From: Haloarcula salinisoli
Lineage (GTDB): Archaea > Halobacteriota > Halobacteria > Halobacteriales > Haloarculaceae
DNA: 64,000 nt
Reading direction: 5' to 3'
Assembly: GCF_019599405.1 (NCBI RefSeq)
Contig: NZ_RKLQ01000004.1
Span: 124,001 to 188,000 of the forward strand
The notes under the pieces are model-generated. The model saw nothing but the letters and a program-made list of their open reading frames with translations, did not search any database and was not told the DNA's origin. Positions 1 through 64,000 of this stretch are shown here, one piece after another. Every line of letters starts with the position of its first letter. Position 1 is the first letter of the stretch. The position numbers were made by a program, and so were the translations under genes.

Positions 1-153
1 GTCCTCACAGTCGGTTTTATCGGCACTCCGAGTCGTTCGGGTTGGCGAGAAGATAGATCGATTCAGCTGATCGATGCTGTTGCGACTGCGCTTGCTGCCA
101 TTACGCTCGCGGCCGCCGCGTACACCGTGACATATCTAGTGCTCCTCGGGTAG
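1..153 (+). CDS. C-terminal fragment of a membrane protein
   Basis: Frame 1 is open from the first base to a TAG at 151-153, giving the last 50 residues of a protein whose start lies outside the window. The tail has a basic/polar stretch, then a hydrophobic helix rich in Ala, Leu and Thr (about residues 27-49) that ends at the stop, so the protein probably finishes with a transmembrane helix. Too little is visible to assign a family. Confidence 0.55.
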   Translation, partial: VLTVGFIGTPSRSGWREDRSIQLIDAVATALAAITLAAAAYTVTYLVLLG

Positions 154-319
154 TCATACAGTCCCTTGAGAGATGGTCGATCCTGGTCGTGTGAAAATCA
201 AGCTTGTTGTGAACCGGGATATATTAGACATGGAAAATCAACGTTTTCCATTCATTTTCTAGTTCTGACAGTCAAAACCGTGCTATCCAGAGATCAATCA
301 GAGCTGGAAGTTGGAATTG

Positions 320-1714
320 TTAAGATTGTCGTCGCCAGACTATCTCTATCCCAGCCCACAGCAGGCAACTAGTGAGGAGGACCACGAGTTCGAGGACCTC
401 CAGAAATCCCATCCAGACCGGTGTGATGTACATAAGACCATTCAAGTATTTCCCGGGAATGAGCTGTTTAGCAATGATAAGTAAACTATCACGCAAACTG
501 CCTGTTCGTGAGTCAAGATTCGCTTGCGTCGCACTCGGCCCACCGGCACTCTCGTCTCCAGTCCCGAGACGTTCCGCCTCGTATGGGAAAGCGATATTGA
601 CGCTCCAAACCACCTCACCTTGTTTGTCAACTTCGAATACACGATTCCCGTTCGAATCTGTAATCAAAGTGTGACCGTTCGGGAGCCGGTCGGCGTCCCG
701 TGGCCACTGCATCCGCGTGTCTCGCCACACCCACGACTGTTCCCAGCTGTCTCCCGTTCGTTGGTACTCAACGACACGGTTGTTCTCCGAATCTCCGACG
801 AGGACTGCGGGACCGCCACGCTCAGTGGGGATGTAATCCGGATTGTGCTGTTCGTAGAGGATACTGTAGTTGTCCTCCTCGCCGAGCGTCCATCCTTCGA
901 TGAGACCACTCCGGTTGAGGAACACGACCCGGTCCTGGTTCCGGGCACTCACCATGAGCCGGCCATCCTCGAGCACTTCGATGTCATTGATATGTGTCCA
1001 ATCCTCAGGGTATGGACCACCCGTTTCTCTGGGGAATGCGCTACTGGCGTTCCACGTCCACTCGGTCTGGCCGGAGGTGGTATTCACAACGAATACCCGG
1101 TCGAGGTAGATATCTGCGACGGCCAAGTGTGTCTCGTTGAGCCGGTCGGCATCGTGGTAGCGTGTTGCTTCCTTCCCGGGGGTGGTTTCGCTCCAGACGC
1201 GCGTTACCTCGCCGGTCGTCAAGTTGACGCGTTCGTATCCGTTGCGCGTGCAAGCGTCGGTCGAGCGAGCAGCCTCATATTCGTTCCAGACTTCCTCGTC
1301 AACCCGGCGCTGGACAAAATTAGTGGTGTTTGGACAGGCCGACGGCTCGAGGTGGTCTGCGAACATATACTCTACAGTGGTTCTCGTTTCAGGTACCGGA
1401 TCGACGTCCCAGTACCGCGTATGTGAGTCGTTGTAGTAGAGGATACTTCCGTCCGGGTTGAATGCGACAAGTTCTGCTCGGGCACGAGGCCCGCTACTCG
1501 CTTCACCTCGCCACGAATTTGAATCAGTCGCGACGACAGTAATATTGTCGCGAGGTTCGACGGCCTGTTGCTGTGGGTTCGCAACCCCCTGGTTCGTGAG
1601 ATGGCTCTCGAAGGTATCGTTGGTTGCGCCAAGCGTATATCCGTAGGCTAAACCAATACTGGATAAACCGATTATGATGATGAAGAATATACGGAGAAAA
1701 GACTTGGATGCCAC
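320..1714 (-). CDS. Arylsulfotransferase-like (ASST family) membrane-anchored beta-propeller protein
   Basis: 464 residues. An N-terminal hydrophobic segment (about 7-27) looks like an uncleaved signal anchor and a second strong helix lies near the C terminus (about 432-458), so the central domain is probably extracytoplasmic between two anchors. The middle has the repeat style of ASST-type propellers: HDADRL, WTHINDIEVLEDG, and WPRDADRLPNGHTLITDS, each an Asp/His/Asn-rich strand followed by a Gly turn. Bacterial ASST proteins move sulfate between phenols; haloarchaeal members are mostly uncharacterised, so the reaction is not established. Several NxT/NxS sequons fit an S-layer-side location. 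The gene stands alone. Family call good, function open. Confidence 0.75.
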   Translation of the reverse strand: MASKSFLRIFFIIIIGLSSIGLAYGYTLGATNDTFESHLTNQGVANPQQQAVEPRDNITVVATDSNSWRGEASSGPRARAELVAFNPDGSILYYNDSHTRYWDVDPVPETRTTVEYMFADHLEPSACPNTTNFVQRRVDEEVWNEYEAARSTDACTRNGYERVNLTTGEVTRVWSETTPGKEATRYHDADRLNETHLAVADIYLDRVFVVNTTSGQTEWTWNASSAFPRETGGPYPEDWTHINDIEVLEDGRLMVSARNQDRVVFLNRSGLIEGWTLGEEDNYSILYEQHNPDYIPTERGGPAVLVGDSENNRVVEYQRTGDSWEQSWVWRDTRMQWPRDADRLPNGHTLITDSNGNRVFEVDKQGEVVWSVNIAFPYEAERLGTGDESAGGPSATQANLDSRTGSLRDSLLIIAKQLIPGKYLNGLMYITPVWMGFLEVLELVVLLTSCLLWAGIEIVWRRQS

Positions 1715-2129
1715 AATAGATTCTCTGACCAGAGACTAGTTGGTTATGCGTGGGTTAAGATGGGTCTTAACTTTAGAGAATCGCACCGTAGAGCACTGCA
1801 AAGGCTGTGATTCTCTTTCTGGTCGATTCTCGGATACTGGAGTGGGGAAACCGGTGTCTGAATAGCACGGGTCGAAATTTCAGCACACCGAGCCATGTTC
1901 GATGAGTCAGCGTTCTCCCCACGTTTCACGCTCCAGTTCGCACACAAGTATATCGAGTGGCCAGTCTCAAATACAGGCCAAACCTCGTTTTGCGCCCCAG
2001 TGAATCGCCTCGGGATCAAGCCTCGGGGCATTCGCTTAACCGCTTGTAAATGTGCCTAGCGTGTCGATCCACGTCATTGTGAATCGGTTCGCTGCACGCC
2101 GCGACCTATTTGATAGGTGAAGGTGGACG
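1715..2129. other. Intergenic stretch without a supportable gene
   Basis: This 415-base gap separates the ASST-like gene from the ATPase. It contains a 95-codon open frame on the minus strand (1744-2031), but the translation is rich in Cys, Arg and Ser and lacks the acidic bias of the neighbours. I recognise nothing in it and see no clear TATA box or terminator. Confidence 0.4.
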
Positions 2130-4499
2130 TCAGGTGTCGTAGGACCGGTCGGGCTCGATCCGTGACAACCGCATCGCGTTCCCGGTGACGCCGAGGCTCA
2201 TTCCCATGTCGCCGACGACGACAGCGACGGCGACGCTGACGAGCCCGATCGGCACACCGACGGCAAGCAACGCCTTCACGCCGAGGCTCGCCCAGATGTT
2301 CTGCCGGATCACACCGTTGGCGGTGTGTGACAGCTCGTAGAGGTACGGCAGTTTCCCGACGTCGTCGCCCATCAGCGCGATGTCGGCGGTCTCGAGTGCG
2401 GTGTCGGTGCCAGCTGCACCCATCGCGATGCCGACTTCCGCGGTGGCGAGCGCGGGCGCGTCGTTGATACCGTCGCCGACCATCGCCACCTCGCCGTACT
2501 CCGTCTGCAACTCCTCAACGGCGTCGACCTTCTCCTCTGGCAAAAGTTCGGCACGGTACTCGTCAACGCCGACCTCCTCGGCGATGGCCCGCGCGGTGCC
2601 CTCGTTGTCGCCGGTCAGCATCACGACGCGCTCGACACCAAGCTCCTGCAGGCGCTGGACGGCTCGCTTCGAGGCCGGGCGTACCTCGTCGGCGATGGCG
2701 ATGGCACCCAACAACTCCGACTCCGTTCCGACGAGGACGACCGTCTTGCCTTCACGCTCCAGTGCAGCGAGCGTGCCCTCAGCGAACGCCCCATCGTCGG
2801 ACTCGGCCGCCTCTTCCGCCACGACGCCACCGTCCGTCTCGCGGCGTGCCCGAGCCAGGTCGAAACCCAACTCCTCGAAGAGTGCGGGCTTGCCCGCGTA
2901 GTACGTCTCGCCGTCGATCTGCCCGCGGATACCCTTCCCGGTGAGGCTCTCGAAGGCATTCAGGTCGGGCAAATCGGCCAAACCCGCCTCGTCGGCGCGG
3001 GCAATGATCGCCGTGGCAATGGGATGCTCGCTGCGCCGCTCCAGCCCGGCAGCACGACTGAGCAGATCGTCTTCCGTGGTTCCGCCGATCGGGACGACGT
3101 CGGTGACGGCGAGTTCGCCCTTCGTGAGCGTCCCCGTCTTGTCGAGCGCGACGGCGTCGACTTCGCCCATCGCCTCGAGGTAGTTGCCGCCCTTGATCAG
3201 GACGCCGTTCTTTGCGGCACTGGTGATGCCCGACACCACGGATACCGGCGTCGAGATGACGAACGCGCACGGGCAGGCGATCACCAGCAAGGTGAGTCCG
3301 CGGATGAACCACGTCTGCCAGTCGCCGGCGAAGCTGAACCCGTACCCGGCCACGTCGACCGAGATGGGGTCGACGATGAGCAGGGGCGGGATGGCGGCGG
3401 TCAGGATTGCAAGCACGACCACGACTGGCGTGTAGTAGCCCGAGAAGCGGTCGACGAACTGCTCTTTGTCGGTCTTCTTCGTCTGTGCGCCCTGCACCAT
3501 CTCGATGATGCGCGAGAGCGTCGAGTCGCCCGCCGTCGACGTGACTTCGACTTCGAGGTAGCCCTCCTCGTTGATGGCGCCGGCGTACACCTCGTCACCT
3601 ACCGTCTTGTCGACGGGAACGCTCTCGCCGGTGATCGGCGACTGGTCGACCGCGCTCTCGCCGTCGGTGACCGTGCCGTCGAGCGGGATCTTGTCGCCGG
3701 GGCGGACGACCACGGTCTCACCCACCTCCACCTCGTCAGCGGGCACTGTGACTTCCTCGCCGTCGCGCACGACGGTCGCCTCGTCGGGCGACAGCTCCAT
3801 CAGCTCGCGCAGGGAGTCCCGCGCCCTATCCATCGCGTAGTCTTCGAGCAGCTCGGCAATGCTGAATAGGACGGCCAGCGTCGCCGCCTCGACGAAATAA
3901 CCGATGCCGGTCGCGGCGATTATCGCCGTCCCCATCAGCAGGTCGATGTCGAGACTCCGGTTCTTTGCGGAGTAGTACCCGCTGCGGACAACAGGGATGC
4001 CACTGGCGGCGACGGCACCGAGGAACAGGACGTCGGCGACATGAAGCGGGTAATCGAGGACGCTCGCCACCGCGACGTTCTGTGTCATTAGGAGAAACTC
4101 GAAGAGGAGGCCGAACGTGACGAGTGCCGCGCCGAACCACGTCTTCTTCGCGCGCGGACTCGTCCAGACCTCCGACGGCGGCGCGATGTCGACGCCGTCG
4201 CCCTCCTCCTCTTGCTCACCGTTATCGGAATCTGACCCTCCAACGACCTCATAGCCGGCGGACTCAATCGCGTTGACCACGTCGGCCTCACTGGTGCGAT
4301 CTGGATTGTACGTGATGTTGGCCGTGCCGGTCGTTGGCTGGAGCGTGGCGTCGACGATGCCGTCGACGCGCTGGAGGCTCTTGTCGACCTTCTGGGCGCA
4401 GGACGGACAGTCCATCTCGGGAACGACGAGGCGAGCGGTCAGCTCCCGTCGCTGGCCGTCCCCGCTCGCGTCCCCCGCTGCGTTCGGATTCTCTGTCAT
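2130..4499 (-). CDS. Heavy-metal P1B-type ATPase, Zn/Cd/Pb class
   Basis: 789 residues. One N-terminal heavy-metal-associated (HMA) domain (about 20-85) has the metal site MDCPSC, followed by an acidic linker and the ATPase core. The core shows TGES in the actuator domain, CPC in TM6 (ACPCAFVISTP), the phosphorylated Asp in DKTGTLTKG, SEHPIATA in the nucleotide domain and GDGINDAPAL. After the core, a Lys in NIWASLGVK and an Asp in GDMGMS match the TM7/TM8 ligand pattern of the P1B-2 (Zn2+/Cd2+/Pb2+) class rather than the Cu class. It should export divalent soft metals across the cytoplasmic membrane. The Bat-type regulator immediately upstream on the same strand probably controls it. Confidence 0.92.
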   Translation of the reverse strand: MTENPNAAGDASGDGQRRELTARLVVPEMDCPSCAQKVDKSLQRVDGIVDATLQPTTGTANITYNPDRTSEADVVNAIESAGYEVVGGSDSDNGEQEEEGDGVDIAPPSEVWTSPRAKKTWFGAALVTFGLLFEFLLMTQNVAVASVLDYPLHVADVLFLGAVAASGIPVVRSGYYSAKNRSLDIDLLMGTAIIAATGIGYFVEAATLAVLFSIAELLEDYAMDRARDSLRELMELSPDEATVVRDGEEVTVPADEVEVGETVVVRPGDKIPLDGTVTDGESAVDQSPITGESVPVDKTVGDEVYAGAINEEGYLEVEVTSTAGDSTLSRIIEMVQGAQTKKTDKEQFVDRFSGYYTPVVVVLAILTAAIPPLLIVDPISVDVAGYGFSFAGDWQTWFIRGLTLLVIACPCAFVISTPVSVVSGITSAAKNGVLIKGGNYLEAMGEVDAVALDKTGTLTKGELAVTDVVPIGGTTEDDLLSRAAGLERRSEHPIATAIIARADEAGLADLPDLNAFESLTGKGIRGQIDGETYYAGKPALFEELGFDLARARRETDGGVVAEEAAESDDGAFAEGTLAALEREGKTVVLVGTESELLGAIAIADEVRPASKRAVQRLQELGVERVVMLTGDNEGTARAIAEEVGVDEYRAELLPEEKVDAVEELQTEYGEVAMVGDGINDAPALATAEVGIAMGAAGTDTALETADIALMGDDVGKLPYLYELSHTANGVIRQNIWASLGVKALLAVGVPIGLVSVAVAVVVGDMGMSLGVTGNAMRLSRIEPDRSYDT

Positions 4500-4558
4500 T
4501 ACCTCACTGTAGGGGCGTCAGTTCGATAAGCCTTAATTGGAATATTCCAAACCGAGAA

Positions 4559-5308
4559 TCAGCGTGTTGCCGGGGTCTCTTCGGGCGACTGTTCGCCGGC
4601 GACGTGCTGCTTCGCCAAGTGTTCTTCCGCCCGACGGAGTCGGTAGGTGAGCGTCGACCGCGGCACGTCGAGATGCTCGGCCAACGTGCCGACATCGACC
4701 TCTCGGGGCGACTCGTAGTACCCGTGTTCGACGGCTGCTTGGAGTGCAGCCTCCTGCTCCGGCGACAGGACGCCATGCTTCTCGTCAGCTCCCCCCATCG
4801 ACGCCGTCGTCTCCGCGGTTCGGAGCATCTCCATCTGAGCGCAGTCTCCGACGGCGACTTTGAGGGCGTCGAAGAACGCGGCCATGTCGCCCTCTCCGGA
4901 GTGGATGAGCCGCCACGTGTAGTGGCGGCCCTCGTGACGAGTCTCGAACAGCACGCCGTCACCGAGGTGGTCGCGGGCGATGTGGGGGACGGACGCGCAG
5001 GTGGGGGTTCGCTCCCAGTCGGAGTAGAGAACTAGCGTGTCGTCCGTGCTATCGAGGACGCGGGTGGTCTGGGTTGCACTGCAATCCTCGGTAGCCAAAC
5101 AGTCGGCGTAGTAGTCGCTGGTGAGAAAGGCATCCTCGATGGCGTCGAGTGCGTCCGGGCTGCCGCTGGCGTGGTCGACTCGCCAGAGCTGCTCGGCAGT
5201 AGCGTGCAGCGAGAGCGAGCGGACGCGGGCGTCGGGATGGTCGGCGAGGGCGTCCGCGACCCTGTTACACCCCGGCTCGTATTCGAGGGCGAAGACGAGT
5301 TCGCGCAT
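4559..5308 (-). CDS. Bat-type HTH transcriptional regulator (HTH_10 family), likely metal sensor
   Basis: I chose the ATG at 5306-5308 (MRELVFALEYEPG) because the 17 residues of the longer frame before it are basic and unlike the family. The product is about 249 residues. The C-terminal third (about 185-240) is the Bat-type HTH, with LSPEQEAALQAAVEHGYYESPR leading into a recognition helix near HLDVPRSTLTYRLRRAE. The N-terminal sensor half has scattered Cys residues (CNRVAD, CLATEDC, CAQMEM), which would suit metal binding. It lies about 60 bases upstream of the Zn/Cd-type ATPase on the same strand, an arrangement that suggests it senses the exported metal. The ligand is an inference. Confidence 0.85.
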   Translation of the reverse strand: MRELVFALEYEPGCNRVADALADHPDARVRSLSLHATAEQLWRVDHASGSPDALDAIEDAFLTSDYYADCLATEDCSATQTTRVLDSTDDTLVLYSDWERTPTCASVPHIARDHLGDGVLFETRHEGRHYTWRLIHSGEGDMAAFFDALKVAVGDCAQMEMLRTAETTASMGGADEKHGVLSPEQEAALQAAVEHGYYESPREVDVGTLAEHLDVPRSTLTYRLRRAEEHLAKQHVAGEQSPEETPATR

Positions 5309-5373
5309 ACTCACACGTAAAGGGTGGCTGGATATAACACGTCGGCTCGGAGCTTCCATCGTACTGGTTAGAG

Positions 5374-5661
5374 TCAGATCACGTCGTCGGGGTCGTGTAC
5401 CTCCTGCATTCGTTGGGCCTCGGCGGCGTACTGCTCCTGCAGATCGGCATCGTTGACCGAACCGAGATTGTCCGGCTCGGTATCGACGGCAGCCGTCGTG
5501 TCGCGGACGTCGGTGAAGGAAGTGAGCGCCCGCTCCTTGCGGTAGTACTGTTCGCCGTCTGGGGTCGCATAGGTGAGGATGATAAGGTTCTGCTCGTCGT
5601 CGGAATACGTCCGCTCGACGAGCCAGACGCGGACACCGTTCGAATGGGAATCGCCGGGCAT
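5374..5661 (-). CDS. Small conserved-looking haloarchaeal protein of unknown function
   Basis: 95 residues from the ATG at 5659-5661 (MPGDSHSNGVRVWLVERTY). Residues upstream in the longer frame are basic and implausible. The N-terminal half alternates hydrophobic and polar residues (VRVWLVERTY, NLIILTYATPDGEQYYRKE), suggesting a small beta-sheet fold; the C-terminal half is acidic and helical (DADLQEQYAAEAQRMQEVHD). No Cys or His cluster is seen, so it is not an obvious metallochaperone. It sits directly upstream of the Bat-type regulator on the same strand and may share its transcript. I cannot name a function. Confidence 0.65.
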   Translation of the reverse strand: MPGDSHSNGVRVWLVERTYSDDEQNLIILTYATPDGEQYYRKERALTSFTDVRDTTAAVDTEPDNLGSVNDADLQEQYAAEAQRMQEVHDPDDVI

Positions 5662-6053
5662 AGCTGCTTGTTCACTCTCGGGTCGGAAATGGGTAGTGTT
5701 GGAAGTGTAGCTAGAGTTGACTCGTTTACGGTGAAGTCTATGATATCTGTCGCATCTGTGACTCATTCCTCCTGTCCCGAATACGAACCATTGGTCTATA
5801 CTGACAGTTGTGAGGTGGCTATCAATGGAAACTTACGCCTGTCTTCTTAATATTTCAGCACATGAGTGAGCTCTAAGACGTCTTCACCGGTGCTAGTCCG
5901 GTCTTTGCACTTCGTCGGGTATCAGTGTTCGATATCCTGACTGGTCTGCCGGAGGCAAACGATTCGTTCGATCCGTCTCCGTACCGGTCTTGGTTGTCCT
6001 CGGGGTAGTGACCGCTCTGGGAATCATGATTCACTAATGATTCAAATCAATCT
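5662..6053. other. Intergenic stretch with a possible decayed membrane-protein tail
   Basis: Between the divergent small gene and the arsenic transporter lie 392 bases without a gene of normal length. One plus-strand frame ending with the TAA near 6036 reads as a basic segment followed by VPVLVVLGVVTALGIMIH, which looks like the final transmembrane helix of a lost protein. The promoter of the downstream transporter must also lie here. The remnant is speculative. Confidence 0.3.
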
Positions 6054-7037
6054 ATGACACGACTCTCGAAACAGTGGGTTCAGCACAATCAAGTCGGTAT
6101 CTACTTCGTTGCCGTCTTACTAGCGATCGGAGTCGGCCTCGGACTTCCAAGCGCGAGCTCTCTCTTGGAACCGTTCATCAATCCCGTGTTGGCTGTCCTG
6201 TTGTACGTCACGTTCCTCGAGATACCGTTTGTCCAAATCCGGCGGGCCTTCCGGAACGCCCGGTTCATGGCGGCTGCGCTCGGGATAAACTTCGTGGTCG
6301 TGCCGGTCGTCGTATTTGGCCTCACGCAGTTCCTGCCACAGGAGCCGGTGATTCTCGTTGGCGCGTTTATGGTGTTGTTGACGCCGTGTATCGACTACGT
6401 CATTACGTTCACCGAACTTGCCGGCGGTGACGCCGAACAGATTACTGCCGCGACTCCGGCGCTGATGCTCATCCAGTTGTTGTTGCTCCCGCTGTATCTC
6501 TGGCTGTTCATGGGCCAGCAGGTGGCCGAATTCATCGAGGCAGGGCCGTTCATCGAGGCGTTCGTCGTCATCATCGCGCTGCCACTGACGCTCGCATGGG
6601 CGACCGAATACTGGGCGGAGCGCTCCAGCCGCGGCGCACAGTGGCAGGACACGATGGGGTGGTTGCCGGTCCCGATGATGGGGGTGACGCTGTTCGTCGT
6701 GATCGCCTCTCAGCTGCCTCGCGTGCAGGATTCGATCGGACAGATCGCGTCGGTCGTCCCCGTCTACGTGGCGTTCTTGGTCATTATGCCGCTGCTCGGT
6801 CGATTCGTGGCGGGCGTGCTCGGGATGGAGACTGGCGAGAGCCGGGCGCTCGTGTTCACCTCTGTCACCCGGAACTCGCTGGTCATTCTGCCGCTGGCGC
6901 TCGCGCTACCGTCCGGGTATGCGCTCGCACCAGCGGTTGTCGTTACCCAGACACTCGTTGAACTGACGGGTATGGTCGTCCTCACGCGAGTCGTCCCGGC
7001 GTGGTTGGTGCCGGCGACCCCTCTTTTGACGGGGTAA
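6054..7037 (+). CDS. Acr3-like arsenite/organic anion transporter (BASS superfamily)
   Basis: 327 residues with about ten hydrophobic segments. The sequence fits the ACR3 / bile-acid-sodium-symporter fold: a conserved Cys in LTPCIDYVITFTELAGGDAE (about residues 108-127), which matches the essential TM4 Cys region of Acr3 arsenite exporters, and SRALVFTSVTRNSLVILPL in the second half, matching the family's TRNS segment. It would extrude arsenite (or a related oxyanion) driven by the proton gradient. No arsenate reductase or ArsR-type regulator is adjacent, so it may act alone or be controlled from elsewhere. Haloarchaeal relatives are often annotated simply as arsenic resistance protein. Confidence 0.82.
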   Translation: MTRLSKQWVQHNQVGIYFVAVLLAIGVGLGLPSASSLLEPFINPVLAVLLYVTFLEIPFVQIRRAFRNARFMAAALGINFVVVPVVVFGLTQFLPQEPVILVGAFMVLLTPCIDYVITFTELAGGDAEQITAATPALMLIQLLLLPLYLWLFMGQQVAEFIEAGPFIEAFVVIIALPLTLAWATEYWAERSSRGAQWQDTMGWLPVPMMGVTLFVVIASQLPRVQDSIGQIASVVPVYVAFLVIMPLLGRFVAGVLGMETGESRALVFTSVTRNSLVILPLALALPSGYALAPAVVVTQTLVELTGMVVLTRVVPAWLVPATPLLTG

Positions 7038-7346
7038 CCAATCCGACTTTCCGGCATTCGATGATTGAACCAGAAACTCCCTTTATTTTGAGTGAGTTGT
7101 TATACTTGTGAACCACGGCTCTCTCTATCAGGAGAGATTCACAGCCAATCGGGAGAGAGTAGTTCCATCCAGTTGCTCAAACATACGCACAAAGTGGACT
7201 ACGCATCTAAAAAATCAGATACAGTCGTCGAATTTAGCGGCCTTCACGAAATATATCGGTAACTGTCGGTTAGAAATAGTTCTTCCAAGAAAGAAGAAAA
7301 TGCCAAATTCACAGAACACAAATACAGCTGTAGTTTACACGGAACA
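7038..7346. other. Intergenic stretch, no gene supported
   Basis: 309 bases between the transporter and the Tat-exported peroxidase-like gene. An 80-codon open frame is present (7108-7350), but its translation (many Asn, Lys and Thr, few acids) is unlike real haloarchaeal proteins. The AT-rich run before 7347 probably holds the downstream promoter. Confidence 0.4.
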
Positions 7347-8612
7347 ATGACCAAACGTGGTATCTCCAGACGGGAATTTGCAAAGAGCGCCGTGGCAATA
7401 GGTGGAACAGCCGCACTCTCAGCCTGCCTGGACCGGTTCGGTGCCCCGGACATCCCATCGGGAACGGACCCGTCAACCCTACCGGCCAGACAACACGCTT
7501 GGGACCAGTTCTCGGCAACTGATGACGCCGGCAACACGCGGCTCGCCAGTCACCATGTGCTCCTACTCCTGGACTACAATGACGACGGGACACCCACTGA
7601 GAGCGACCGGACGCAGGTCAGTGACGCCCTACAGTCCTTGGAGCGGGCTGTGGGTTGGGAGACCGAGGGGCTCATGTTCACACTGGGCTACAGCCCGGCC
7701 TACTTCGACCGGTTTGACACAGACCTCTCGGGAGTGGACCTCCCGGAGCCGGAGGCACTCGCGGAGTTCGAGGACCCCGAACTGGACACGCCTGACGCCC
7801 TTTTGCATCTTGCAAGCGATCACGAGAGCGTTGTTTTGGAGGCCGAAGAGGCTCTGAAGGGGAACCGGGACATGATTAATGACCATGAGATGGCAACCTC
7901 TTTCGACGGAATCCTCAGCCAGTCCGACCGTCGGACGGGCTTCGTCGGGGCCGGACTTCCCGCGGAGAATCAGGAGGTCGAGGGTATCCCCGACTCCCAA
8001 CCGGTCCCAGACGACGCCCCGCTGTTCATGGGATTTAAATCCGGCTTCGACGGGAATCAAGCAAGCGAGGACCGGGTGACTATCGACGAGGGGGGATTTA
8101 CAGGAGGGGCGACCCAGCATCTTTCCCGCATTCGTCTACACCTACAGCAGTGGTATGAGCAGGACAGCCGCGACCAGCGCGTCTCGAAGATGTTCTGTCC
8201 AGCTCACGCCGAAGAGGGCCGTGTCGAGGGTGTCGGGGAGAATCTGGGCACCGACAGCGGTATCGAGGACTGTGCCGAGAATGTGGTCGAGTCCAGTCGA
8301 AGCGAGGGAGTGGTGGGACACTCACAAAAGCTCTCGAGGGCTCGGGAAGATGAAAGTCCCCGTCTGCTACGGCGTGATTTTGACTCAACAGATGGTGGAG
8401 AAGCCGGTGTCCATTTTCTCTCACTGCAAGAATCCATTGCGGATTTCGTCGAGACAAAAGCGATGATGAACGGGACAGAAGTGGCTAAAGAGTCTGCAGT
8501 TGGTCAGGAAGTTAACAACGGGATTCTGCAGTACATGACGGTTGAGCGGCGAGGAAATTACCTTCTCCCACCCCGAGACCTACGGGCGCTCCCACCGGCC
8601 AATCCCAGCTGA
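7347..8612 (+). CDS. Tat-exported DyP-type peroxidase-like protein
   Basis: 421 residues. The N terminus is a twin-arginine leader (SRREFAKSAVAIGG) with a possible lipobox (LSACLD). The body resembles dye-decolourising peroxidases: MGFKSGFDGNQASEDRVT sits where the DyP motif GxxDG-NP is expected, followed by FTGGATQHLSRIRLHLQQW and a segment ending KMFCPAHAEE. VVGHSQKLSRARE then offers a His that could be the proximal haem ligand, and the C-terminal motif is GILQYMTVERRGNYLLPP. The motif is GFxSGFDG rather than the textbook form, so haem binding and activity are inferred. It would act outside the membrane. Adjacent metal genes suggest an oxidative-stress or metal-redox role. Confidence 0.72.
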   Translation: MTKRGISRREFAKSAVAIGGTAALSACLDRFGAPDIPSGTDPSTLPARQHAWDQFSATDDAGNTRLASHHVLLLLDYNDDGTPTESDRTQVSDALQSLERAVGWETEGLMFTLGYSPAYFDRFDTDLSGVDLPEPEALAEFEDPELDTPDALLHLASDHESVVLEAEEALKGNRDMINDHEMATSFDGILSQSDRRTGFVGAGLPAENQEVEGIPDSQPVPDDAPLFMGFKSGFDGNQASEDRVTIDEGGFTGGATQHLSRIRLHLQQWYEQDSRDQRVSKMFCPAHAEEGRVEGVGENLGTDSGIEDCAENVVESSRSEGVVGHSQKLSRAREDESPRLLRRDFDSTDGGEAGVHFLSLQESIADFVETKAMMNGTEVAKESAVGQEVNNGILQYMTVERRGNYLLPPRDLRALPPANPS

Positions 8613-8678
8613 GAGGGTTCCTGCGCCCGATCGAGAATGACCTCTGTGTTGTTGGAGAATAGTCGCGACCTACTCGAG

Positions 8679-9728
8679 TCAGAATGAAAGGGTTGGTGTT
8701 GTCATAAATGCGGTTTCGTATCCCTCGTGGCGGGATACCTGCGGTGGCGCGACAGTGTCGACAGTAATTGATAGGGAGTCTGTTGTCGCGGGAACGGTTG
8801 CACCGTAGTGATACCCGAGATCAGGATGAATGGCCGCTGAAAGAGTATCGTCGTACACTGTCTCACCGTTGGCCTCAACGACGCCGTCAAGCGACATCAT
8901 TGGTAATGGAATCCGGTTATATGGTGTCCGAACCGATATCGCCAGATAGGACTCGTCTTCACCGAGGAACCCAGCGTCACTGAGCCACGACGCCACGTAA
9001 ACTTCGTCGCTACCACTTGCAGTCCCTATTAATTGTCCGGGGAGCGAGTCAGCTGTCTGGAGCTGGGAAGTGGGAATCTTTTCCATGTTCATCAGGTCCA
9101 GCGCTGCACGGTTCCCCTGCCGCTCGGGAAATTGTTCGAACGTAAGATCTTCAAGTACCGATTGTTCAAAGTCAAACTGCACACTCATTTCACCCGATTG
9201 TCCAAAACGTTCGGAAAATGAACCCAGGCGGCGCTCGTTCATCCCACTTACCGTGACAGTAATTTCATATGTTCCATCTCCGCTGAGTTGGTAATTGTCT
9301 CCATAATGAAAACCCATGTTTTGGGCAATCATAGGCCACGGGGGCTTTTCTGCCACTGTCTCTCCATCTTGTGCGATGTTAATCGAGAGCCCAGCCGAGA
9401 CAGGGAGAACAAGGTTTGTTTCGGGGTCCCAGACGGTGGCCATCAGATGCATACTGTCAGCGTCCTGTATCGTGACCTGTTCAGCGTTGGTACCAGTTAC
9501 GGTCCAAAAGCGATGAGGGAACGAGTATGTCAGGCCAACCATATAGTCACCTGCCTCTGCCATGCCGGCCATTTCCATACCTTCTCGGTGTGTTGGAAGG
9601 TAGGTACCGTCGGGTCGGTTCTCGACAAGCGGCGGAGAGCGTGTAGATTGATTCTGCAACGATCCACAGCCGGCGAGTATCGATACACCGGTCAGCCCAG
9701 CACCGGCAAGGAATCGGCGACGGTTCAT
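8679..9728 (-). CDS. Tat lipoprotein, Tp34/P19-like iron-binding protein
   Basis: 349 residues. It starts MNRRRFLAGAGLTGVSILAGC: twin arginine, hydrophobic core and lipobox LAGC, so it is probably a lipid-anchored protein on the outer face. The region 60-200 resembles Tp34/P19-type periplasmic iron proteins, with MHLMATVWDPETNLVLPVSAGLS, then GFHYGDNYQLSGDGTYEITVTV, His and Met residues that could bind metal, and an early Met-rich stretch (REGMEMAGMAEAGDYMVG). In bacteria these proteins help iron (or copper) transport. A second beta domain fills the C-terminal half. It converges with the peroxidase-like gene. The metal bound is not determined by the sequence. Confidence 0.7.
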   Translation of the reverse strand: MNRRRFLAGAGLTGVSILAGCGSLQNQSTRSPPLVENRPDGTYLPTHREGMEMAGMAEAGDYMVGLTYSFPHRFWTVTGTNAEQVTIQDADSMHLMATVWDPETNLVLPVSAGLSINIAQDGETVAEKPPWPMIAQNMGFHYGDNYQLSGDGTYEITVTVSGMNERRLGSFSERFGQSGEMSVQFDFEQSVLEDLTFEQFPERQGNRAALDLMNMEKIPTSQLQTADSLPGQLIGTASGSDEVYVASWLSDAGFLGEDESYLAISVRTPYNRIPLPMMSLDGVVEANGETVYDDTLSAAIHPDLGYHYGATVPATTDSLSITVDTVAPPQVSRHEGYETAFMTTPTLSF

Positions 9729-9976
9729 ACCAGTTAATAAATGGGCTCCAGTAAACAGATTCTGGTATGTCAGTCGAAACGGTTATTTTCATTTTCTTTA
9801 GTAATTATTGGTAAGTTAGTCATTTATTTAGCCTTTGTCCTGAAATAAACCATAAGATAGCTTTTTACAGATATAAAAATAGATAAACAAAACGCACTAC
9901 CATCTACTGTTAGCGGCCCGCGTATCTGGATGTGTCGGACTGACTTTGCTCCTCTGAGTGTTGTATCCACGCCTTC

Positions 9977-11410
9977 TCACCTCACAACTGGCTGGGAGAT
10001 TATCCACAGCGAAAGCACAGTGTACCCAATCATCAACACGAGCAGCGGCAGATGTCCTTTGCGAGCCGCCGACAGCGAGCGGTAGCGCTCGACAGCGACG
10101 GTATGAGCGGCGACGACAGCGATTACGTGCCCTACGACGATGAGGAACACTTGTGAGCCCCAGAATACGGGTATCGAGAGCCAACCCAGTGGTTCGAGCG
10201 ACTAGACACTGTCACCCATGGAGTTCGCGCTCAGTTCGACGATACGGGCGGTACTCCGAATCACGTAGGGATAGTTGTGGGCGATGTCGTACGCGGCTGC
10301 AATCGGAAGTACCGTGGGAGCGAACGCCCGCGCGGCGCCGACCCATGCCAATTGGCCCCCATCAGTTGTAACGGCACTGTCAGTCTGGTCAGCGACGCCG
10401 ATGGAATCGCCGACGAGCACGGTCAGGACAAACGCACCGGTGAACACCAGCAACCCGACGACGTAGAGCAATACCTCCATCGTCGACCCAATCCCGAACA
10501 GGTCACGGGCACTGAACAGCAACGACTGATACTGACGCGTGTTGGTGAAACCGTCGAAGCTCACGGTGTAGACGGCAGCGACGATGAACACTACCACAGC
10601 AGGACCGGCGACGGGCGAGGTACAACCGCGCCAGGGGGGCCGAAACGAGATCTCAATCGCCTCCCCGGAACGTGCAGCCGACACACCGGCGACGCGACCG
10701 AACAATCGGTAGAGGACGCCCAACGGGTCGGCACGGTCGAACCACACCGGGCCGAACAGCACGGCACCGCCGACCATGGCGAGGGCGTATACGGCGAGCA
10801 GGACGGTTGTCAGTGCCGGCGACTGCGGGACGACCGTCAGGTTCTCCAGGATGCCGATGAGGACGACGAATCCGGCCACCCCAGGCCACGAACCGAGCCA
10901 CGAGGGGTAGCTGCCGAGAAGGGCGAGTTCGTCATCTTCGAGCCAGCAGAGACCTCGGTAGAGTGCGCGCCACGGGGAGAGCACCCGCCAGGGGGAGCCG
11001 ATGAGAATCGCGACCAGTCCAAGCCCGCGAAACCAGACCGACCAGGTGAACACCGTCGCGAAGTTCTCCGCGGCGACTTGCCGGCCGAGAAACCCGATGA
11101 CAACTGCGTTGAGGACCCCGGCGAAGAACACACTCGTGGCAACCCGGCTCACCCACCGGACTGTTCGAGCGTCTAGCGTCGCCACGGTGTACGTTCCAAC
11201 GTTGGCCGCAGAGCGGTCGGTCACGGCGAGCCAGATGCCAGTGAGTGCAACCGTCCCACCCGCACCTGCAAACAGCAGCGACAACGGCAGCGGCGCGTCG
11301 AACCGCGTACCGCCGACGTTGTGGGCACTGGCGACGCCCGGGACGAGGACGAAGAGCAGCACGGTGAGGAGACTGGTTAGAGCGCCTCGACCAGGACGGT
11401 GTCGTGCCAT
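9977..11410 (-). pseudogene. Polytopic membrane protein gene interrupted by an in-frame TAG
   Basis: From the ATG at 11408-11410 (MARHRPGRGALTSLL, signal-like helix then VASAHNVGG) the frame runs through about eight hydrophobic segments to a TAG at 10202-10204. In the same frame, with no indel, it continues SLEPLGWLSIPVFWGS, a clear helix (VFLIVVGHVIAVVAAHTVAV) and another (LLVLMIGYTVLSLWII) to a TGA at 9977-9979. The continuation looks like true coding sequence for two more membrane helices, so the TAG interrupts a gene of about 478 codons. Either the protein is shortened to 402 residues, the stop is read through, or the base is an assembly error. The family is not recognised; an exposed N-terminal His (AHN) is worth noting among metal genes. 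Confidence 0.7.
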
Positions 11411-11513
11411 TATCCGACGGTAGGCGATGTCCACCAAAAAACCTCCATGGTACGGTTCTCGAATCGGTCAGAGCGAAAGGCAGGCATTTCACGCAGCAGG
11501 GCTATGAACGGAT

Positions 11514-12773
11514 ATGCGACGTCGGACGGCTCTGGGTCTGGTCGTGGTGTTCGTGGCGCTCGCTGCGCTCGTTGGCGTCGGGTTAGGGCTCGCAGGCGGC
11601 GGTGAGCTCACGGAGCAGTGGGTGAGTGACACGCCCCGGGACAACAGGGTCAATCACCACGCCGTTGGTGTCGGACCCGACGGAGAGGTTATCATCGCTC
11701 CGGTGGCGGAAGTCCCGAACAGCGACACGCCCATCACGAATACATCCTGTGCGCTCGTCCGACTTGACCCGGGGGACGGCTCAACGATGTGGCGAACAGG
11801 TGTCCCGGCCGATGCCTGTTTCACGCACGCCCTGACCGAACCGGCCATCGAGGACGTCGATAGCGACGGTACGCTCGAAGTCATCGTCTCTTCGACAGAG
11901 GACGCTGTCGTCGCCTACAGCGCGACCAACGGCTCTGAGGAGTGGCGAGTGTCACTACCGACGTACGGCTATGGCCGTCCAACAGTGGCGAACGTCACCC
12001 CGGCTGCCGGGAGGGAAATCGTAACGAGCGACATCGAGGGGAACGTCGCAGTCGTCCGTGGAAACGGAACTGTCGTGTGGCGCGTCGCGCTGAATGACAC
12101 GCGCTGGTCCCGGGCAAGCGTCTGGGAAGAACCTGTCGTGGAGGATGTCGACGGAGATGGGACGCTGGAGGTGTTCCTCGGGACGAGCAGAGGCCCTGTC
12201 CTCCTCAGTGCTGATGGGGGAGTCGAGTGGCAGCGGAACGGCTCCGCGACAACCATTGCCAGCGCGCAGGTCGACGACGACCCGGCAGTCGAACTGTTCA
12301 CCACTGGCACGTCGGAGCTGAGAGCATACGATGGTGAAACCGGAGATACCGAGTGGAGTCGAGATCTCACGAACACACGAATCAAGACGGCGACCGACGG
12401 GGACGGCGACGGAACCCCTGAACTCTACGTCGGCCAATCCGGCCGATTCCTCGCACTCGATGCAGCGACGGGCGAAACCGAATGGTCGACGACGGTCTCG
12501 GACAGCGACGATGCGACTGCGACAGCCCCAGTGACAGGTGACGTCGATGGCGACGACCAGCAGGAAGTCGTCGGCGTATTGAACACAGGACGGGTTGCCG
12601 TCCTTGATGCCGACTCTGGGTCAGAACTCGCGGTCTACGAGCGCGACGTCCCCGTCTGGACGTTCCCGACGGTCCGCGATATCGACGGCGACGGCGCTGC
12701 TGAGATACTAGTTCGGTATGGAGATGGCCGAGTGGTCAGCCTCGACTATTCGTCGTCGGGCCTGATTCGTTGA
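11514..12773 (+). CDS. Exported PQQ/FG-GAP-like beta-propeller protein
   Basis: 419 residues with one N-terminal signal-anchor helix (ALGLVVVFVALAALVGVGLGLA). The rest is a repetitive propeller: acidic Ca-binding-like loops DVDSDGTLEV, DVDGDGTLEVF, DGDGDGTPELYV, DVDGDDQQEVV and DIDGDGAAEIL alternate with PQQ-type strands such as DPGDGSTMWR, ATNGSEEWR, GETGDTEWS and AATGETEWS. Seven blades seem likely. The DxDGDG loops are typical of calcium-binding FG-GAP repeats and fit an extracytoplasmic, high-salt setting. It is divergent from the interrupted membrane protein, with about 100 bases between the starts, so the two may be co-regulated. No catalytic residues identify a substrate. Confidence 0.75.
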   Translation: MRRRTALGLVVVFVALAALVGVGLGLAGGGELTEQWVSDTPRDNRVNHHAVGVGPDGEVIIAPVAEVPNSDTPITNTSCALVRLDPGDGSTMWRTGVPADACFTHALTEPAIEDVDSDGTLEVIVSSTEDAVVAYSATNGSEEWRVSLPTYGYGRPTVANVTPAAGREIVTSDIEGNVAVVRGNGTVVWRVALNDTRWSRASVWEEPVVEDVDGDGTLEVFLGTSRGPVLLSADGGVEWQRNGSATTIASAQVDDDPAVELFTTGTSELRAYDGETGDTEWSRDLTNTRIKTATDGDGDGTPELYVGQSGRFLALDAATGETEWSTTVSDSDDATATAPVTGDVDGDDQQEVVGVLNTGRVAVLDADSGSELAVYERDVPVWTFPTVRDIDGDGAAEILVRYGDGRVVSLDYSSSGLIR

Positions 12774-12821
12774 TTGGACCAGAACCACCATACAGCGAAG
12801 CTCTGTCTGATTATTTGTAGG

Positions 12822-12974
12822 ATGCCAAAGCGACAAACAACCCCTGACCCGAAACAACTGACAGAGAGTACTCCGACCCGACGGTGGCTCCTCAAAGGCG
12901 CGGCCGGAGTGGCGGCGGGGACAGCATTCGGCCCAGCTACCAGCGGCCCACTTCCCGACCGAACTCGATATTGA
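12822..12974 (+). CDS. Stump of a Tat-exported protein, or small Tat peptide
   Basis: 50 residues from the ATG at 12822. The sequence PTRRWLLKGAAGVAAGTAFG is a good twin-arginine leader with its hydrophobic core, but only about 14 residues (PATSGPLPDRTRY) follow before the stop. Tat leaders serve folded proteins, so this is most likely the 5' end of a gene whose body was deleted. The AT-rich stretch downstream (12975-13147) has nothing that extends it. It begins 48 bases after the propeller gene. Confidence 0.5.
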   Translation: MPKRQTTPDPKQLTESTPTRRWLLKGAAGVAAGTAFGPATSGPLPDRTRY

Positions 12975-13147
12975 TATCTAATCTAACAATTCAAATAAAA
13001 AATCGTCTCTTGTGTTAAGATTGGGTATTTGATTCGGGCTTATATTTGAAAAGAGATGTTAGTCATTACTCGGCTGTCGTCATCAGGACCGTATTCTCAT
13101 GAGGAGATCGTTGCTTCCTTTGTTTTATTGCTATCAGTTAGCGTTGG

Positions 13148-14899
13148 CTATTCTTCGTCTTCACCACCATCAGTAACAGCTGTCTCCAGTTTACGGTCGA
13201 ACCAAGTCCATTCCTTGTTGAGCATGCCGTCACGTTCGAGGTTCCACGGGTCGCCGTTCTCAATTTTCTGCCCTTCTAGCCAGGACTGCACGAGGTTCCA
13301 GACAAAGATGAGTTGCCCGACAAGCAGAATGAATGCACCGACCGTGGCAAGTTGTTGGAACGTAGTAACCTGTGCTAGCGGTGCAATGGCACCATCGAAC
13401 GCGTAGGTGGCGTACCGGCGTGGCATTCCTAAGTAGCCAAGTGCCAGCATTGCGAAGAACGTAATATTGGTTCCGATCATCGAGAGCCAGAAGTGGGCTT
13501 TCCCAAGCTTCCGCTGGTACATCCGCCCTGTAAAGATTGGAAACCAGTAGTAGATTCCTGCAAACACCGCAAAGCCAATAGCACCCATGACAATGTAGTG
13601 GAAGTGCCCAACAACATAGTAAGTGTCGTGCAGCACCAAATCAACCGGGATGGCGGCGAGGAAGACACCGGTAACGCCACCGATAATGAAGTTTGAGACG
13701 AAACCAACACAAAATAACATTGGGGTGGTTAGGCGCAGGCGGCCGTTCCACATTGTTGTGATCCAGTTGAATGTCTTCACTGCGCTCGGTATCGCGATTG
13801 CGAGTGAGACTGCCATGAAAGAGGCCCGTAGTCGCGGATCCATCCCTGTTGAGAACATGTGGTGGGCCCAGACACCAAATGAAAGGACGCCGATGGCGAG
13901 CGTGGAGTAGACAACGAATTTGAATCCGAATAGTTTACGACCCGAGAACTTCGGCAGGATAAGACTCACGAGCCCCATCGGCGGTAACACGAGGATGTAC
14001 ACCTCGGGGTGACCGAAAAACCAGAACAAGTGTTGCCACAGCAGTGGGCCGCCGCCCTCCACGGTGAAGAACGTCGTTGAGAGATTACGATCGAGCAATA
14101 GCATGATAATGGCGCTGCCCAGCAGGGGGAAGGCAAAGAGGATGAGTGCCGACTGGGTGAGGATGGTCCACGAGAAGATGTCGAGGTTCGCCCAGTTGAT
14201 ATCGTCACCCCGCTCAGTAAAGATGGTCGCGATAAAATTAATCGCACCCATTGTCGCCGCGACTCCAGATAGGTGGAGTCCCAGTAGCATGAAGTCCACC
14301 CCAGGATTCTGTTGTTCAACCGACAGCGGTGCGTACATCGTCCAGGCGGTCTGTGCCGGCTCTATCATGTTCTCAGTGACCGGTGCCAGGAAGAATCCCG
14401 CCCAGATAAGTAGCGCGGCAGGCGGGAGCAACCAGAACGCGATGGCGTTGATACGCGGGAACGCCATGTCGTCGGCCCCAATGAGCAGGGGAACGAAGTA
14501 GTTCGCGAAGGCTGCGATGATGGGTGTTCCGAACAGGAATAACATCGTGATGCCGTGACTCGTCAAGATAGAGTTGTAAGCGCTTGTCCCCAGAATCGCC
14601 CCACCTGGGGTGATTAGTTGGACGCGGATGAGCATCGCCATGATACCCCCGACGGCAAAGGCGATGACTCCGTATAGCCCGTACAGCAGTCCGATATCCT
14701 TATGATCCACAGTTGTCAGCCACCGGATGATACCAGCGGGTTTCTCGCGGTTAACGATAGGAGCGTTTTCATCGGTTGCGGCCCCACCCCCAGCTAGCGG
14801 TGTGTACGACCGCCAATTTTCAACACGCATCAGAAGGGCCATAATGCTGACAAGAAGCACAGCCATCACTCCTGTGAGTACCAAGTCTCCTACTGCCAT
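13148..14899 (-). CDS. coxA: Haem-copper oxidase subunit I
   Basis: 583 residues, twelve core transmembrane helices plus one N-terminal helix (about 5-25). Landmarks: LTSHGITMLF (low-spin haem His in TM2), FFGHPEVYILVLPP (CuB His, the D-channel-end Glu and the cross-linked Tyr of A1-type oxidases), VWAHHMF (two more CuB His) and YYVVGHFHYIVMG (high-spin and low-spin haem His). It is the catalytic subunit of a terminal oxidase that reduces O2 to water and pumps protons. Subunit II is not adjacent, which is unusual; the membrane halocyanin and CtaA elsewhere in the window may serve it. Codon use is more AT-tolerant than in the ATPase at 2-4 kb. Confidence 0.93.
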   Translation of the reverse strand: MAVGDLVLTGVMAVLLVSIMALLMRVENWRSYTPLAGGGAATDENAPIVNREKPAGIIRWLTTVDHKDIGLLYGLYGVIAFAVGGIMAMLIRVQLITPGGAILGTSAYNSILTSHGITMLFLFGTPIIAAFANYFVPLLIGADDMAFPRINAIAFWLLPPAALLIWAGFFLAPVTENMIEPAQTAWTMYAPLSVEQQNPGVDFMLLGLHLSGVAATMGAINFIATIFTERGDDINWANLDIFSWTILTQSALILFAFPLLGSAIIMLLLDRNLSTTFFTVEGGGPLLWQHLFWFFGHPEVYILVLPPMGLVSLILPKFSGRKLFGFKFVVYSTLAIGVLSFGVWAHHMFSTGMDPRLRASFMAVSLAIAIPSAVKTFNWITTMWNGRLRLTTPMLFCVGFVSNFIIGGVTGVFLAAIPVDLVLHDTYYVVGHFHYIVMGAIGFAVFAGIYYWFPIFTGRMYQRKLGKAHFWLSMIGTNITFFAMLALGYLGMPRRYATYAFDGAIAPLAQVTTFQQLATVGAFILLVGQLIFVWNLVQSWLEGQKIENGDPWNLERDGMLNKEWTWFDRKLETAVTDGGEDEE

Positions 14900-15080
14900 A
14901 ATGAGTTCTCAGGACTGGAACATAATGAAAGAGGCGGTGGGCTCGTTACTCATGGGAAAGTGGGCATATTCAGTACCCCGCAAATCGTCTTCGGCTAACT
15001 GCTTCTGACGGGTCTGTTCACTCCGCAACGGTAGCTGGACTTGGAGTTAACGCGTATTCCTAGCCGACGTTACCCCAAAG

Positions 15081-15350
15081 CTGTCGTGTCGGCGGCTGTC
15101 CGCCGCCGACTCCGACAGAGTTGCCACTGCTTGAAGCCCGTCCTGGCCGTGATTACCGCTCGAACCGGCCGTCGGGAGGACGGTTCGCTGGAACCGACCG
15201 CCGAACGGAGAGAGCGTTCCACGCTGCGCGGGTGACCATACGAATGAATTCCTCGAATGGCCACCACCAGAGGCGACGCCTGCCTCGGCGGGGCGTCGCC
15301 TGTGTTGTTTGGTCACACTTCCGCAAGCAGACCTCTCAACTAACGGGCTT
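15081..15350 (-). mobile_element. Remnant of an ISH3-type (IS4 group) transposase 3' end, copy 1
   Basis: On the minus strand an open stretch ends at TAA 15153-15155 and contains ATPRRGRRRLWWWPFEEF followed by a helix with RAAWNALSVRRSVPANRP and PDGRFER. This is how I recall the C terminus of haloarchaeal ISH3-family transposases. Downstream (15081-15118) is a strong hairpin (GTCGGCGGC / GCCGCCGAC with an outer CTGTCG / CGACAG pair). A second 10-bp hairpin (15271-15301) lies in the coding part. A diverged copy is at 22943-23216. The rest of the element is missing. The family name rests on memory of the motif, not on a search. Confidence 0.6.
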
Positions 15351-15422
15351 TGCGAGGTACTAGTATTTGTTTTGCATCTCTATAATCGCAGAGAAGAGCA
15401 CATCGCGGACATTCGTGGGGAG

Positions 15423-16277
15423 TTACAATGCTTGGAAGCTGAGAAGAACCTGCTGTGTTAGCTCGTCGCTCAGTGTTAGACTGACATATAGGAGGGTGAA
15501 AAGCGTCGCGTTGTAGAGGCCGTGTATCAGTGATGGGACAACGATGTTGTCGGTGTACTCATAGGCGACTCCGAACACCGTTGTGGTCCCAAAAAGAATG
15601 CTCACAACAACCAAGTTACCCAGTAGCGAGCCACCCACAAGGGCAACAAAGTGTAACGCTGCAAAAAAAAGCGAGGGAATGATAATGCCGGGTACACGGC
15701 TGAACCGCTCACGGATACGTCCTTGGACGACACCACGGAAAAGAAGCTCCTCACCCGGGCCTATGAATAAAATCGACGCGGGAATTAACAGTAGAAGCAC
15801 TTCGGGATTGGAGCGGCCAAGCTCTGCGGCAGCATTGCTCCCCGTCTGAATCTCTTGGCCGCGGATGTTCTGAATTGCAGTCATAATGATGCCCGAAAAC
15901 ATAACCCAGCCGATGGCCGCAACGTAGCCTGCGAACACCATACCAACTTGGCGTAGCGACGGAACAGCGACTGGGATATAAAACGGCTGTCCATCCCCTG
16001 CGATGTTGAAGAGTGACCGGACGCGGGGTGTGATGACTGGTCGCAGCTTGTAGTAACTCAGAGCCACCCCAGCACAGCCGATGCCTTGAATAAAAATGAG
16101 GCTGAGAACGAGAAATCCAAATCCAGACAATGAGATGTCCGTAGCCAAACGGATACCCGTGGTCGCCAGCACAAGTAATACAAAGCCGAGTAAGAGACCC
16201 CCGGCCCCGAGCCCGAATGCGGCGACCACTGCGATAGCTGACTGCAGTCGAGGCCGCTCGCGTGGCGTGGTTGCCAT
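15423..16277 (-). CDS. CPBP-family intramembrane metalloprotease (CAAX-like)
   Basis: 284 residues with about seven or eight hydrophobic helices. The two family motifs are clear: GPGEELLFRGVVQGRIRERF (EExxxR, about residue 180) and FFAALHFVAL (FxxxH). These supply the metal-binding and catalytic residues of CPBP/Rce1-type proteases, which cleave prenylated or membrane peptides or protect against bacteriocin-like peptides. It lies between the oxidase gene and the IS1595 element and reads toward the oxidase. A paralogue with the same GPGEELLFRGLVQG core is at 31118-31843 beside a multicopper oxidase. The substrate is unknown. Confidence 0.85.
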   Translation of the reverse strand: MATTPRERPRLQSAIAVVAAFGLGAGGLLLGFVLLVLATTGIRLATDISLSGFGFLVLSLIFIQGIGCAGVALSYYKLRPVITPRVRSLFNIAGDGQPFYIPVAVPSLRQVGMVFAGYVAAIGWVMFSGIIMTAIQNIRGQEIQTGSNAAAELGRSNPEVLLLLIPASILFIGPGEELLFRGVVQGRIRERFSRVPGIIIPSLFFAALHFVALVGGSLLGNLVVVSILFGTTTVFGVAYEYTDNIVVPSLIHGLYNATLFTLLYVSLTLSDELTQQVLLSFQAL

Positions 16278-16571
16278 ACGTTAGATAGCGATGACGCCCT
16301 GATAACAGTTATCTCCTAAGCTCATCTATTCCCCAACCGTGACAGTCAAATGATATCCACGCACGGATTAGAAAATAATCTTAGTCATTTGGGGGAAATC
16401 TGCTATCCTGAAGCGAAGCAAAATATAGATCGAAGGATTTCAATAGTTCTCCGTTGCGATTAAGTCTGTCTTGTTGACTGGGCCATGTCCGAGAGAAACT
16501 GATTCAGGGGTTTGGAAGCTATCCACCGAGACTATGTGTGTTTAACGAAGCCCTTAGAAATAAACCTAATA

Positions 16572-17566
16572 CGCTCTTGCGTAGGAGATTGTTGATACTG
16601 TTGAGCCGTAGCTGTGGAGTCGAAGAGGACAAGGGCACCGCCAGCGGTGCCCGACACGAATGATTCCGCTAGATGTGTTCGGGTCGGAATCGGTCGCAGC
16701 GGGCCTGCTGGAACAGGTTCGCTGGCGTGACGGTGTTACCTGTCCCCGCTGCCGTTCTGACCGGACGGTCAGAAATGGCAGCTACAGAGAGTTTCAACGG
16801 TATCTCTGTAAGAATTGCGACCGCACGTTCAACGACAAGACTGGCACAATCTTCGCTCATTCGAAGGTTGCGCTTCGGCGGTGGCTGTTCTCAATTTATG
16901 CGTTTCTCCGGTTTAACACCAGTCTTCGCCAACTACAGTGCGAAATCGAGGTAATACACAAAACGATGTACCGGCGCATCAAGCGCTTCGCCAGAGCTCT
17001 CGATGCGCCTTCCCTCGATCTCGTCGGCCCGGTCGAAATCGACGAAGTGTACGTCTCTGCCGGGAAGAAAGGCCGCGAGCGCGACCGGGAGTCGCGCTCT
17101 CATGGCCTGTCCACGCGTGGGCGTGGTTCGTATAGCAGCGATAAGCCACCGATCTTCATCATCGCCGACCGTGGTACCGGACAACGGTACGTGATTCCCT
17201 CGAAAACCGCAGACGAATCGACGATTCGACTCCTGCTGGCTCGGCCAGCAGGAGTCACTCACCGTCTGTACCGACGGCTTTCGAGCGTACGAACCGCTCG
17301 AAGACGACGACGCATTCGACCGCGAACACGTCGTCCACCGCGACGGAGAATACGCTGACGACGAAGTTCACGTCAACACCTGCGAGAGCCACGCGTCGCA
17401 GGCGACGGTGGCTCTCGCCCCACCGAGGAATCTCCAAAGACAAGTTAACACAGTATCTCAGAGCGTTCCAACTACGCCGAGAGCTGTTTCGGAAACCCGG
17501 CCAAGACGCTCTCAAAAACGCTGTCCGAGCGACGCTGTGAAATCAGCAATGTGCTACGCATGAGCG
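16572..17566 (+). mobile_element. IS1595-type insertion sequence with terminal inverted repeats and target duplication
   Basis: The left end (from 16572, CGCTCTTGCGTAGGAGATTG) and the right end (to 17566, reverse complement CGCTCATGCGTAGCACATTG) form imperfect terminal inverted repeats of about 25 bp. Immediately outside both ends is the identical 9-mer AACCTAATA (16563-16571 and 17567-17575), read as a target-site duplication. IS1595 elements usually give 8 bp; one A may belong to the terminus. The element of about 995 bp carries one broken transposase gene. A partial relative lies at 61540-62078. Confidence 0.8.
16660..17540 (+). pseudogene. IS1595-family transposase, frameshifted
   Basis: The frame opens with MIPLDVFGSESVAAGLLEQV and a zinc ribbon (CPRC ... 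CKNC), then a DDE-type core with VEIDEVYV (catalytic Asp) and FIIADRGTG. The first frame breaks at about 17241-17243, in the loop of a 13-bp hairpin (17228-17256). The next frame reads LTVYTDGFRAYEPLEDDD and the final frame reads GISKDKLTQYLRAFQLRREL to a TGA at 17538-17540, so at least one more shift occurred near the hairpin at 17382-17418. The protein is non-functional as it stands, although the ends and the target duplication are intact. Confidence 0.85.
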
Positions 17567-17594
17567 AACCTAATAAAGCAGGAACCCGCAAATA

Positions 17595-18266
17595 TCAGCT
17601 GTTCCCACCGCTCGTGTGTCGCGACTCACCGTACTTCAACTGGAAAAATGCGAAGATGAGCGGGATGATGACTGCAAGCCCAGCCCCGAAGCCGACGAAA
17701 TGTGGCTGAATCGGGACGCCTGCATTGTGTGGCTCAATCTCAACGGCGCCACCACCTCCCAGTGACTGGGTCGGGTAGTCTGTACCAACGACAATGGATC
17801 CTTTCATCCCAAGCCCCTCGTGGGGGACACAGATGTAATTGTAAATTCCGTCAGACTCGAAAGTGTGTTCGTAATTGACACCGGAACTTGATACAGGGCT
17901 GCCCGAATCAAGTGGACCATCCCCATCTGACTTGACATTATGCCCACCACCATTTCCTGTCCACTCCCATTGGACCGTCGCACCGTTATCGACAATGACT
18001 GCAGGCGGGCCGAACCCGTAGGCACCGCCGTTTGCCTGAACACCGACATCGACCGTCACCGTGTCCTGTCCTGTCGCATCAACGGTACTCCCAGGACCAT
18101 TAAAATTCCCGACTGGGTCGAGAAAACCCCCGAAATCCGGTGCCGTGTTGCCACCACCGGTAGCAGTCCCCTCTTCTTGAGCAGTAACCGAACCGGTTGC
18201 GACACTAAGCGTGGCCACGCCTGCTGTAGTGCCCCCAGCTGTCCGAACAAACTCTCGCCTGTTCAT
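17595..18266 (-). CDS. Membrane-anchored halocyanin (type 1 copper protein)
   Basis: I chose the ATG at 18264-18266 (MNRREFVRTAGGTTAG), which gives a clean Tat leader; the 20 upstream residues look non-coding. The product has 223 residues. The cupredoxin domain (about 65-165) carries the four copper ligands in order: His in GGGHNVKSDG, then Cys, His and Met in YICVPHEGLGMKGS. A C-terminal helix (VGFGAGLAVIIPLIFAFF) would anchor it on the outside of the membrane. It probably shuttles electrons to a terminal oxidase such as the subunit I at 13148-14899. It follows the IS1595 element by less than 30 bases. Confidence 0.9.
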   Translation of the reverse strand: MNRREFVRTAGGTTAGVATLSVATGSVTAQEEGTATGGGNTAPDFGGFLDPVGNFNGPGSTVDATGQDTVTVDVGVQANGGAYGFGPPAVIVDNGATVQWEWTGNGGGHNVKSDGDGPLDSGSPVSSSGVNYEHTFESDGIYNYICVPHEGLGMKGSIVVGTDYPTQSLGGGGAVEIEPHNAGVPIQPHFVGFGAGLAVIIPLIFAFFQLKYGESRHTSGGNS

Positions 18267-18461
18267 AATAGTGAATTTCATAACTGTACAAATATAAGCA
18301 CACTGGATTACACTGACTATCACCAACCAGATTAACCGTCATTGCCGAGATTCCTTTCGCACAAGTCTTCTTCGGGTGCGATTTTAAGAAAGTATGTCTC
18401 TGGGGCGGTGTCAACGTTAGAGTACAGTAATTTCACGGTAATATCTATTCGACGTGTATCT

Positions 18462-18668
18462 ATGCCTCCAGAAGGATACACAAGCGTCACGATTTCGGAC
18501 GAGACAGCTGCCAAATTAGCCGAAATTGTGGTTGAACAGGAACTAGAAAGCATTGCTGAAGGGGTCGACTATGCAGCCGATGCAGCCCGAGACCCAGGGA
18601 CCCTCTCAGAATCCGGACTAGACCGTCTTTTGCATCGAAAACTCACAGACCAAACATGGTTACAGTAA
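18462..18668 (+). CDS. Small protein with ribbon-helix-helix-like N terminus
   Basis: 68 residues from the ATG at 18462 (MPPEGYTSVTISDETAAKL). The pattern of a short strand (YTSVTISD) followed by two helices resembles haloarchaeal RHH-like or antitoxin-like proteins, but the match is by eye only. Upstream is AT-rich, with a possible TATA box. It lies between the halocyanin gene, which it diverges from, and a decayed transposase. No partner toxin is seen. Confidence 0.55.
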   Translation: MPPEGYTSVTISDETAAKLAEIVVEQELESIAEGVDYAADAARDPGTLSESGLDRLLHRKLTDQTWLQ

Positions 18669-18681
18669 CTTTACCGTAGAC

Positions 18682-19258
18682 TCACGAGGTAGGCGGGTAG
18701 TGCTCGCCCGCCGCGTCGCAGCGTGGCGAGTACGCTCCATCGAACAATCCCTCAGAGTTCCGCAGCAGGAAGCTCACGAGGATGAACAACAACCAGACTG
18801 CCGGATCGGTCGTACTGGTCCACGCACGCGCTTCGCGCATCGATCGGAAGGCTGTCTCGATGGCTGACCGTTTCTGGTAGAGGGCTTCGACCTCTTTCGG
18901 CGTGCGATCGGTCGGCGGACGACCTGTGGTCCGGTCTTGGTGTCGTGTTGCCAGCATGTTGAGGTTTGTACATCAAGCACAGCAAGCGATTCCATATTGA
19001 TCAATGTCGCCACTTTCAACGTCTGAACGCTGTTTCCGGAGCGTTGGCGGTAGTACGATGAAGGGATGCGGCAGTCGAAGAATGTGCAAGACAACGTGGA
19101 CTCAGCTGGCGAACCCTCCGCTGGCGGGCTCGCCCGCCTGCTCCTCTAACGCTTGTTTGGCTAGACGCCGGCCCTGCTCAACGAAGTCGAGGATGTTGCC
19201 TTCAGTGGACAGAATCAATTTCTCGGCTTCGGCCTTTTACTCCGCGATATGAGCCGAT
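18682..19258 (-). pseudogene. Decayed IS4-superfamily transposase
   Basis: Read on the minus strand, the stretch gives transposase-like pieces in different frames: KLILSTEGNILDFVEQGRR, then VATLINMESLAVLDVQ, then YQKRSAIETAFRSMREAR leading into WLLFILVSFLLRN. The YxKR-IE-xxR segment is the conserved C-terminal Glu region of IS4-type DDE transposases. At least two frameshifts and an in-frame TGA separate the pieces, so no product is possible. A 7-bp perfect hairpin (GGCGGGC / GCCCGCC, 19123-19138) lies inside it. Terminal repeats were not found. Confidence 0.65.
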
Positions 19259-19396
19259 AAGACTGCTATTGAACAGGGCAGAGTAAACACAGCGCGTATC
19301 GAGCAATCCGGACTGAGGCCCGGGGAGAGAGACGGATTAACGGCCAAGTTAATAAATTAGACCATTTTATTTATTAATAACAACTACATTAGCCGG

Positions 19397-19406
19397 CTTA
19401 TATAGC
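19397..19406 (+). promoter_or_regulatory. TATA box for the His-rich Zn/Cd ATPase gene
   Basis: CTTATATAGC lies about 40 bases before the ATG at 19445 in a strongly AT-rich stretch, the right place for an archaeal TATA box serving a short-leader transcript. Confidence 0.55.
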
Positions 19407-19444
19407 AGCTGATTTAATAAGTCTGTAATAGCTAATCGCAGGTA

Positions 19445-22144
19445 ATGACGTCACCTGACGAGGGATCCCACGATCGAAGTGGTGAACCATCAGATCACAC
19501 TCACGAACACGGAGAAGACTCTCATGAGCATGGGGATACACATAACCACGATCATGACCATGCTCACGATAATTCCGAGCAGGTACACCATACAGGGGAA
19601 GATGGAGATAATGTTGCCTCATCGATAAATAAAGGAGACGTTGCACAGTTCAGCGTCCCGGAAATGGACTGCCCATCCTGTGCGGGGAAAGTGGAAAATA
19701 GCGTCCGGAAACTCGACGGCATCACGGGCGTTGATCCACAAGTGACGACAGGGACTCTCTCTGTCTCTTATGAAGGAGAGCGAACGTCGCCAGACGCGAT
19801 TGCCGAACGCGTCGAAAAAGCTGGCTACACGGTCGAGAACCAGGGTGAAACGGCAGCGACGTTCACAGTTCCTGAAATGGACTGCCCATCCTGTGCAGGC
19901 AAAATCGAGAATGCTCTTGATGACCTCTCGGGACTCTCGAGTTACGAGACACAGCCAACGACTGGCAAGGTAGTTGTGACCTATGATGGCGACTCCGTCT
20001 CGCTACCACAGATTGTAGCGGCAATCGAGAGCGCTGGCTACGAGGTGACTGACTCGACGACGGACAACACAGACACCGAGAACGGGCCAGTCGATGAACG
20101 CGAGAGTGTCTGGAGAAGTTCGAGGGGGATCAAAACATGGATCAGCGGCGGGTTCGTCACTCTCGGACTCCTCATCGAATTCTTCCTCACCGGCCAGAAC
20201 TTTCTCGTAGCCGAGATCGTCGGCCGGGAATTGCTTGTCGCCGACATCCTCTTCCTCGTTGCCGTTGGGGTCGCTGGCCAGGTCATCTTCCGCAACGGCT
20301 ACTACTCCGCACTGAACCGCAACCTCGATATCGACCTGTTGATGAGTATCGCCATCAGTGGAGCCATCATTGCGAGTCTCGTCTTCGGCGAATCGCTGTA
20401 CTTCGAGGCCGCCACGCTTGCCTTCCTGTTCAGCATCGCCGAACTCCTCGAACGCTATTCGATGGATCGTGCTCGGAATTCACTACAGGAATTGATGGAT
20501 CTGTCGCCGGATGAGGCGACGATAAAACGAGACGGCGAAGAGGTGACGGTTCCCGTCGACGAAGTGGCTATCGGCGACGTCGTCGTCGTGCGTCCAGGCG
20601 AAAAAATCCCGATGGACGGAGACGTGCTTGATGGTGAAAGTGCCGTCAACCAGGCCCCCATTACCGGCGAGAGCGTGCCGGTCGACAAGACACCGGGGGA
20701 CGAGGTGTACGCCGGCACGATCAACGAACAGGGGTATCTCGAGGTTGAGGTCACCTCTGAAGCGGGCGACAACACGCTGTCCCGTATCGTTCAAATGGTC
20801 GAAGACGCCCAGGCGAACAAAACCGAACGCGAGCAGTTCGTCGAGCGGTTCTCCTCATACTACACGCCGGCCGTCGTCGGTTTCGCGATCTTGGTGGCGG
20901 TGATCCCGCCTCTCCTATTCGGGGCGTCGTGGCCGACTTTCATTGTCTACGGGCTCACGCTGCTCGTGCTTGCGTGTCCGTGCGCGTTCGTCATCTCGAC
21001 GCCCGTCTCGGTCGTCTCGGGGATCACGAGCGCCGCAAAGAACGGCGTCCTCATCAAGGGTGGGAACCACCTCGAAGCGATGGGGGCGGTCGAAGCGATC
21101 GCGATGGACAAGACCGGGACGATCACGAAAGGCGAACTCACAGTCACGGATGTCGTCTCGCTCAATGGAAACAGCGAGGAGGACGTCCTCCGATGTGCCC
21201 GAGGGCTGGAATCGCGGTCGGAACATCCCATCGGCGAGGCGATTGTTGAATTTGCTGACGAAAGCGACATCGGAACTCCAACAGTCGACAATTTCGATAG
21301 TATCACCGGGAAGGGTGTCGAGGCCGATCTTGACGGCGAGAAGCACTACGCGGGCAAGCCTGGGTTCTTCGACGAACTCGGCTTCGATCTCGCGCACGTC
21401 CACGCCACGACCGATGGCGGTGTCGTCACCACAAAGAGCCGTCAGATGTGCGAGCGTAATGACTGTCTCGACCTCCTTGAGGAGACGGTCCCCGAACTCC
21501 AGTCTGAGGGGAAGACCGTCGTCCTTGTCGGAACCGAGGACGAAATTGAGGGCATTATCGCTGTTGCCGATGAGATCCGACCCGCAGCGAAGCAGACGAT
21601 CCAGCGACTTCACGACCTCGGTGTCGAGCAAATCATCATGCTCACCGGAGACAACGAACGGACTGCACGGGCAATCGCTACCGAGGTCGGCATCGACGAG
21701 TTCCGGGCCGAACTCCTGCCTGATGAGAAGGTCGAGGCAATCAAAGAACTCGACGAACAGTACGATGGTGTTGCGATGGTCGGCGACGGCGTCAACGATG
21801 CGCCAGCCCTCGCCACGGCGACTGTGGGCGTCGCGATGGGCGCAGCTGGAACGGATACCGCGCTTGAAACAGCGGATATCGCACTCATGAGCGACGATCT
21901 CTCGAAGCTACCGTACCTCTACGACCTCTCGCATGACGCAAACAGTGTGATCCGCCAGAATATCTGGACGAGTCTCGGTGCCAAGGGTCTGCTTGCACTG
22001 GGGGTTCCCTTTGGCTTCGTTCCAATTTGGGCAGCGGTCCTCATTGGTGACGCCGGTATGACAACAGCCGTCACCGGGAACGCGATGCGGCTCTCTCGAA
22101 TTACGCCAGACATAAATACCGAAACCAACGGTTCGGAGAAGTAA
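19445..22144 (+). CDS. Zn/Cd-type P1B ATPase with His-rich tail and two HMA domains
   Basis: 899 residues. The first 60 are a His/Asp/Glu-rich metal-binding tail (HTHEHGEDSHEHGDTHNH and more). Two HMA domains follow, each with EMDCPSCAGK (about 72-140 and 143-205), then the core: TGESVPVDK, ACPCAFVISTP in TM6, DKTGTITKGE, SEHPIGEAI and GDGVNDAPAL. The Lys of NIWTSLGAK and the Asp of IGDAGMT in the last helices mark the P1B-2 Zn/Cd/Pb class. A CERNDC pair in the nucleotide domain is an extra possible metal site. It resembles the ATPase at 2130-4499 but has a longer N terminus, so the two may differ in affinity or regulation. The small membrane gene 2 bases downstream is probably cotranscribed. 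Confidence 0.93.
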   Translation: MTSPDEGSHDRSGEPSDHTHEHGEDSHEHGDTHNHDHDHAHDNSEQVHHTGEDGDNVASSINKGDVAQFSVPEMDCPSCAGKVENSVRKLDGITGVDPQVTTGTLSVSYEGERTSPDAIAERVEKAGYTVENQGETAATFTVPEMDCPSCAGKIENALDDLSGLSSYETQPTTGKVVVTYDGDSVSLPQIVAAIESAGYEVTDSTTDNTDTENGPVDERESVWRSSRGIKTWISGGFVTLGLLIEFFLTGQNFLVAEIVGRELLVADILFLVAVGVAGQVIFRNGYYSALNRNLDIDLLMSIAISGAIIASLVFGESLYFEAATLAFLFSIAELLERYSMDRARNSLQELMDLSPDEATIKRDGEEVTVPVDEVAIGDVVVVRPGEKIPMDGDVLDGESAVNQAPITGESVPVDKTPGDEVYAGTINEQGYLEVEVTSEAGDNTLSRIVQMVEDAQANKTEREQFVERFSSYYTPAVVGFAILVAVIPPLLFGASWPTFIVYGLTLLVLACPCAFVISTPVSVVSGITSAAKNGVLIKGGNHLEAMGAVEAIAMDKTGTITKGELTVTDVVSLNGNSEEDVLRCARGLESRSEHPIGEAIVEFADESDIGTPTVDNFDSITGKGVEADLDGEKHYAGKPGFFDELGFDLAHVHATTDGGVVTTKSRQMCERNDCLDLLEETVPELQSEGKTVVLVGTEDEIEGIIAVADEIRPAAKQTIQRLHDLGVEQIIMLTGDNERTARAIATEVGIDEFRAELLPDEKVEAIKELDEQYDGVAMVGDGVNDAPALATATVGVAMGAAGTDTALETADIALMSDDLSKLPYLYDLSHDANSVIRQNIWTSLGAKGLLALGVPFGFVPIWAAVLIGDAGMTTAVTGNAMRLSRITPDINTETNGSEK

Positions 22145-22145
22145 G

Positions 22146-22583
22146 ATGGATCCAGAGAACGAAGGAAGCGCAACATCCCATATGGAGGCAGACCAGCAAA
22201 AAAACCCGTTCGGACTTTCGTCCCCGAAGTTTGTCGTCCTCGTTGTGCTCGTTGGGATCATCGGGCCCGGTCTATTGGTATATACCCTCGAACAGACGAA
22301 CCTGCCTGCCGTAGCTGATCTCGTTTGGATCCTCGGTTATGGCACGACCACTGTTGTCGTTTGGTTCATTTGGCTTCGCCCGCTGGACCTCGTTGGACCC
22401 TCCGCCCATGATATATCGCTTACCGAGGAATCGGAACAGTCCGAAACTAGAACAGACAATCACAAAGATGGGTCTGAAACCGCAAATGCAGTTGAGGCGC
22501 CAGTACAGGATCCATCAATGACAGAAGGCAATACGTCCCAGGAATCCAACTGCGAAAATCCTGAAACCTCAAAGTCGAGATAG
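22146..22583 (+). CDS. Two-helix membrane protein coupled to the Zn/Cd ATPase
   Basis: 145 residues starting 1 base after the ATPase stop codon, a spacing that implies cotranscription and possibly translational coupling. Two hydrophobic helices (FVVLVVLVGIIGPGLLVYTL and LVWILGYGTTTVVVWFIWL) are followed by an acidic, Ser/Thr/Asn-rich tail of about 70 residues with no recognisable motif. It may be an accessory or regulatory partner of the pump; the sequence alone does not show this. I do not recognise the family. Confidence 0.75.
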   Translation: MDPENEGSATSHMEADQQKNPFGLSSPKFVVLVVLVGIIGPGLLVYTLEQTNLPAVADLVWILGYGTTTVVVWFIWLRPLDLVGPSAHDISLTEESEQSETRTDNHKDGSETANAVEAPVQDPSMTEGNTSQESNCENPETSKSR

Positions 22584-22942
22584 TTCAAATCACAACCTGG
22601 TTCTAGAACTCTGTCTCTTACCCATAATCTCGCGCTCAAGAAAAAATCAGTCCAAACGAGAGTGACCAGCGACCTACTCAAGCAGTTCAGGTCACTGTAG
22701 TTCCTGCCAGACCCGCTCCGATCTTGCGTCTATAGTCATCGTGAGTTTTGTTATCATTCATTTGTGCCTGATAGCGAGTTCTGAAGAATTAGTGTTCGCT
22801 TGGGAGCCTGTCCAAGCCGACAGCGCGCTGTTCAAGACAGGAGCAGCACCTCACAAAGCATCGCCAGTTGACCTGAGTTGAGTCACCTGTTTTGTTGGGA
22901 TGAGTCATCGATAGTGGTCATAGAACACTAATCGAAGGCCGA
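22584..22942. other. Intergenic stretch with an IS-end-like sequence
   Basis: No gene is visible. Near 22611 the sequence CTGTCTCTTACCCATAA repeats, almost exactly, the termini of the inverted-repeat element at 24069-24311 and resembles IS50-type ends. It is probably an abandoned end of an IS4-superfamily element. Confidence 0.4.
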
Positions 22943-23216
22943 GCTGCCGCTGTCGGCGGCGATCAGCCGCCGACGCGGCAGCGTTGCCACTCACAAGGCA
23001 GTGTCCTCGGTCGGTGATTACCGATGGAACCGGTCGTCCGGTAGCCGGTTTACGAGGACGGCCCGACGCACCGCGAAAGCCGTCCACGCTGCCCGACACA
23101 GCATATTGATGAACTCCTCGAACGACCATTTCCAGAGGCGACGCCCGCCTCGGCGGGGCGTCGCCAGTTTTGGACACACTTCAGCAAGCAGACCTCTCAA
23201 CTAACCGGCTTTGTGA
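22943..23216 (-). mobile_element. Remnant of an ISH3-type transposase 3' end, copy 2
   Basis: A 60-codon frame on the minus strand (23018-23200) ends ATPRRGGRRLWKWSFEEF, then RAAWTAFAVRRAVLVNRLP and DDRFHR, matching copy 1 at 15081-15350 at most positions. Past its TAA is a long hairpin (22943-22982): GCTGCCGC and GTCGGCGGC pair with GCCGCCGAC and GCGGCAGC, 17 bp with one bulged T. A second hairpin (23138-23166) lies within the coding part. The two copies share sequence to about 23216 and then diverge. Only the tail of the element remains. Confidence 0.6.
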
Positions 23217-23263
23217 AGTACTGAGGATCGGGGCTGCAAGGACGACTAGTTCTATTTGGTCGC

Positions 23264-23980
23264 ATGTACTTCAAATACCGCCGCTTTGCGTTGATCGAGA
23301 AGAACGACGGCTACTTTGTGAGTCGGCTGAAGCAGAACACACCGGTGATAGCGGCGGAATTACGGGAATGGCGCGGCGTCATTCCCTTGGAAGGCAAACA
23401 GATACACGACATGATCAATGATCTCTCGCGGAAGTACATAGATGTAGAGGTGGAAGCGGAGTTAAAGCGTGGACAGTATGAAGGAACGCGATCGCTGGAC
23501 ACGAAGTGATTCCACGTCGTCGGCGTCCTCGTTGCGGACGCCGACGACTACCACCTCTACTTAACGAATCTGCCGAGAGAGGAGTTCCTGCCGCCAGATC
23601 TAGCGACATTGTACCGGTGACGATGGGAAGTAGAAACACTGTTCTGTGAGCTGAAGACACAGTATAAACCGGACGAATTCGACACAAGCAACTGTGGTGT
23701 CGTGGAAATCTTGCTGTATGCGGCGTTGCTATCACTGCTGGTGAGTCATGAGTTGTTGGACCTAGTCACCGAACAGGCCGACGATGAGATCGTGTTTCAG
23801 CCGGAAGGCTGGGCGGCGACCTTCCAGCTGCACGCCTAACTCCTTCTCCACGATTTCGGAGAGTACCTTGGCTACTCGCCACCGCAATTGCTGGCGCGGC
23901 TGATCAAGGAGGCTCAGAAGATTCATCAGCAACGACCGATACTCTAAGAGACACTCGCTTCCGCTACAAAACCGAGGTGT
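23264..23980 (+). pseudogene. ISH8-type (IS4 family) transposase, C-terminal half with several stops
   Basis: The frame reads YFKYRRFALIEKNDGYFVSR, then KYIDVEVEAELKRG, DADDYHLYLTNLPREEFLP, VETLFCELKTQYKPDEFDTS, LVTEQADDEIVFQPEGW and LARLIKEAQKIHQQRPIL, the usual order in ISH8-like IS4-family transposases. In-frame stops interrupt it near 23507, 23618, 23837 and 23946. The N-terminal half is absent and an ISH3-type remnant sits in its place. A perfect 13-bp inverted repeat (GTCGTCGGCGTCC / GGACGCCGACGAC, 23516-23548) lies in the coding frame. Confidence 0.8.
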
Positions 23981-24068
23981 AAGTCTTAACTAAAGACGAA
24001 TGCCTAGGATTAGTAACTCGGAGTCGTGGCCGGGTGCAGAAAGGTTCGTTCGTGCAGTTCGAAGCGCT

Positions 24069-24311
24069 GTCTCTTACCCACAAATCGAGTCGCTTCCGAG
24101 ACCGGTGAACACGACTGAAAATCCTGGTATCTGCAGATTCAACATCGTTATAGAGCGGTTTTGCCAATCTCATTTACCGCCTTCAGTAACTCTCCACCAT
24201 CGGTATCACCGACCGAATCGCTTCTCATCTCGATCTTCCGATCACAGTTCCCGCTTGAAAGCGACTGAAACGTCCGTTTGGGACTCGGCGAACTTATGGA
24301 TAAGAGACAGC
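24069..24311. repeat. Inverted-repeat-bounded element of about 243 bp (MITE-like)
   Basis: The left end GCTGTCTCTTACCCA and the right end TGGATAAGAGACAGC are inverted copies with one mismatch. The end sequence resembles the outer ends of IS50-like (IS4 superfamily) elements and recurs near 22611. The interior has no long reading frame and no target duplication is evident. Next to the right end, GCCCTGAAGGGC followed by GGGGC looks like the hairpin found at the ends of IS200/IS605-type elements. I read the whole as a non-autonomous or deleted element. Confidence 0.5.
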
Positions 24312-24437
24312 CCTGAAGGGCGGGGCTTTCTCCTTGATTCTCCGTAACACCGCTTGACTTCTTGATGAGCACCAATCTATGCCGTGCTGTTACAACAGGG
24401 CTGCTGTAACGCTATCCCTGGTTGGAACGCTATCGAG

Positions 24438-25721
24438 TCATCCAGGCGCTCCAGTACTGAATAGTGTCGAGTACAGGAGCCACACGTTCAAAACGACGAT
24501 GAGTCCAATAATAACCGCGAGCCCATAGGTCGTCCTCGTCTTATTCGTGAAACTCCCCATAATGTCCTCTTGATAGGTGAACCAGAGCAAGGGGATGAGG
24601 ACGAACGGGAGTTCAAAGCTCAGTGCAACTTGGGAGGCCACAAGGACACTCGTCGGATCGAAGCCCGCCAGCACGATGGCGAGGCTCGGGACGAGCGTCA
24701 CGGAGCGACGGACCCAGACATTCACGTTGAGGTCCAGAAATCCATCCATGACGGTCTGCCCGGCCATAGTTGCGACCAGTGATGATGACAGTCCGGCCGC
24801 GATGAGCGCGATGCCGAAGGCGAAACTCGCATTCGTGCCAAAGACTCCTTGGAGTGTGACATACGCCTCGGTGAGTGTTTCAATACCTGTCCCTTGAAGC
24901 GATGCAGCCGCGACAATAAGCATAGCAGCATTCACGAACATCGCGCCGAACAGTGCAAGCGTCGTGTCGATGCTTTCCAGTCGGAAGTGACGCCGATGAA
25001 CAGCTTCCGTATCCCCGTTAGCTTCGATTTGGTGTTGTCGACGATCCTGGACAAGTGTCGGATGCAGATACACGCTGTGAGGCATAACCGTCGCACCGAG
25101 AATCCCGATCGCAATAAACAGCGCACTCGAGCTCGGGATCGACGGTGCTAGCCCGGCAGCGATTTCCCCGGCAGCCGGTTGCGCAAGTGCCATCTGAAAG
25201 ACGAATGCAAGCGAGATCACCCCGACGAGTGCCATGATCGTGAACTCGATCCACCGAAAGCCACGTCGATAGGCCGTGCGAATGCCGAGCAGGGCGAACG
25301 AACTTATTCCGGCGAGGACCGCCCCTGCTGCTAGAGGGAGTTGGAAAACTAAGCTAAACCCGATCGCAGCACCGATGATCTCGGCCATATCGGTGGCGAT
25401 CATCGCAAGTTCGGCGGCGGCCCAGAGCGGCCAGACCAGAGGTTTGGGCAACCGTTCCCGACAGAGTTGCGCGACGCCTTTCCCCGTTGCGATTCCGAGT
25501 TTGGCAGCGGTAATCTGAATCCCAATAGCCATCAGACTCGCAAGGACGATCACCCAGAGCAGGGCTGTCCCAAACTTCGCGCCGCCGGAGATATTTGTCG
25601 CCCAGTTCCCGGGATCCATATACGCGACACTTATGAGGAATCCCGGCCCGACATAGTACAGGAGTTCTCGCAGTGACGGGCGACCTGTTGGGCCCGTCTC
25701 ACCACCTGAGTTTGGAGTCAC
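24438..25721 (-). CDS. mntH: Nramp-family divalent metal transporter (Mn2+/Fe2+)
   Basis: 427 residues and about eleven transmembrane helices. Nramp signatures are clear: DPGNWATN in TM1 (metal-binding Asp and Asn), ATDMAEIIGAAIG in TM3, and ATVMPHSVYLHP in TM6 (metal-binding Met plus the conserved His). The protein imports Mn2+ or Fe2+ with protons. It is the second gene after the DtxR-family regulator on the same strand, 92 bases apart. A TTAG-CTAG-CTAA palindrome in the gap (25783-25796) is a likely operator, which points to repression under metal-replete conditions. Confidence 0.93.
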   Translation of the reverse strand: MTPNSGGETGPTGRPSLRELLYYVGPGFLISVAYMDPGNWATNISGGAKFGTALLWVIVLASLMAIGIQITAAKLGIATGKGVAQLCRERLPKPLVWPLWAAAELAMIATDMAEIIGAAIGFSLVFQLPLAAGAVLAGISSFALLGIRTAYRRGFRWIEFTIMALVGVISLAFVFQMALAQPAAGEIAAGLAPSIPSSSALFIAIGILGATVMPHSVYLHPTLVQDRRQHQIEANGDTEAVHRRHFRLESIDTTLALFGAMFVNAAMLIVAAASLQGTGIETLTEAYVTLQGVFGTNASFAFGIALIAAGLSSSLVATMAGQTVMDGFLDLNVNVWVRRSVTLVPSLAIVLAGFDPTSVLVASQVALSFELPFVLIPLLWFTYQEDIMGSFTNKTRTTYGLAVIIGLIVVLNVWLLYSTLFSTGAPG

Positions 25722-25782
25722 AATCTCTCTGAAAGGAAGCTAGGTGTGGTTAATAAAATATCCACCGAATCAAATTTTAGAT

Positions 25783-25796
25783 TTAGCCTAGTCTAA
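25783..25796. promoter_or_regulatory. Candidate DtxR-family operator upstream of the Nramp gene
   Basis: TTAGCCTAGTCTAA is a near-perfect palindrome (TTAG-n-CTAG-n-CTAA) 62-75 bases upstream of the Nramp start and just past the regulator's stop. The sequence resembles the bacterial DtxR/IdeR box style. A TATA-like stretch (ATATTTTATT on the minus strand) lies between it and the start. Confidence 0.55.
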
Positions 25797-25813
25797 TCCA
25801 CTTGGGACATCGG

Positions 25814-26503
25814 TCACGGAACCGACGTTGACGCTTCGTCGGTTTGCTGGGCCCAAATAGAACGAGCAACGCTAGTCGGCAGGGAGACGGTCGTCTCGCA
25901 GGAGTGAGGTTGAACACTGATCATTCCGATGGGAGTGATCTCTTTGATGGTAACGCGCGTTCCGGGTTTGATTCCATTTGCCTCGAGATATCGGAGAATC
26001 TCGGGATCCTGATTCCGAACTCGCTGGATAATGACTGTTTCGTCGACGCTAAAGTCGATAAGTGCTGTCCCGGAGGGGTCTTCAACAGGATCCAAGTCGG
26101 TACTCGGAATCGGATCGCCATGGGGATCGACTTGCGGCTCGTCAAGCCGGGTGGCGAGTCGGTCGATAAACGTCTCGCTGACGTGATGTTCCAGCCGGTC
26201 GGCCTCATCGTGAACTTCGCTCCAGTCGTAGCCAAGCTCTTCAGTGAGATAGGCTTCAAGTAAGCGGTGATGACGAATCACTTCCAGTGCGACGGATTCG
26301 CCTGTTGGGGTGACTTCGACGCCCTGATAAGCTTCATGATTGACCAAGTTTTTCTCGGCCAGTTTCTTCAGCATGCTCGTCACGGTCGGCGGCTTGACGT
26401 CCAGCTGCGTAGCGATGTCCGATGTTTTGACGTTCCCATCGGCTGCCGCCTGGAGGACATAGATCGCTTTGAGATAGTCTTCCATGACGGCACTCAACAT
26501 CAT
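25814..26503 (-). CDS. DtxR-family metal-dependent regulator with C-terminal FeoA/SH3-like domain
   Basis: 229 residues. The N-terminal winged helix has DIATQLDVKPPTVTSMLKKL as its recognition region. The dimerisation/metal domain shows EVIRHHRLLEAYLTEELGYDW and ADRLEHHVSETFIDRLA, which hold the usual His, Glu and Cys/Met-type metal ligands of the DtxR/MntR/SirR group. The last 75 residues form an SH3-like FeoA domain (NGIKPGTRVTIKEITPIG). With Mn2+ or Fe2+ bound, such proteins repress uptake genes. The neighbouring Nramp gene and the palindromes at 25783 and 26516 suggest that it regulates that gene and itself. The start may instead be the Met at 26500 (second residue). Confidence 0.92.
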   Translation of the reverse strand: MMLSAVMEDYLKAIYVLQAAADGNVKTSDIATQLDVKPPTVTSMLKKLAEKNLVNHEAYQGVEVTPTGESVALEVIRHHRLLEAYLTEELGYDWSEVHDEADRLEHHVSETFIDRLATRLDEPQVDPHGDPIPSTDLDPVEDPSGTALIDFSVDETVIIQRVRNQDPEILRYLEANGIKPGTRVTIKEITPIGMISVQPHSCETTVSLPTSVARSIWAQQTDEASTSVP

Positions 26504-26515
26504 GGATAAGTAAAT

Positions 26516-26531
26516 TAGAACCGCCTAATTC
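26516..26531. promoter_or_regulatory. Candidate autoregulatory operator of the DtxR-family gene
   Basis: ATTAG-AACCGC-CTAAT is a perfect 5-bp inverted repeat 13-28 bases upstream of the regulator start and directly downstream of an AT-rich TATA-like stretch (minus strand AAATATAAG). This is where a bound repressor would block initiation. The half-site matches the TTAG/CTAA of the palindrome in front of the Nramp gene. Confidence 0.5.
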
Positions 26532-26765
26532 TTATATTTGTCTGCAGAGGATCCATTCCTACTACGATACTCACGTGGACCACCCTGGGCCACCCCCCTG
26601 AGACCCGACCAATGTTCAGGACATCTGATCTGTCTCCGAAGCCGTCCCAATCGCAGGGGCGGGCAGTACACTGGTCACATGAGTGAGGGCAAACAGAATC
26701 ACGCCGAAAAGGATCAGATAGCTACCCCGACGGAGATCAGGAACGCGAACATTCGGAAGGGGGGT

Positions 26766-27044
26766 TCATTTCTGGATATACAGCGAGTACATGATGACCG
26801 CGAGGCCAAGGGCGACAAATAGGCTGTTGGTGAGCACGCCGAGGGCCAATCCGACAGAAAAGAACTGATTAGCCACGCCAGTCAGGATTGCCCCGAGTGT
26901 AATAATACCGAATCCGACACCAAGGACGCGTAGCGAATGTTCTCCAGTCCGTTGGTAGGCTTTAAACGCGATGTAGGTAATCCCGCTACCGAGAAGCAGG
27001 ATTACGAACTTGACGACTGCAAAGGCCATGTTGACGCCATTCAT
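26766..27044 (-). CDS. Small three-helix membrane protein
   Basis: 92 residues with three hydrophobic helices (FAVVKFVILLLGSGITYIAF; VLGVGFGIITLGAILTGV; GVLTNSLFVALGLAVIMYSL) separated by short polar loops including YQRTGEHSLRV. It overlaps the upstream HTH gene by four bases (ATGA), a strong sign of translational coupling. Paired genes of this kind, an HTH regulator plus a three-helix membrane protein, are frequent in haloarchaea, but the function is unknown to me. Possibly the membrane protein senses a signal for its HTH partner. Confidence 0.8.
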   Translation of the reverse strand: MNGVNMAFAVVKFVILLLGSGITYIAFKAYQRTGEHSLRVLGVGFGIITLGAILTGVANQFFSVGLALGVLTNSLFVALGLAVIMYSLYIQK

Positions 27045-27418
27045 ACTTCGTCCCCCATCATCGACCAGATATCTGCAAGCCGTTCGTCGGTAGATTGGGG
27101 CGGCCGATCGACATTCACTGAAAACGTACCTGTGTCGTCCATAGAGATCGTGACGTCCTCAAACGAGCGTTCGTAGTAGGTAACCCGTCCACCTCCAGGA
27201 TTGATCGTCTCTTGTTCTCGAACGAGGGAAGCGGAACTGAGGAGTTCTAATTTTCGATACAGCGTCGACTTGGGGATGTCACATGCGTCGAGGAGCTCGT
27301 TCGCAGTCATTGGTTCGATAGTTTCCCGGAGAATAGTCCGACATGCGGGATCATCCAGCGCATCGAGGACATCCTGCAGACCTGGAGGGTCCTCGGAAGA
27401 CACTGAATTATCTCCCAT
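27041..27418 (-). CDS. Winged-helix transcriptional regulator (ArsR-like)
   Basis: 125 residues from the ATG at 27416-27418 (MGDNSVSSEDPPGL); the longer frame adds a basic, unlikely stretch. Residues 15-80 form a winged HTH: LDDPACRTILRETIEPMTANE, then ACDIPKSTLYRKLELL as the recognition helix. The C-terminal half has strand-forming repeats (GRVTYYERSFEDVTISM, TGTFSVNVDRP). It shares an ATGA overlap with the membrane-protein gene downstream. The inducer is unknown; no Cys metal site typical of metal-sensing ArsR proteins is present. Confidence 0.8.
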   Translation of the reverse strand: MGDNSVSSEDPPGLQDVLDALDDPACRTILRETIEPMTANELLDACDIPKSTLYRKLELLSSASLVREQETINPGGGRVTYYERSFEDVTISMDDTGTFSVNVDRPPQSTDERLADIWSMMGDEV

Positions 27419-27568
27419 TATTCGAGAATACGTGTTCGTCGGGAAATGGAGTCCGATTATGGACGAGAGGGTCCATCGGCACCCCGTATTCATTACTGAT
27501 CCGGGCTGGGGAGTGATGATGGCTGGTCCATCCAATGAGGGTAAACATAGTGACACAGTTATGAAACG

Positions 27569-27796
27569 TTATGATTCCTGCTGAGTTTCGAGTCGTTGTT
27601 CGCCGGCGTCGGTCATCTCGTAGAGACCCCTCCCGCGCGGAACAATACAGCCCTCATTGTGGAGATGAGCACACCCTTGGTCGATAGTAATCGGGTGCCC
27701 ATCGACGATATTAGTGATCTCCACCACATGGCAAGGTGACTCGTCAACGAGCACACCCAATACTTCGATCTCGGTCTGTATTGAGAACTCGGTCAT
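27569..27796 (-). CDS. Small winged-helix DNA-binding protein
   Basis: 75 residues from the ATG at 27794-27796 (MTEFSIQTEIEVLGVLVDE). The order of helices and wing (DGHPITIDQGCAHLHNEGCI, then GRGLYEMTDAGEQRL) is typical of haloarchaeal PhiH1-repressor-like or MarR-like mini-regulators. It lies just downstream of the TFB gene on the same strand with about 60 bases between, so cotranscription is possible. The target is unknown. Confidence 0.65.
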   Translation of the reverse strand: MTEFSIQTEIEVLGVLVDESPCHVVEITNIVDGHPITIDQGCAHLHNEGCIVPRGRGLYEMTDAGEQRLETQQES

Positions 27797-27855
27797 AGTA
27801 GATAACGTGTCATTGGTATATCCGTAGCTGTATTTCGCCCGCAAAGACCGGCCGG

Positions 27856-28818
27856 TCAGTCATGCTGCGCGTACACCTCGAGAAGCTCTTGGTATCGATT
27901 CCGGATCGTGACTTGACTGACGTGGGCGACCTCACTCACCGTCTCCTGTGTGAGCTGCTCGTTCGTGAGGTGGGTCGCAGCATACAGCGCGGCAGCCGCC
28001 AACCCGGCTGGACTTTTCCCACTGTGGACGGCATTATCTGTAGCTACCTCAAGCAGTTCTCGAGAGCGCCGTTCTGCTTCGTCGCTCACGTCAAGCGATG
28101 ACGCAAATTGTGGGATATATTGCATAGGATCCTCCGGCTCGATCTCTAGCCCAAGTTCTCGGGACAGATATCGGTACGCTCGCTGGATCCGGATTTTCTC
28201 GACACGGCTGACATCGGCGAACTCCGTCAGCGGCCGTGGCATTCCATGCTGTCGAGCAGCCGCGTACAACGACGCCGTCGACATCCCCTCGATCGAGCGA
28301 CCAGGGAGCAGGTTCTGCTCTACAGCACGCCGGTACAGCACGCCTGCAGTTTCCCGAACAGATTCCGGAAGTCCCAGAGCGGAAGCCATGCGGCTGATCT
28401 CCCCGAGCGCTTGCTTGAGATTCCGCTCGTGGGCATCCTTCGTCCGGAACCGCTCGTCCCACGTCCGGAGGCGTTGTAATTGAGCACGTTTGCGACCGGA
28501 GACAGCCTGTCCGTAGGCATCCTTGTCCTGCCAGCCAATCGTCGTACTCAGGCCCTTATCGTGCATCAGCTGCGTCGTCGGGGCACCGACCCGACTCTTT
28601 TCATCGCGTTCGTCCGACGTGAATGCACGCCATTCCGGGCCGTGGTCGATTGGATCATCTTCAAAAACCAACCCACAGCTTTCGCAGGTCGCTTCACCGC
28701 TGTCGCTGTTCCGGGTAATATGGCCCTGACACTCGGGACAGGTGTTGTCGTTAGCAGACTTCACGTCACGGTCGCGTTCATCTATTGACCGTGCCTGAGT
28801 ATGTTCTTGAGACATCAT
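27856..28818 (-). CDS. tfb: Transcription initiation factor IIB (TFB), copy 1
   Basis: 320 residues with the full TFB layout: an N-terminal zinc ribbon (CPEC ... CESCG, about 27-48), the B-finger/linker (GPEWRAFTSDERDEKSRVGAP), then two cyclin-like repeats, the first with SALGLPESVRETAGVLYRRAV and the second with SGKSPAGLAAAALYAATHL. It recruits RNA polymerase to TBP-bound promoters. Haloarchaea often have many TFBs that steer stress responses, so a copy in a metal-resistance region could specialise in these promoters. A second copy is at 51466-52428. The start may be either of two adjacent Met codons. Confidence 0.95.
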   Translation of the reverse strand: MMSQEHTQARSIDERDRDVKSANDNTCPECQGHITRNSDSGEATCESCGLVFEDDPIDHGPEWRAFTSDERDEKSRVGAPTTQLMHDKGLSTTIGWQDKDAYGQAVSGRKRAQLQRLRTWDERFRTKDAHERNLKQALGEISRMASALGLPESVRETAGVLYRRAVEQNLLPGRSIEGMSTASLYAAARQHGMPRPLTEFADVSRVEKIRIQRAYRYLSRELGLEIEPEDPMQYIPQFASSLDVSDEAERRSRELLEVATDNAVHSGKSPAGLAAAALYAATHLTNEQLTQETVSEVAHVSQVTIRNRYQELLEVYAQHD

Positions 28819-28989
28819 ACTATCGGCTTATAGGGGTTTCCCTACAAACCGTGGGTCTTCTTACCAGTGCCGTGGGACGGCTCCACAATGAATAGCTGGC
28901 GGTGTCCCACTAGCTGGGAATCTGGCCAAACACTTTGTCTCCAAGACATCAACTCATCATACCGCGAGTCAGCGTCCATTCCCAATATT

Positions 28990-29505
28990 ATGTCTCAAGC
29001 CCGACTCCGCTGGGACGACATGCGAACTACGATTTCACAGATTCCGGTCGAGTACAGGCATATCGCCGGCTTCACGCTACTAGTGACGTACATCGTAATG
29101 CTTCTCGGCGCCTACACCAGTGCAATCGGTGCTGGACTTTCCTGTCCTGATTGGCCGACCTGCTACGGGACGTGGGTCCCCTTCCTCCAACCCGAAATCA
29201 TTACTAACTCGCCATACTCTGCACTCCAAATCTTCGCAGAGTGGGCTCACCGTGGACTGGCGATGACGGCCGGGGTTCTGATCATCGCTACGACTTTGGG
29301 AGCGTGGGTGACACACCGGAATACTCCGATTGTCAAATGGTCGGCCACGGCTGCTCTTGTCCTGCTTCCGTTACAGGTTATCCTGGGAGGACTGACCGTC
29401 ACCGAAAATCTCCAACCGATCATCGTGACGACTCATCTCGGCATGGCAATTCTTATTCTCCTCTGTCTCCTGACGACCTTCCTCGTCGCATATCTCCGCC
29501 GCTAA
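28990..29505 (+). CDS. ctaA: Short CtaA/COX15-type haem A synthase
   Basis: 171 residues from the ATG at 28990 (MSQARLRWDDMRTTIS), which leaves four or five hydrophobic helices. COX15/CtaA marks are AYTSAIGAGLSCPDWPTCYG in the first loop (paired Cys), EWAHRGLAMTAGV (haem-ligand His in an ExxHR context) and VILGGLTVTENLQPIIVTTH. Bacterial CtaA has eight helices; four-helix archaeal versions are known and may work as dimers. It would convert haem O to haem A for a terminal oxidase such as subunit I at 13148-14899. DsbA- and DsbB-like genes follow. The TFB gene is divergent, so the promoter lies in 28819-28989. Confidence 0.85.
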   Translation: MSQARLRWDDMRTTISQIPVEYRHIAGFTLLVTYIVMLLGAYTSAIGAGLSCPDWPTCYGTWVPFLQPEIITNSPYSALQIFAEWAHRGLAMTAGVLIIATTLGAWVTHRNTPIVKWSATAALVLLPLQVILGGLTVTENLQPIIVTTHLGMAILILLCLLTTFLVAYLRR

Positions 29506-29608
29506 TGACAACCTGAGAATGAAAAATACCTCAGAGAGCGACAATTCAGCTCACTATGAGAGCAGAACACGAAGCCTATGCATTTGCCACCTGGAGTAGT
29601 GATCACGA

Positions 29609-30595
29609 ATGAGTGCCCATACCTGCCCCATCTGTACAGATCAATTCGAAACATCTGGAGCAGCGCGTGACCACACATGGAACGTTCACAGCGCCTGCCA
29701 TTATTGTGGTGAACAACTCGGTGACGAGACTGACGAGCAGCTCTACAGACATTGGCTCGCCGCTCATCCCGACGACCTCTCACGTGTGGACTACAAACGG
29801 GCGGACGCAGCCGTCGATTCACGCACGTTCTCAGAGCGGCTCTCCGAGGGAGGTGTCGGAGCTGCTGTCGGAGGACTGACCCGCCGACAGCTTCTCCTCG
29901 CCGGCGGTGGTGCCGCCACTGCCGGTCTCGTGATCGGCGCCACCGCTCTCTCTAACAATACGAGTACTGAACCGGAGGGCGGTGCGAATGCTGGAGGTGA
30001 TACGGGCGCCGTCGCCACTGCCCCGATTCCCGACTCGCCTAGCGAATCCCGGTATGCGACGATGGGGTCTGCTGATGCCGATGTCACGGTCACATACTTC
30101 GGGAGCTGGAAGTGTCCGTACTGCGCCCAGTTCAGTACGGAGATGCTTTCACAACTCGTGACGGACTACGTGGAACCAGGAACGATCGCGCTCAAGTTCC
30201 GCAATCTCGCATATATCGGTGGCGACCCATTTCTGGGCCCCGATGCACCCGCAGCCGGCCAAGCCGGGTTAGCTGTCTGGAACACCGAGCCAGCCTCGTA
30301 CTGGGCGTTCCACGAATACGTGTTCCGGAATCAGCCACCCGAGAGCGACCAGTGGGCGACCGCCGAGAGACTGGTCGAGTTTGCTCAGGCCGCAGGCGTC
30401 TCCGAGACGGCGTCGATCCGCACGGCGATCCAAGAAAACCAGTACGACGACGTGCTGCGGGCGACTGACAGGGCTGCGAGCGATACCGGTGTCGACGCCA
30501 CACCCACGCTCCTCATCGATGGCACGACGGTCAATCCACTCGGAAACGAAGAGCGAACAAGACAGTTGATCGAAGATGCAGCTGGATCAAACTGA
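29609..30595 (+). CDS. DsbA-like thioredoxin with N-terminal zinc fingers and internal Tat anchor
   Basis: 328 residues in three parts. Residues 6-53 contain two C2H2-type fingers (C6-C9-H22-H27 and C30-C33-H48-H53). At about 90-115, TRRQLLLAGGGAATAGLVIG is a twin-arginine or signal-anchor helix placed unusually far from the N terminus. The rest is a DsbA/DsbG-type thioredoxin fold with active site CPYC (169-172) in FGSWKCPYCAQF and a cis-Pro region DATPTLLIDG. The fingers should stay cytoplasmic and the thioredoxin face outward. It would oxidise or isomerise exported Cys proteins, perhaps loading copper sites. It overlaps dsbB by 20 bases. Confidence 0.85.
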   Translation: MSAHTCPICTDQFETSGAARDHTWNVHSACHYCGEQLGDETDEQLYRHWLAAHPDDLSRVDYKRADAAVDSRTFSERLSEGGVGAAVGGLTRRQLLLAGGGAATAGLVIGATALSNNTSTEPEGGANAGGDTGAVATAPIPDSPSESRYATMGSADADVTVTYFGSWKCPYCAQFSTEMLSQLVTDYVEPGTIALKFRNLAYIGGDPFLGPDAPAAGQAGLAVWNTEPASYWAFHEYVFRNQPPESDQWATAERLVEFAQAAGVSETASIRTAIQENQYDDVLRATDRAASDTGVDATPTLLIDGTTVNPLGNEERTRQLIEDAAGSN

Positions 30596-31019
30596 GTCAT
30601 GGATGTCCGACGGACGATTCTGGCTTGCAGGCGGAGCAGGTGTCGCGGCAGTTGCGACTCTCGGAAGTCTCTGGTTCAGTCTCGGCCTCGGTCTCGTTCC
30701 GTGTACCCTCTGCTGGTATCAACGTATCCTCATGTATCCGCTTGTCGTCGTTCTTGGCGTTGCCGCTCTCGAGAGCCACAACACAATCTGGCGAACAGTC
30801 GTGCCACTATCCGTGGTGGGAGCTTCAATCGCGGGATATCACTCCGTACTCCAAGCAACGACGGCCTCATGCACCTTTGCTGGCCCCTGTGCAGTCGTCC
30901 AGTGGCAGGCTCCGGTACTCGGACTTACGATTCCGAATCTCTCACTGATCGCGTTCGTGCTCGTTACAATTACAGTCCTCGCTGGATCGAACCTCGTTGA
31001 ACCTGAACGTCAGCTATGA
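30576..31019 (+). CDS. dsbB: DsbB-type disulfide bond formation protein
   Basis: 147 residues with four helices. The DsbB active site CTLCWYQR follows the first helix (LVPCTLCWYQRILMYP), and the second Cys pair lies in the exported loop TTASCTFAGPCAVVQW. It re-oxidises DsbA-like proteins and passes electrons to quinone. The 20-base overlap with the upstream thioredoxin gene shows that the two are one functional pair. Alternative starts a few codons in (MSDGRFWL at 30603) are possible and would remove most of the overlap. Confidence 0.92.
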   Translation: MQLDQTESWMSDGRFWLAGGAGVAAVATLGSLWFSLGLGLVPCTLCWYQRILMYPLVVVLGVAALESHNTIWRTVVPLSVVGASIAGYHSVLQATTASCTFAGPCAVVQWQAPVLGLTIPNLSLIAFVLVTITVLAGSNLVEPERQL

Positions 31020-31117
31020 ATAAAATCACTACCGCGGGATGTCTTGGAATGAACAGCGCCGGAATCGACCTATCGAAGCCAGCTTGTAGGGTGGAGCCCT
31101 ACGCTCACATCTGATTA

Positions 31118-31843
31118 ATGTCGTCGATATCTCGCTTCCGTTCTGTCGCCTCGGCGATTGGTCTCACATATGGGTCATACGTCGCGGGGGCTATCGTAAT
31201 CCTTGCCGTCGCGACGGTCGTCGGGTTGTTCGGAGTCGACCTCGCGTCACGTCCAGCCCTCAGGCTAGTTGTGAGTACGTTCTTCCTCCAAGGAGTGACG
31301 TTTGGGGGCATCGCTGTCCTCTATCTCAAAGGCCGTGATCTCGGATTTGGATTCGTTCCAGTTCGTCTCCCTGACAAGCGTGATGGGGCGGTGATTGTCG
31401 GGGGGAGTATAGCGATCCTTGGGTTGCTCTTTGTGGCGTCCTCAGTAATCACGGCCCTCGGTCTGAACTCGGCTCAGAATCAGATCGTCGAGGTCGGGCG
31501 ACAAAATCCGAGTGTGTTCCTTCTTCTGATTCCGCTTCAATTCCTGTTGGTCGGTCCAGGAGAAGAACTGTTGTTCCGGGGGCTCGTCCAAGGTACCCTC
31601 CGTGAAAGTCTCCATCCGGCCCGTGCAATCGTCCTGGCAAGCGCTCTGTTTGCATCGATCCATCTCTTCTCGTTGTCAGGGGAAGGCAAACTGGTGTACA
31701 TCGGTATCGCATTCGTCCTGGCTCTAGTACTGGGAGTAGCGTACGAGTACACGGACAATCTCGCAGTACCAGCTGTGATTCACGGGACGTATAACGCGGT
31801 GCAGTTCGCAGGAGTATATCTGTCGTCCACGGGCGGACTCTGA
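31118..31843 (+). CDS. CPBP-family intramembrane metalloprotease, second copy
   Basis: 241 residues and about seven helices. Motifs: GPGEELLFRGLVQGTLRESL (EExxxR) and LFASIHLFSL (FxxxH), followed by VALAYEYTDNLAVPAVIHG-like final helices as in the copy at 15423-16277. The paralogues share the QNPSVFLLLIPLQFLLVGPGE-style lead-in, so they are recent relatives. Between DsbB and the multicopper oxidase, it may take part in maturing or clearing membrane proteins of this cluster; the substrate is unknown. A short hairpin (GTAGGG / CCCTAC) lies just upstream. Confidence 0.83.
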   Translation: MSSISRFRSVASAIGLTYGSYVAGAIVILAVATVVGLFGVDLASRPALRLVVSTFFLQGVTFGGIAVLYLKGRDLGFGFVPVRLPDKRDGAVIVGGSIAILGLLFVASSVITALGLNSAQNQIVEVGRQNPSVFLLLIPLQFLLVGPGEELLFRGLVQGTLRESLHPARAIVLASALFASIHLFSLSGEGKLVYIGIAFVLALVLGVAYEYTDNLAVPAVIHGTYNAVQFAGVYLSSTGGL

Positions 31844-32011
31844 AAATCTGACCACTTTGTCGCCCCAATTTTGAACTCCTAACAACGAACAAGTGTAGGT
31901 AAAAAGCCGCCATCTCCATTCACCTTTTGCCGAACATATCCACGCGTTGTCCCGTGAATTGGGACACCGCAGTCGCCCTATATTTAGGCCAACCAAACTG
32001 CCGAGTGTATC

Positions 32012-33166
32012 ATGACTACACGTTTCGGCGCACCCGGAACCGGACTGTCCCGGCGTGAGTTTCTCGCGGCAACTGGCGCGACTGGTCTCGCTTCGTTAGC
32101 AGGCTGTTCTGCGGGCGGAACCAACGAGCCAGCAGCAACGAGCGGTACCCCCACGCAGGCACAAACTGACTCGCCTGATCTCCCCTACACCAGCCCTCCA
32201 ACAGTCGTCAACGTCGACGAGCAGGGCGGCGAAGTGACGATGCAGACTCAGCAGGCCCGACACGCCGTCCACCCGCTCGATACAATGGGTGGGCCCGTCG
32301 AATTCCCACGCGTCTGGGCGTTCCAGGCCGACGACAACGACCCCAGCGTCCCCGGCCCAATTCTCAGAACGACCGAGGGTAACGCGATGGAGGTGACACT
32401 CGACAACACCGATGGTCGACGTCCCCACACGATTCACTTCCACGGGGTTCGCAAGACGTGGGAGAACGATGGCGTCCCAACGACGACCGGCATTCAGGTC
32501 CCGCCAGGGGAGACACATACCTACGAAATTCCCGCTAACGTCCCTGGGACGCATTTCTACCATTGTCACTTCCAGACCCACCGGCATATCGACATGGGCA
32601 TGTACGGGGTCTACCGAGTCGATCCCGAAGGCTACGAACCGGCGGACCGCGAATACTTCATGACGATCAAGGACTGGGATTCACGGGTTCCACGGAAGTG
32701 GGCCGGTGAGGCGGACTTCACCTACAATTCGGCAAGTCGAAACCCGGACGTGTTTACCGTCAATGGGAAGAGCGCTCCCCGGACGCTGCACCCCGAAGAA
32801 GGGTCGCCGATCATCGTCGACGAGGGCGACTCAGTTCGTATCCACCTCGTCAACGGTGGGTACATGTCGCACCCGATGCACATCCATAACCACCGCTTCC
32901 AGCGCGTCGAAAAGGACGGCGGGACGATTCCGGAGGCTGCCCGACACGACATGGACGTCACGAACGTTGCCCCTGCTGAACGACACACAATCGAATTTAC
33001 TGCCGATGCAGACCCCGGCATCTACCTGATGCACTGCCATAAGGTCAACCACGTCATGAACGGCACGTTCTATCCTGGTGGGATGCTCACCGGCGTGGTC
33101 TATCGGTCCGTCATGGATACGGACATCTTCAACCAGCTTATGGAGTACGCCGGCTACACCGCGTAG
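32012..33166 (+). CDS. Tat-exported multicopper oxidase
   Basis: 384 residues. The leader LSRREFLAATGATGLASLAGC combines a Tat motif with a lipobox. Copper-binding blocks appear in order: HTIHFHGV, THFYHCHFQTHRHIDMGM, HPMHIHNHRF and YLMHCHKVNHVMNG. The second and fourth each carry a Cys-His pair with a following Met, so two type-1 sites plus a type-2/3 centre are likely, as in small two-domain oxidases. It is short for a laccase (about 500). Probable roles are Cu(I) oxidation for copper tolerance or oxidation of an organic donor outside the cell. It stands in the same direction as the Dsb pair. Confidence 0.9.
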   Translation: MTTRFGAPGTGLSRREFLAATGATGLASLAGCSAGGTNEPAATSGTPTQAQTDSPDLPYTSPPTVVNVDEQGGEVTMQTQQARHAVHPLDTMGGPVEFPRVWAFQADDNDPSVPGPILRTTEGNAMEVTLDNTDGRRPHTIHFHGVRKTWENDGVPTTTGIQVPPGETHTYEIPANVPGTHFYHCHFQTHRHIDMGMYGVYRVDPEGYEPADREYFMTIKDWDSRVPRKWAGEADFTYNSASRNPDVFTVNGKSAPRTLHPEEGSPIIVDEGDSVRIHLVNGGYMSHPMHIHNHRFQRVEKDGGTIPEAARHDMDVTNVAPAERHTIEFTADADPGIYLMHCHKVNHVMNGTFYPGGMLTGVVYRSVMDTDIFNQLMEYAGYTA

Positions 33167-33372
33167 AGACGTTCTATACGACAACCAGGACTGGATCTAA
33201 CTGAACGATAGTGGTTAACCGCCCCTGGTGGACTCCTGTTGGTTCGACACCGTCCCGCTGAAACAGCCGTCGGTAGGACTGCGAACCGGTCATCGAAATA
33301 AATCTGAATCAGCACCAGCTGGGGGCTAGCATGGACCGAAACCCAGCGAATTTCGCCGACTGGGTCGGCCTG

Positions 33373-33558
33373 TTACGGACTGGCGCGGAACTCGCCGTGT
33401 TTCATTCCGAAGAAGAACGCGATGACTGAGAAGACGATCATTGAGGGCAGAACCATCATGAAGACTGTCGAGGAGGTCATCACGGTCGTGAGCGCAATCG
33501 CCGCGACGGCGACAATTACGACAAGGGGAGCCACCGAGCGCACAAAGTCGAATTCCAT
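33373..33558 (-). CDS. Small two-helix membrane protein
   Basis: 61 residues, nearly all within two hydrophobic helices (VRSVAPLVVIVAVAAIALTT and FMMVLPSMIVFSVIAFFFG), ending with a short charged tail (MKHGEFRASP). Small haloarchaeal membrane proteins of this form are common; I cannot assign a function. It converges with the multicopper oxidase gene. Confidence 0.65.
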   Translation of the reverse strand: MEFDFVRSVAPLVVIVAVAAIALTTVMTSSTVFMMVLPSMIVFSVIAFFFGMKHGEFRASP

Positions 33559-33963
33559 ATGTACTGTTGTGACCGGATAGACAAAACCGTTAATAAAGTA
33601 GATTTGCTGAAAACCGGCAGTAATCGGCTGCCATATGGATGCTCTATATCAGCGGCATGTATTTGCCAATCCTGCTAGAGTCTACCGACTTCAACAGATT
33701 CCGTAAGCCGCAAGCCCTCGGGAAAATCCTTGCTGGGGATTAGTTTCTAACCCCATCGTTGGGCGCGGTGGCTGGTATCCTCGCTAGAACACGTACCCCA
33801 TTCCGGAGCGAGGCGTCAGTCCAAACGGATCCAAGGGCATGACAAACCCCGAAACAAGCCAACAAGCAAGTGCTTCTTTCGGATGAATTCGCTGTACATC
33901 ACGGGGATCCTTAGCATATCGCCTCGCCGTAGATAACGACTGAGTAGGAGGTGAAACGGGGGA
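33559..33963. other. Intergenic stretch, no gene seen
   Basis: About 400 bases without a frame that looks coding on either strand. I see no IS termini or strong hairpin. The promoter of the small membrane protein lies at its left end, in the AT-rich run near 33585-33610. Confidence 0.4.
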
Positions 33964-34716
33964 CTACTCATATTGGGAGATAATCTCCAAGATATCGACA
34001 AACGTCGCCAATACCGGATAATCAACCTCCAGACCCTCATAGAGATACGAGCAGAGGTCAGTGTGGGCATCCACGTCTGCCGACCGATCGATTCGATGAG
34101 CGTGGATTTCCTCCTGCCGTTGCTGGATCCAACTCTTACATTCATCATTCAACGTGTTGAGCGTGTCGTATCGGTCGGTCAGCTCAGTATCTGAGATCCC
34201 TTGTAATTCCGTAGAATCAAGTTCTACTATCGCCTCTCGAATCTCTTGAACTGTAGATTGCACGTCTTTGAGCGTAGTGAATTCATCCTGGAGAGTCTCC
34301 AGAAAGACCCGGCGGTTGTCAAAACACTGCTGTGCGGCCTCGAGGAGTCGTTGTTTGATGACTGGTGAGAACGTAGTCGCTTCCGAGATTAGAACCAACA
34401 CATCGACCCCGAATTCGGCACTGAGGCTCGCCTCGAACGAATCACCGTACACGTCGCCGTAGTGGTCGACCGCCATCACAGTATCATGATACCACGGCTC
34501 GATCGTATCACGGATCGACTTCTCTTCGGATATAAAGTTCTGCTTCACTCCAACAACGGACCGTTCGAACCGAGGAGTCTGTGTTTCGACGGTCTGAATA
34601 CGCTGGCGAAACCGTTTGAAAGCTTGACACTCGCGTTCGACCTCGCGTCGTTCTCGCCGAACGCTATCGAGGGCAGCATCCGTGTATGTCGGCCACGAGC
34701 CTTGTGCGAGCGTCAT
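33964..34716 (-). CDS. Coiled-coil haloarchaeal protein, DUF7260-like
   Basis: 250 residues, mostly charged alpha helix with heptad-like spacing (RRERREVERECQAFKRFRQR near the start; STVQEIREAIVELDSTELQG in the middle; ECKSWIQQRQEEIHAHRID near the end). The composition resembles the haloarchaeal DUF7260 group, an identification made from memory. No membrane segment or known catalytic motif is present. It is often an accessory gene. It lies downstream of the halocyanin gene on the same strand, about 100 bases away. Confidence 0.6.
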   Translation of the reverse strand: MTLAQGSWPTYTDAALDSVRRERREVERECQAFKRFRQRIQTVETQTPRFERSVVGVKQNFISEEKSIRDTIEPWYHDTVMAVDHYGDVYGDSFEASLSAEFGVDVLVLISEATTFSPVIKQRLLEAAQQCFDNRRVFLETLQDEFTTLKDVQSTVQEIREAIVELDSTELQGISDTELTDRYDTLNTLNDECKSWIQQRQEEIHAHRIDRSADVDAHTDLCSYLYEGLEVDYPVLATFVDILEIISQYE

Positions 34717-34819
34717 CGACAGCGTATGTCTCCATACTGTCGGTCCGAAGCACAGTTAATGTCGGCCATATGGTGTACAAGCGATTCCGGAGCGCACAGC
34801 TCGCAGTATACGCGGCCGC

Positions 34820-35383
34820 CTATCCGGAGAATGAGCTGTACGAGACGCTGCCTTGATCGACGATGGTCTGGCTTTCGGGAACGTCTCCGTCCGGCGGCAT
34901 ACTCCCCTCCGCGGGACCGCCTGGTTCGCCGACGACGATCCGACCAACCATCCCCAGGGACTTGTGCGGGATACAAAAATAATCGTACGTGCCCGTGGTC
35001 TCGAACGTATGCTCGAACGTTGCCCCCTGTTCACTCAGGATTTCGCTATTGAACGTTTCTGCTCCCTCGGGAATCCGCGTCACCTCTGCTGAACTCGTTC
35101 CTTGTTTGTAGGCAGTTGCCGAGTGACTCCCACTCTGAATTTCGAACGTGACTGTCTCCCCGGAGTCGATGAACAGACCGAGGGGGTCGAAATAATACTC
35201 GCTCCCTTCAGTAACCATCATGACGGTATTTGAGCCACCGGACCCACCAGCTGTCTCCTGCGTTTCAGTCGTGGTTGGCTCACCGCCACCATCTCCGTTC
35301 CCTGAACTACTACATCCTGCGAGACTGGTTACGCCACCTGTAGCGAGAAACCCGGCTGTCTTGAGTATCCGTCGACGCTCCAT
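34820..35383 (-). CDS. Halocyanin-like Tat lipoprotein (type 1 copper)
   Basis: 187 residues from the ATG at 35381-35383 (MERRRILKTAGFLATGGVT), a Tat leader followed by the lipobox LAGC and a Gly/Thr-rich linker. The cupredoxin domain (about 50-155) has ligands His in SGSHSATAY and Cys, His, Met in YFCIPHKSLGMVGR. It should be a lipid-anchored copper electron carrier on the outer face. It is divergent from the broken cytochrome bd genes. Unlike the copy at 17595-18266, it lacks a C-terminal helix. Confidence 0.88.
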   Translation of the reverse strand: MERRRILKTAGFLATGGVTSLAGCSSSGNGDGGGEPTTTETQETAGGSGGSNTVMMVTEGSEYYFDPLGLFIDSGETVTFEIQSGSHSATAYKQGTSSAEVTRIPEGAETFNSEILSEQGATFEHTFETTGTYDYFCIPHKSLGMVGRIVVGEPGGPAEGSMPPDGDVPESQTIVDQGSVSYSSFSG

Positions 35384-35571
35384 GTCTCGCTTATCAAAGG
35401 CCCCAGCAAAAGGGGTTAACGCGGATTCCCAATACATAGGACACCGCCCTCATTTGACGTACCGAAATCGCAAAGTCGGAGTGATGGCATTCTGTCCGAC
35501 AGCGGTCCATTTTTCACCCAATCTGCGAATCATCGTTCAGACCAAAAGAGACATCTGTCGAGGTGAGACTG

Positions 35572-36896
35572 GTGGTTGATCCCGTTTTTGCGAGCCGTCT
35601 CCAGTTTCACTCACTACGATCGTCCATATCATCTTCCCGGTGATGAGTATGGGTCTCGCCCGGTTTCTCATCTATTTCACGTGGAAAGATATCCGCATCA
35701 AGAAGCCAGTCTACGAGCAACTCCGACGGTTCTGGACGCGCATCTTCGCAGTGAGTTTCGTCGTTGCACCGTAACGGGACTCGTCCTCGAGTTCGAATTC
35801 GGGACGAACTTTGCAGCGTTCTCGACAACAGCCGGAGAGCTGTTCGGTGGTCCACTCGCTCTCGAAGGGATGATGGCGTTCATGCTCAAAGCGACGTTCC
35901 TCGGGATCTTCATCTTCGGCCGCGAACGTGTTTCGGACCGTCTATACTTTCTGTCGAGTATTGCCGCCGGACTCGGAACCTGGCTCTCGGCCGTCTGGAT
36001 CCTCATCGCGAACTCGTGTATGCAGACGCCGCGTGGGTTCGAAATCGTCGTGGAGAACGGTCAGCGAATTGTGAAGCTTACCGACCCGCTCGCAGCCTAT
36101 CTCAATCCGCGGTTCCCCTATATGTTCATCCATATGCAGAACGCGGCCGTCGAATCGGTCGCGCTCTTCATGGCCGGCGTCGCCGCCTACTACGTGTTCC
36201 GGCACCACGTCTGGGGCTACCCAATTGAACACATCAATGTCTGGGAGAAGACGCTCAAAATCGCGCTCGTTGTTCTCCTCATCACGGCTCCACTACAGGT
36301 GATTCAGGGCGATGAGTATGCCCGCCACGTCTCTGAAACCCAACCCCAGAAATTCGCCGCGATGGAAGCCCTCTGGGAAACAGACTCCTACGTCCCCGAG
36401 TATATTGTCGCGTTCCCCACGGACGTCAACGACCTGCTGAACCACGGACGAAAGAGGTATTTGGCATCGGCATCCCGGGGGGAGCATCCTGGCTCGCGAG
36501 TGGCGGAAACCCACAGGCGACAATACGTGGCCTCGAATCCTTCTCGACGAAAGCCCCACCAGTGGCGATCGTCTTCTGGGCGTTCCGAATCATGGTTGCG
36601 CTCGGCTTCTGGTTCATCCTGTTGGCCGTCTGGGGTGCCTATCGATGGTGGCGTGGGGAACTCTTCGTGGGGAACTCTTCGAGGACGACCGATTACACAA
36701 GGCTTTGATGGCCTCATCTCTCTTAGGGTTCCTCGCCGTGGAAGTCGGCTGGATCGTCACCGGGTACGTCCTGTTGCTGGGCCTCTACAGATACGTTGTC
36801 GGTCGTATCATCCGAGCGGGGCCGCCATCAAAAGACGAACTCACGCAGAGTGATGCTGCCCACGTTCAAGAGTCAGAGGTGATGTCCAGTGACTAA
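35572..36896 (+). pseudogene. cydA: Cytochrome bd-type quinol oxidase subunit I, multiply frameshifted
   Basis: Reading from a GTG at 35572 with a Shine-Dalgarno-like AGGTGAG before it, the pieces join to a normal CydA: VDPVFASRLQF, then (after a 1-base loss near 35610) TIVHIIFPVMSMGLARF to SFVV. A second loss near 35766 shifts to TVTGLVLEFEFGTNFAAFS through QVIQGDEYARHVSETQPQKF. A third near 36442 shifts to EVFGIGIPGGASWLASGG. A 14-bp tandem duplication (36653-36680) then shifts to ELFEDDRLHKALMASS. Haem ligand regions are recognisable, but no intact product is possible. Loss of CydA should inactivate this bd oxidase. Confidence 0.88.
36653..36680 (+). repeat. 14-bp tandem duplication inside cydA
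   Basis: GTGGGGAACTCTTC occurs twice in direct succession (36653-36666 and 36667-36680). Removing one copy restores the frame from WRWWRGELF- into -EDDRLHKALMASS. Fourteen bases is not a multiple of three, so the duplication itself breaks the gene. Confidence 0.9.
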
Positions 36897-37554
36897 CGTC
36901 GGAACGCTGGCTACGAAGCCGCTATTCGGATTACCGCTCGCCGAGCTCTGGTTCGCGCTGCTGTTTTTCATCTTCGGGATGTTCCTCTTTCTCGACGGCT
37001 TCGATTTCGGCGTAGGCGTCCTGTTTGCGACCCGTACCGATGAGCACGAGAAAGAACGGCTGTTGGCGGCTGCCGGGCCGTTCTGGGACGGGAACGAGGT
37101 CTGGCTCGTCGTCTTTGGTGGAGCACTATTCGCGGCGTTTCCGTCCGTCTACGCGAATCTCTTCAGCCGATACTATCTGTTGATGTTCGCGATTCTCGCC
37201 GCACTCGGTCTCCGAGGGCTCGCCCCCGAGATGTACGAGGAGCGTGAAGACGACCGCTGGCGGACACTCTGGGGCTACTCGTTCGTCATCGGGAGTACCG
37301 TGACGCCGTTTCTGCTGGGGCTGTTCGTGATGAACTGGCTGGTCGGAGCGACTGGGCTCATCACCCCAGTAGGGGTCCTCGGTGGTGTCACAGTCCTTGT
37401 CCTCACGATCGTCGGCCTCATAGGTGGACTCCTTAGGACAGCAGTTGGTGGGCCGCTCAGTCTGATCGCCTACCTCGTCACGACGCTTGTCTCGGTCGGC
37501 GTTCTTTCTTATAACGTGAATGAACCAATTGATCGCCACGTTATTTACAACTGA
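36889..37554 (+). CDS. cydB: Cytochrome bd subunit II, shortened
   Basis: 221 residues from a GTG at 36889 that overlaps the end of cydA by 8 bases. The first half matches CydB well: LWFALLFFIFGMFLFLDGFD (conserved FDFG), AAAGPFWDGNEVWLVVFGGA and ALGLRGLAPEMYEE. CydB is normally about 320-380 residues with eight helices; here only about six helices are present and the tail (SYNVNEPIDRHVIYN) is not the usual ending. It is probably truncated or internally deleted, in keeping with the broken cydA. Treat it as likely non-functional. Confidence 0.75.
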   Translation: MTNVGTLATKPLFGLPLAELWFALLFFIFGMFLFLDGFDFGVGVLFATRTDEHEKERLLAAAGPFWDGNEVWLVVFGGALFAAFPSVYANLFSRYYLLMFAILAALGLRGLAPEMYEEREDDRWRTLWGYSFVIGSTVTPFLLGLFVMNWLVGATGLITPVGVLGGVTVLVLTIVGLIGGLLRTAVGGPLSLIAYLVTTLVSVGVLSYNVNEPIDRHVIYN

Positions 37555-37663
37555 AGAATAAGACAATGTTGAGGTTAGCCAACTCCCGTTCCGCGAGGAT
37601 ACACACGATCGCCTTCAGGGGAGTAAACGAGTCGCGACCAGCTAATCGAGACTGTTCTAACTA

Positions 37664-39421
37664 ATGATATTACCACTGGTCCCACCGTTCGTGCCTGTCT
37701 TGCTCGTTGCGATTCTTTCGCCATTGTTCTCCCGCCGGATAAGTCATGCTCTCGGCCTGGTCGCGACTGCTGTCGTTGTACCGTACGTATGGCTCCTCCC
37801 AGAGGGTGCACTTATATCTGGAAGTTTATTCGGCTTTTCGACCATTTTCCTGTACGTAGACTCATTCACTCGATTGATGGGCGGTATCTTCGCATTCATT
37901 GGCTCAATCGGCATTATCTATTCATATGCGAGTGATGCCGATACCGTTCAGACAGCATTTGCCCTCAGTTACGTTGGAACTAGCATTGGGGCCGTGTTCG
38001 CAGGTGATTGGTTGACGCTTATTTTCTTTGTGGAGTTAATGTCGGTTGGAAGTACGCTACTTGTATGGCATTACGGCGGCCGGGCGGTTCGAGCGGGCTT
38101 CCGGTATGCACTCTGGCATGGAATCGGTGGGAGCCTGTTACTGGCAGCGATCGCTTGGCAATACGCAACTGTTAATTCGTTTTTGTTTACTGCGGCTGAT
38201 GGCATCGTCGGCACTGTCCCTCAAGTGCTGGCTGTCGTGGGTGTCGGTACTATGGTCGGATTCATTGGCCTCCACACGTGGCTCCCTGACACATATCCTA
38301 AGCCCCACATCGCTGCGAGCGTTTTTCTCTGTGTTTATACGACGAAAACGGGAGTCTATGTGATGTACCGAATTTTTCCGGACGGCCAGTTCGCAGTTGC
38401 CTATATGGGTGGCGGAATGGCCGTCTTCGGGGCTTTCATGGCTCTGATGCAGAGTGATATGCGACGGCTTCTCTCCTATCATATTCAATCACAGGTCGGG
38501 TATATGATAGCAGGGGTTGGAATTGGAACAACACTCGCCACCGCTGGTGCATTCGGTCACGTCTTCAATCACATCCTCTACAAGAGTCTCTTGTTTATGA
38601 CCGTCGGCGTCGTAATTTATCGAACTGGCGAAGAAAGTCTGAAACGCGTCGGCGGGCTCGCGAGAAAGTTACCAGTAACGACGGTAGCCTTTTCTATCGC
38701 GGCACTTTCAATCGCAGGATTCCCGGGCTTTAACGGGTTCGTCAGCAAAGGGATGGTTCTATCAGCCGCCGAGTACGAGGAGATGGAGACTCTCTGGTGG
38801 TTATTGATACTGGGCGGCGTAGGAACATTCCTATCGTTTATCAAACTGGGCTATTATGTGTTTTTCCACGGCGACTACGAAGGGGAGATCTACGACGCAA
38901 CCCGAGGACAGAAAGTTGCGATGGCGATAGTAGCAGGCCTGTGTGTGATCTTCGGAGTGTACCCCAGTGGATTGTTCAGTATCATCCCCTTTGGGTCAGA
39001 GATTCATTATGAAACATTCACCTTGGGTCATATCGGTGAGGGTCTTGAGCTTGCGATAGCAGGTATTCTTGGATTTGCTATCTTACGTCGGCCACTCAAG
39101 CGAATTGGCCGCATTCCAGATTTCGACGATATTTACAATCCCACCGTTTTCTTTGGGACCAAAGCAATAGTACATGGAGTCACCAACTCATTTGCTCGCA
39201 TCGATCAATTTGTGGTGCATCTCACCACAGGGACTCGCTGGCTCCTTAATAATCCCGAGTTAGGAGTCAGACGGTTCACAGCTATTGTGAAACAATCAAA
39301 AGTCGCTGAGCCTCAGGACAAAGATATAACACCAGGTACTTTTCGAGCAGGTATTGGCCAATCAATTGCCATTATTCTATTAGTCCTTGCAGTTATGTTG
39401 TTTGTATTGCTATTCAGTTAA
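37664..39421 (+). CDS. Mrp/complex-I-like proton antiporter subunit (MrpD/NuoL-N family)
   Basis: 585 residues, about fourteen helices. Family marks are WLTLIFFVELMSVGSTLLVW with the conserved membrane Glu (about 125), FIGLHTWLPDTYPKPH (conserved Lys/His loop), DMRRLLSYHIQSQVGYMIAG, HVFNHILYKSLLFMTVG with its essential Lys, and AGFPGFNGFVSKGM. Such proteins move H+ or Na+ in Mrp antiporters or respiratory complexes. No other Mrp subunits are next to it, so it may act alone, pair with a distant complex or be a stray copy. AT-rich third positions set it apart from the cyd genes. Confidence 0.85.
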   Translation: MILPLVPPFVPVLLVAILSPLFSRRISHALGLVATAVVVPYVWLLPEGALISGSLFGFSTIFLYVDSFTRLMGGIFAFIGSIGIIYSYASDADTVQTAFALSYVGTSIGAVFAGDWLTLIFFVELMSVGSTLLVWHYGGRAVRAGFRYALWHGIGGSLLLAAIAWQYATVNSFLFTAADGIVGTVPQVLAVVGVGTMVGFIGLHTWLPDTYPKPHIAASVFLCVYTTKTGVYVMYRIFPDGQFAVAYMGGGMAVFGAFMALMQSDMRRLLSYHIQSQVGYMIAGVGIGTTLATAGAFGHVFNHILYKSLLFMTVGVVIYRTGEESLKRVGGLARKLPVTTVAFSIAALSIAGFPGFNGFVSKGMVLSAAEYEEMETLWWLLILGGVGTFLSFIKLGYYVFFHGDYEGEIYDATRGQKVAMAIVAGLCVIFGVYPSGLFSIIPFGSEIHYETFTLGHIGEGLELAIAGILGFAILRRPLKRIGRIPDFDDIYNPTVFFGTKAIVHGVTNSFARIDQFVVHLTTGTRWLLNNPELGVRRFTAIVKQSKVAEPQDKDITPGTFRAGIGQSIAIILLVLAVMLFVLLFS

Positions 39422-39542
39422 CGTTGAATAGGGTGATACGATTGTCTGTGAGTGCATAGATGAATTTGCCTCCCATAGCGGCGAATACCTTCCGGAGTTA
39501 CAGTCGACAGTGTTAATCTGTTCCACGGATGAGCTTCCGAGT

Positions 39543-39617
39543 GCCCCGTTGGTGTAGCTCGGCCAATCATCTCGGCATCTCACGCCGAGGACCGAGGTTC
39601 AAATCCTCGACGGAGCA
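39543..39617 (+). tRNA. tRNA-Glu (anticodon CTC), acceptor stem with one mismatch
   Basis: 75 bases fold as a cloverleaf. The anticodon stem TCGGC / GCCGA encloses ATCTCAC (anticodon CTC). The T arm is CGAGG-TTCAAAT-CCTCG, and the acceptor GCCCCGT pairs with ACGGAGC except at position 3, where C faces A70. The usual haloarchaeal form has GCTCCGT here. No CCA is encoded; the discriminator is A39617. It lies between membrane-protein genes in an accessory setting, so it may be a spare or decaying copy. Confidence 0.88.
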
Positions 39618-39657
39618 TCCCTGATCCGTTCCACTGCTCTACTCATAACCCTCACAG

Positions 39658-40077
39658 ATGGCTACCGCACAACAAGGAACCGAGGGACACATTTTGACCC
39701 GTTTTACCGCCGCAGAGATCGGTACAATCACCAGCCCGTGTCTGATTGTTCTTGCCACCGCCACGGTCGTATACAGCTGGCCACCGGCTGTACTCGGATG
39801 GTTTGTATCCGGCTTACTCGGACTTCTTGTCGCAGTAGCTTCCGGCCGGACGTCAGCAATCAAGCCCAGTCTCATCAAATGGCCCCGGCCTGAGTCGAGA
39901 GGCGATTTAGCGGTGAATGCGATCGCATATAACGGCGTCCTGATTATTGGCACTGTCCTCGGGCAAATCGTGTGGACAGCAGCGAATAGTCTCCTACTCG
40001 CTGCAGGAGTTGGGGCCGTTCTTCCGGTCTGGTTCCTCAAGCACATACAGTTCCTCGTGTTTCTGGACGGCGAGTGA
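39658..40077 (+). CDS. Small membrane protein, function unknown
   Basis: 139 residues with about four hydrophobic helices (CLIVLATATVVYSWPPAVLG; FVSGLLGLLVAVASG; YNGVLIIGTVLGQIVWTAAN; LLLAAGVGAVLPVWFLK). It begins 40 bases after the tRNA. I recognise no family motif. Two genes in the same direction follow, of which the next is a Cys-rich membrane protein. Confidence 0.65.
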   Translation: MATAQQGTEGHILTRFTAAEIGTITSPCLIVLATATVVYSWPPAVLGWFVSGLLGLLVAVASGRTSAIKPSLIKWPRPESRGDLAVNAIAYNGVLIIGTVLGQIVWTAANSLLLAAGVGAVLPVWFLKHIQFLVFLDGE

Positions 40078-40205
40078 ATTCACCGCGCCGGTCATACTTT
40101 CGGAAGAAGATATTTCCACACCCAGCATGAGCCAACGACAGTCAAATCCAGAATATGAGAGGTGAATCAGTCAGGTAGAAGTGGCTTCCTGTCCAAAACA
40201 AAATA

Positions 40206-41417
40206 ATGTCACCAGAAGAGCGGCAACCACGTGGGGACCCCTCCCGTGGACAGACCTCTCGAATCGGGTCTGTTCGGCCACTCTCTATACTTCTCGCCGC
40301 GATTGGTACGCTCACTCAGGTTCCCGTCGCATCTGCCCACGGTACAACCGGAAGCGGTGGACTCTCGCAAGGACACGGTGTAATTATTGCTTTCGTTGGT
40401 GCCGTTATTCTCGGTGGATTCATCCTTCTCAAACGAACAGATCGTATCACGGCGACAACCGCTCTGTACGGCGTGTTCGCCGGTATCGCTATCACTGCGC
40501 TTGGAGCCGTGCTCTTCGAAGGGCTCTCTCCGGATCCGACGTATACCGCGAGCTCGATGCCGTTCCCCCGAACGTGGTATCAGCCACTGGCCCTGCTGAG
40601 TGGCTTGGGAATCATGGTCGCGAGCTTCGTCGTTGGGTGGCTCCGCTGGCCATCCCGGCCACGGTACACGTTCCTCGGCATCCTCATGGGATTGTGGATC
40701 TCGTACCCCTACCTCCTTCCAGGACTGGCAAGCGATACGCATCCACTTGGGTACGCCATCGTCCTCGGCACGCCAATCCTGGTCGGTTATGTCGTCTGGA
40801 AGGACGCAGGGAGTGTCATTCGCGCAGTCATGCGTGATCCGGTTGCGCGTCGCTTCGGCATCGGTGTTGGTGTCGTGTTAGCGCTCTTTTTCGTCTCGAT
40901 AACGGGGTACCTCTCGTTTTTCCCCGAAGAAGGCTTCCCCGAGGAAGTGACGGTCGTCGTTCTGCCCGCAATCTATCAGTTGGTGTCGTGGCCGACACTC
41001 GAAATCGCGATCCCCCATCTTCCGTTCATACATATCCCGTTCTTCCTGGCCGTGTCACCTGGCCAGGTCATCGTCGTCGGGATGCTGAGCGCTCTCATCG
41101 GGTTGAACGCTGCCCTCATCGCCCGTCACTGGCGCGTCGAAGAACGAGCTGGTATGACCGAAGGAACCGCCGGGAGTGCTGCAATCGTCGGGACGTGTAC
41201 TTGTGGCTGCTGTGGACCACTCGTCGCAAAGATCGCGGTGCTTGCTGCCGGGCCATCGATTGCCGCCCCCCTCTACTGGGTATTCGTCGATTCGGCCTCG
41301 CCGCTCAGTGCAGTATTCATCGTTGGGAGCTTCGTCCTCTTCACTGGGAGTCTGATCTACTCGGTTCAAACAGCCCGACAACCCGATCAATCGGCCGCCA
41401 TCATCCCCGCCGACTGA
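40206..41417 (+). CDS. Polytopic membrane protein with CTCGCCGP motif
   Basis: 403 residues with a signal-like first helix (ending PVASAHGTTGSGG, so a new N-terminal His if cleaved) and about ten further helices. Near the C terminus (about 330) the sequence GTCTCGCCGPLVAKIAVLA puts four Cys in six residues at the edge of a helix, a good soft-metal or redox site. The Gly/His stretch after the leader (HGTTGSGGLSQGHG) adds possible ligands. I do not recognise the family. Its place just before the copper-type ATPase (convergent) and near redox genes suggests copper handling, but this is an inference. Confidence 0.7.
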   Translation: MSPEERQPRGDPSRGQTSRIGSVRPLSILLAAIGTLTQVPVASAHGTTGSGGLSQGHGVIIAFVGAVILGGFILLKRTDRITATTALYGVFAGIAITALGAVLFEGLSPDPTYTASSMPFPRTWYQPLALLSGLGIMVASFVVGWLRWPSRPRYTFLGILMGLWISYPYLLPGLASDTHPLGYAIVLGTPILVGYVVWKDAGSVIRAVMRDPVARRFGIGVGVVLALFFVSITGYLSFFPEEGFPEEVTVVVLPAIYQLVSWPTLEIAIPHLPFIHIPFFLAVSPGQVIVVGMLSALIGLNAALIARHWRVEERAGMTEGTAGSAAIVGTCTCGCCGPLVAKIAVLAAGPSIAAPLYWVFVDSASPLSAVFIVGSFVLFTGSLIYSVQTARQPDQSAAIIPAD

Positions 41418-41457
41418 GGTAAGGTATCTACCGTAACACGGTACTCGGGATGGACGA

Positions 41458-41652
41458 ATGAGTCAAGAGATGAAGAGGAAACGCCGACAGTACGTGTTTT
41501 TGTGACTAGCAGCGGTACTGATCGTTGTCGGCACACTCGGAACCGGCTTCCTCCAGTCGACGCCGTTCGACCAAGTCCTCTCTGGAGGCATCATCGTCCC
41601 GGGCTTTGCGATCGGGTACGTGGGTCTCGGTGCCTTCGAATTTCCCGAATGA
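41458..41652 (+). pseudogene. Small membrane-protein gene with in-frame TGA
   Basis: From the ATG at 41458 the frame gives MSQEMKRKRRQYVFL, then TGA at 41503-41505, then LAAVLIVVGTLGTGFLQS and a second helix (GGIIVPGFAIGYVGLGAFE) to a TGA at 41650-41652. Positions after the stop look fully coding, with two helices and no indel, so a 64-residue protein was probably interrupted by one base change (a Trp codon TGG would fit). It follows the CTCGCCGP gene by 40 bases. Confidence 0.6.
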
Positions 41653-41714
41653 AACGATAGGTGCCGTCTTCACCGGTTGCAGCGGGTATCTGCCGCTTCG
41701 CAAGGATGAAACCG

Positions 41715-44243
41715 CTACTCGTGAAGCAGGTCTCGAAACGAATTCGCCGCCAGGAGACCGCCGGTCGCCACGACCGCACCCATCGCGAACACCGGATTCA
41801 GCAACCCCGTCGCTGCGAGGGACATCGTAACTCCATTGTAGAGCAGCGCTAGCCCATTATTCTGTTTGACACGCCGACGAGCTGCAGCTGCGAGGTGGAA
41901 CGTCGTCTCCACCGCCGCGAGGTCGTCACCGACGATAGAAATATCCGCGGCATCGGACGCGAGTGCCGTTCCACCACCGAGCGAGATCCCCAAATCTGCG
42001 GTCGCAAGGGCCGGAGCATCGTTCGTCCCATCACCGACCATTGTAACCTGTCCCCGGGACTGTAACCGCCGGATCGTCGCGGTCTTGCCTGCGGGTGGGA
42101 CCCCCGCGAACACGTGATCGACGGCAGGATGGCTGTCGAGAAAATCAGTGGCAGCCTCATCATCACCGGTCAGAACGACGATCTCGATAGCACGGTCACT
42201 CAGTTGCGTGAGTGTCTCATCCCAGCTTGGGCGTGGTTCATCGCCCACGACGATGACACCCTCTGCATGACCGTCCCGACCGACGACGACCGGAAGGTGA
42301 CCGGCCGTTCGTGCCTCTGCGGCACGCGTCTCGATCTGCTCGCTAACCGACCACCCCAGTTCCGCGAAGAGATGGAGATTCCCGACGAGAACGTGTGTAT
42401 CCGCGACGACGCCTTCGACGCCGGTCGCGTGGCTCGTGAATTCAGTGATGTCCTCTGCGTGCTCGTGATCACTTCCATCGGCAACACCACCATCGGCTCT
42501 CGACCGGTCGCCGTCCTGATTCCCTTGTGCGAACGCATTCACGATCGCGTCGGCCGCCGGGTGGGATGCTCGCTGTTCGAGGGCCGCGACGATTTCAAGG
42601 AGATCCGACGGTGCATCCACCTCGAGGACATCCATCTGGCCGGTCGTGAGAGTCCCCGTTTTGTCGAAGACGACGACGTCGACGTTCCGAAGGCGCTCGA
42701 AGACGGTCTCGTCGAAGATGACGATGCCGCGCTCTACCGCTTGTTCGATACTGGTTGCCACCGAGAGCGGGGTTGCCAGGCCAAGTGCCCACGGACATCC
42801 AACCAAGAGAACCACCAGCGCGGTCAGGACGGCGACGGGGATGCCAGTCCCCACCAGAAGCGACCCCAATCCAGCGAGTACCGCCCCACCGACGACGACC
42901 GGGATAATGACTGACGCGAGCCGATCTGCCTGCCGCTGGACGCCGTGATCCCCGCTCTGAAGATCCCAAACCGAAGTGATGAGGCGATCGATACTACTGG
43001 TTGTCTCATCGCTCACTGTGAGGACGGCAGCACCATTTGTGACGACCGCCCCGCCGACGACCTCGTCTCCCGCTTGCTTCGATACCGGAAGCGACTCGCC
43101 CGTCACGATCGCTTCATCGACCGTACACTCACCCTCAGCGAGAACTCCATCGACCGGGATTCGTTCACCCTCGCGGACGAGGACACGCTCCCCGGGTACC
43201 AGATCGTGTACGTCGACCGTCGTCGTCCCATCGGCGCCATACCGCCTGGCCTCGGTGACGTGAGAGATAGTGAGATTCGTCAGGCGATCCATCGCCCGCT
43301 GCTTGCTCAGTGATTCGTAGAAGATAGCGGCCACCACACTCGCGGCAACCACAATCGTGAGGTCGTAGAACACATCGAGCCGCCCGAGGAGGAAGGCAAT
43401 CGTGCTATACACGTAGGCACCCACGATGGTTAGTGCGACGAGCAGGTCGGTGTTCGGCTGTCGCATCTTCAGACTGACATACGCACCCTGTAACAACGGC
43501 AGGCCGGTGAAAAACAGAACTACCCCTGTCAAAACGAGAAAGAGCGGCAGGATCAACAGGCTATCTCCACCACCGAGTCCGGACGCACTCGCGTACATAT
43601 CGAGCGTCCCGTCACCAAAGAACGACGAGAGCTGCGCCGGATAGAGGAGGACCGCATATGGGAGGAGCATGAACGTCCCGAAAATGACGCCAGCAGCGTA
43701 ACGGAACCCTAGCACCTCATCAATGCCTCGTTCAGTAGGTTCGTCAGATCGCCGTGACTGTCCGATTACAGTCGGTGCGTCATCATTCCCTCCAGCACGA
43801 AGGGTTGCCGAATAGCCGAGCGTACTCAGAGCATCACAGAGAGTCTCCTTCGAGACGCGATCAGGGTCGTATGTGATACGGATCGTCTCGGTAACGTAAC
43901 TCGCCGCGGCGTCAGTGACACCCTCACAGCTCTTGGCGACTGATTCGAGAAATGCTTCACACGTCGCACAGTGCATCCCATCGACTTGGAAGAAAACACG
44001 TGACTCGGTCGTCGATTCAGTGGAGCCTCCAGCGCGCTGAATTTTTTCAACGCTGGGAGTGTGCCTAACTCCGGGTGTTGTGTCCATCCGTCGAGATTCC
44101 GGTTCCTCATTACAAAGGACACGATAGACGCTCTGACACCCTGTACAACAAAAGAGAAGATCGTCAGCACCGACGACTCGGTGGTCGGGTACGGTTCCAT
44201 CACAGAGCGCGCACGTGGGAGGTGATAAATGAGATGGAGACAT
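41715..44243 (-). CDS. Copper-type P1B ATPase (FixI/CcoI-like N terminus) with CPW instead of CPC
   Basis: 842 residues. The N terminus holds a Cys cluster (CALCDGT ... LLFCCTGCQSVYRVL, about 11-45) like that of FixI/CopA2-type pumps, then an HMA domain (GMHCATC, about 90). The catalytic parts are complete: TGESLPVSK, DKTGTLTTG, ASHPAADAI and GDGTNDAPAL. The TM6 motif reads GCPWALGLATP, with Trp in place of the second ligand Cys. The last helices have YNGVTMS and NPVFAMGAVVATGG and lack the usual MxxSS of Cu+ pumps. Transport of copper is thus uncertain. It is flanked by metal genes and reads away from nikR. Confidence 0.88.
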   Translation of the reverse strand: MSPSHLSPPTCALCDGTVPDHRVVGADDLLFCCTGCQSVYRVLCNEEPESRRMDTTPGVRHTPSVEKIQRAGGSTESTTESRVFFQVDGMHCATCEAFLESVAKSCEGVTDAAASYVTETIRITYDPDRVSKETLCDALSTLGYSATLRAGGNDDAPTVIGQSRRSDEPTERGIDEVLGFRYAAGVIFGTFMLLPYAVLLYPAQLSSFFGDGTLDMYASASGLGGGDSLLILPLFLVLTGVVLFFTGLPLLQGAYVSLKMRQPNTDLLVALTIVGAYVYSTIAFLLGRLDVFYDLTIVVAASVVAAIFYESLSKQRAMDRLTNLTISHVTEARRYGADGTTTVDVHDLVPGERVLVREGERIPVDGVLAEGECTVDEAIVTGESLPVSKQAGDEVVGGAVVTNGAAVLTVSDETTSSIDRLITSVWDLQSGDHGVQRQADRLASVIIPVVVGGAVLAGLGSLLVGTGIPVAVLTALVVLLVGCPWALGLATPLSVATSIEQAVERGIVIFDETVFERLRNVDVVVFDKTGTLTTGQMDVLEVDAPSDLLEIVAALEQRASHPAADAIVNAFAQGNQDGDRSRADGGVADGSDHEHAEDITEFTSHATGVEGVVADTHVLVGNLHLFAELGWSVSEQIETRAAEARTAGHLPVVVGRDGHAEGVIVVGDEPRPSWDETLTQLSDRAIEIVVLTGDDEAATDFLDSHPAVDHVFAGVPPAGKTATIRRLQSRGQVTMVGDGTNDAPALATADLGISLGGGTALASDAADISIVGDDLAAVETTFHLAAAARRRVKQNNGLALLYNGVTMSLAATGLLNPVFAMGAVVATGGLLAANSFRDLLHE

Positions 44244-44367
44244 AACTGCTCACCACCGGCGTAGAGAGGTACAGCCTCGGCCGGGGAACGCAGGTGCCAA
44301 TCTAAGTCGAACGGCCATTACTGGTGGTACAGATGCGTCGGTATTAATGCTGTCCGGAGAACGCGAC

Positions 44368-44778
44368 TTAGTCCTTTGACATCGCGGAGAGCTCCGGTTG
44401 GAGGAACATGACATTCACGCGTCCGACGGCATCGAAATCTCGGAGTCGGTACACCAACTCCCGGATTCGTGCTGCAGAGCCCTGACAGAAGAGCGTCTCA
44501 AGACACCACTCCCCGTGGTGCATATGTTGTGTGGTACTGATAACCTCCTCAAACTCGTGCTGAACCGTATGGAGTTCACCGATGACGAGTGTGTGCTCGT
44601 AATCGAACGCCAGCGCTGCGACGACAGGGCCGTCCAACTCTTCCAGTTCCGTGTGACGCTCGATGTATTCCTGAATCGCCTCACGGACGGCACGGGAGCG
44701 TGATTCCAATCCTTCGTCTTGCCACGTCGTATCGAACGACTCGAGAACCTCTTGGGGAATGTTCAAACTCGTTCTCAT
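44368..44778 (-). CDS. nikR: NikR-type nickel-responsive regulator
   Basis: 136 residues. It has an N-terminal ribbon-helix-helix (MRTSLNIPQEVLESFD, then SRSRAVREAIQEYIERH) and a C-terminal ACT-like metal domain with the NikR ligand set: His in ELHTVQHEFE, His-x-His in QHMHHGEWCLE and the Cys of the same block. With Ni2+ it binds a palindrome and represses transport genes. It is divergent from a NicO/RcnA-type nickel/cobalt transporter, whose promoter region holds two palindromes. Confidence 0.92.
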   Translation of the reverse strand: MRTSLNIPQEVLESFDTTWQDEGLESRSRAVREAIQEYIERHTELEELDGPVVAALAFDYEHTLVIGELHTVQHEFEEVISTTQHMHHGEWCLETLFCQGSAARIRELVYRLRDFDAVGRVNVMFLQPELSAMSKD

Positions 44779-44825
44779 ACCTCAGCTATGGATGGCACTC
44801 CTCAAGAGCGTCATTATTACGAACT

Positions 44826-44880
44826 CCCGAATCGGGCCATAACAACCCGTATAAGCAATTCTCACTCTACTATCGAGTAG
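44826..44880. promoter_or_regulatory. nikR / nickel transporter intergenic control region
   Basis: Two inverted repeats frame a TATA box. CCCGA-A-TCGGG (44826-44836) is a perfect 5-bp palindrome just upstream of CGTATAAG (about 44848-44855), and CTACT-ATCG-AGTAG (44867-44880) abuts the ATG at 44881, where a leaderless transcript would start. Both are suited to binding NikR or a related repressor. Which one is used cannot be told. Confidence 0.5.
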
Positions 44881-45648
44881 ATGGCCAACGGAGTGTTCGC
44901 ACTCGCACTCGGGGCAACTGCCCTCGGTCTCACGCACGGTCTCTCCCCGGGCCACGGATGGGCAATTGCGGCGAGCTACGCGCTCGACAAACCAAACAAA
45001 TGGGTCTCCGGAGCTGCATCAAGCCTCATTCTTGGGATTGGACATCTCATCAGTAGTATCGCGATGGTGGTCGTCTACTTCTGGGCGCTCTCGTATTTCG
45101 GCCTCACCCAGATTCCCTGGATGAACTACGTCGCCGGGACGCTACTCATCGTCCTCGGAATCTGGCAATACGTCAGTGGGCACGAACACACCGCGTCAAA
45201 TCAGGAAGACGATCATAGTGACCACCACGATCACGCCCACGACGACGGTCATGCCCACGTCGACGACGATACCCAAGGATGGATCGCTCGGGCTCGGCGG
45301 ATAGTTCCGTTCGTGAGCCAGTCCGGCCATTCCCACTCTCACGACAATCTCGAGGAGACGTCGGATCGTGGGCTGTACGGGATGGCAGCCCTCGCGTTCG
45401 CCCTCGGATTCACCCACAACGAGGAGTTCGATATTATTGCGATCTGCACCGGCTCGACCTATTGTCTCGAACTGATGCTCATCTACTCGCTGGCCGTCAT
45501 TACGTCGCTCGTCGGTGTGACGCTGGTACTCGTAGCTGGCTACCAGCGCTACGAGGACCGGCTTGAAGACTACGCCGAGTACCTGCCAGCGTTCACGGCG
45601 ACAATCCTCATCGTAATGGGTATTGGATTCATTCTGGGCATCTTCTAA
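44881..45648 (+). CDS. NicO/RcnA-like nickel/cobalt transporter with His-rich loop
   Basis: 255 residues, six helices. TM1 carries LGLTHGLSPGHGWAIA, the HxxxPGH-type ligand motif of this family. The central loop (about 100-165) is His/Asp-rich (DDHSDHHDHAHDDGHAHVDD and SGHSHSHDN). The second half has ALGFTHNEEFDIIAICTG, the second conserved His motif. RcnA-like members export Ni2+/Co2+; others import. A divergent nikR suggests nickel control. For a NikR-repressed gene an importer is the commoner case, so direction is open. Confidence 0.85.
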   Translation: MANGVFALALGATALGLTHGLSPGHGWAIAASYALDKPNKWVSGAASSLILGIGHLISSIAMVVVYFWALSYFGLTQIPWMNYVAGTLLIVLGIWQYVSGHEHTASNQEDDHSDHHDHAHDDGHAHVDDDTQGWIARARRIVPFVSQSGHSHSHDNLEETSDRGLYGMAALAFALGFTHNEEFDIIAICTGSTYCLELMLIYSLAVITSLVGVTLVLVAGYQRYEDRLEDYAEYLPAFTATILIVMGIGFILGIF

Positions 45649-45729
45649 GGTTTAAAATGGGCATTCCGATTCCAGAAACGTTGTCCACCCGAAAGATTCC
45701 ATCCGATGTGAGCAGTGATAGAGCAATCC

Positions 45730-46293
45730 TCAGTCGGCAGGTTGAGCGTCAGTAGGCGGAGTCGCACTTGGGAGCTCGGGGATGGAAAAGTCGATGCGCC
45801 GAAGCAGCTGTGCGTTGATTGCGACGATCACCGTACTCAGCGACATCAGGAGCGCTCCCACGGCGGGAGACAGCAGAATCCCGATTGGTGCCAACACGCC
45901 TGCTGCAAGCGGAATCGCGAAGACGTTGTAGCCGGCCGCCCAGACGATGTTCTCCTGCATCTTCCGGTAGCTCGCCTTGCTGAGTTTCACGAGCCGAACG
46001 ACATCCATGGGGTTGTTCTGGACGAGGATGACGTCCGTCCCGTCTTCGAGGTCAGCGTCCATCTTCTGATAGCGGTTCGCCCAGAGCATACAGGGAAGCT
46101 CGGCGTCGCCGTCGGTCAGGGTGAAATAGAGGGCGGTACTGTTCTGATGGAGATCCGTGACCTCGCCGATACACCGGACGCCGTTGAGGGCAGGCGTGTC
46201 CTGGACGACCGATGCAATTCGGTCGTTCAGCTCTTGGACTGAAAGAACATTCCCGGACAGGACATCATCTACCTCCCGTTCGGCATCAGCCAT
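45730..46293 (-). CDS. In-frame chimera: XseA-type OB domain fused to the C terminus of a P1B ATPase
   Basis: 187 residues. Residues 1-90 look like the N-terminal OB domain of exonuclease VII large subunit ([58 protein letters not shown]). From about residue 92 the sequence changes to the end of a copper-type P1B ATPase: [20 protein letters not shown], then [20 protein letters not shown], then [18 protein letters not shown]. The two meet at [12 protein letters not shown] with the frame intact. Neither parent function can survive: the nuclease domain and the ATPase core are both absent. It looks like a product of a deletion or recombination. Confidence 0.82.
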
Positions 46294-46378
46294 CGCACTA
46301 ACTTAAGACGGGGAGAGCAGATTCAAAAATGTACCCCCCAGTGCCAGTGAACCCCGCCAACTGTTCTGTGTCCTTGAA

Positions 46379-46939
46379 TTACTCCAGTAACCCGAGATCA
46401 GTGAGCCGATTTTCGATCACTGTAAGCGCTTGTTCAGCATCGTCAAGCTGTTTCCCGCCCGTGATGACGAGCTTGCCACTCCCGAAGAGGAGTGCGACGA
46501 CGTCCGGGTCGTCAAGCCGGTAGACGAGCCCCGGGAACTGCTCTGGTTCGTATTCGATGTGTTCGAGACCTAGGCCGATCGCAATCGCATTCAAATTGAG
46601 TGTGTGGTCGAGGTCCCCACTTGAGACAATATTCTGGATTTCAATATCTGGGGAGGTAGCGACATCGACACCCAATTCACGGAGCTCGTCGAAGACATAT
46701 TCCAACGCGGTCGTCACATCGTCGACGCTTTTTGGACCCGTACAGACGACTTTCCCCGAGCGGAAAATGAGCGCTGCGGCTTTGGGATCATGCATCCGAT
46801 ACACGAGTCCAGGGAAGTTATCGGGATCGTAGTCGGTGGCTCCTAAATCCTCAGAAAGCGTTTCCAGATCGAGTTCTTGACCGATATCGGACGATGCGAC
46901 CACATTCTCGACTTGAATTGATTCGGCTGTGACACTCAT
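46379..46939 (-). CDS. tbp: TATA-binding protein (TBP)
   Basis: 186 residues made of two direct repeats of the TBP fold. The first contains VENVVASSDIGQELDLETL and FPGLVYRMHDPKAAALIFRS, the second IQNIVSSGDLDHTLNLNAI and FPGLVYRLDDPDVVALLFGS, each with the FPGLVYR stirrup region. It binds TATA boxes and nucleates initiation with TFB. With two TFB genes in the window, this replicon carries a private set of basal factors. Confidence 0.96.
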   Translation of the reverse strand: MSVTAESIQVENVVASSDIGQELDLETLSEDLGATDYDPDNFPGLVYRMHDPKAAALIFRSGKVVCTGPKSVDDVTTALEYVFDELRELGVDVATSPDIEIQNIVSSGDLDHTLNLNAIAIGLGLEHIEYEPEQFPGLVYRLDDPDVVALLFGSGKLVITGGKQLDDAEQALTVIENRLTDLGLLE

Positions 46940-47010
46940 AGGAGTACCTTCCAGTCACAACCCCCTTAAAACGGGGAGTGACTTTGAGCGTTGGTGTGGT
47001 ACCTTCCGAA

Positions 47011-47178
47011 TTAGAGGTCGCGGGGCTGGACCGTCTTCCGGTCGTTGGCCTCAGCACGTTTTGCGGCGTCGTCGAGCAGTTCGGCGACCTCTTCGTCGAG
47101 GGCGTCGTAGAAATCTGCCGAGACGTTCTGGTCCGAGAGTGCGTCCTTCACGGCCGCTTTGACGATTAGGTCAGACAT
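47011..47178 (-). CDS. Small histone-fold-like protein (DUF1931-like)
   Basis: 55 residues from the ATG at 47176-47178. The sequence starts MSDLIVKAAVKDALSDQNV, continues DFYDALDEEVAELLDDAAKR and ends DRKTVQPRDL. This is the haloarchaeal DUF1931-like miniature histone fold: a helix-strand-helix ending in the RKTVQPRDL tail seen in histone-fold proteins. It is too short for most gene finders but very typical in sequence. It lies upstream of tbp on the same strand and may be involved in chromatin or transcription. The function is inferred from the fold. Confidence 0.75.
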   Translation of the reverse strand: MSDLIVKAAVKDALSDQNVSADFYDALDEEVAELLDDAAKRAEANDRKTVQPRDL

Positions 47179-47312
47179 TCCATCGCGAACTTCTCTTGTC
47201 CACCATATAAATGTTCGAAGTTCCCACGCGGGATTCTTGCCCAGTCATGCTGTATCCGCCTCTGAGTACCAGAGAGAACATATGCCACCCCTCAAAAAGT
47301 GGGAACAGACGG

Positions 47313-47609
47313 ATGCACGATCTAACTGGGTTCCAGCGGGACATCTTGTACGTGATCGCCGGGCTCGAGGAACCACATGGGCTCGCAGTCAAGGACGAAC
47401 TCGACGACTATTACGAACAAGAAATCAATCATGGGCGGCTCTATCCAAACCTCGACGATCTCGTTGACAAAGGCCTCCTGAAGAAAGGTGAACTCGACAA
47501 ACGGACGAACGTCTACACGGTCACGCAACGCGGAGTGCGGGAGATCGAGGCACGACGTGAGTGGGAAAGCCAGTATGTAGAAGACGTGAACGCACCCACC
47601 CAGTCGTAG
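47313..47609 (+). CDS. PadR-family transcriptional regulator
   Basis: 98 residues from the ATG at 47313 (MHDLTGFQRDILYVIAGLEE). It is a winged helix of the PadR type: AVKDELDDYYEQEINHGRLY as the recognition region with the family's GRLYPNLDDLVDKGLL motif, then a wing (ELDKRTNVYTVTQRGVREIE). PadR proteins usually repress genes in response to phenolics or stress. It is divergent from the histone-fold gene and followed closely by the Fic-like gene. Confidence 0.85.
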   Translation: MHDLTGFQRDILYVIAGLEEPHGLAVKDELDDYYEQEINHGRLYPNLDDLVDKGLLKKGELDKRTNVYTVTQRGVREIEARREWESQYVEDVNAPTQS

Positions 47610-47662
47610 AATCAACATACAAGCGGGACTGCTTTATCCACTTCCCACGAATACACATTGAG

Positions 47663-48550
47663 ATGGCTCGGCTCGTCTTCTATCACCACCCACAGGCCGA
47701 GAACTTCTCACTCAAACATAGCTCGGCATCGATAGCAGAGATCCGGTCTCAGCGAGAGCAATCCGACGAGTCGACAAAACTCATCGGGTACCCCTTCGAA
47801 ACACCGGTCTATGTACTCTACGAAGGCGATTCAGAGATCGAATCAGCCCATGACATCGACTTCGATCAGGAATGGTTGAGCGACCGTATTCGTGACCTTC
47901 CTCGTGCTGGGCAAGTTGTCGCATTCCGATTAGTGGAATTGCTCGAAGCAGCTGTCGATGTTCGAGATGAGGATGAGTTCCGGCTCTACAAGGAGTTCGA
48001 ACCGCAAAAGATCCAGCAGGCACTCGATCACGTCTCTTGGAGAGCACCACTTCCGACCGTCGCTGGAGAGGTGATGTCGAATTTGATTCTCCGGCACTCC
48101 CTTCCGAATGCGAATCACCGAACCGGAATCGCGATGCTGCAGTTCTGTATTGAGAGTGTAGACCCAGGTTTCGAGATGCCCCGAACGCACGTCGACGACG
48201 ATACCTGGCGTGAGTGGGTCGATCCCTACATCATCGATTCCAAGCGGCTCATTACTGTCCGTCGGAACAATCTCCGTTTCAAGAAGCTCGAAGAACTGGA
48301 CGTCGACCTCGTCGAACGGAAAGACGGGATCCAAATTCGATTAGCCGAGTTCGAGCTGGATATGCACTGGCAAGAAGCCCTGTCAGAGTACGCTGAGCAG
48401 CATGAATCCCACTGTACGGACTTCACGAAGGCAGTCCTCAAACGTGCAGAACGGGACGATCTGCTCGACCGTCAAGGACCCACGAAACAAGAGTTCATCA
48501 CGTATCTGGAGGACGGGCTCGTCGAACGGGATTTCAGAGAACTGTTCTGA
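47663..48550 (+). CDS. Fic/Doc-like protein with unusual active-site motif
   Basis: 295 residues from the ATG at 47663 (MARLVFYHHPQAENFSLKH). Around residues 145-154, HSLPNANHRTG follows a helix (AGEVMSNLILR), matching the layout of the Fic/Doc motif H-x-F-x-D/N-G/A-N-G/K-R but with Leu and His at two positions. Fic proteins usually transfer AMP or phosphate to target proteins; here activity is uncertain. The rest is acidic and helical. A 34-residue gene on the other strand ends next to the stop codon and could be a partner. The PadR gene precedes it. Confidence 0.6.
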   Translation: MARLVFYHHPQAENFSLKHSSASIAEIRSQREQSDESTKLIGYPFETPVYVLYEGDSEIESAHDIDFDQEWLSDRIRDLPRAGQVVAFRLVELLEAAVDVRDEDEFRLYKEFEPQKIQQALDHVSWRAPLPTVAGEVMSNLILRHSLPNANHRTGIAMLQFCIESVDPGFEMPRTHVDDDTWREWVDPYIIDSKRLITVRRNNLRFKKLEELDVDLVERKDGIQIRLAEFELDMHWQEALSEYAEQHESHCTDFTKAVLKRAERDDLLDRQGPTKQEFITYLEDGLVERDFRELF

Positions 48551-48655
48551 TCAGTCGCGAAGCTCGGCGACCGACTGACCGACCTCACGGACGTGTTCAC
48601 TTCGCTCAAGGTCGAGTTCCTCAGCGAGGTAGTCAACCGTCTCTTCCAAGCTCAT
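48551..48655 (-). CDS. 34-residue acidic helical protein
   Basis: The ATG at 48653-48655 gives MSLEETVDYLAEELDLERSE and ends VREVGQSVAELRD. It is one amphipathic helix-turn-helix of strongly acidic, haloarchaeal style, and the TGA lies exactly beside the end of the Fic-like gene (48550/48551). Proteins of this size are often antitoxin-like or regulatory. It is below the size limit of gene finders but looks real by composition and codon use. Confidence 0.5.
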   Translation of the reverse strand: MSLEETVDYLAEELDLERSEHVREVGQSVAELRD

Positions 48656-48800
48656 ATACAAAGAAAGTCCGCGAACCGGTATAAACCTAGTGCTGAACGC
48701 TTCAGCACAGGCTGGTTGTGATCAATCGAAATTCTATCTCGGATATGCGTTTTCTCGCTCTACTTGTCTTCGATACTCTCTATACATGAAAGGTACCCAT

Positions 48801-49649
48801 TCAGAGTATGTTGAGTACACTGAAGGCCATTACACCAACATACACAACGTAGAGACCGTCGAACAGCAGGACTTGCAATCGCGTGAACCCGTGTGCAGCC
48901 GCTCCCCAGTGGGTCAGTCCCGCGTACACGGCCGGCATCAGCGCAACGAATAGCAGATTCACCCAATAGAGTTGAAAGTCCTCGATTGGAACCGTGACGA
49001 GTGCGAGCGGCACGAACGCTACGGTCATCGTGACAGCGTTGTCACCGATAACGCTCGTCGTCCCGGCGGTGACCTGACCGCTTCTGACGACGCTCCACGT
49101 CGCGAACATCTCGGGGATCGCCGTCACAATCGCCGTTACGAATAACCCGCCCACGAGCCTCGAGATCCCGAGTGCAGCCACGATGTTCTCCGTCGAGAGA
49201 ACGATACCGTACGCTCCCGACGCGAGGACGACCAGCCCGGCACCGGCAAGGCCGAGTTCTTTCTTGGTCCACTGCACGTCCTCCGACTCGGAGCGACCCC
49301 TGAAGAACGCCTGGCCCAGATATGCGAGGTAGGCTGCCCCCATAATCCACCCATCGATGGGCTGGAGTCCCCGCCCGGATTCCGGCAGCGTGAGGACGGC
49401 GACCAGACCGAGGATTCCGAGATACGGCAGTATCAGGACGGTAACGGCCTCCTTCTGAATCCGAAGGAGATTCTCCTGGCGGTGGCGACCGTGCGTCGCT
49501 GTTTGGCCGCCAGACGACGTGCTTCCCTGTTCACCGTCGCGACGCGTATCTTGCCCCTCCGTTTCGTCGCCGAGGTCTCGCTTCCGCGAGGCGACGTAGG
49601 CGATAGTAACGATGAGTGGAATGGAGACGATGTTGCTTTGTTTAATCAC
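48801..49649 (-). CDS. Ca2+/cation antiporter, C-terminal part
   Basis: 282 residues. The alpha-2 repeat of CaCA exchangers is visible (about 190-235): GGLFVTAIVTAIPEMFATWS, then GQVTAGTTSVIGDNAVTMTV, followed by further helices. The alpha-1 repeat, normally in the first half, is missing; the protein begins with a short helix (IVSIPLIVTIAYVASRKRD) and a charged loop. An IS5-type element lies upstream, so the 5' half was probably lost in an IS event. Without alpha-1 it should not transport. Confidence 0.65.
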   Translation of the reverse strand: MIKQSNIVSIPLIVTIAYVASRKRDLGDETEGQDTRRDGEQGSTSSGGQTATHGRHRQENLLRIQKEAVTVLILPYLGILGLVAVLTLPESGRGLQPIDGWIMGAAYLAYLGQAFFRGRSESEDVQWTKKELGLAGAGLVVLASGAYGIVLSTENIVAALGISRLVGGLFVTAIVTAIPEMFATWSVVRSGQVTAGTTSVIGDNAVTMTVAFVPLALVTVPIEDFQLYWVNLLFVALMPAVYAGLTHWGAAAHGFTRLQVLLFDGLYVVYVGVMAFSVLNIL

Positions 49650-49846
49650 AAGACAGCGGCGGGGTAGAGTTACTCAGACACATTTTCACAGCGTCAACGC
49701 CACAATTTCGGGACCAGACGATGCAGTAGCTGTCGCTACTGGCGCTTGGTGAATAATCAGAACTATGCCATTTTGTTCCCACGGTCAAGTGACGACGGCG
49801 ATGCCTCTCCTGGATACGTCCAGAAAAGGGGAGCAGGCGGCGAGCC

Positions 49847-50662
49847 CTAACTCGCCGCCTGCGTCAGGTTATGGACGATGCACTTGCGTGTGAGCTCCCG
49901 GAACTGGCCGTGCTAGCTCCGGGAGCGGAGCTTCTCGCCGTCGTCTTTCTTCAACTGCGAGAACCCGGTTTCACTCATCCAGCGCTGGTTGTAGTCCTCG
50001 TTCATTCGTGCATTGTGCGCTTTCTGTAGCGGTGTCTGCTCTCGGTGCTTGATCAACGACCGCGTCGAGTTGGAGCGACACTCCTCACGGAGGTCGCTCC
50101 AAGAGTAGTTGGCGTCAGCAGACAACACACGCAGGTCTTCCGCGTTCCGGCGGAAGACCTGCATCCCAATATGGCCGTCCCACGCCTTCTGCGTCGTGTA
50201 ATGGGTATTTTTGATTGCTAGCGTGTTCACGTCAATCAGAATCGTCGTCTTCATCGTCTGGAATGAGAAGTCTGCGCGGTCGCGGTAGTGGTAGCTCGTC
50301 TGATCGCGCTGGAAGCCACTTGCATCAATCGCTGCTTCGCCGCTCCAGCCCGCCTGCTCCGCCGAAGCGCGGAGCAGGCGGCGGAGCTCACGCATCCGAT
50401 ACTCATCCTCCCACCGACAAATCGAGCTGTAGTGTGGAGCCTCCTCAAGACCGAATACAGCTAAAATACCGGACATCTCATTGAGATAGTCTTCAGTTTC
50501 TCGGAGACTCTTTTCCAGTTCGACACAGAACAGAATCAACGCTATCTGTGTCCATTCGGCGTACCCGTCCGCGCCTTTCGGCGCGGCGGGTACGTCAGGA
50601 TCGTCTACGTGTTCTTTGGCAAGTTCTCGACACATCCACGCTAGCCGTCTGAGCGATGCCAT
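49847..50662 (-). pseudogene. IS5-type transposase with in-frame TAG
   Basis: The frame starts MASLRRLAWMCRELAKEHV and contains the DDE residues in AAIDASGFQRDQ, VLSADANYSWSDL and MSETGFSQLKKDD. It meets TAG at 49913-49915 and then continues in frame HGQFRELTRKCIVHNLTQAA to a second TAG at 49847-49849, so a 271-residue protein is cut by one stop. The gene and its 3' flank contain six palindromes of 8-14 bp (49834-49861, 50070-50102, 50132-50161, 50351-50380, 50561-50593 and 50644-50675). Terminal repeats are weak (CTACTGGCG / CGCCACTAG). The IS5 placement is by motif. Confidence 0.75.
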
Positions 50663-50734
50663 ATCGCCAGACGGCGTCCATTTCCGGGATAGCTTAACGG
50701 AATATCTCCGTCTGAGCGTCTGAAACTGCCGCCA

Positions 50735-51328
50735 CTAGCAGGCAAAACAAGGCAACAGCAGTTCAACCACGAACGCCTCGAAGAACTCCGCGTCGATGCG
50801 CTGGCAGAGCGCATCGACACGGTTGAGCGCAACATTGTGGACGACACCTATCACATCTGGACGAAGAAGCTTCCCGTCTCCCAACTGGGAGACGTGAAGC
50901 TGGTCATCGCCGAGAAAGAAACAGATGAAGACCCGGTCAAGTACCTCGCTATCAACAAAATTGACGCACCAATCCAGCACGTAATCCGCTCCTACGGGAT
51001 GCGGTGGCGCATCGAGACGTTCTTCGAGGACTCGAAGCAGGATCTCGGCCTAGAAGACTGCGAGATGCAGACTGACGAAGGTGCCAGTCGGCACTGGCAC
51101 CTTCTCATGGCTGCCTACAGCCTCGTTCGTCTTGATCCTGAGTCGAGCGCCTTGGGGACGGTTCGCTCGAAGCGATGACGCCTTCGAGCGAACCTCGAAC
51201 ATTCTCTGAAGGAAGCCGTCTATAACCTTCTCTCATGGGTTCGGGACAACGATGAGCGTGGCGTAGAAGACCTCATGCAAGAAATCGACCACCTCTTCGT
51301 TCACGCAACTGCCGCCGCCAACGTATAA
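50735..51328 (+). pseudogene. Remnant of an IS701-like transposase, 3' part
   Basis: The frame reads ERNIVDDTYHIWTKKLPVSQ, VKLVIAEKETDEDPVKYLAI, YGMRWRIETFFEDSKQDLGL (the Glu-containing C-terminal motif) and ASRHWHLLMAAYSLVRLDPE. A TGA at 51176-51178 lies in the loop of a 13-bp hairpin (51160-51194). After it the same frame continues ANLEHSLKEAVYNLLSWVRD to a TAA at 51326-51328. The first half of the gene is missing, probably cut by the adjacent IS5 element. Two further perfect inverted repeats lie at 50792-50818 (11 bp) and 51077-51104 (12 bp). Confidence 0.7.
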
Positions 51329-51465
51329 CTCTTATTCATATTGATAAAGTTCTAAGTCGGATTCCCATTGATTGGGATGCCACCATTGCTTCATTACGTA
51401 ACCACGCAACAAATTATTTATAGTACCCAGAACCGGCTGACAGAATACTTTAATATATTCACGTT

Positions 51466-52428
51466 ATGAAGGATAAATTACAATCCCATAGACAGTCCTC
51501 AGACAGTCAGGAGCACAACCCAGAGTCTCTCCAGGATAACACGTGTCCTGAGTGCCAAGACACCATTACTCAAAATGGCGACCGAGGTGAAGCGACATGT
51601 GATGGCTGTGGATTAGTTTTCGAGAAAAATAAAGTTGACCTTGGTTCCGAATGGCGTGCATTCATGTCGGGTGAGAAGGATAAAAAGAGTCGTGTTGGTT
51701 CTCCCATGACACATTTGATGCACGACAAGGGGCTGAGTACAACCATTGATTGGAAAAATAAAGATGCCTATGGGCAGGATGTCTCTGGTCGAAAACGCGC
51801 CCAGTTACAGCGACTCCGGAAATGGGACGAGCGGTTCCGAACGAAGGATGCGCATGAGGAGAATCTCAAGCAGGCTCTCGGTGAAATCAACCGGATGGCA
51901 TCCGCTCTCGGGCTTCCAGATTCAGTCCGGGAAACTGCAGGCGTCCTGTACCGTCGGGCTGTAGAAAAGAATCTGCTTCCCGGTCGCTCTATCGAAGGTA
52001 TGTCTACAGCATCATTATATGCGGCCACCCGACACCACAAACTACCACGATCTCTGACTGAGTTCGCCGAGGTCAGCCGTGTCGAAAAAGTTCGAGTCCA
52101 GCGGGCATACCGATATCTGTCCTCTGAACTCGGATTAGAAATTGAGCCAGAAAACCCAACTCGATATATCCCACAATTCGCATCCTTGCTTGAGGTAAGC
52201 GATGAAGCAGAACGGCGCTCTCGTGAAATTCTTGATGTAGCAACAAACAATGCTGTCCATAGTGGGAAGAGTCCAGCAGGATTGGCAGCCGCCGCTTTAT
52301 ATGCTGGAACACATCTTACGAACGAACAACTCACACAGGAGACGGTGAGTGAAGTAGCCAATATCACACCATTAACCATCAGAATTCGATATCAGGAGCT
52401 TCTCGAGGTGTACGAAGAGCATGGCTAA
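51466..52428 (+). CDS. tfb: Transcription initiation factor IIB (TFB), copy 2
   Basis: 320 residues, collinear with copy 1 at 27856-28818 and very similar, with zinc ribbon CPEC ... CDGCG, B-finger GSEWRAFMSGEKDKKSRVGSP and two cyclin-like repeats (SALGLPDSVRETAGVLYRRA; SGKSPAGLAAAALYAGTHL). It differs by many Lys and Asn replacements and more A/T at third positions, so it has drifted or came from another source. IS remnants lie on both sides, which suggests transfer. The upstream region (51329-51465) is AT-rich, with ATTTATAG near 51416 as a likely TATA box. Confidence 0.95.
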   Translation: MKDKLQSHRQSSDSQEHNPESLQDNTCPECQDTITQNGDRGEATCDGCGLVFEKNKVDLGSEWRAFMSGEKDKKSRVGSPMTHLMHDKGLSTTIDWKNKDAYGQDVSGRKRAQLQRLRKWDERFRTKDAHEENLKQALGEINRMASALGLPDSVRETAGVLYRRAVEKNLLPGRSIEGMSTASLYAATRHHKLPRSLTEFAEVSRVEKVRVQRAYRYLSSELGLEIEPENPTRYIPQFASLLEVSDEAERRSREILDVATNNAVHSGKSPAGLAAAALYAGTHLTNEQLTQETVSEVANITPLTIRIRYQELLEVYEEHG

Positions 52429-52489
52429 TCGACCATAGAGAAGCCACTAATTTATTTGGAAACTCGGTAGTGAGTTGTCAATTAGTAAT

Positions 52490-52756
52490 ATGATTGTATT
52501 TTATGGATATGTAATAGTTGGCTGGTTACTATTATTAATCGGAACGTATGGAATCTTTGAGCCAGTGAAGACTGCCAAATTCGTGAACCTAATTGAGTAT
52601 CGGAATCGAGAGAAATGTGCTGAAAGAAACACGCCGCGATATTACGATATACGGTTGACTCAGCTAGCATCTGTAATATGTGTATTTTTTGGAGCAGTTA
52701 TTATTATTCATACTCTCTTACCTCCGCAGTACTTGAATGGGCATATTCAGTTGTAA
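52490..52756 (+). CDS. Small two-helix membrane protein
   Basis: 88 residues from the ATG at 52490 (MIVFYGYVIVGWLLLLIGTY). Two helices (residues 1-20 and 60-80: LASVICVFFGAVIIIHTLL) surround a charged stretch (NREKCAERNTPRYYDIRL). The gene is AT-rich, like the TFB copy before it. No family is recognised. It follows TFB copy 2 by about 60 bases. Confidence 0.55.
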   Translation: MIVFYGYVIVGWLLLLIGTYGIFEPVKTAKFVNLIEYRNREKCAERNTPRYYDIRLTQLASVICVFFGAVIIIHTLLPPQYLNGHIQL

Positions 52757-52892
52757 CTTTAATTGGTGTTTGTAACACTTATGTGTCATTTCTGAGTTTA
52801 ACACACTGTTTAGTTCTGGATCTTTTCAGTTGTTTTTGCGTCGAGTCCTTAGAGCGGTGTCAACCTTAGCGTGAAGGAAGCGGTCGAGTTAG

Positions 52893-53530
52893 GGTAAGTT
52901 AGTGACTCAACAATACTCGACCGTACGGTTGAGTAGGCACGCGAAAAAGAAATATTTTCGCGCGAGGACACGCCGACGGAGCGGCGTGTCCTCGCGGCAT
53001 TTCTGCATCATGCTGGCTTGTGGTATAGAAAGATAGAGCCGTTCGTGGACCGGTCCTACGAAGCTATCAGACAGTGATTTCATCGGTTGAAGGGACTGTT
53101 CGAGCCCGACTGCCGAGACCGACAAGAGGTCGCCGTCGATGAAACGAAAATCGAAATCGACGGTGAGGAAATCTATGCCTGGGTGGCAGTCGATTGTGAC
53201 ATGCTAGAAGTGCTAGCAATGAATGTTTCGCCCAGTCGGTCGAGTCTGGATGCGCTGTTGTTTCCCAAATACGTGCTCGAACGGTGCTGCGGTCGCCCGC
53301 AGGTGCGGGCCAACTGCGGCCCGTGGTACGACTGGCCGCTCGAACTCCTAAATTGTGAGGACGAACGCGAAACGTAGGGAAATCGGTCACTCATCAAAGC
53401 CTGGTTCGGCCTGTTCAAATGCCGAACCAGACGCTTCTGGTACCGATTTCCGTATTGTAGCTCCACCAAATCCACTAGGTCATGGCTCAGAGCCTTCGCC
53501 ACGCTCCACAATACAACGCTCGAACCTTGA
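52893..53530 (+). pseudogene. IS6-type transposase with two in-frame stops
   Basis: The frame reads AREDTPTERRVLAAFLHHAG, LWYRKIEPFVDRSYEAIRQ, a TGA (53075-53077), HRLKGLFEPD, EVAVDETKIEIDGEEIYAWV (with DDE residues), VLERCCGRPQV, a TAG (53375-53377) and then RSLIKAWFGLFKCRTRRFWY with SSTKSTRSWLRAFATLHNTT. This order fits haloarchaeal IS6-type transposases. Both stops are in frame with no indel, consistent with point mutations. Perfect inverted repeats occur at 52961-52996 (14 bp), 53295-53310 (7 bp) and 53401-53430 (10 bp). Confidence 0.75.
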
Positions 53531-53643
53531 CACCGTTACCAACCGATCTTTTTTGACGACTCGTACTTCGGCAAGCGGACTGAGTGCGTGCCTGAGGAAA
53601 TAGTCTTTGAGGCGCGACTCGACAGAGGCCACAACCGGTTTCC

Positions 53644-54792
53644 CTAGATGCCGAAGGTGGCCCGAAGCATATCGCGCGTGCCGGGGCCGAGGCCCACGGC
53701 GGTAACGGCCACCAGCAACAGCAGTCCGTAGCGCGGTGACTCCTCGAGGAACTGGTCGTTGAACAGCCAGACGACAGCGGATGCCACGCCCAACTTGACA
53801 AAGAGGAAGGGCCACGAGGTGCCGATAACGGCCGTTAGGCTAGCGGCCTGGAGCGATTCAGTGGTATCGATTATGAAGGCGTTGGCCGGGTGTTTCGGGT
53901 AGTAGGTCAGTGGCACCGACAACGCATCAAGCCAATCCGCGAGGATTACGTTCGCAACGCCGTCGATAGCGTGGCCCCAGATGACCAGCAGTCCGATGTA
54001 ACTGGTGCCGGCGTTGACTTCGGGAGCATATTTTTCAAACAGGATGTAGAGACCCACGGACAGCCCCGATGCAATTCCCACCGTCGAGAGCAACACGGAC
54101 GGGTACAGCGTGGAGTACTCATACGAGAGTGTGCCCAGCATTAGATAGGCAAGCGTCCCCACCACGAGTGTGACGCCAACTCCGGAAGTGCCACGGTAGT
54201 AGTTCTCGATGTAGCCACATCGTTGAAGCGCGAGACAGCCCACAAGCGAGACCAACGTCACGAGGAAGACGGTCCCGTAGATGATAGGACTGATGATGAG
54301 CGAATTCAGCGGGTACTCCACGAGCGGTGTCACACCCGCGTCGATGGCCCGGTCGGTGCCGTCCTCGACCACCCGCAGGGCCCCGCCGAGTAACATGAAC
54401 GGGACGAAGGCAAAGTAGAGGTTCGGGTCGTCAGCGATATCCAGTCGTTCCAGCAGCAGGTAGACGCCGACAAGCATGTACACCAGTATGAGCATGTAGC
54501 CGATTTCCGAGACGACAGTATAGCCAGGTTCGGCGACGATTGCGCCGCGCTCGATAGCGGCTTCGCATCCCTGATACAGCGGTTCTGGGCCGCTGTTGGT
54601 CATCACTGCACAGCTTGCGGCTTTGGCGTCGGCGTACACCGGCCCCCAGAAGTAGTGCCAAAGAAAGCGGTCCCAGATGCGGGTCGGCATTGCCATCGCC
54701 GCACCCGCGACGAAGACGACGATGCTAAGGAGGGATCCCACCCACAGGCGGGCCGCACCGGACTCCTCCTGAAGGGACTCAAAGGCGCTCAT
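53644..54792 (-). CDS. DUF63-family membrane protein
   Basis: 382 residues and about nine helices. The arrangement fits the archaeal DUF63 family: VGVYLLLERLDIADDPNLYF with FVPFMLLGGALRVVEDG, GYIENYYRG after a helix, and LLVIWGHAIDGVANVI. The family is conserved across euryarchaea but its function is unknown. It lies between IS remnants and a gene-poor region. The start at 54792 gives a polar N terminus (MSAFESLQEESGAARL), normal for this family. Confidence 0.8.
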   Translation of the reverse strand: MSAFESLQEESGAARLWVGSLLSIVVFVAGAAMAMPTRIWDRFLWHYFWGPVYADAKAASCAVMTNSGPEPLYQGCEAAIERGAIVAEPGYTVVSEIGYMLILVYMLVGVYLLLERLDIADDPNLYFAFVPFMLLGGALRVVEDGTDRAIDAGVTPLVEYPLNSLIISPIIYGTVFLVTLVSLVGCLALQRCGYIENYYRGTSGVGVTLVVGTLAYLMLGTLSYEYSTLYPSVLLSTVGIASGLSVGLYILFEKYAPEVNAGTSYIGLLVIWGHAIDGVANVILADWLDALSVPLTYYPKHPANAFIIDTTESLQAASLTAVIGTSWPFLFVKLGVASAVVWLFNDQFLEESPRYGLLLLVAVTAVGLGPGTRDMLRATFGI

Positions 54793-55726
54793 AATCCGGC
54801 CGTTGCGTTTTAAGTATTTAAAACCGGTGTAAGCCGATGGTGACGGCCTGTCATGTCTGTCGTTTCTACCTCAGCAGGGGACAGGAATGGAAGCAATATC
54901 AATCCTGACGACCTCGTCCCGCATCAGTGGATCGCTCTTCGTCATCGGTAGAGAGTCCATGACAGAGGGAGCCCTTGCCGAACTGAGCGAAACAACTACC
55001 GAAGATTATGGCATCCCGGTGTTGCCGGAGTTAGTATCGGGCTTTCTCGTGGATTGACAAACTTATAGCTCGCTGACACACTCAAAGAACTCAAGGCTGT
55101 CTCTCGTGCGGACATCACGCTCCTCCTAAGACTCGGCGCAGTGTTCAGGTCGATGGCAAAAAGAACCACGTTCGTGTATGCACTGAACCCCGCCAGGTGG
55201 AAATTCCCCAGTAGGGGCAGTGTCAAGCGTAACGTCTAAATATTACCAGTTAACAGAGCTTAGCTCGAACGACCGAGATATCGCCGGTAGCGACTCGCTT
55301 GTGCAACAACTCTGGGCTTATCACCAACTACCTCTCGGTGTTGAGCTATACCGGATTATATGAGCGGCTCAATTGGTCATCGGCGTACAGCAAATCTTCC
55401 GGCTGGTGGATACGCGCTCCCGATCAGGCGCGAGCAACTGGAACAGTCACCACGAGTGTTGTTCAGTCACTGCTGACTACATCCAAGCCCCCTGGCGTTC
55501 ACCATATTCACCAATTGTTCAGTTTGGAAAAAGTCAGCCACCAGTTAGCTGTAGGCCGTATACACTCGGGAAATACAAAACAACCCACGCGATGGTATGA
55601 CGTCGTTGAATCAGGCAGTTTCGCCGGTTCGGAGAACTTACATACACCGTTCGAAGATGTGTTCCCGACTGCTCACAAGTCAAATGAATTTAATCAGATT
55701 ACAAAGAACAAAATATCAAAAATTCA
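54793..55726. other. Gene-poor stretch with scattered coding debris
   Basis: About 930 bases hold no convincing gene. A 56-codon frame (54887-55057, starting MEAISILTTSSRISGSLFVI, ending VLPELVSGFLVD) and a following broken stretch (LADTLKELKAVSRADITLLL then VDGKKNHVRVCTEPRQVEIP in another frame) look like fragments of degraded genes that I cannot name. A 148-codon plus-strand frame at 55299-55745 has low-acid, Ser/Thr-rich composition and is not believable. Confidence 0.4.
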
Positions 55727-57985
55727 TTATTCTTCAGTTGTGTAGGTCCGCTCGTAGCCAAAGGGATTGTATGGTCTGCCGCCACCCTCATAGAACTTCC
55801 CGAAGAACTCGACGTACTCAAGACGTACCGCCTGCAGGCCTGCACTGGTAACGCCAAGAATAAGTACCAATGCATGGCCCAGTACAAGTATCAGCAGACC
55901 ACCAACGACGGCAGCAATGCCGGAATGCATCAGGCCGGGGAACATTATATTGACCACCTCGTGACCGTGATACATTACGGATTCCGCACCTTCGGGTATC
56001 GTTGGCATTCCAGATACGCCGAAGTGCCATCCTCCCTCGCTATCGACGTATACGCCGAAAAAGAGGAGATTAACTACGAATGCCATCCCCGCTTTGGCGA
56101 GCAACACCGCAGCCAGTCGGGTATACGACAATACATTCACAAAGACGTTGAGGAACTCCACAAGTTCAATTGGATCGGCAAGTGCGAGTAAACCAAATCC
56201 GACAAAGAAAACGACTAACCACGCCGAGAACGGCGCATTAACAATCGGTAGCGTGAACAGGTTCATTGCCGGAAGGCCGGCAAATCCGAACGGGAATGGA
56301 TTGCCAGCGAAGATCCCTTCCTGAGTTGTGTAAAGGAAGTTTGGTGCAGCTCCGTTAGCCCCAGAGAATACCCAAGCCCATAGCCCAAACATCATCAGCA
56401 GCCATGACCCACTCTCAGTGAGCGCATCCCAGAGGCTGTGGGAAAGATTCTGAACAAAATCAAGCGCCCACCCAATGGAGAGGTGGATGACACCAGCGAG
56501 GACACTAATGGTCAACCACGCGATAGCGTACTCTCCGTACTGAGGTTTTAACCCCTTGTGTATTGGCGCGCTCTTGAAGCCAAGAATCGGCCAGATAACG
56601 TCCGATACGATGAGTAAACCAAATATCTCACCATACAGGAAACCAAAGAGGATCGTAAACCCACCTGCCCACATTGCAACGCCACCAAGACTTTTCAGTA
56701 CGTCGCTATCGACTTTGTTGTAGATAGCGTAGCCAGCGAAAAAGTAGAGAAGTCCGTAGCCGATATCCCCTATCATGAATCCGTAAAACGCTGGGAAGGA
56801 AAGAAGGAAAAACACTGTCGGGTCGAACTCGCCGTACTTCGGGCGGCTAACAACCTCAACGAGTGATTCGAAGGGGCGAGCTCCACCAGGATTGTCCTGA
56901 ATTACTGGGGGAGCTTTATCACTCATCGTGACTGTCCCACCGTCTGCTGCAGCTTCTTCCGACCCCTTCTCGTCCTCGATAGTCGGGCTGGTTTCCTCAG
57001 TCTCATTGGACTCGCCATTCTCTGACTCGATTTTCTCTTTCGAATGGACATGTCCTTGGTCGTCGTATTCAGCGACTTCTAGTTTCTCGATGTCAATGGC
57101 TGTCTCGACAGCATTCCCTACTTCGCGTTCGAAGTATTCGTAATCCTTGTTGGGAATCCATCCCTCCGCAATGAAAGCATTCTCAGTCGTCGCGAATGCG
57201 AGTGGGGCCTCGGCTTTCTGAACTTTTATTGATAGTTTCTCTTCGACAGCTAGCAGGAAGCTACTGTAGTCAAGTCGGAGGTTCTCGAGGTCGCTCTCGG
57301 CGGTTTCGAGTTTTGATTCGAGCTTCTGTTTACGGTGGTTCAATTCTTCCGAGTACTCGCTGGGATCGCCGTCACCCTCGGGTACCTCCAACGCCGAGAA
57401 GGTCGTGCCGACTAAAACATCTTGCAGGTCATCTGCTCCGCTGCGAGCGAACACCGCCAGCACGCCGTCCTCGGCGAACACCTCGAAAGTGTCCAGTGCG
57501 CTGTCGGCGAGTGCCGACCGGACTTCAGCGGCGTCACCCTCGCCAACCGTCACCGAGAGAGTATCGTAGTCCCGAAGCAAATCGAGGTCGATACCTAGCG
57601 TGACAAAAGGTTCCATCGCGTTGATCTCGTCTTCAACCGCGCGCAGCTCGTCGCGGAGTTCGTTTCGATGGTCATCAAGTTCGGTGACCTCTGAGCGGAC
57701 CTCTTCAAGATCCTCTTCAAGGGTCTCGTCAGCGACGAGTTGCATCGAGCCAGCGTCTTCCTCGCCAACGTTGAGGATAGATTCCAGCGAACGGACGGTG
57801 ACCAGCTGGTCCGATGCTTCGTCGGCCCCCTCGACCGGGTCACCAGGTTCGAACCCATCCCACGAGCCATCATACTCGGTAACATGAAGGATGTCGAGAG
57901 CGTGGACGGCTTCAATGACCGGCTCCATGGTCCGTTTCGACCCCGTCACCGAGACGCGGCACATTTTCTTAGGTCTAAGCATCAA
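55727..57985 (-). CDS. atpI: V/A-type ATPase subunit I (a subunit), solitary
   Basis: 752 residues. The first 310 form the soluble arm with coiled coils (LEEDLEEVRSEVTELDDHRN; ESKLETAESDLENLRLDYSS). An acidic linker (about 320-365) follows, then about eight membrane helices with FFLLSFPAFYGFMIGDIGYG, FVNVLSYTRLAAVLLAKAGM (the conserved Arg facing the rotor ring) and ALVLILGVTSAGLQAVRLEY. In archaeal ATP synthases this subunit forms the ion half-channels. No other Atp genes are adjacent, although normally H precedes and K follows. It may be a spare copy or a captured gene. Confidence 0.93.
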   Translation of the reverse strand: MMLRPKKMCRVSVTGSKRTMEPVIEAVHALDILHVTEYDGSWDGFEPGDPVEGADEASDQLVTVRSLESILNVGEEDAGSMQLVADETLEEDLEEVRSEVTELDDHRNELRDELRAVEDEINAMEPFVTLGIDLDLLRDYDTLSVTVGEGDAAEVRSALADSALDTFEVFAEDGVLAVFARSGADDLQDVLVGTTFSALEVPEGDGDPSEYSEELNHRKQKLESKLETAESDLENLRLDYSSFLLAVEEKLSIKVQKAEAPLAFATTENAFIAEGWIPNKDYEYFEREVGNAVETAIDIEKLEVAEYDDQGHVHSKEKIESENGESNETEETSPTIEDEKGSEEAAADGGTVTMSDKAPPVIQDNPGGARPFESLVEVVSRPKYGEFDPTVFFLLSFPAFYGFMIGDIGYGLLYFFAGYAIYNKVDSDVLKSLGGVAMWAGGFTILFGFLYGEIFGLLIVSDVIWPILGFKSAPIHKGLKPQYGEYAIAWLTISVLAGVIHLSIGWALDFVQNLSHSLWDALTESGSWLLMMFGLWAWVFSGANGAAPNFLYTTQEGIFAGNPFPFGFAGLPAMNLFTLPIVNAPFSAWLVVFFVGFGLLALADPIELVEFLNVFVNVLSYTRLAAVLLAKAGMAFVVNLLFFGVYVDSEGGWHFGVSGMPTIPEGAESVMYHGHEVVNIMFPGLMHSGIAAVVGGLLILVLGHALVLILGVTSAGLQAVRLEYVEFFGKFYEGGGRPYNPFGYERTYTTEE

Positions 57986-58079
57986 ACATACCCTCGGAAT
58001 CTGTATTGCTATCTCTGTCTACTTCCGTCGTCGTTTCGACAGCCTTCGTTGTTAAGTCCAGAGCCATTGGCCGTGGCAT
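57975..58079 (-). CDS. 34-codon frame overlapping the atpI start
   Basis: From the ATG at 58077-58079 the frame gives MPRPMALDLTTKAVETTTEV and ends SEGMFDA at a TAG (57975-57977), overlapping the atpI start by 11 bases. The start resembles the MPRP opening of haloarchaeal subunit H, which in normal operons precedes subunit I, so it may be a decayed atpH remnant or a translated leader. Support is modest. Confidence 0.35.
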   Translation of the reverse strand: MPRPMALDLTTKAVETTTEVDRDSNTDSEGMFDA

Positions 58080-58292
58080 TCTCTAATCGGCTAATTCTAA
58101 TCCAAACGTCTATATTGTAGTTACGAAGTTCGTGTTAATCCCGGTCAACAGGACTTGCTTCGCTTTTATGCGTATAGATCCTCTTCTTGAAATTCACCGT
58201 TGTGTCAATCATAACCTAATATCGTCAAGATTTTCTAATAGTTTCGCACCCAGATTCGGAAGTAATATTAAATAAATCACTTCCGAGAGGAA

Positions 58293-59030
58293 TTAAAGAG
58301 CATGCTGTTTCTGGAAGACGGTTGCATATGTAATTCCGATACCGAGCCCCACGAGATGGGCCCAGTTTGCTACACCCCCAGGACCCATCGAAGAGAAGCC
58401 AGCAACGGTCGAGAAAGCAGCAAATCCGACAATTAGTATCCAGAAGGGCACTGGGATTAAGAAAAATAAATATACTTTAATATTGGGCCTGTGGAGGGTT
58501 AGTACCCCCAATATACCCATAATGGCACCCGATGAGCCAACGATACCTGGCTGAATCCCCGTGTTTAGGACCAGTGTCGTACCAACCTGTGCAAGCCCGG
58601 CTATTATACCCGAAACGAGAAACAACACTACAAAATGCACCCTTCCGAGGCGCCGCTCAACGACTGGGCCAACAAAAAATAGCACGATACTATTAATTCC
58701 GATATGAACAAAGCTGCCATGAGAGAATATAGACGTGACCCATGTCAAGACGTTTAGCGGCTGCTGTGGCGAGAGAACAAATATTGACCGCCATAATAAA
58801 GATCCGGGAGGGATCCGAAAAAAAACAGGGAATATTACGAACTGCATCAAAAACGTTGCCCACATTAGTATGAGAATAAGATAGGTCATGTTGATTCGGA
58901 AAGAACTAATCATACCAACAGTAGGTATTGGCCGGTTAATAATGGATTTTACTAGCCCGAGGAAATTTGCCAAAGAGCGAGTACGGTTCTGAACGGAACT
59001 GTCAAACTCAAAGCTCAAAAGACCGTTCAA
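58293..59030 (-). CDS. Rhomboid-family intramembrane serine protease
   Basis: 245 residues with a polar N terminus and six or seven helices. The catalytic Ser is in GIVGSSGAIMGILG (about 166) and the catalytic His in GVANWAHLVGLGIG (about 226). SIFSHGSFVHIGINSIVLFF gives the oxyanion-side His and Asn, and VERRLGRVHFVVLFLVSG the usual loop. It cleaves membrane proteins within the bilayer; the substrate is unknown. The gene is AT-rich and lies alone between atpI and a GT-C-like gene. Confidence 0.92.
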   Translation of the reverse strand: MNGLLSFEFDSSVQNRTRSLANFLGLVKSIINRPIPTVGMISSFRINMTYLILILMWATFLMQFVIFPVFFRIPPGSLLWRSIFVLSPQQPLNVLTWVTSIFSHGSFVHIGINSIVLFFVGPVVERRLGRVHFVVLFLVSGIIAGLAQVGTTLVLNTGIQPGIVGSSGAIMGILGVLTLHRPNIKVYLFFLIPVPFWILIVGFAAFSTVAGFSSMGPGGVANWAHLVGLGIGITYATVFQKQHAL

Positions 59031-59210
59031 CTGGCCGTGGTGAATCGCCAGACTTAGCTTGATTTAACCGTTTTAGCGATTGCTTGATGGAAGTCCGTAA
59101 TCGGCATCATCCGTTCTTGCTACCGTCTACGTCACGCTCCTACTTCAACGTGCAAAGCTGAGTTAAACTATGGCTGTGGCCTCCAACAGTCACGCCTTGG
59201 CCGTCTATGG

Positions 59211-60842
59211 TCAATTCTCACGGTCTACCGGTACAGTTTGGTTGTATTTGTAGATACTAACACCACTGTTACGGTATACCCGAGTGAATTGGGGGTTCGC
59301 AACCATTGACCGATGAAGCGCCGGTGGAATTGACGTTGCAGTGCGGCCGGACATGAATCTGCCGTAGGGTACGTAGACGTAATCAACCTCCGGAGCGAAC
59401 TCGTACTTGACGAGTGTTGCATTCACACACGAGGCGTTCCAGCAGTTCCCGAGCTGTGATTGAGCCGATTCGTGTCTCCGGAACGTCTCTTGACCCAACC
59501 ACTCAGTCCCGTATTTTACGATGACCGATGTCCGATTTGTGAAATACGGTAACCACTCGCTAGCTCCTCCGAAAACGGCTATCTGTGCGTCTACGGCGGT
59601 CTCATCTTCAATCCACTCCATTGCCGATCGGTCCTCAGCGTCGACATACACTGGGAGCGGACTGTCCGAGCTGGTTCTGGACGCAGCGACCATGTTCTGG
59701 CTTATGAACGGGCCAACGAGAAGGACAATGAACATAATCGCGACCACTCGCTTTGAGGACAGATCCGGCAAGACAAATGTCATACCAGACAGAGTTGGAC
59801 GGGAGAACCATTGTACGGACATATCCGGTAGGTCAGTATCCAGTCCCGTGAGAGCGGAGAGGATGAATATGAATCCCACCGCCCCCAGCGGCGCAACAAT
59901 CAGTATCCCGAGACGGCCATGGGGTGGCACCAAAAGGAAAACTGGTGTGGCAAGCCAAGCGGGCAGGCGCCACTCACCCCGGGAAACCATTGCCACGGTG
60001 CCGATAAGTGCAAAGACTGCCGGCCAGTTCAGCACGTAGCTACTACCCCAGAACCATCGGACAAGGTCCGCCAGATCTGACAGACTATTATTAATTGAAC
60101 CCTGTGAGCCCGCCCCGGCAAAAAAAATGTCTACTCCATGAATAGAAACAACGGTAAGCCACCACGGGCTAGCGATAATAAGCCCAACGACAGCAATACC
60201 CGCCCCAGTCGCGAGCCCCCGTAGCGAGCGATCCCAGACGAGCCACGCGGCAGCGATAGCCGCCCCCGCCGCTGCGGCCTGGACGGGATGGGTCAGAACC
60301 ACAAGCCCCCAGCCGACGACAACGATGGCAAGAGCCCGTTGTCCTTCACCGTTCGCATAGTATTGGTAGGCCCCGAGCATCGCGACCAGCATAAACAAAA
60401 AACCAAGTCCACGGACAAATCCACTTGCACCAATTAGATACACGTTCAGCGAGAGGTTAGTGCCGGTGATAATGCCGGCAATACACCCGGTCTCCGGGCT
60501 ATCAGTGATCACAGTTATAAAATGGTATAGCATCACGACGTTGCACAGCAGAATAACTGGCGCCCCGAACCGCAAGAGACTGACACCATCAACGCCCAAT
60601 TTCTGGAAGAGCGCGATAACGTAGAAGCCCAGCGGCGGATAACCGAACGGAATCCCGTCGCTCGTAAAGCCCGAAATCGTCGCCGGTACCAGTGCATCAG
60701 AACTGGCGACAGTCGCCGCCATCTCCAGGAAGAGCCCACCTAGCAGCGCCGGGAACTCGTGTGTACGGAGGTAGGCAATCTGGACGACTGCAGAGGGACC
60801 GAGAGCAAGCAATAAGAACACTCTGTACCGATTCAATCGCAT
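59211..60842 (-). CDS. GT-C-fold-like membrane protein
   Basis: 543 residues from the ATG at 60840-60842 (MRLNRYRVFLLLALGPSAVV), chosen over a longer frame that adds 31 weakly coding residues. About ten helices are followed by an exported C-terminal domain with NxT/NxS sequons (NRTSVIV, NASCVNATL). The pattern of a first loop after TM1 with conserved acids (HEFPALLGGLFLEMAATVAS) and the later repeat helices resemble GT-C glycosyltransferases or polymer-export proteins, but no exact family is clear. The final 120 residues have no recognised motif. Confidence 0.6.
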   Translation of the reverse strand: MRLNRYRVFLLLALGPSAVVQIAYLRTHEFPALLGGLFLEMAATVASSDALVPATISGFTSDGIPFGYPPLGFYVIALFQKLGVDGVSLLRFGAPVILLCNVVMLYHFITVITDSPETGCIAGIITGTNLSLNVYLIGASGFVRGLGFLFMLVAMLGAYQYYANGEGQRALAIVVVGWGLVVLTHPVQAAAAGAAIAAAWLVWDRSLRGLATGAGIAVVGLIIASPWWLTVVSIHGVDIFFAGAGSQGSINNSLSDLADLVRWFWGSSYVLNWPAVFALIGTVAMVSRGEWRLPAWLATPVFLLVPPHGRLGILIVAPLGAVGFIFILSALTGLDTDLPDMSVQWFSRPTLSGMTFVLPDLSSKRVVAIMFIVLLVGPFISQNMVAASRTSSDSPLPVYVDAEDRSAMEWIEDETAVDAQIAVFGGASEWLPYFTNRTSVIVKYGTEWLGQETFRRHESAQSQLGNCWNASCVNATLVKYEFAPEVDYVYVPYGRFMSGRTATSIPPALHRSMVANPQFTRVYRNSGVSIYKYNQTVPVDREN

Positions 60843-60935
60843 ATACACCTGCAACAGGAGTACATTCATAAGATTATTGCTCAATGATGAGTAGAGAGTG
60901 CTTCCGATGTCAAAGGGTAAAGAGAGTGACTCCAT

Positions 60936-61163
60936 GAGAATCCCGCTGAAATCCCTAGAGCGTGAAGTACGTCATGGAGTCCCGAAGGTAAATCTATGAC
61001 ATACATCCCCGAGTACGGGAGGATGACGGACCTCGGATGCGAAGGAACAGGAGAATTGGGATCGCAGCCCGGCCGATATCGGTCGGCCGTGGCTGCAAGC
61101 CCGCAGCGATGTCGTTCCGCATCACGCATTCAGGACTCCAGAGGACATCACGACCGCAACCAC
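60936..61163. other. IS-flank sequence without a resident gene
   Basis: This stretch leads into the IS110-type fragment. I see no gene. The sequence just before 61164 lacks the ATG of the intact IS110 frame. Confidence 0.35.
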
Positions 61164-62078
61164 TGATCACTATTTGCGCATTGACCTCCACAAACGGCGA
61201 GCACAAGTTGCTGTTCTCGACGATGAAGGCGAGGTCGTTAAAGAGGTCCGCGTCGCCAACGCGGACCTCGACGAGATTGCACAGAAGTACTCTGGTAGTA
61301 ACGCTGCGCTCGAGGCGGGAAGCAACTACTTCACCATTTACGACAGACTCGACGAAGAGTTGGACGTAACTCTCGCCAATCCGGCCAAGGCGGATTGGCT
61401 CGAAAATCAGAAACAGAAAAACGACCGCAAGGACGCCAAGAACCTTGCACGGTTCCTCCGGTTGGGCGAAGTGCCAGAAAGCTACGTCCCGCCGGAGGAA
61501 TTCCGGCGCCACCGCGCGCGCTTGGGCGCAGTCACAAAAACTGATAAGGCGCCAATCTTCATCATCGGCGACCGTGGCACCGGACAGCACGGAATCCTGT
61601 CGAAAGCCACCAACTAAGGTACACGTCAACACCTGCGAGAACCACGCGCCATTAACGCGGCAGTGGCTCTCGCCCCACCAAGGTATCTTCAAGCTCAGCT
61701 TTGCACGTTGTCACATTGACATTTGGAATGCAAAGATGATTACAAGAAACGCTCTACTGGCGGATTTGGAGTCTGATTTCACCGCTACCGAGGCGTCGGT
61801 GGGAGTGCTGGAGACGGCGTTCACACCGTTCGCATCTCCAACTGAGAATATGTACCCACAACTGGAATCCGCATACCCGCTTTAATACGGTCTCACACGC
61901 CGTTTTCGTCCGATAAAATATCAGATTGTAATATGAAAGCCGAGTTCAAGGACAAGCTGACACCGTATCTCATAGCGTTCCAGCTACGTCAGTAGCTGTT
62001 CCGGGATCTATGCTGAAACTGACTCAAACACACTATTCGAGCAACGCTGTGATATAAGTAATGTGCTACGGATGAGCG
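61164..62078 (+). mobile_element. Composite IS debris: IS110-type 5' part joined to IS1595-type 3' part
   Basis: The frame DHYLRIDLHKRRAQVAVLDD, ANADLDEIAQKYSGSNAALE, ANPAKADWLENQKQKNDRKD and ARFLRLGEVPESYVPPEEFR is the N-terminal DEDD part of an IS110 transposase. Near 61540 it changes to IS1595-type sequence: KAPIFIIGDRGTGQ, VNTCENHAP and, after about 250 inserted bases (61692-61945), DKLTPYLIAFQLRQ with several stops. The right end at 62078 (reverse complement CGCTCATCCGTAGCACATT) matches the terminal repeat of the element at 16572-17566. A perfect 11-bp inverted repeat (61243-61269) lies in the IS110 part. Confidence 0.7.
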
Positions 62079-62288
62079 ACTTATTTTATTAGTGGTATCG
62101 GTTAGCGTGGAATATCTGGCCTTGCCATCGCGGTGGATAAAAGTTGTCGGATTCATCCCGCCTTCAGGCGCGGGTATTCTATTTTTCAGTATATATGCGC
62201 TTCACAAGAGGAAGCACTGTAAATCGAATTCCCAAAGAGTGGGACACCAAGATATATTCTTACAATAAGCACTTCATCGGCTCTTGTG

Positions 62289-64000
62289 ATGGAATACGGT
62301 CTCATCATCATCTGGCTCGCTTTCTATCTCCTGCTGGCCTACGTTGGTGCAACTATCGCCTCGGCACTGTTCCCCAATCTTGCCGAGCGTGGGGTCGCCT
62401 TTGGCTTGCCGGTAGCACTGGTGATTCTCTGGCTGTGTACGTATTTCGTCGGTCGCATCTCAATAACGGCCGGTATTTGGCTGGGGGTGATAGTGCTCGT
62501 GGGGGCCGCCTCAGTCTCCTATCGCCGAGAGCCTATCGAGTTCCGGTCGTTCGGTGAGGTTGCCTCTGTGTTCACTATCGCGTTTCTCTTCGTGGTGTGG
62601 ATTCGGGCCCTCGACCCAGCTATCTCTCCGATGGCTGGCGAAAAGTTCCTTGATTTCGGGCTTGTCCAGTCTCTGCTGCGGTCCGATACCCTCCCGCCGG
62701 AAGACATGTGGTTTGCTGGTAAGCCGGTCGCGTACTATTATGGCGGCCACTTGCTAACAGCGATTCTAACCCGATTGACGGGGACGGCCGGCCAATATGC
62801 CTATAATCTCGCACTCGCAGGGTTCTACGCGACGTTAGTGACGGGTGTCTACGGACTGGCCGGCGCCGTCGCAGCCGCTCGAAATCTTCCTCGCCGACTC
62901 GCCGCAGGACTCTCAGCATTTTTTGTCGGTATCGCTAGCAACCTCACGACGCCAGCTCGTGGACTACTGTGGCTCCTGCCAGATAGCGTCGCCGGTGCGG
63001 TAGCCGGGGCTGCTGGTTATGAATTAAGTGGTCTAGCCAACGGTCCCAGCGAGTTCTACTTTTGGGACGCCAGCCGCGTGATCAAAGACGATCCCACAGA
63101 CTTCGCCACGTATACACCCGCGAAGGGATACAGTGTAAACGAATTCCCCCTGTTCGCCTGGCTCAACGGCGACCTCCACGCTCACATGATGAGTACGGGA
63201 TTTCTCGTCCTTGCAGCAGCACTGTGTTTCAGCTACTACCAGACTCCAGGTGAAAAGCGTGAACAGCGGCTATTGCTTCTGTTTGGGGCCCTTCCGTTGG
63301 TCGCTGGATTCATGGCAGTAACAAACACGTGGTCGTTCCCCTCTATCGCCGGACTCGCAATGGTGACCGTCGCTATGTCGCCGACTAGTCCGCAGACGTT
63401 GCTACCGGCCGTGTTTCGTGATCCACTCCCCCAAGAGGGACTAGCAGCCGAGGGATCTCGAATCGGACTCTCAATCGCCGTCGCTGCTGTCATCGCTATT
63501 CTTGGGTTACTCTGGTCGCTCCCATTTTGGCTGGGGGTCGGAAGCGGCCGCGAAGTCACGTATCTGCCTGACCGGAGCAGTCTACCCGAGCTGCTGGCCA
63601 TCCACGGGCCATTCCTCATTCCTTTTGCCGTGTACCTATACGCGCACATTGGCAGAAATACAGCCACCAGAAAGGCTCGGTTTGTCGGCCTAGGATTTCT
63701 CATCACGGTCGTAGTTGGCGCACTAGTTGACCTAGCCGCTATCGGCCTCGTCTTCCCGCTGCTCGTGGGGGCTTGGCTATTTGCTCGCGCGCCTGACGGC
63801 AGGCCGACATGGGGGGTGCTGCCGGCGCTGACCGACGGCGGCGAGCGCTCGGTCGGCTTCGAGACTGTGCTGGTGGTGGCGGGAGCTGGACTGGTCATCT
63901 TTGTGGAGTTTATTTTCATTAAGGAGAACCTCGGGCGGATGAACACCGTTTTCAAGACATATATGCAGGTTTGGGTGCTGTGGGGCGCTGCTGTCGGACC
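62289..64000 (+). CDS. DUF2298 (Chlor_Arch_YYY) membrane protein, 3' end beyond the window
   Basis: The ATG at 62289 (MEYGLIIIWLAFYLLLAYVG) opens a frame of 570 codons without a stop at the window edge. Many helices are present. The loop segments KFLDFGLVQSLLRSDTLPPE, FAGKPVAYYYGGHLLTAI (the YYY motif), FYFWDASRVIKD, NEFPLFAWLNGDLHAHMMST and ITFIKENLGRMNTVFK-like text near the end (IFIKENLGRMNTVFKTYMQV) are typical of the DUF2298/YYY family. Such proteins probably act as GT-C glycosyltransferases in cell-surface glycan synthesis. Together with the GT-C-like gene upstream, it may form a surface-sugar locus. Confidence 0.9.
   Translation, partial: MEYGLIIIWLAFYLLLAYVGATIASALFPNLAERGVAFGLPVALVILWLCTYFVGRISITAGIWLGVIVLVGAASVSYRREPIEFRSFGEVASVFTIAFLFVVWIRALDPAISPMAGEKFLDFGLVQSLLRSDTLPPEDMWFAGKPVAYYYGGHLLTAILTRLTGTAGQYAYNLALAGFYATLVTGVYGLAGAVAAARNLPRRLAAGLSAFFVGIASNLTTPARGLLWLLPDSVAGAVAGAAGYELSGLANGPSEFYFWDASRVIKDDPTDFATYTPAKGYSVNEFPLFAWLNGDLHAHMMSTGFLVLAAALCFSYYQTPGEKREQRLLLLFGALPLVAGFMAVTNTWSFPSIAGLAMVTVAMSPTSPQTLLPAVFRDPLPQEGLAAEGSRIGLSIAVAAVIAILGLLWSLPFWLGVGSGREVTYLPDRSSLPELLAIHGPFLIPFAVYLYAHIGRNTATRKARFVGLGFLITVVVGALVDLAAIGLVFPLLVGAWLFARAPDGRPTWGVLPALTDGGERSVGFETVLVVAGAGLVIFVEFIFIKENLGRMNTVFKTYMQVWVLWGAAVG

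Follow-up and report, generated by a model that had tools for sequence, protein, structure and literature searches.

Known P1B ATPases and the ATPase of the window

P1B ATPases are defined by their membrane metal ligands, and the proteins described here have kept the ATPase engine while shedding those ligands. The closest described systems are the CcoI/FixI enzymes (CopA2-type P1B-1), of which CcoI serves for copper supply to cytochrome oxidases (PMC8475189), and CopA (A. fulgidus, 3j09/7r0g; L. pneumophila, 3rfu/4bbj). In AfCopA, mutating C380, C382, the YN pair or MxxSS impairs copper binding (PMC9433437, from which the AfCopA residue numbering, M158 etc., is taken). Reviews already list P1B-7, with its substrate given as unknown, and Rcc01042 of R. 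capsulatus, reported to be without typical transmembrane metal-binding motifs (PMC7558416), so P1B proteins lacking clear motifs are not new to the literature, but no mention of the clade discussed below was found. These bacterial proteins, compared with ours by description only, are earlier examples of P1B ATPases whose substrate is unknown. The open-access literature yielded no paper on P1B ATPases with a CPW or, more generally, x-Pro-Trp (xPW) motif, nor on haloarchaea with the CPC motif; the xPW proteins apparently form an undescribed P1B subfamily.

The window, i.e. the whole stretch of 64,000 nucleotides analysed (Haloarcula salinisoli, contig NZ_RKLQ01000004.1, positions 124,001 to 188,000), contains one such gene with the following features:

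41715..44243, minus strand: xPW-type P1B-like ATPase, 842 aa, ATG start (ORF, Pfam, NCBIfam, AF2); domain order N-terminal Cys cluster, HMA, MA/MB plus six TM helices, A, P and N domains
44136..44150, minus strand: N-terminal CCTGC, residues 32-36
43959..43979, minus strand: GMHCATC of the HMA domain, residues 89-95
43449..43451, minus strand: Thr265, aligned with M158 of AfCopA, the methionine at which Cu(I) enters
43095..43103, minus strand: TGE dephosphorylation motif, residues 381-383 (TGES 381-384), invariant
42789..42797, minus strand: CPW, residues 483-485, replacing CPC in M4 (TM6 of 8)
42651..42665, minus strand: DKTGT phosphorylation motif, residues 527-531, invariant
42018..42035, minus strand: GDGTND hinge motif, residues 737-742, invariant
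41850..41852, minus strand: Leu798 in M5, just before YN
41760..41774, minus strand: VVATG, residues 824-828, replacing the MxxSS ligands of M6

Pfam recognises HMA, E1-E2 ATPase and hydrolase domains, and the N-terminus carries a CxxC...FCCTGC cluster followed by the HMA with GMHCATC. An earlier note on this DNA had described a P1B ATPase with intact catalytic motifs, CPW for CPC in TM6 and a final helix without MxxSS, and all three observations were confirmed: TGES, DKTGT, GDGTND and the HP motif of the N domain (residues 561-562) are present, the motif at residues 483-485 is encoded by tgt ccg tgg, and the helix reads V824-V-A-T827-G828. The change of the entry methionine to Thr265 was absent from that note and was found by alignment. 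The marks of P-type ATPases (DKTGT, TGE(S), GDGxND) are invariant in the aligned xPW sequences, and the HP motif, MA/MB with six TM helices, the HMA and a TIGR01525 (heavy-metal) score of 409.5 bits (cut-off 346) place the window ATPase among the heavy-metal P1B enzymes. The top Foldseek PDB match of its AF2 model (mean pLDDT 75.9, pTM 0.68) is LpCopA 4bbj (TMt 0.81), so the P1B fold is kept.

Of the residues marking P1B-1 (CopA2), YN in M5 is present, but CPC in M4 is replaced by CPW here and by xPW in all members, and MxxSS in M6 and the entry methionine are missing. None of the P1B-2 (Zn/Cd) residues (CPC, Lys in M5, Asp-Gly in M6) was found, CPW stands where P1B-3 (CopB) has CPH, and instead of the SPC and M6 HEGxT of P1B-4 (Co/Zn/Fe) there are xPW and no HEGxT. 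The P1B core is shared with P1B-2 (ZntA), P1B-3 and P1B-4, but their second-site signatures are missing, and to our knowledge Pro-Trp occurs at M4 in none of these three classes. CcoI/FixI is resembled in domain order, N-terminal Cys cluster, a single HMA with CxxC, P1B topology and ancestry through the haloarchaeal sisters that retain CPC (44-51% identity to xPW). The xPW proteins differ in that CPC, the entry Met, the M5 Trp and the Met of MxxSS are all replaced, they are usually unlinked to oxidase genes, and they lie under the NCBIfam copper cut-off (TIGR01511, 397): the window ATPase scores 361.3 bits and all five xPW tested fail (326-361, the four others 326-337), whereas three CPC sisters pass with 419-440 bits. 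With CopA they share the fold, the catalytic motifs, YN and the acidic entry residues, but equivalents of M158, C382 and M711 are absent and that of C380 is lost in most of the clade. Annotations of haloarchaeal 'heavy metal' or 'copper' ATPases should be checked at M4 before being read as copper pumps.

An Arg-rich linker (residues ~150-170; 43734-43796, minus strand) between the HMA and the first membrane helix is xPW-specific, being missing from the CPC sisters, and is a low-confidence region of the AF2 model.

Relatives, phylogeny and distribution

The best 80 homologues (unfiltered, from one-genome-per-species data) were all haloarchaeal, and every readable motif among them was CPC or xPW. 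Enlarged with loci from whole genomes, the xPW set comprised 96 distinct sequences: 67 SPW, 19 CPW, 5 TPW, 3 APW, 1 GPW and 1 NPW. Pro-Trp is thus invariant, preceded by S, C, T, A, G or N. In a tree rooted on other P1B paralogues from the same genome, xPW formed a single clade (SH-aLRT 100) nested in the CPC group, whose members are copper ATPases of haloarchaea that resemble FixI/CcoI and are linked to genes for cytochrome oxidase. When nine trait columns were removed, xPW was one side of one branch, again with SH-aLRT 100 in a quick search with no bootstrap; this tree requires one change to Trp, and independent origins are unneeded. The 'uncharacterised class' offered by the earlier note therefore corresponds to one well-supported clade with many members. 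Serine codons at position 483 belong to both families (AGY and TCN) and Trp is uniformly TGG, which fits repeated loss of Cys after fixation of Trp.

Halobacteria and other genomes of the same phylum were scanned with an exact-spacing pattern (PW, 41 residues, DKTGT), reversed patterns serving as controls. Matches were found in 135 of 391 Halobacteria genomes, representing 36 of 86 genera, with 0 control matches; the 312 genomes sampled from the rest of the phylum gave none. Chance matches were discounted, as the reversed patterns matched nowhere in Halobacteria and once in the phylum at large. A Trp found only here would have pointed to a single substitution or a sequence error, and this explanation is rejected because 135/391 genomes share the spacing, the reversed controls in Halobacteria were blank and all copies encode the Trp by TGG.

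One family (f3), which a comparison with named loci marks as probably Natrialbaceae, has xPW in ~89 of 101 genomes, as counted from the table, often on a very large contig. The xPW protein does not replace its CPC sisters, since both occur in the window's own genome (L001/L002), in Halopiger goleimassiliensis (L068 with L056 and L094), in Saliphagus (L026 and L034 with L063) and in Haloarcula amylovorans (L024 with L046). A copy with ~89% identity is present in Haloarcula marismortui, so that xPW function is experimentally testable. The copy of Halonotius terrestris (L035:6001-8498) is interrupted, its open frame covering just 470 aa from position 7088.

Residues lost and retained

Residues were compared in an alignment of 94 xPW and 38 CPC sequences. 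Conservation at positions 33, 483 and 485 within the sets is partly by construction, because sequences entered the CPC set if they had both CPC and CCxGC, and the xPW set if they had Trp; positions 92, 265, 798 and 824-828 played no part in this choice. Position 265 is Met in 38/38 CPC sequences and Thr in 0.86 of xPW, where no Met was seen, and position 798 is Trp in 38/38 CPC sequences vs Leu in 0.86 of xPW, never Trp. Position 824 is Met (1.00) in CPC and Val or Ala in xPW, and the Ser-Ser of positions 827-828 is mixed in xPW. Of the CPC cysteines, position 485 is Trp and position 483 is Ser (0.71) in xPW. The cytosolic sites follow: Cys33 of CCxGC and Cys92 of the HMA, both 1.00 in CPC, are Ser (0.82) and Ser/Ala (0.79), respectively. 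The retention of the cytosolic metal-binding parts, claimed by the earlier note, hence holds for this protein's subclade and a few others, not across the clade.

Retained in xPW are Cys11, 14, 32 and 36, likely a structural Zn site, together with Cys95 (96%), the acidic entry residues E310 and D440 (AfCopA E205, D336) and YN of M5 (Y802 in 95%, N803 in 98% of the clade, both in the window ATPase). The window ATPase also retains CCxGC, GMHCxxC and Cys483. New near-invariant residues specific to xPW include Y182, F188, F191, P195, C373 and A406, and across the xPW alignment no new fixed ionisable residue was found at the M4-M6 site.

On the tree, positions 265, 485, 798 and 824 changed once each, on the xPW stem, whereas Cys483 changed 8 times, Cys33 6 and Cys92 5; D527, E383, H561 and D738 did not change. 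The order of ligand loss can therefore be read: four positions changed on the stem, and three Cys sites followed piecemeal. Pairwise NG86 dN/dS is ~0.12-0.37 for xPW pairs, similar to 0.17-0.30 for CPC pairs, and such values, well below 1, with the conserved catalytic motifs indicate that the catalytic machinery is under purifying selection.

Gene neighbourhoods

CPC sisters adjoin genes for COX1, COX2, halocyanin and a DsbD_2-family protein, consistent with a CcoI-like role in copper supply, whereas most xPW genes do not; the DsbD_2-family neighbour was found in 14 of 26 CPC loci and 1 of 51 xPW loci. The early-branching xPW gene L144 still adjoins COX1, which fits the proposed origin from a FixI/CcoI-like ATPase. 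No shared partner gene was found for the chromosomal xPW genes, whose neighbours, presumably sulfatase-like, MATE, ThiC-like and others, differ from locus to locus, and the neighbourhood was set aside as a guide to cargo. Plasmid xPW genes, including that of the window, lie near genes for CopB (CPH), P1B-2, CDF, multicopper oxidase or NikR/NicO. Two neighbours of the window gene are of interest:

40206..41417, plus strand: 403-aa membrane protein with C-terminal CTCGCCGPL, beside the xPW gene
44368-44778, minus strand: NikR-like regulator in the same direction as the CPW gene and 124 bp upstream of it; NicO lies further upstream

The 403-aa protein has no real match in Pfam; 16 loci, spread over different subclades, have it next to an xPW gene, it occurs in none of the CPC loci (second clustering), and its position suggests that it may be linked to xPW. 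The NikR/NicO order recurs in L025, and other genes occupy this place in the closest relatives (L021-L024, L092).

In three loci, the xPW gene lies directly downstream of a P1B-2-like CPC ATPase gene on the same strand (L150:2411-7032, L151:5060-10174, L165:4991-10075), with gaps ranging from a 4-base overlap to ~90 bases.

Possible function of the xPW ATPases

That all catalytic motifs were kept while every membrane Cu(I) ligand but YN was lost argues for an ATP-driven cycle which is maintained by selection but does not serve Cu(I) transport of the canonical kind. Judged from sequence, the xPW clade is most probably not a group of canonical Cu(I) pumps (probability about 0.85), and the same appears likely, with somewhat less assurance, for the present CPW member. 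We propose that xPW is a haloarchaea-specific P1B subfamily with a single origin, from a Cu(I) ATPase of the FixI/CcoI (CopA2) type. The membrane Cu(I) path was dismantled on the stem, by replacement of the entry Met by Thr, of the second CPC Cys by Trp and of the M5 Trp before YN by Leu, and by loss of the M6 MxxSS Met; separate lineages later lost the first Cys of CPC, the Cys of the HMA and one Cys of CCxGC. The ATP-driven E1/E2 cycle is presumably kept and might be retasked for another, non-thiophilic cargo, passing a neutral aromatic pocket formed by [S/T/C]-P-W, YN and [V/A]xx[T/S/G][G/A]. What the xPW pumps move or regulate is probably not copper; that they drive a different cargo, the reading favoured here, has an even chance, and it is a tentative suggestion that they represent a new P-type pump class, in which the Trp-containing neutral pocket replaced the ion site on the stem and a non-metal substrate (small organic, lipid-like or proton) is moved. 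Against such retasking, neither the M4-M6 residues nor the chromosomal neighbourhoods provide a cargo candidate, YN and the acidic E310 and D440 are retained, with CCxGC, GMHCxxC and Cys483 in this member, and the location of plasmid xPW genes, this one included, among metal genes would fit a metal role.

It is also conceivable, though rather doubtful, that xPW cycles with ATP and transports nothing, serving another pump or the assembly of oxidase as a sensor, partner or assembly factor. The disappearance of almost all ligands from a protein that keeps its catalytic motifs, the retained HMA fold and Zn-finger-like Cys11/14/32/36, and the co-directional, near-overlapping arrangement with a P1B-2-like CPC ATPase would agree with this, but that tandem is seen in three loci only, most members stand alone on the chromosome, and a cargo-free cycle is unusual for P-type ATPases, in which phosphorylation usually needs bound ligand. 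Copper might instead be moved without the usual site, as the earlier note had considered: in CPW members, Cys483 and Trp485 (by a cation-pi contact, as between Cu(I) and tryptophan in the chaperone CusF) could hold Cu(I) or Ag(I) together with Tyr802/Asn803. The window ATPase's subclade, which keeps CCxGC, GMHCATC, Cys483 and YN and sits amid copper genes on plasmids, is where this might apply. For the clade it is disfavoured, since the remaining soft Cu(I) ligands of CopA have also gone: most members are without Cys483, Cys92 and Cys33, the entry Met and M6 Met are gone in all xPW, and the Met and His ligands that CusF also uses have no conserved equivalent. Overall, such an altered site is unlikely.

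A pump for another metal, e.g. Ni(II) or Co(II), is considerably less probable. It could be suggested by NikR and NicO directly upstream of the window copy, their same order in L025 and a gene near L144 which we take to be NikR-like, but the closest relatives carry other genes at that position, and the site has no SPC/TPC, HEGxT, His or acidic ligands. The 'different metal' of the earlier note found no support, no new Asp, Glu, His, Cys or Lys being conserved in M4-M6. Finally, repeated loss of ligand Cys and the interrupted Halonotius copy could be taken for decay of functionless copies; this is hardly credible given catalytic motifs invariant over 94 diverged sequences, the low dN/dS, the invariant Pro-Trp and the near-universal presence of the gene in one family. 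With its ATPase engine kept and its membrane ligands lost in a readable order, this widespread clade is a natural experiment on the trigger of the P-type cycle and on change of substrate specificity.

Other genes of the window

In a 187-aa ORF (45730-46293, minus strand), an N-terminus with an XseA-like OB fold is followed by the two final membrane helices of a CPH-type (CopB) ATPase. The latter part matches the C-terminus of the intact CopB in the same genome (L007) and in relatives (L022, L025), and the ORF looks like what is left of a copB once present here and since deleted. A CydB-like protein (36889-37554, plus strand), followed by a Mrp antiporter subunit D-like gene (37664-39421), has 221 aa vs 333-334 aa in related plasmids (L021, L092) and is probably truncated.
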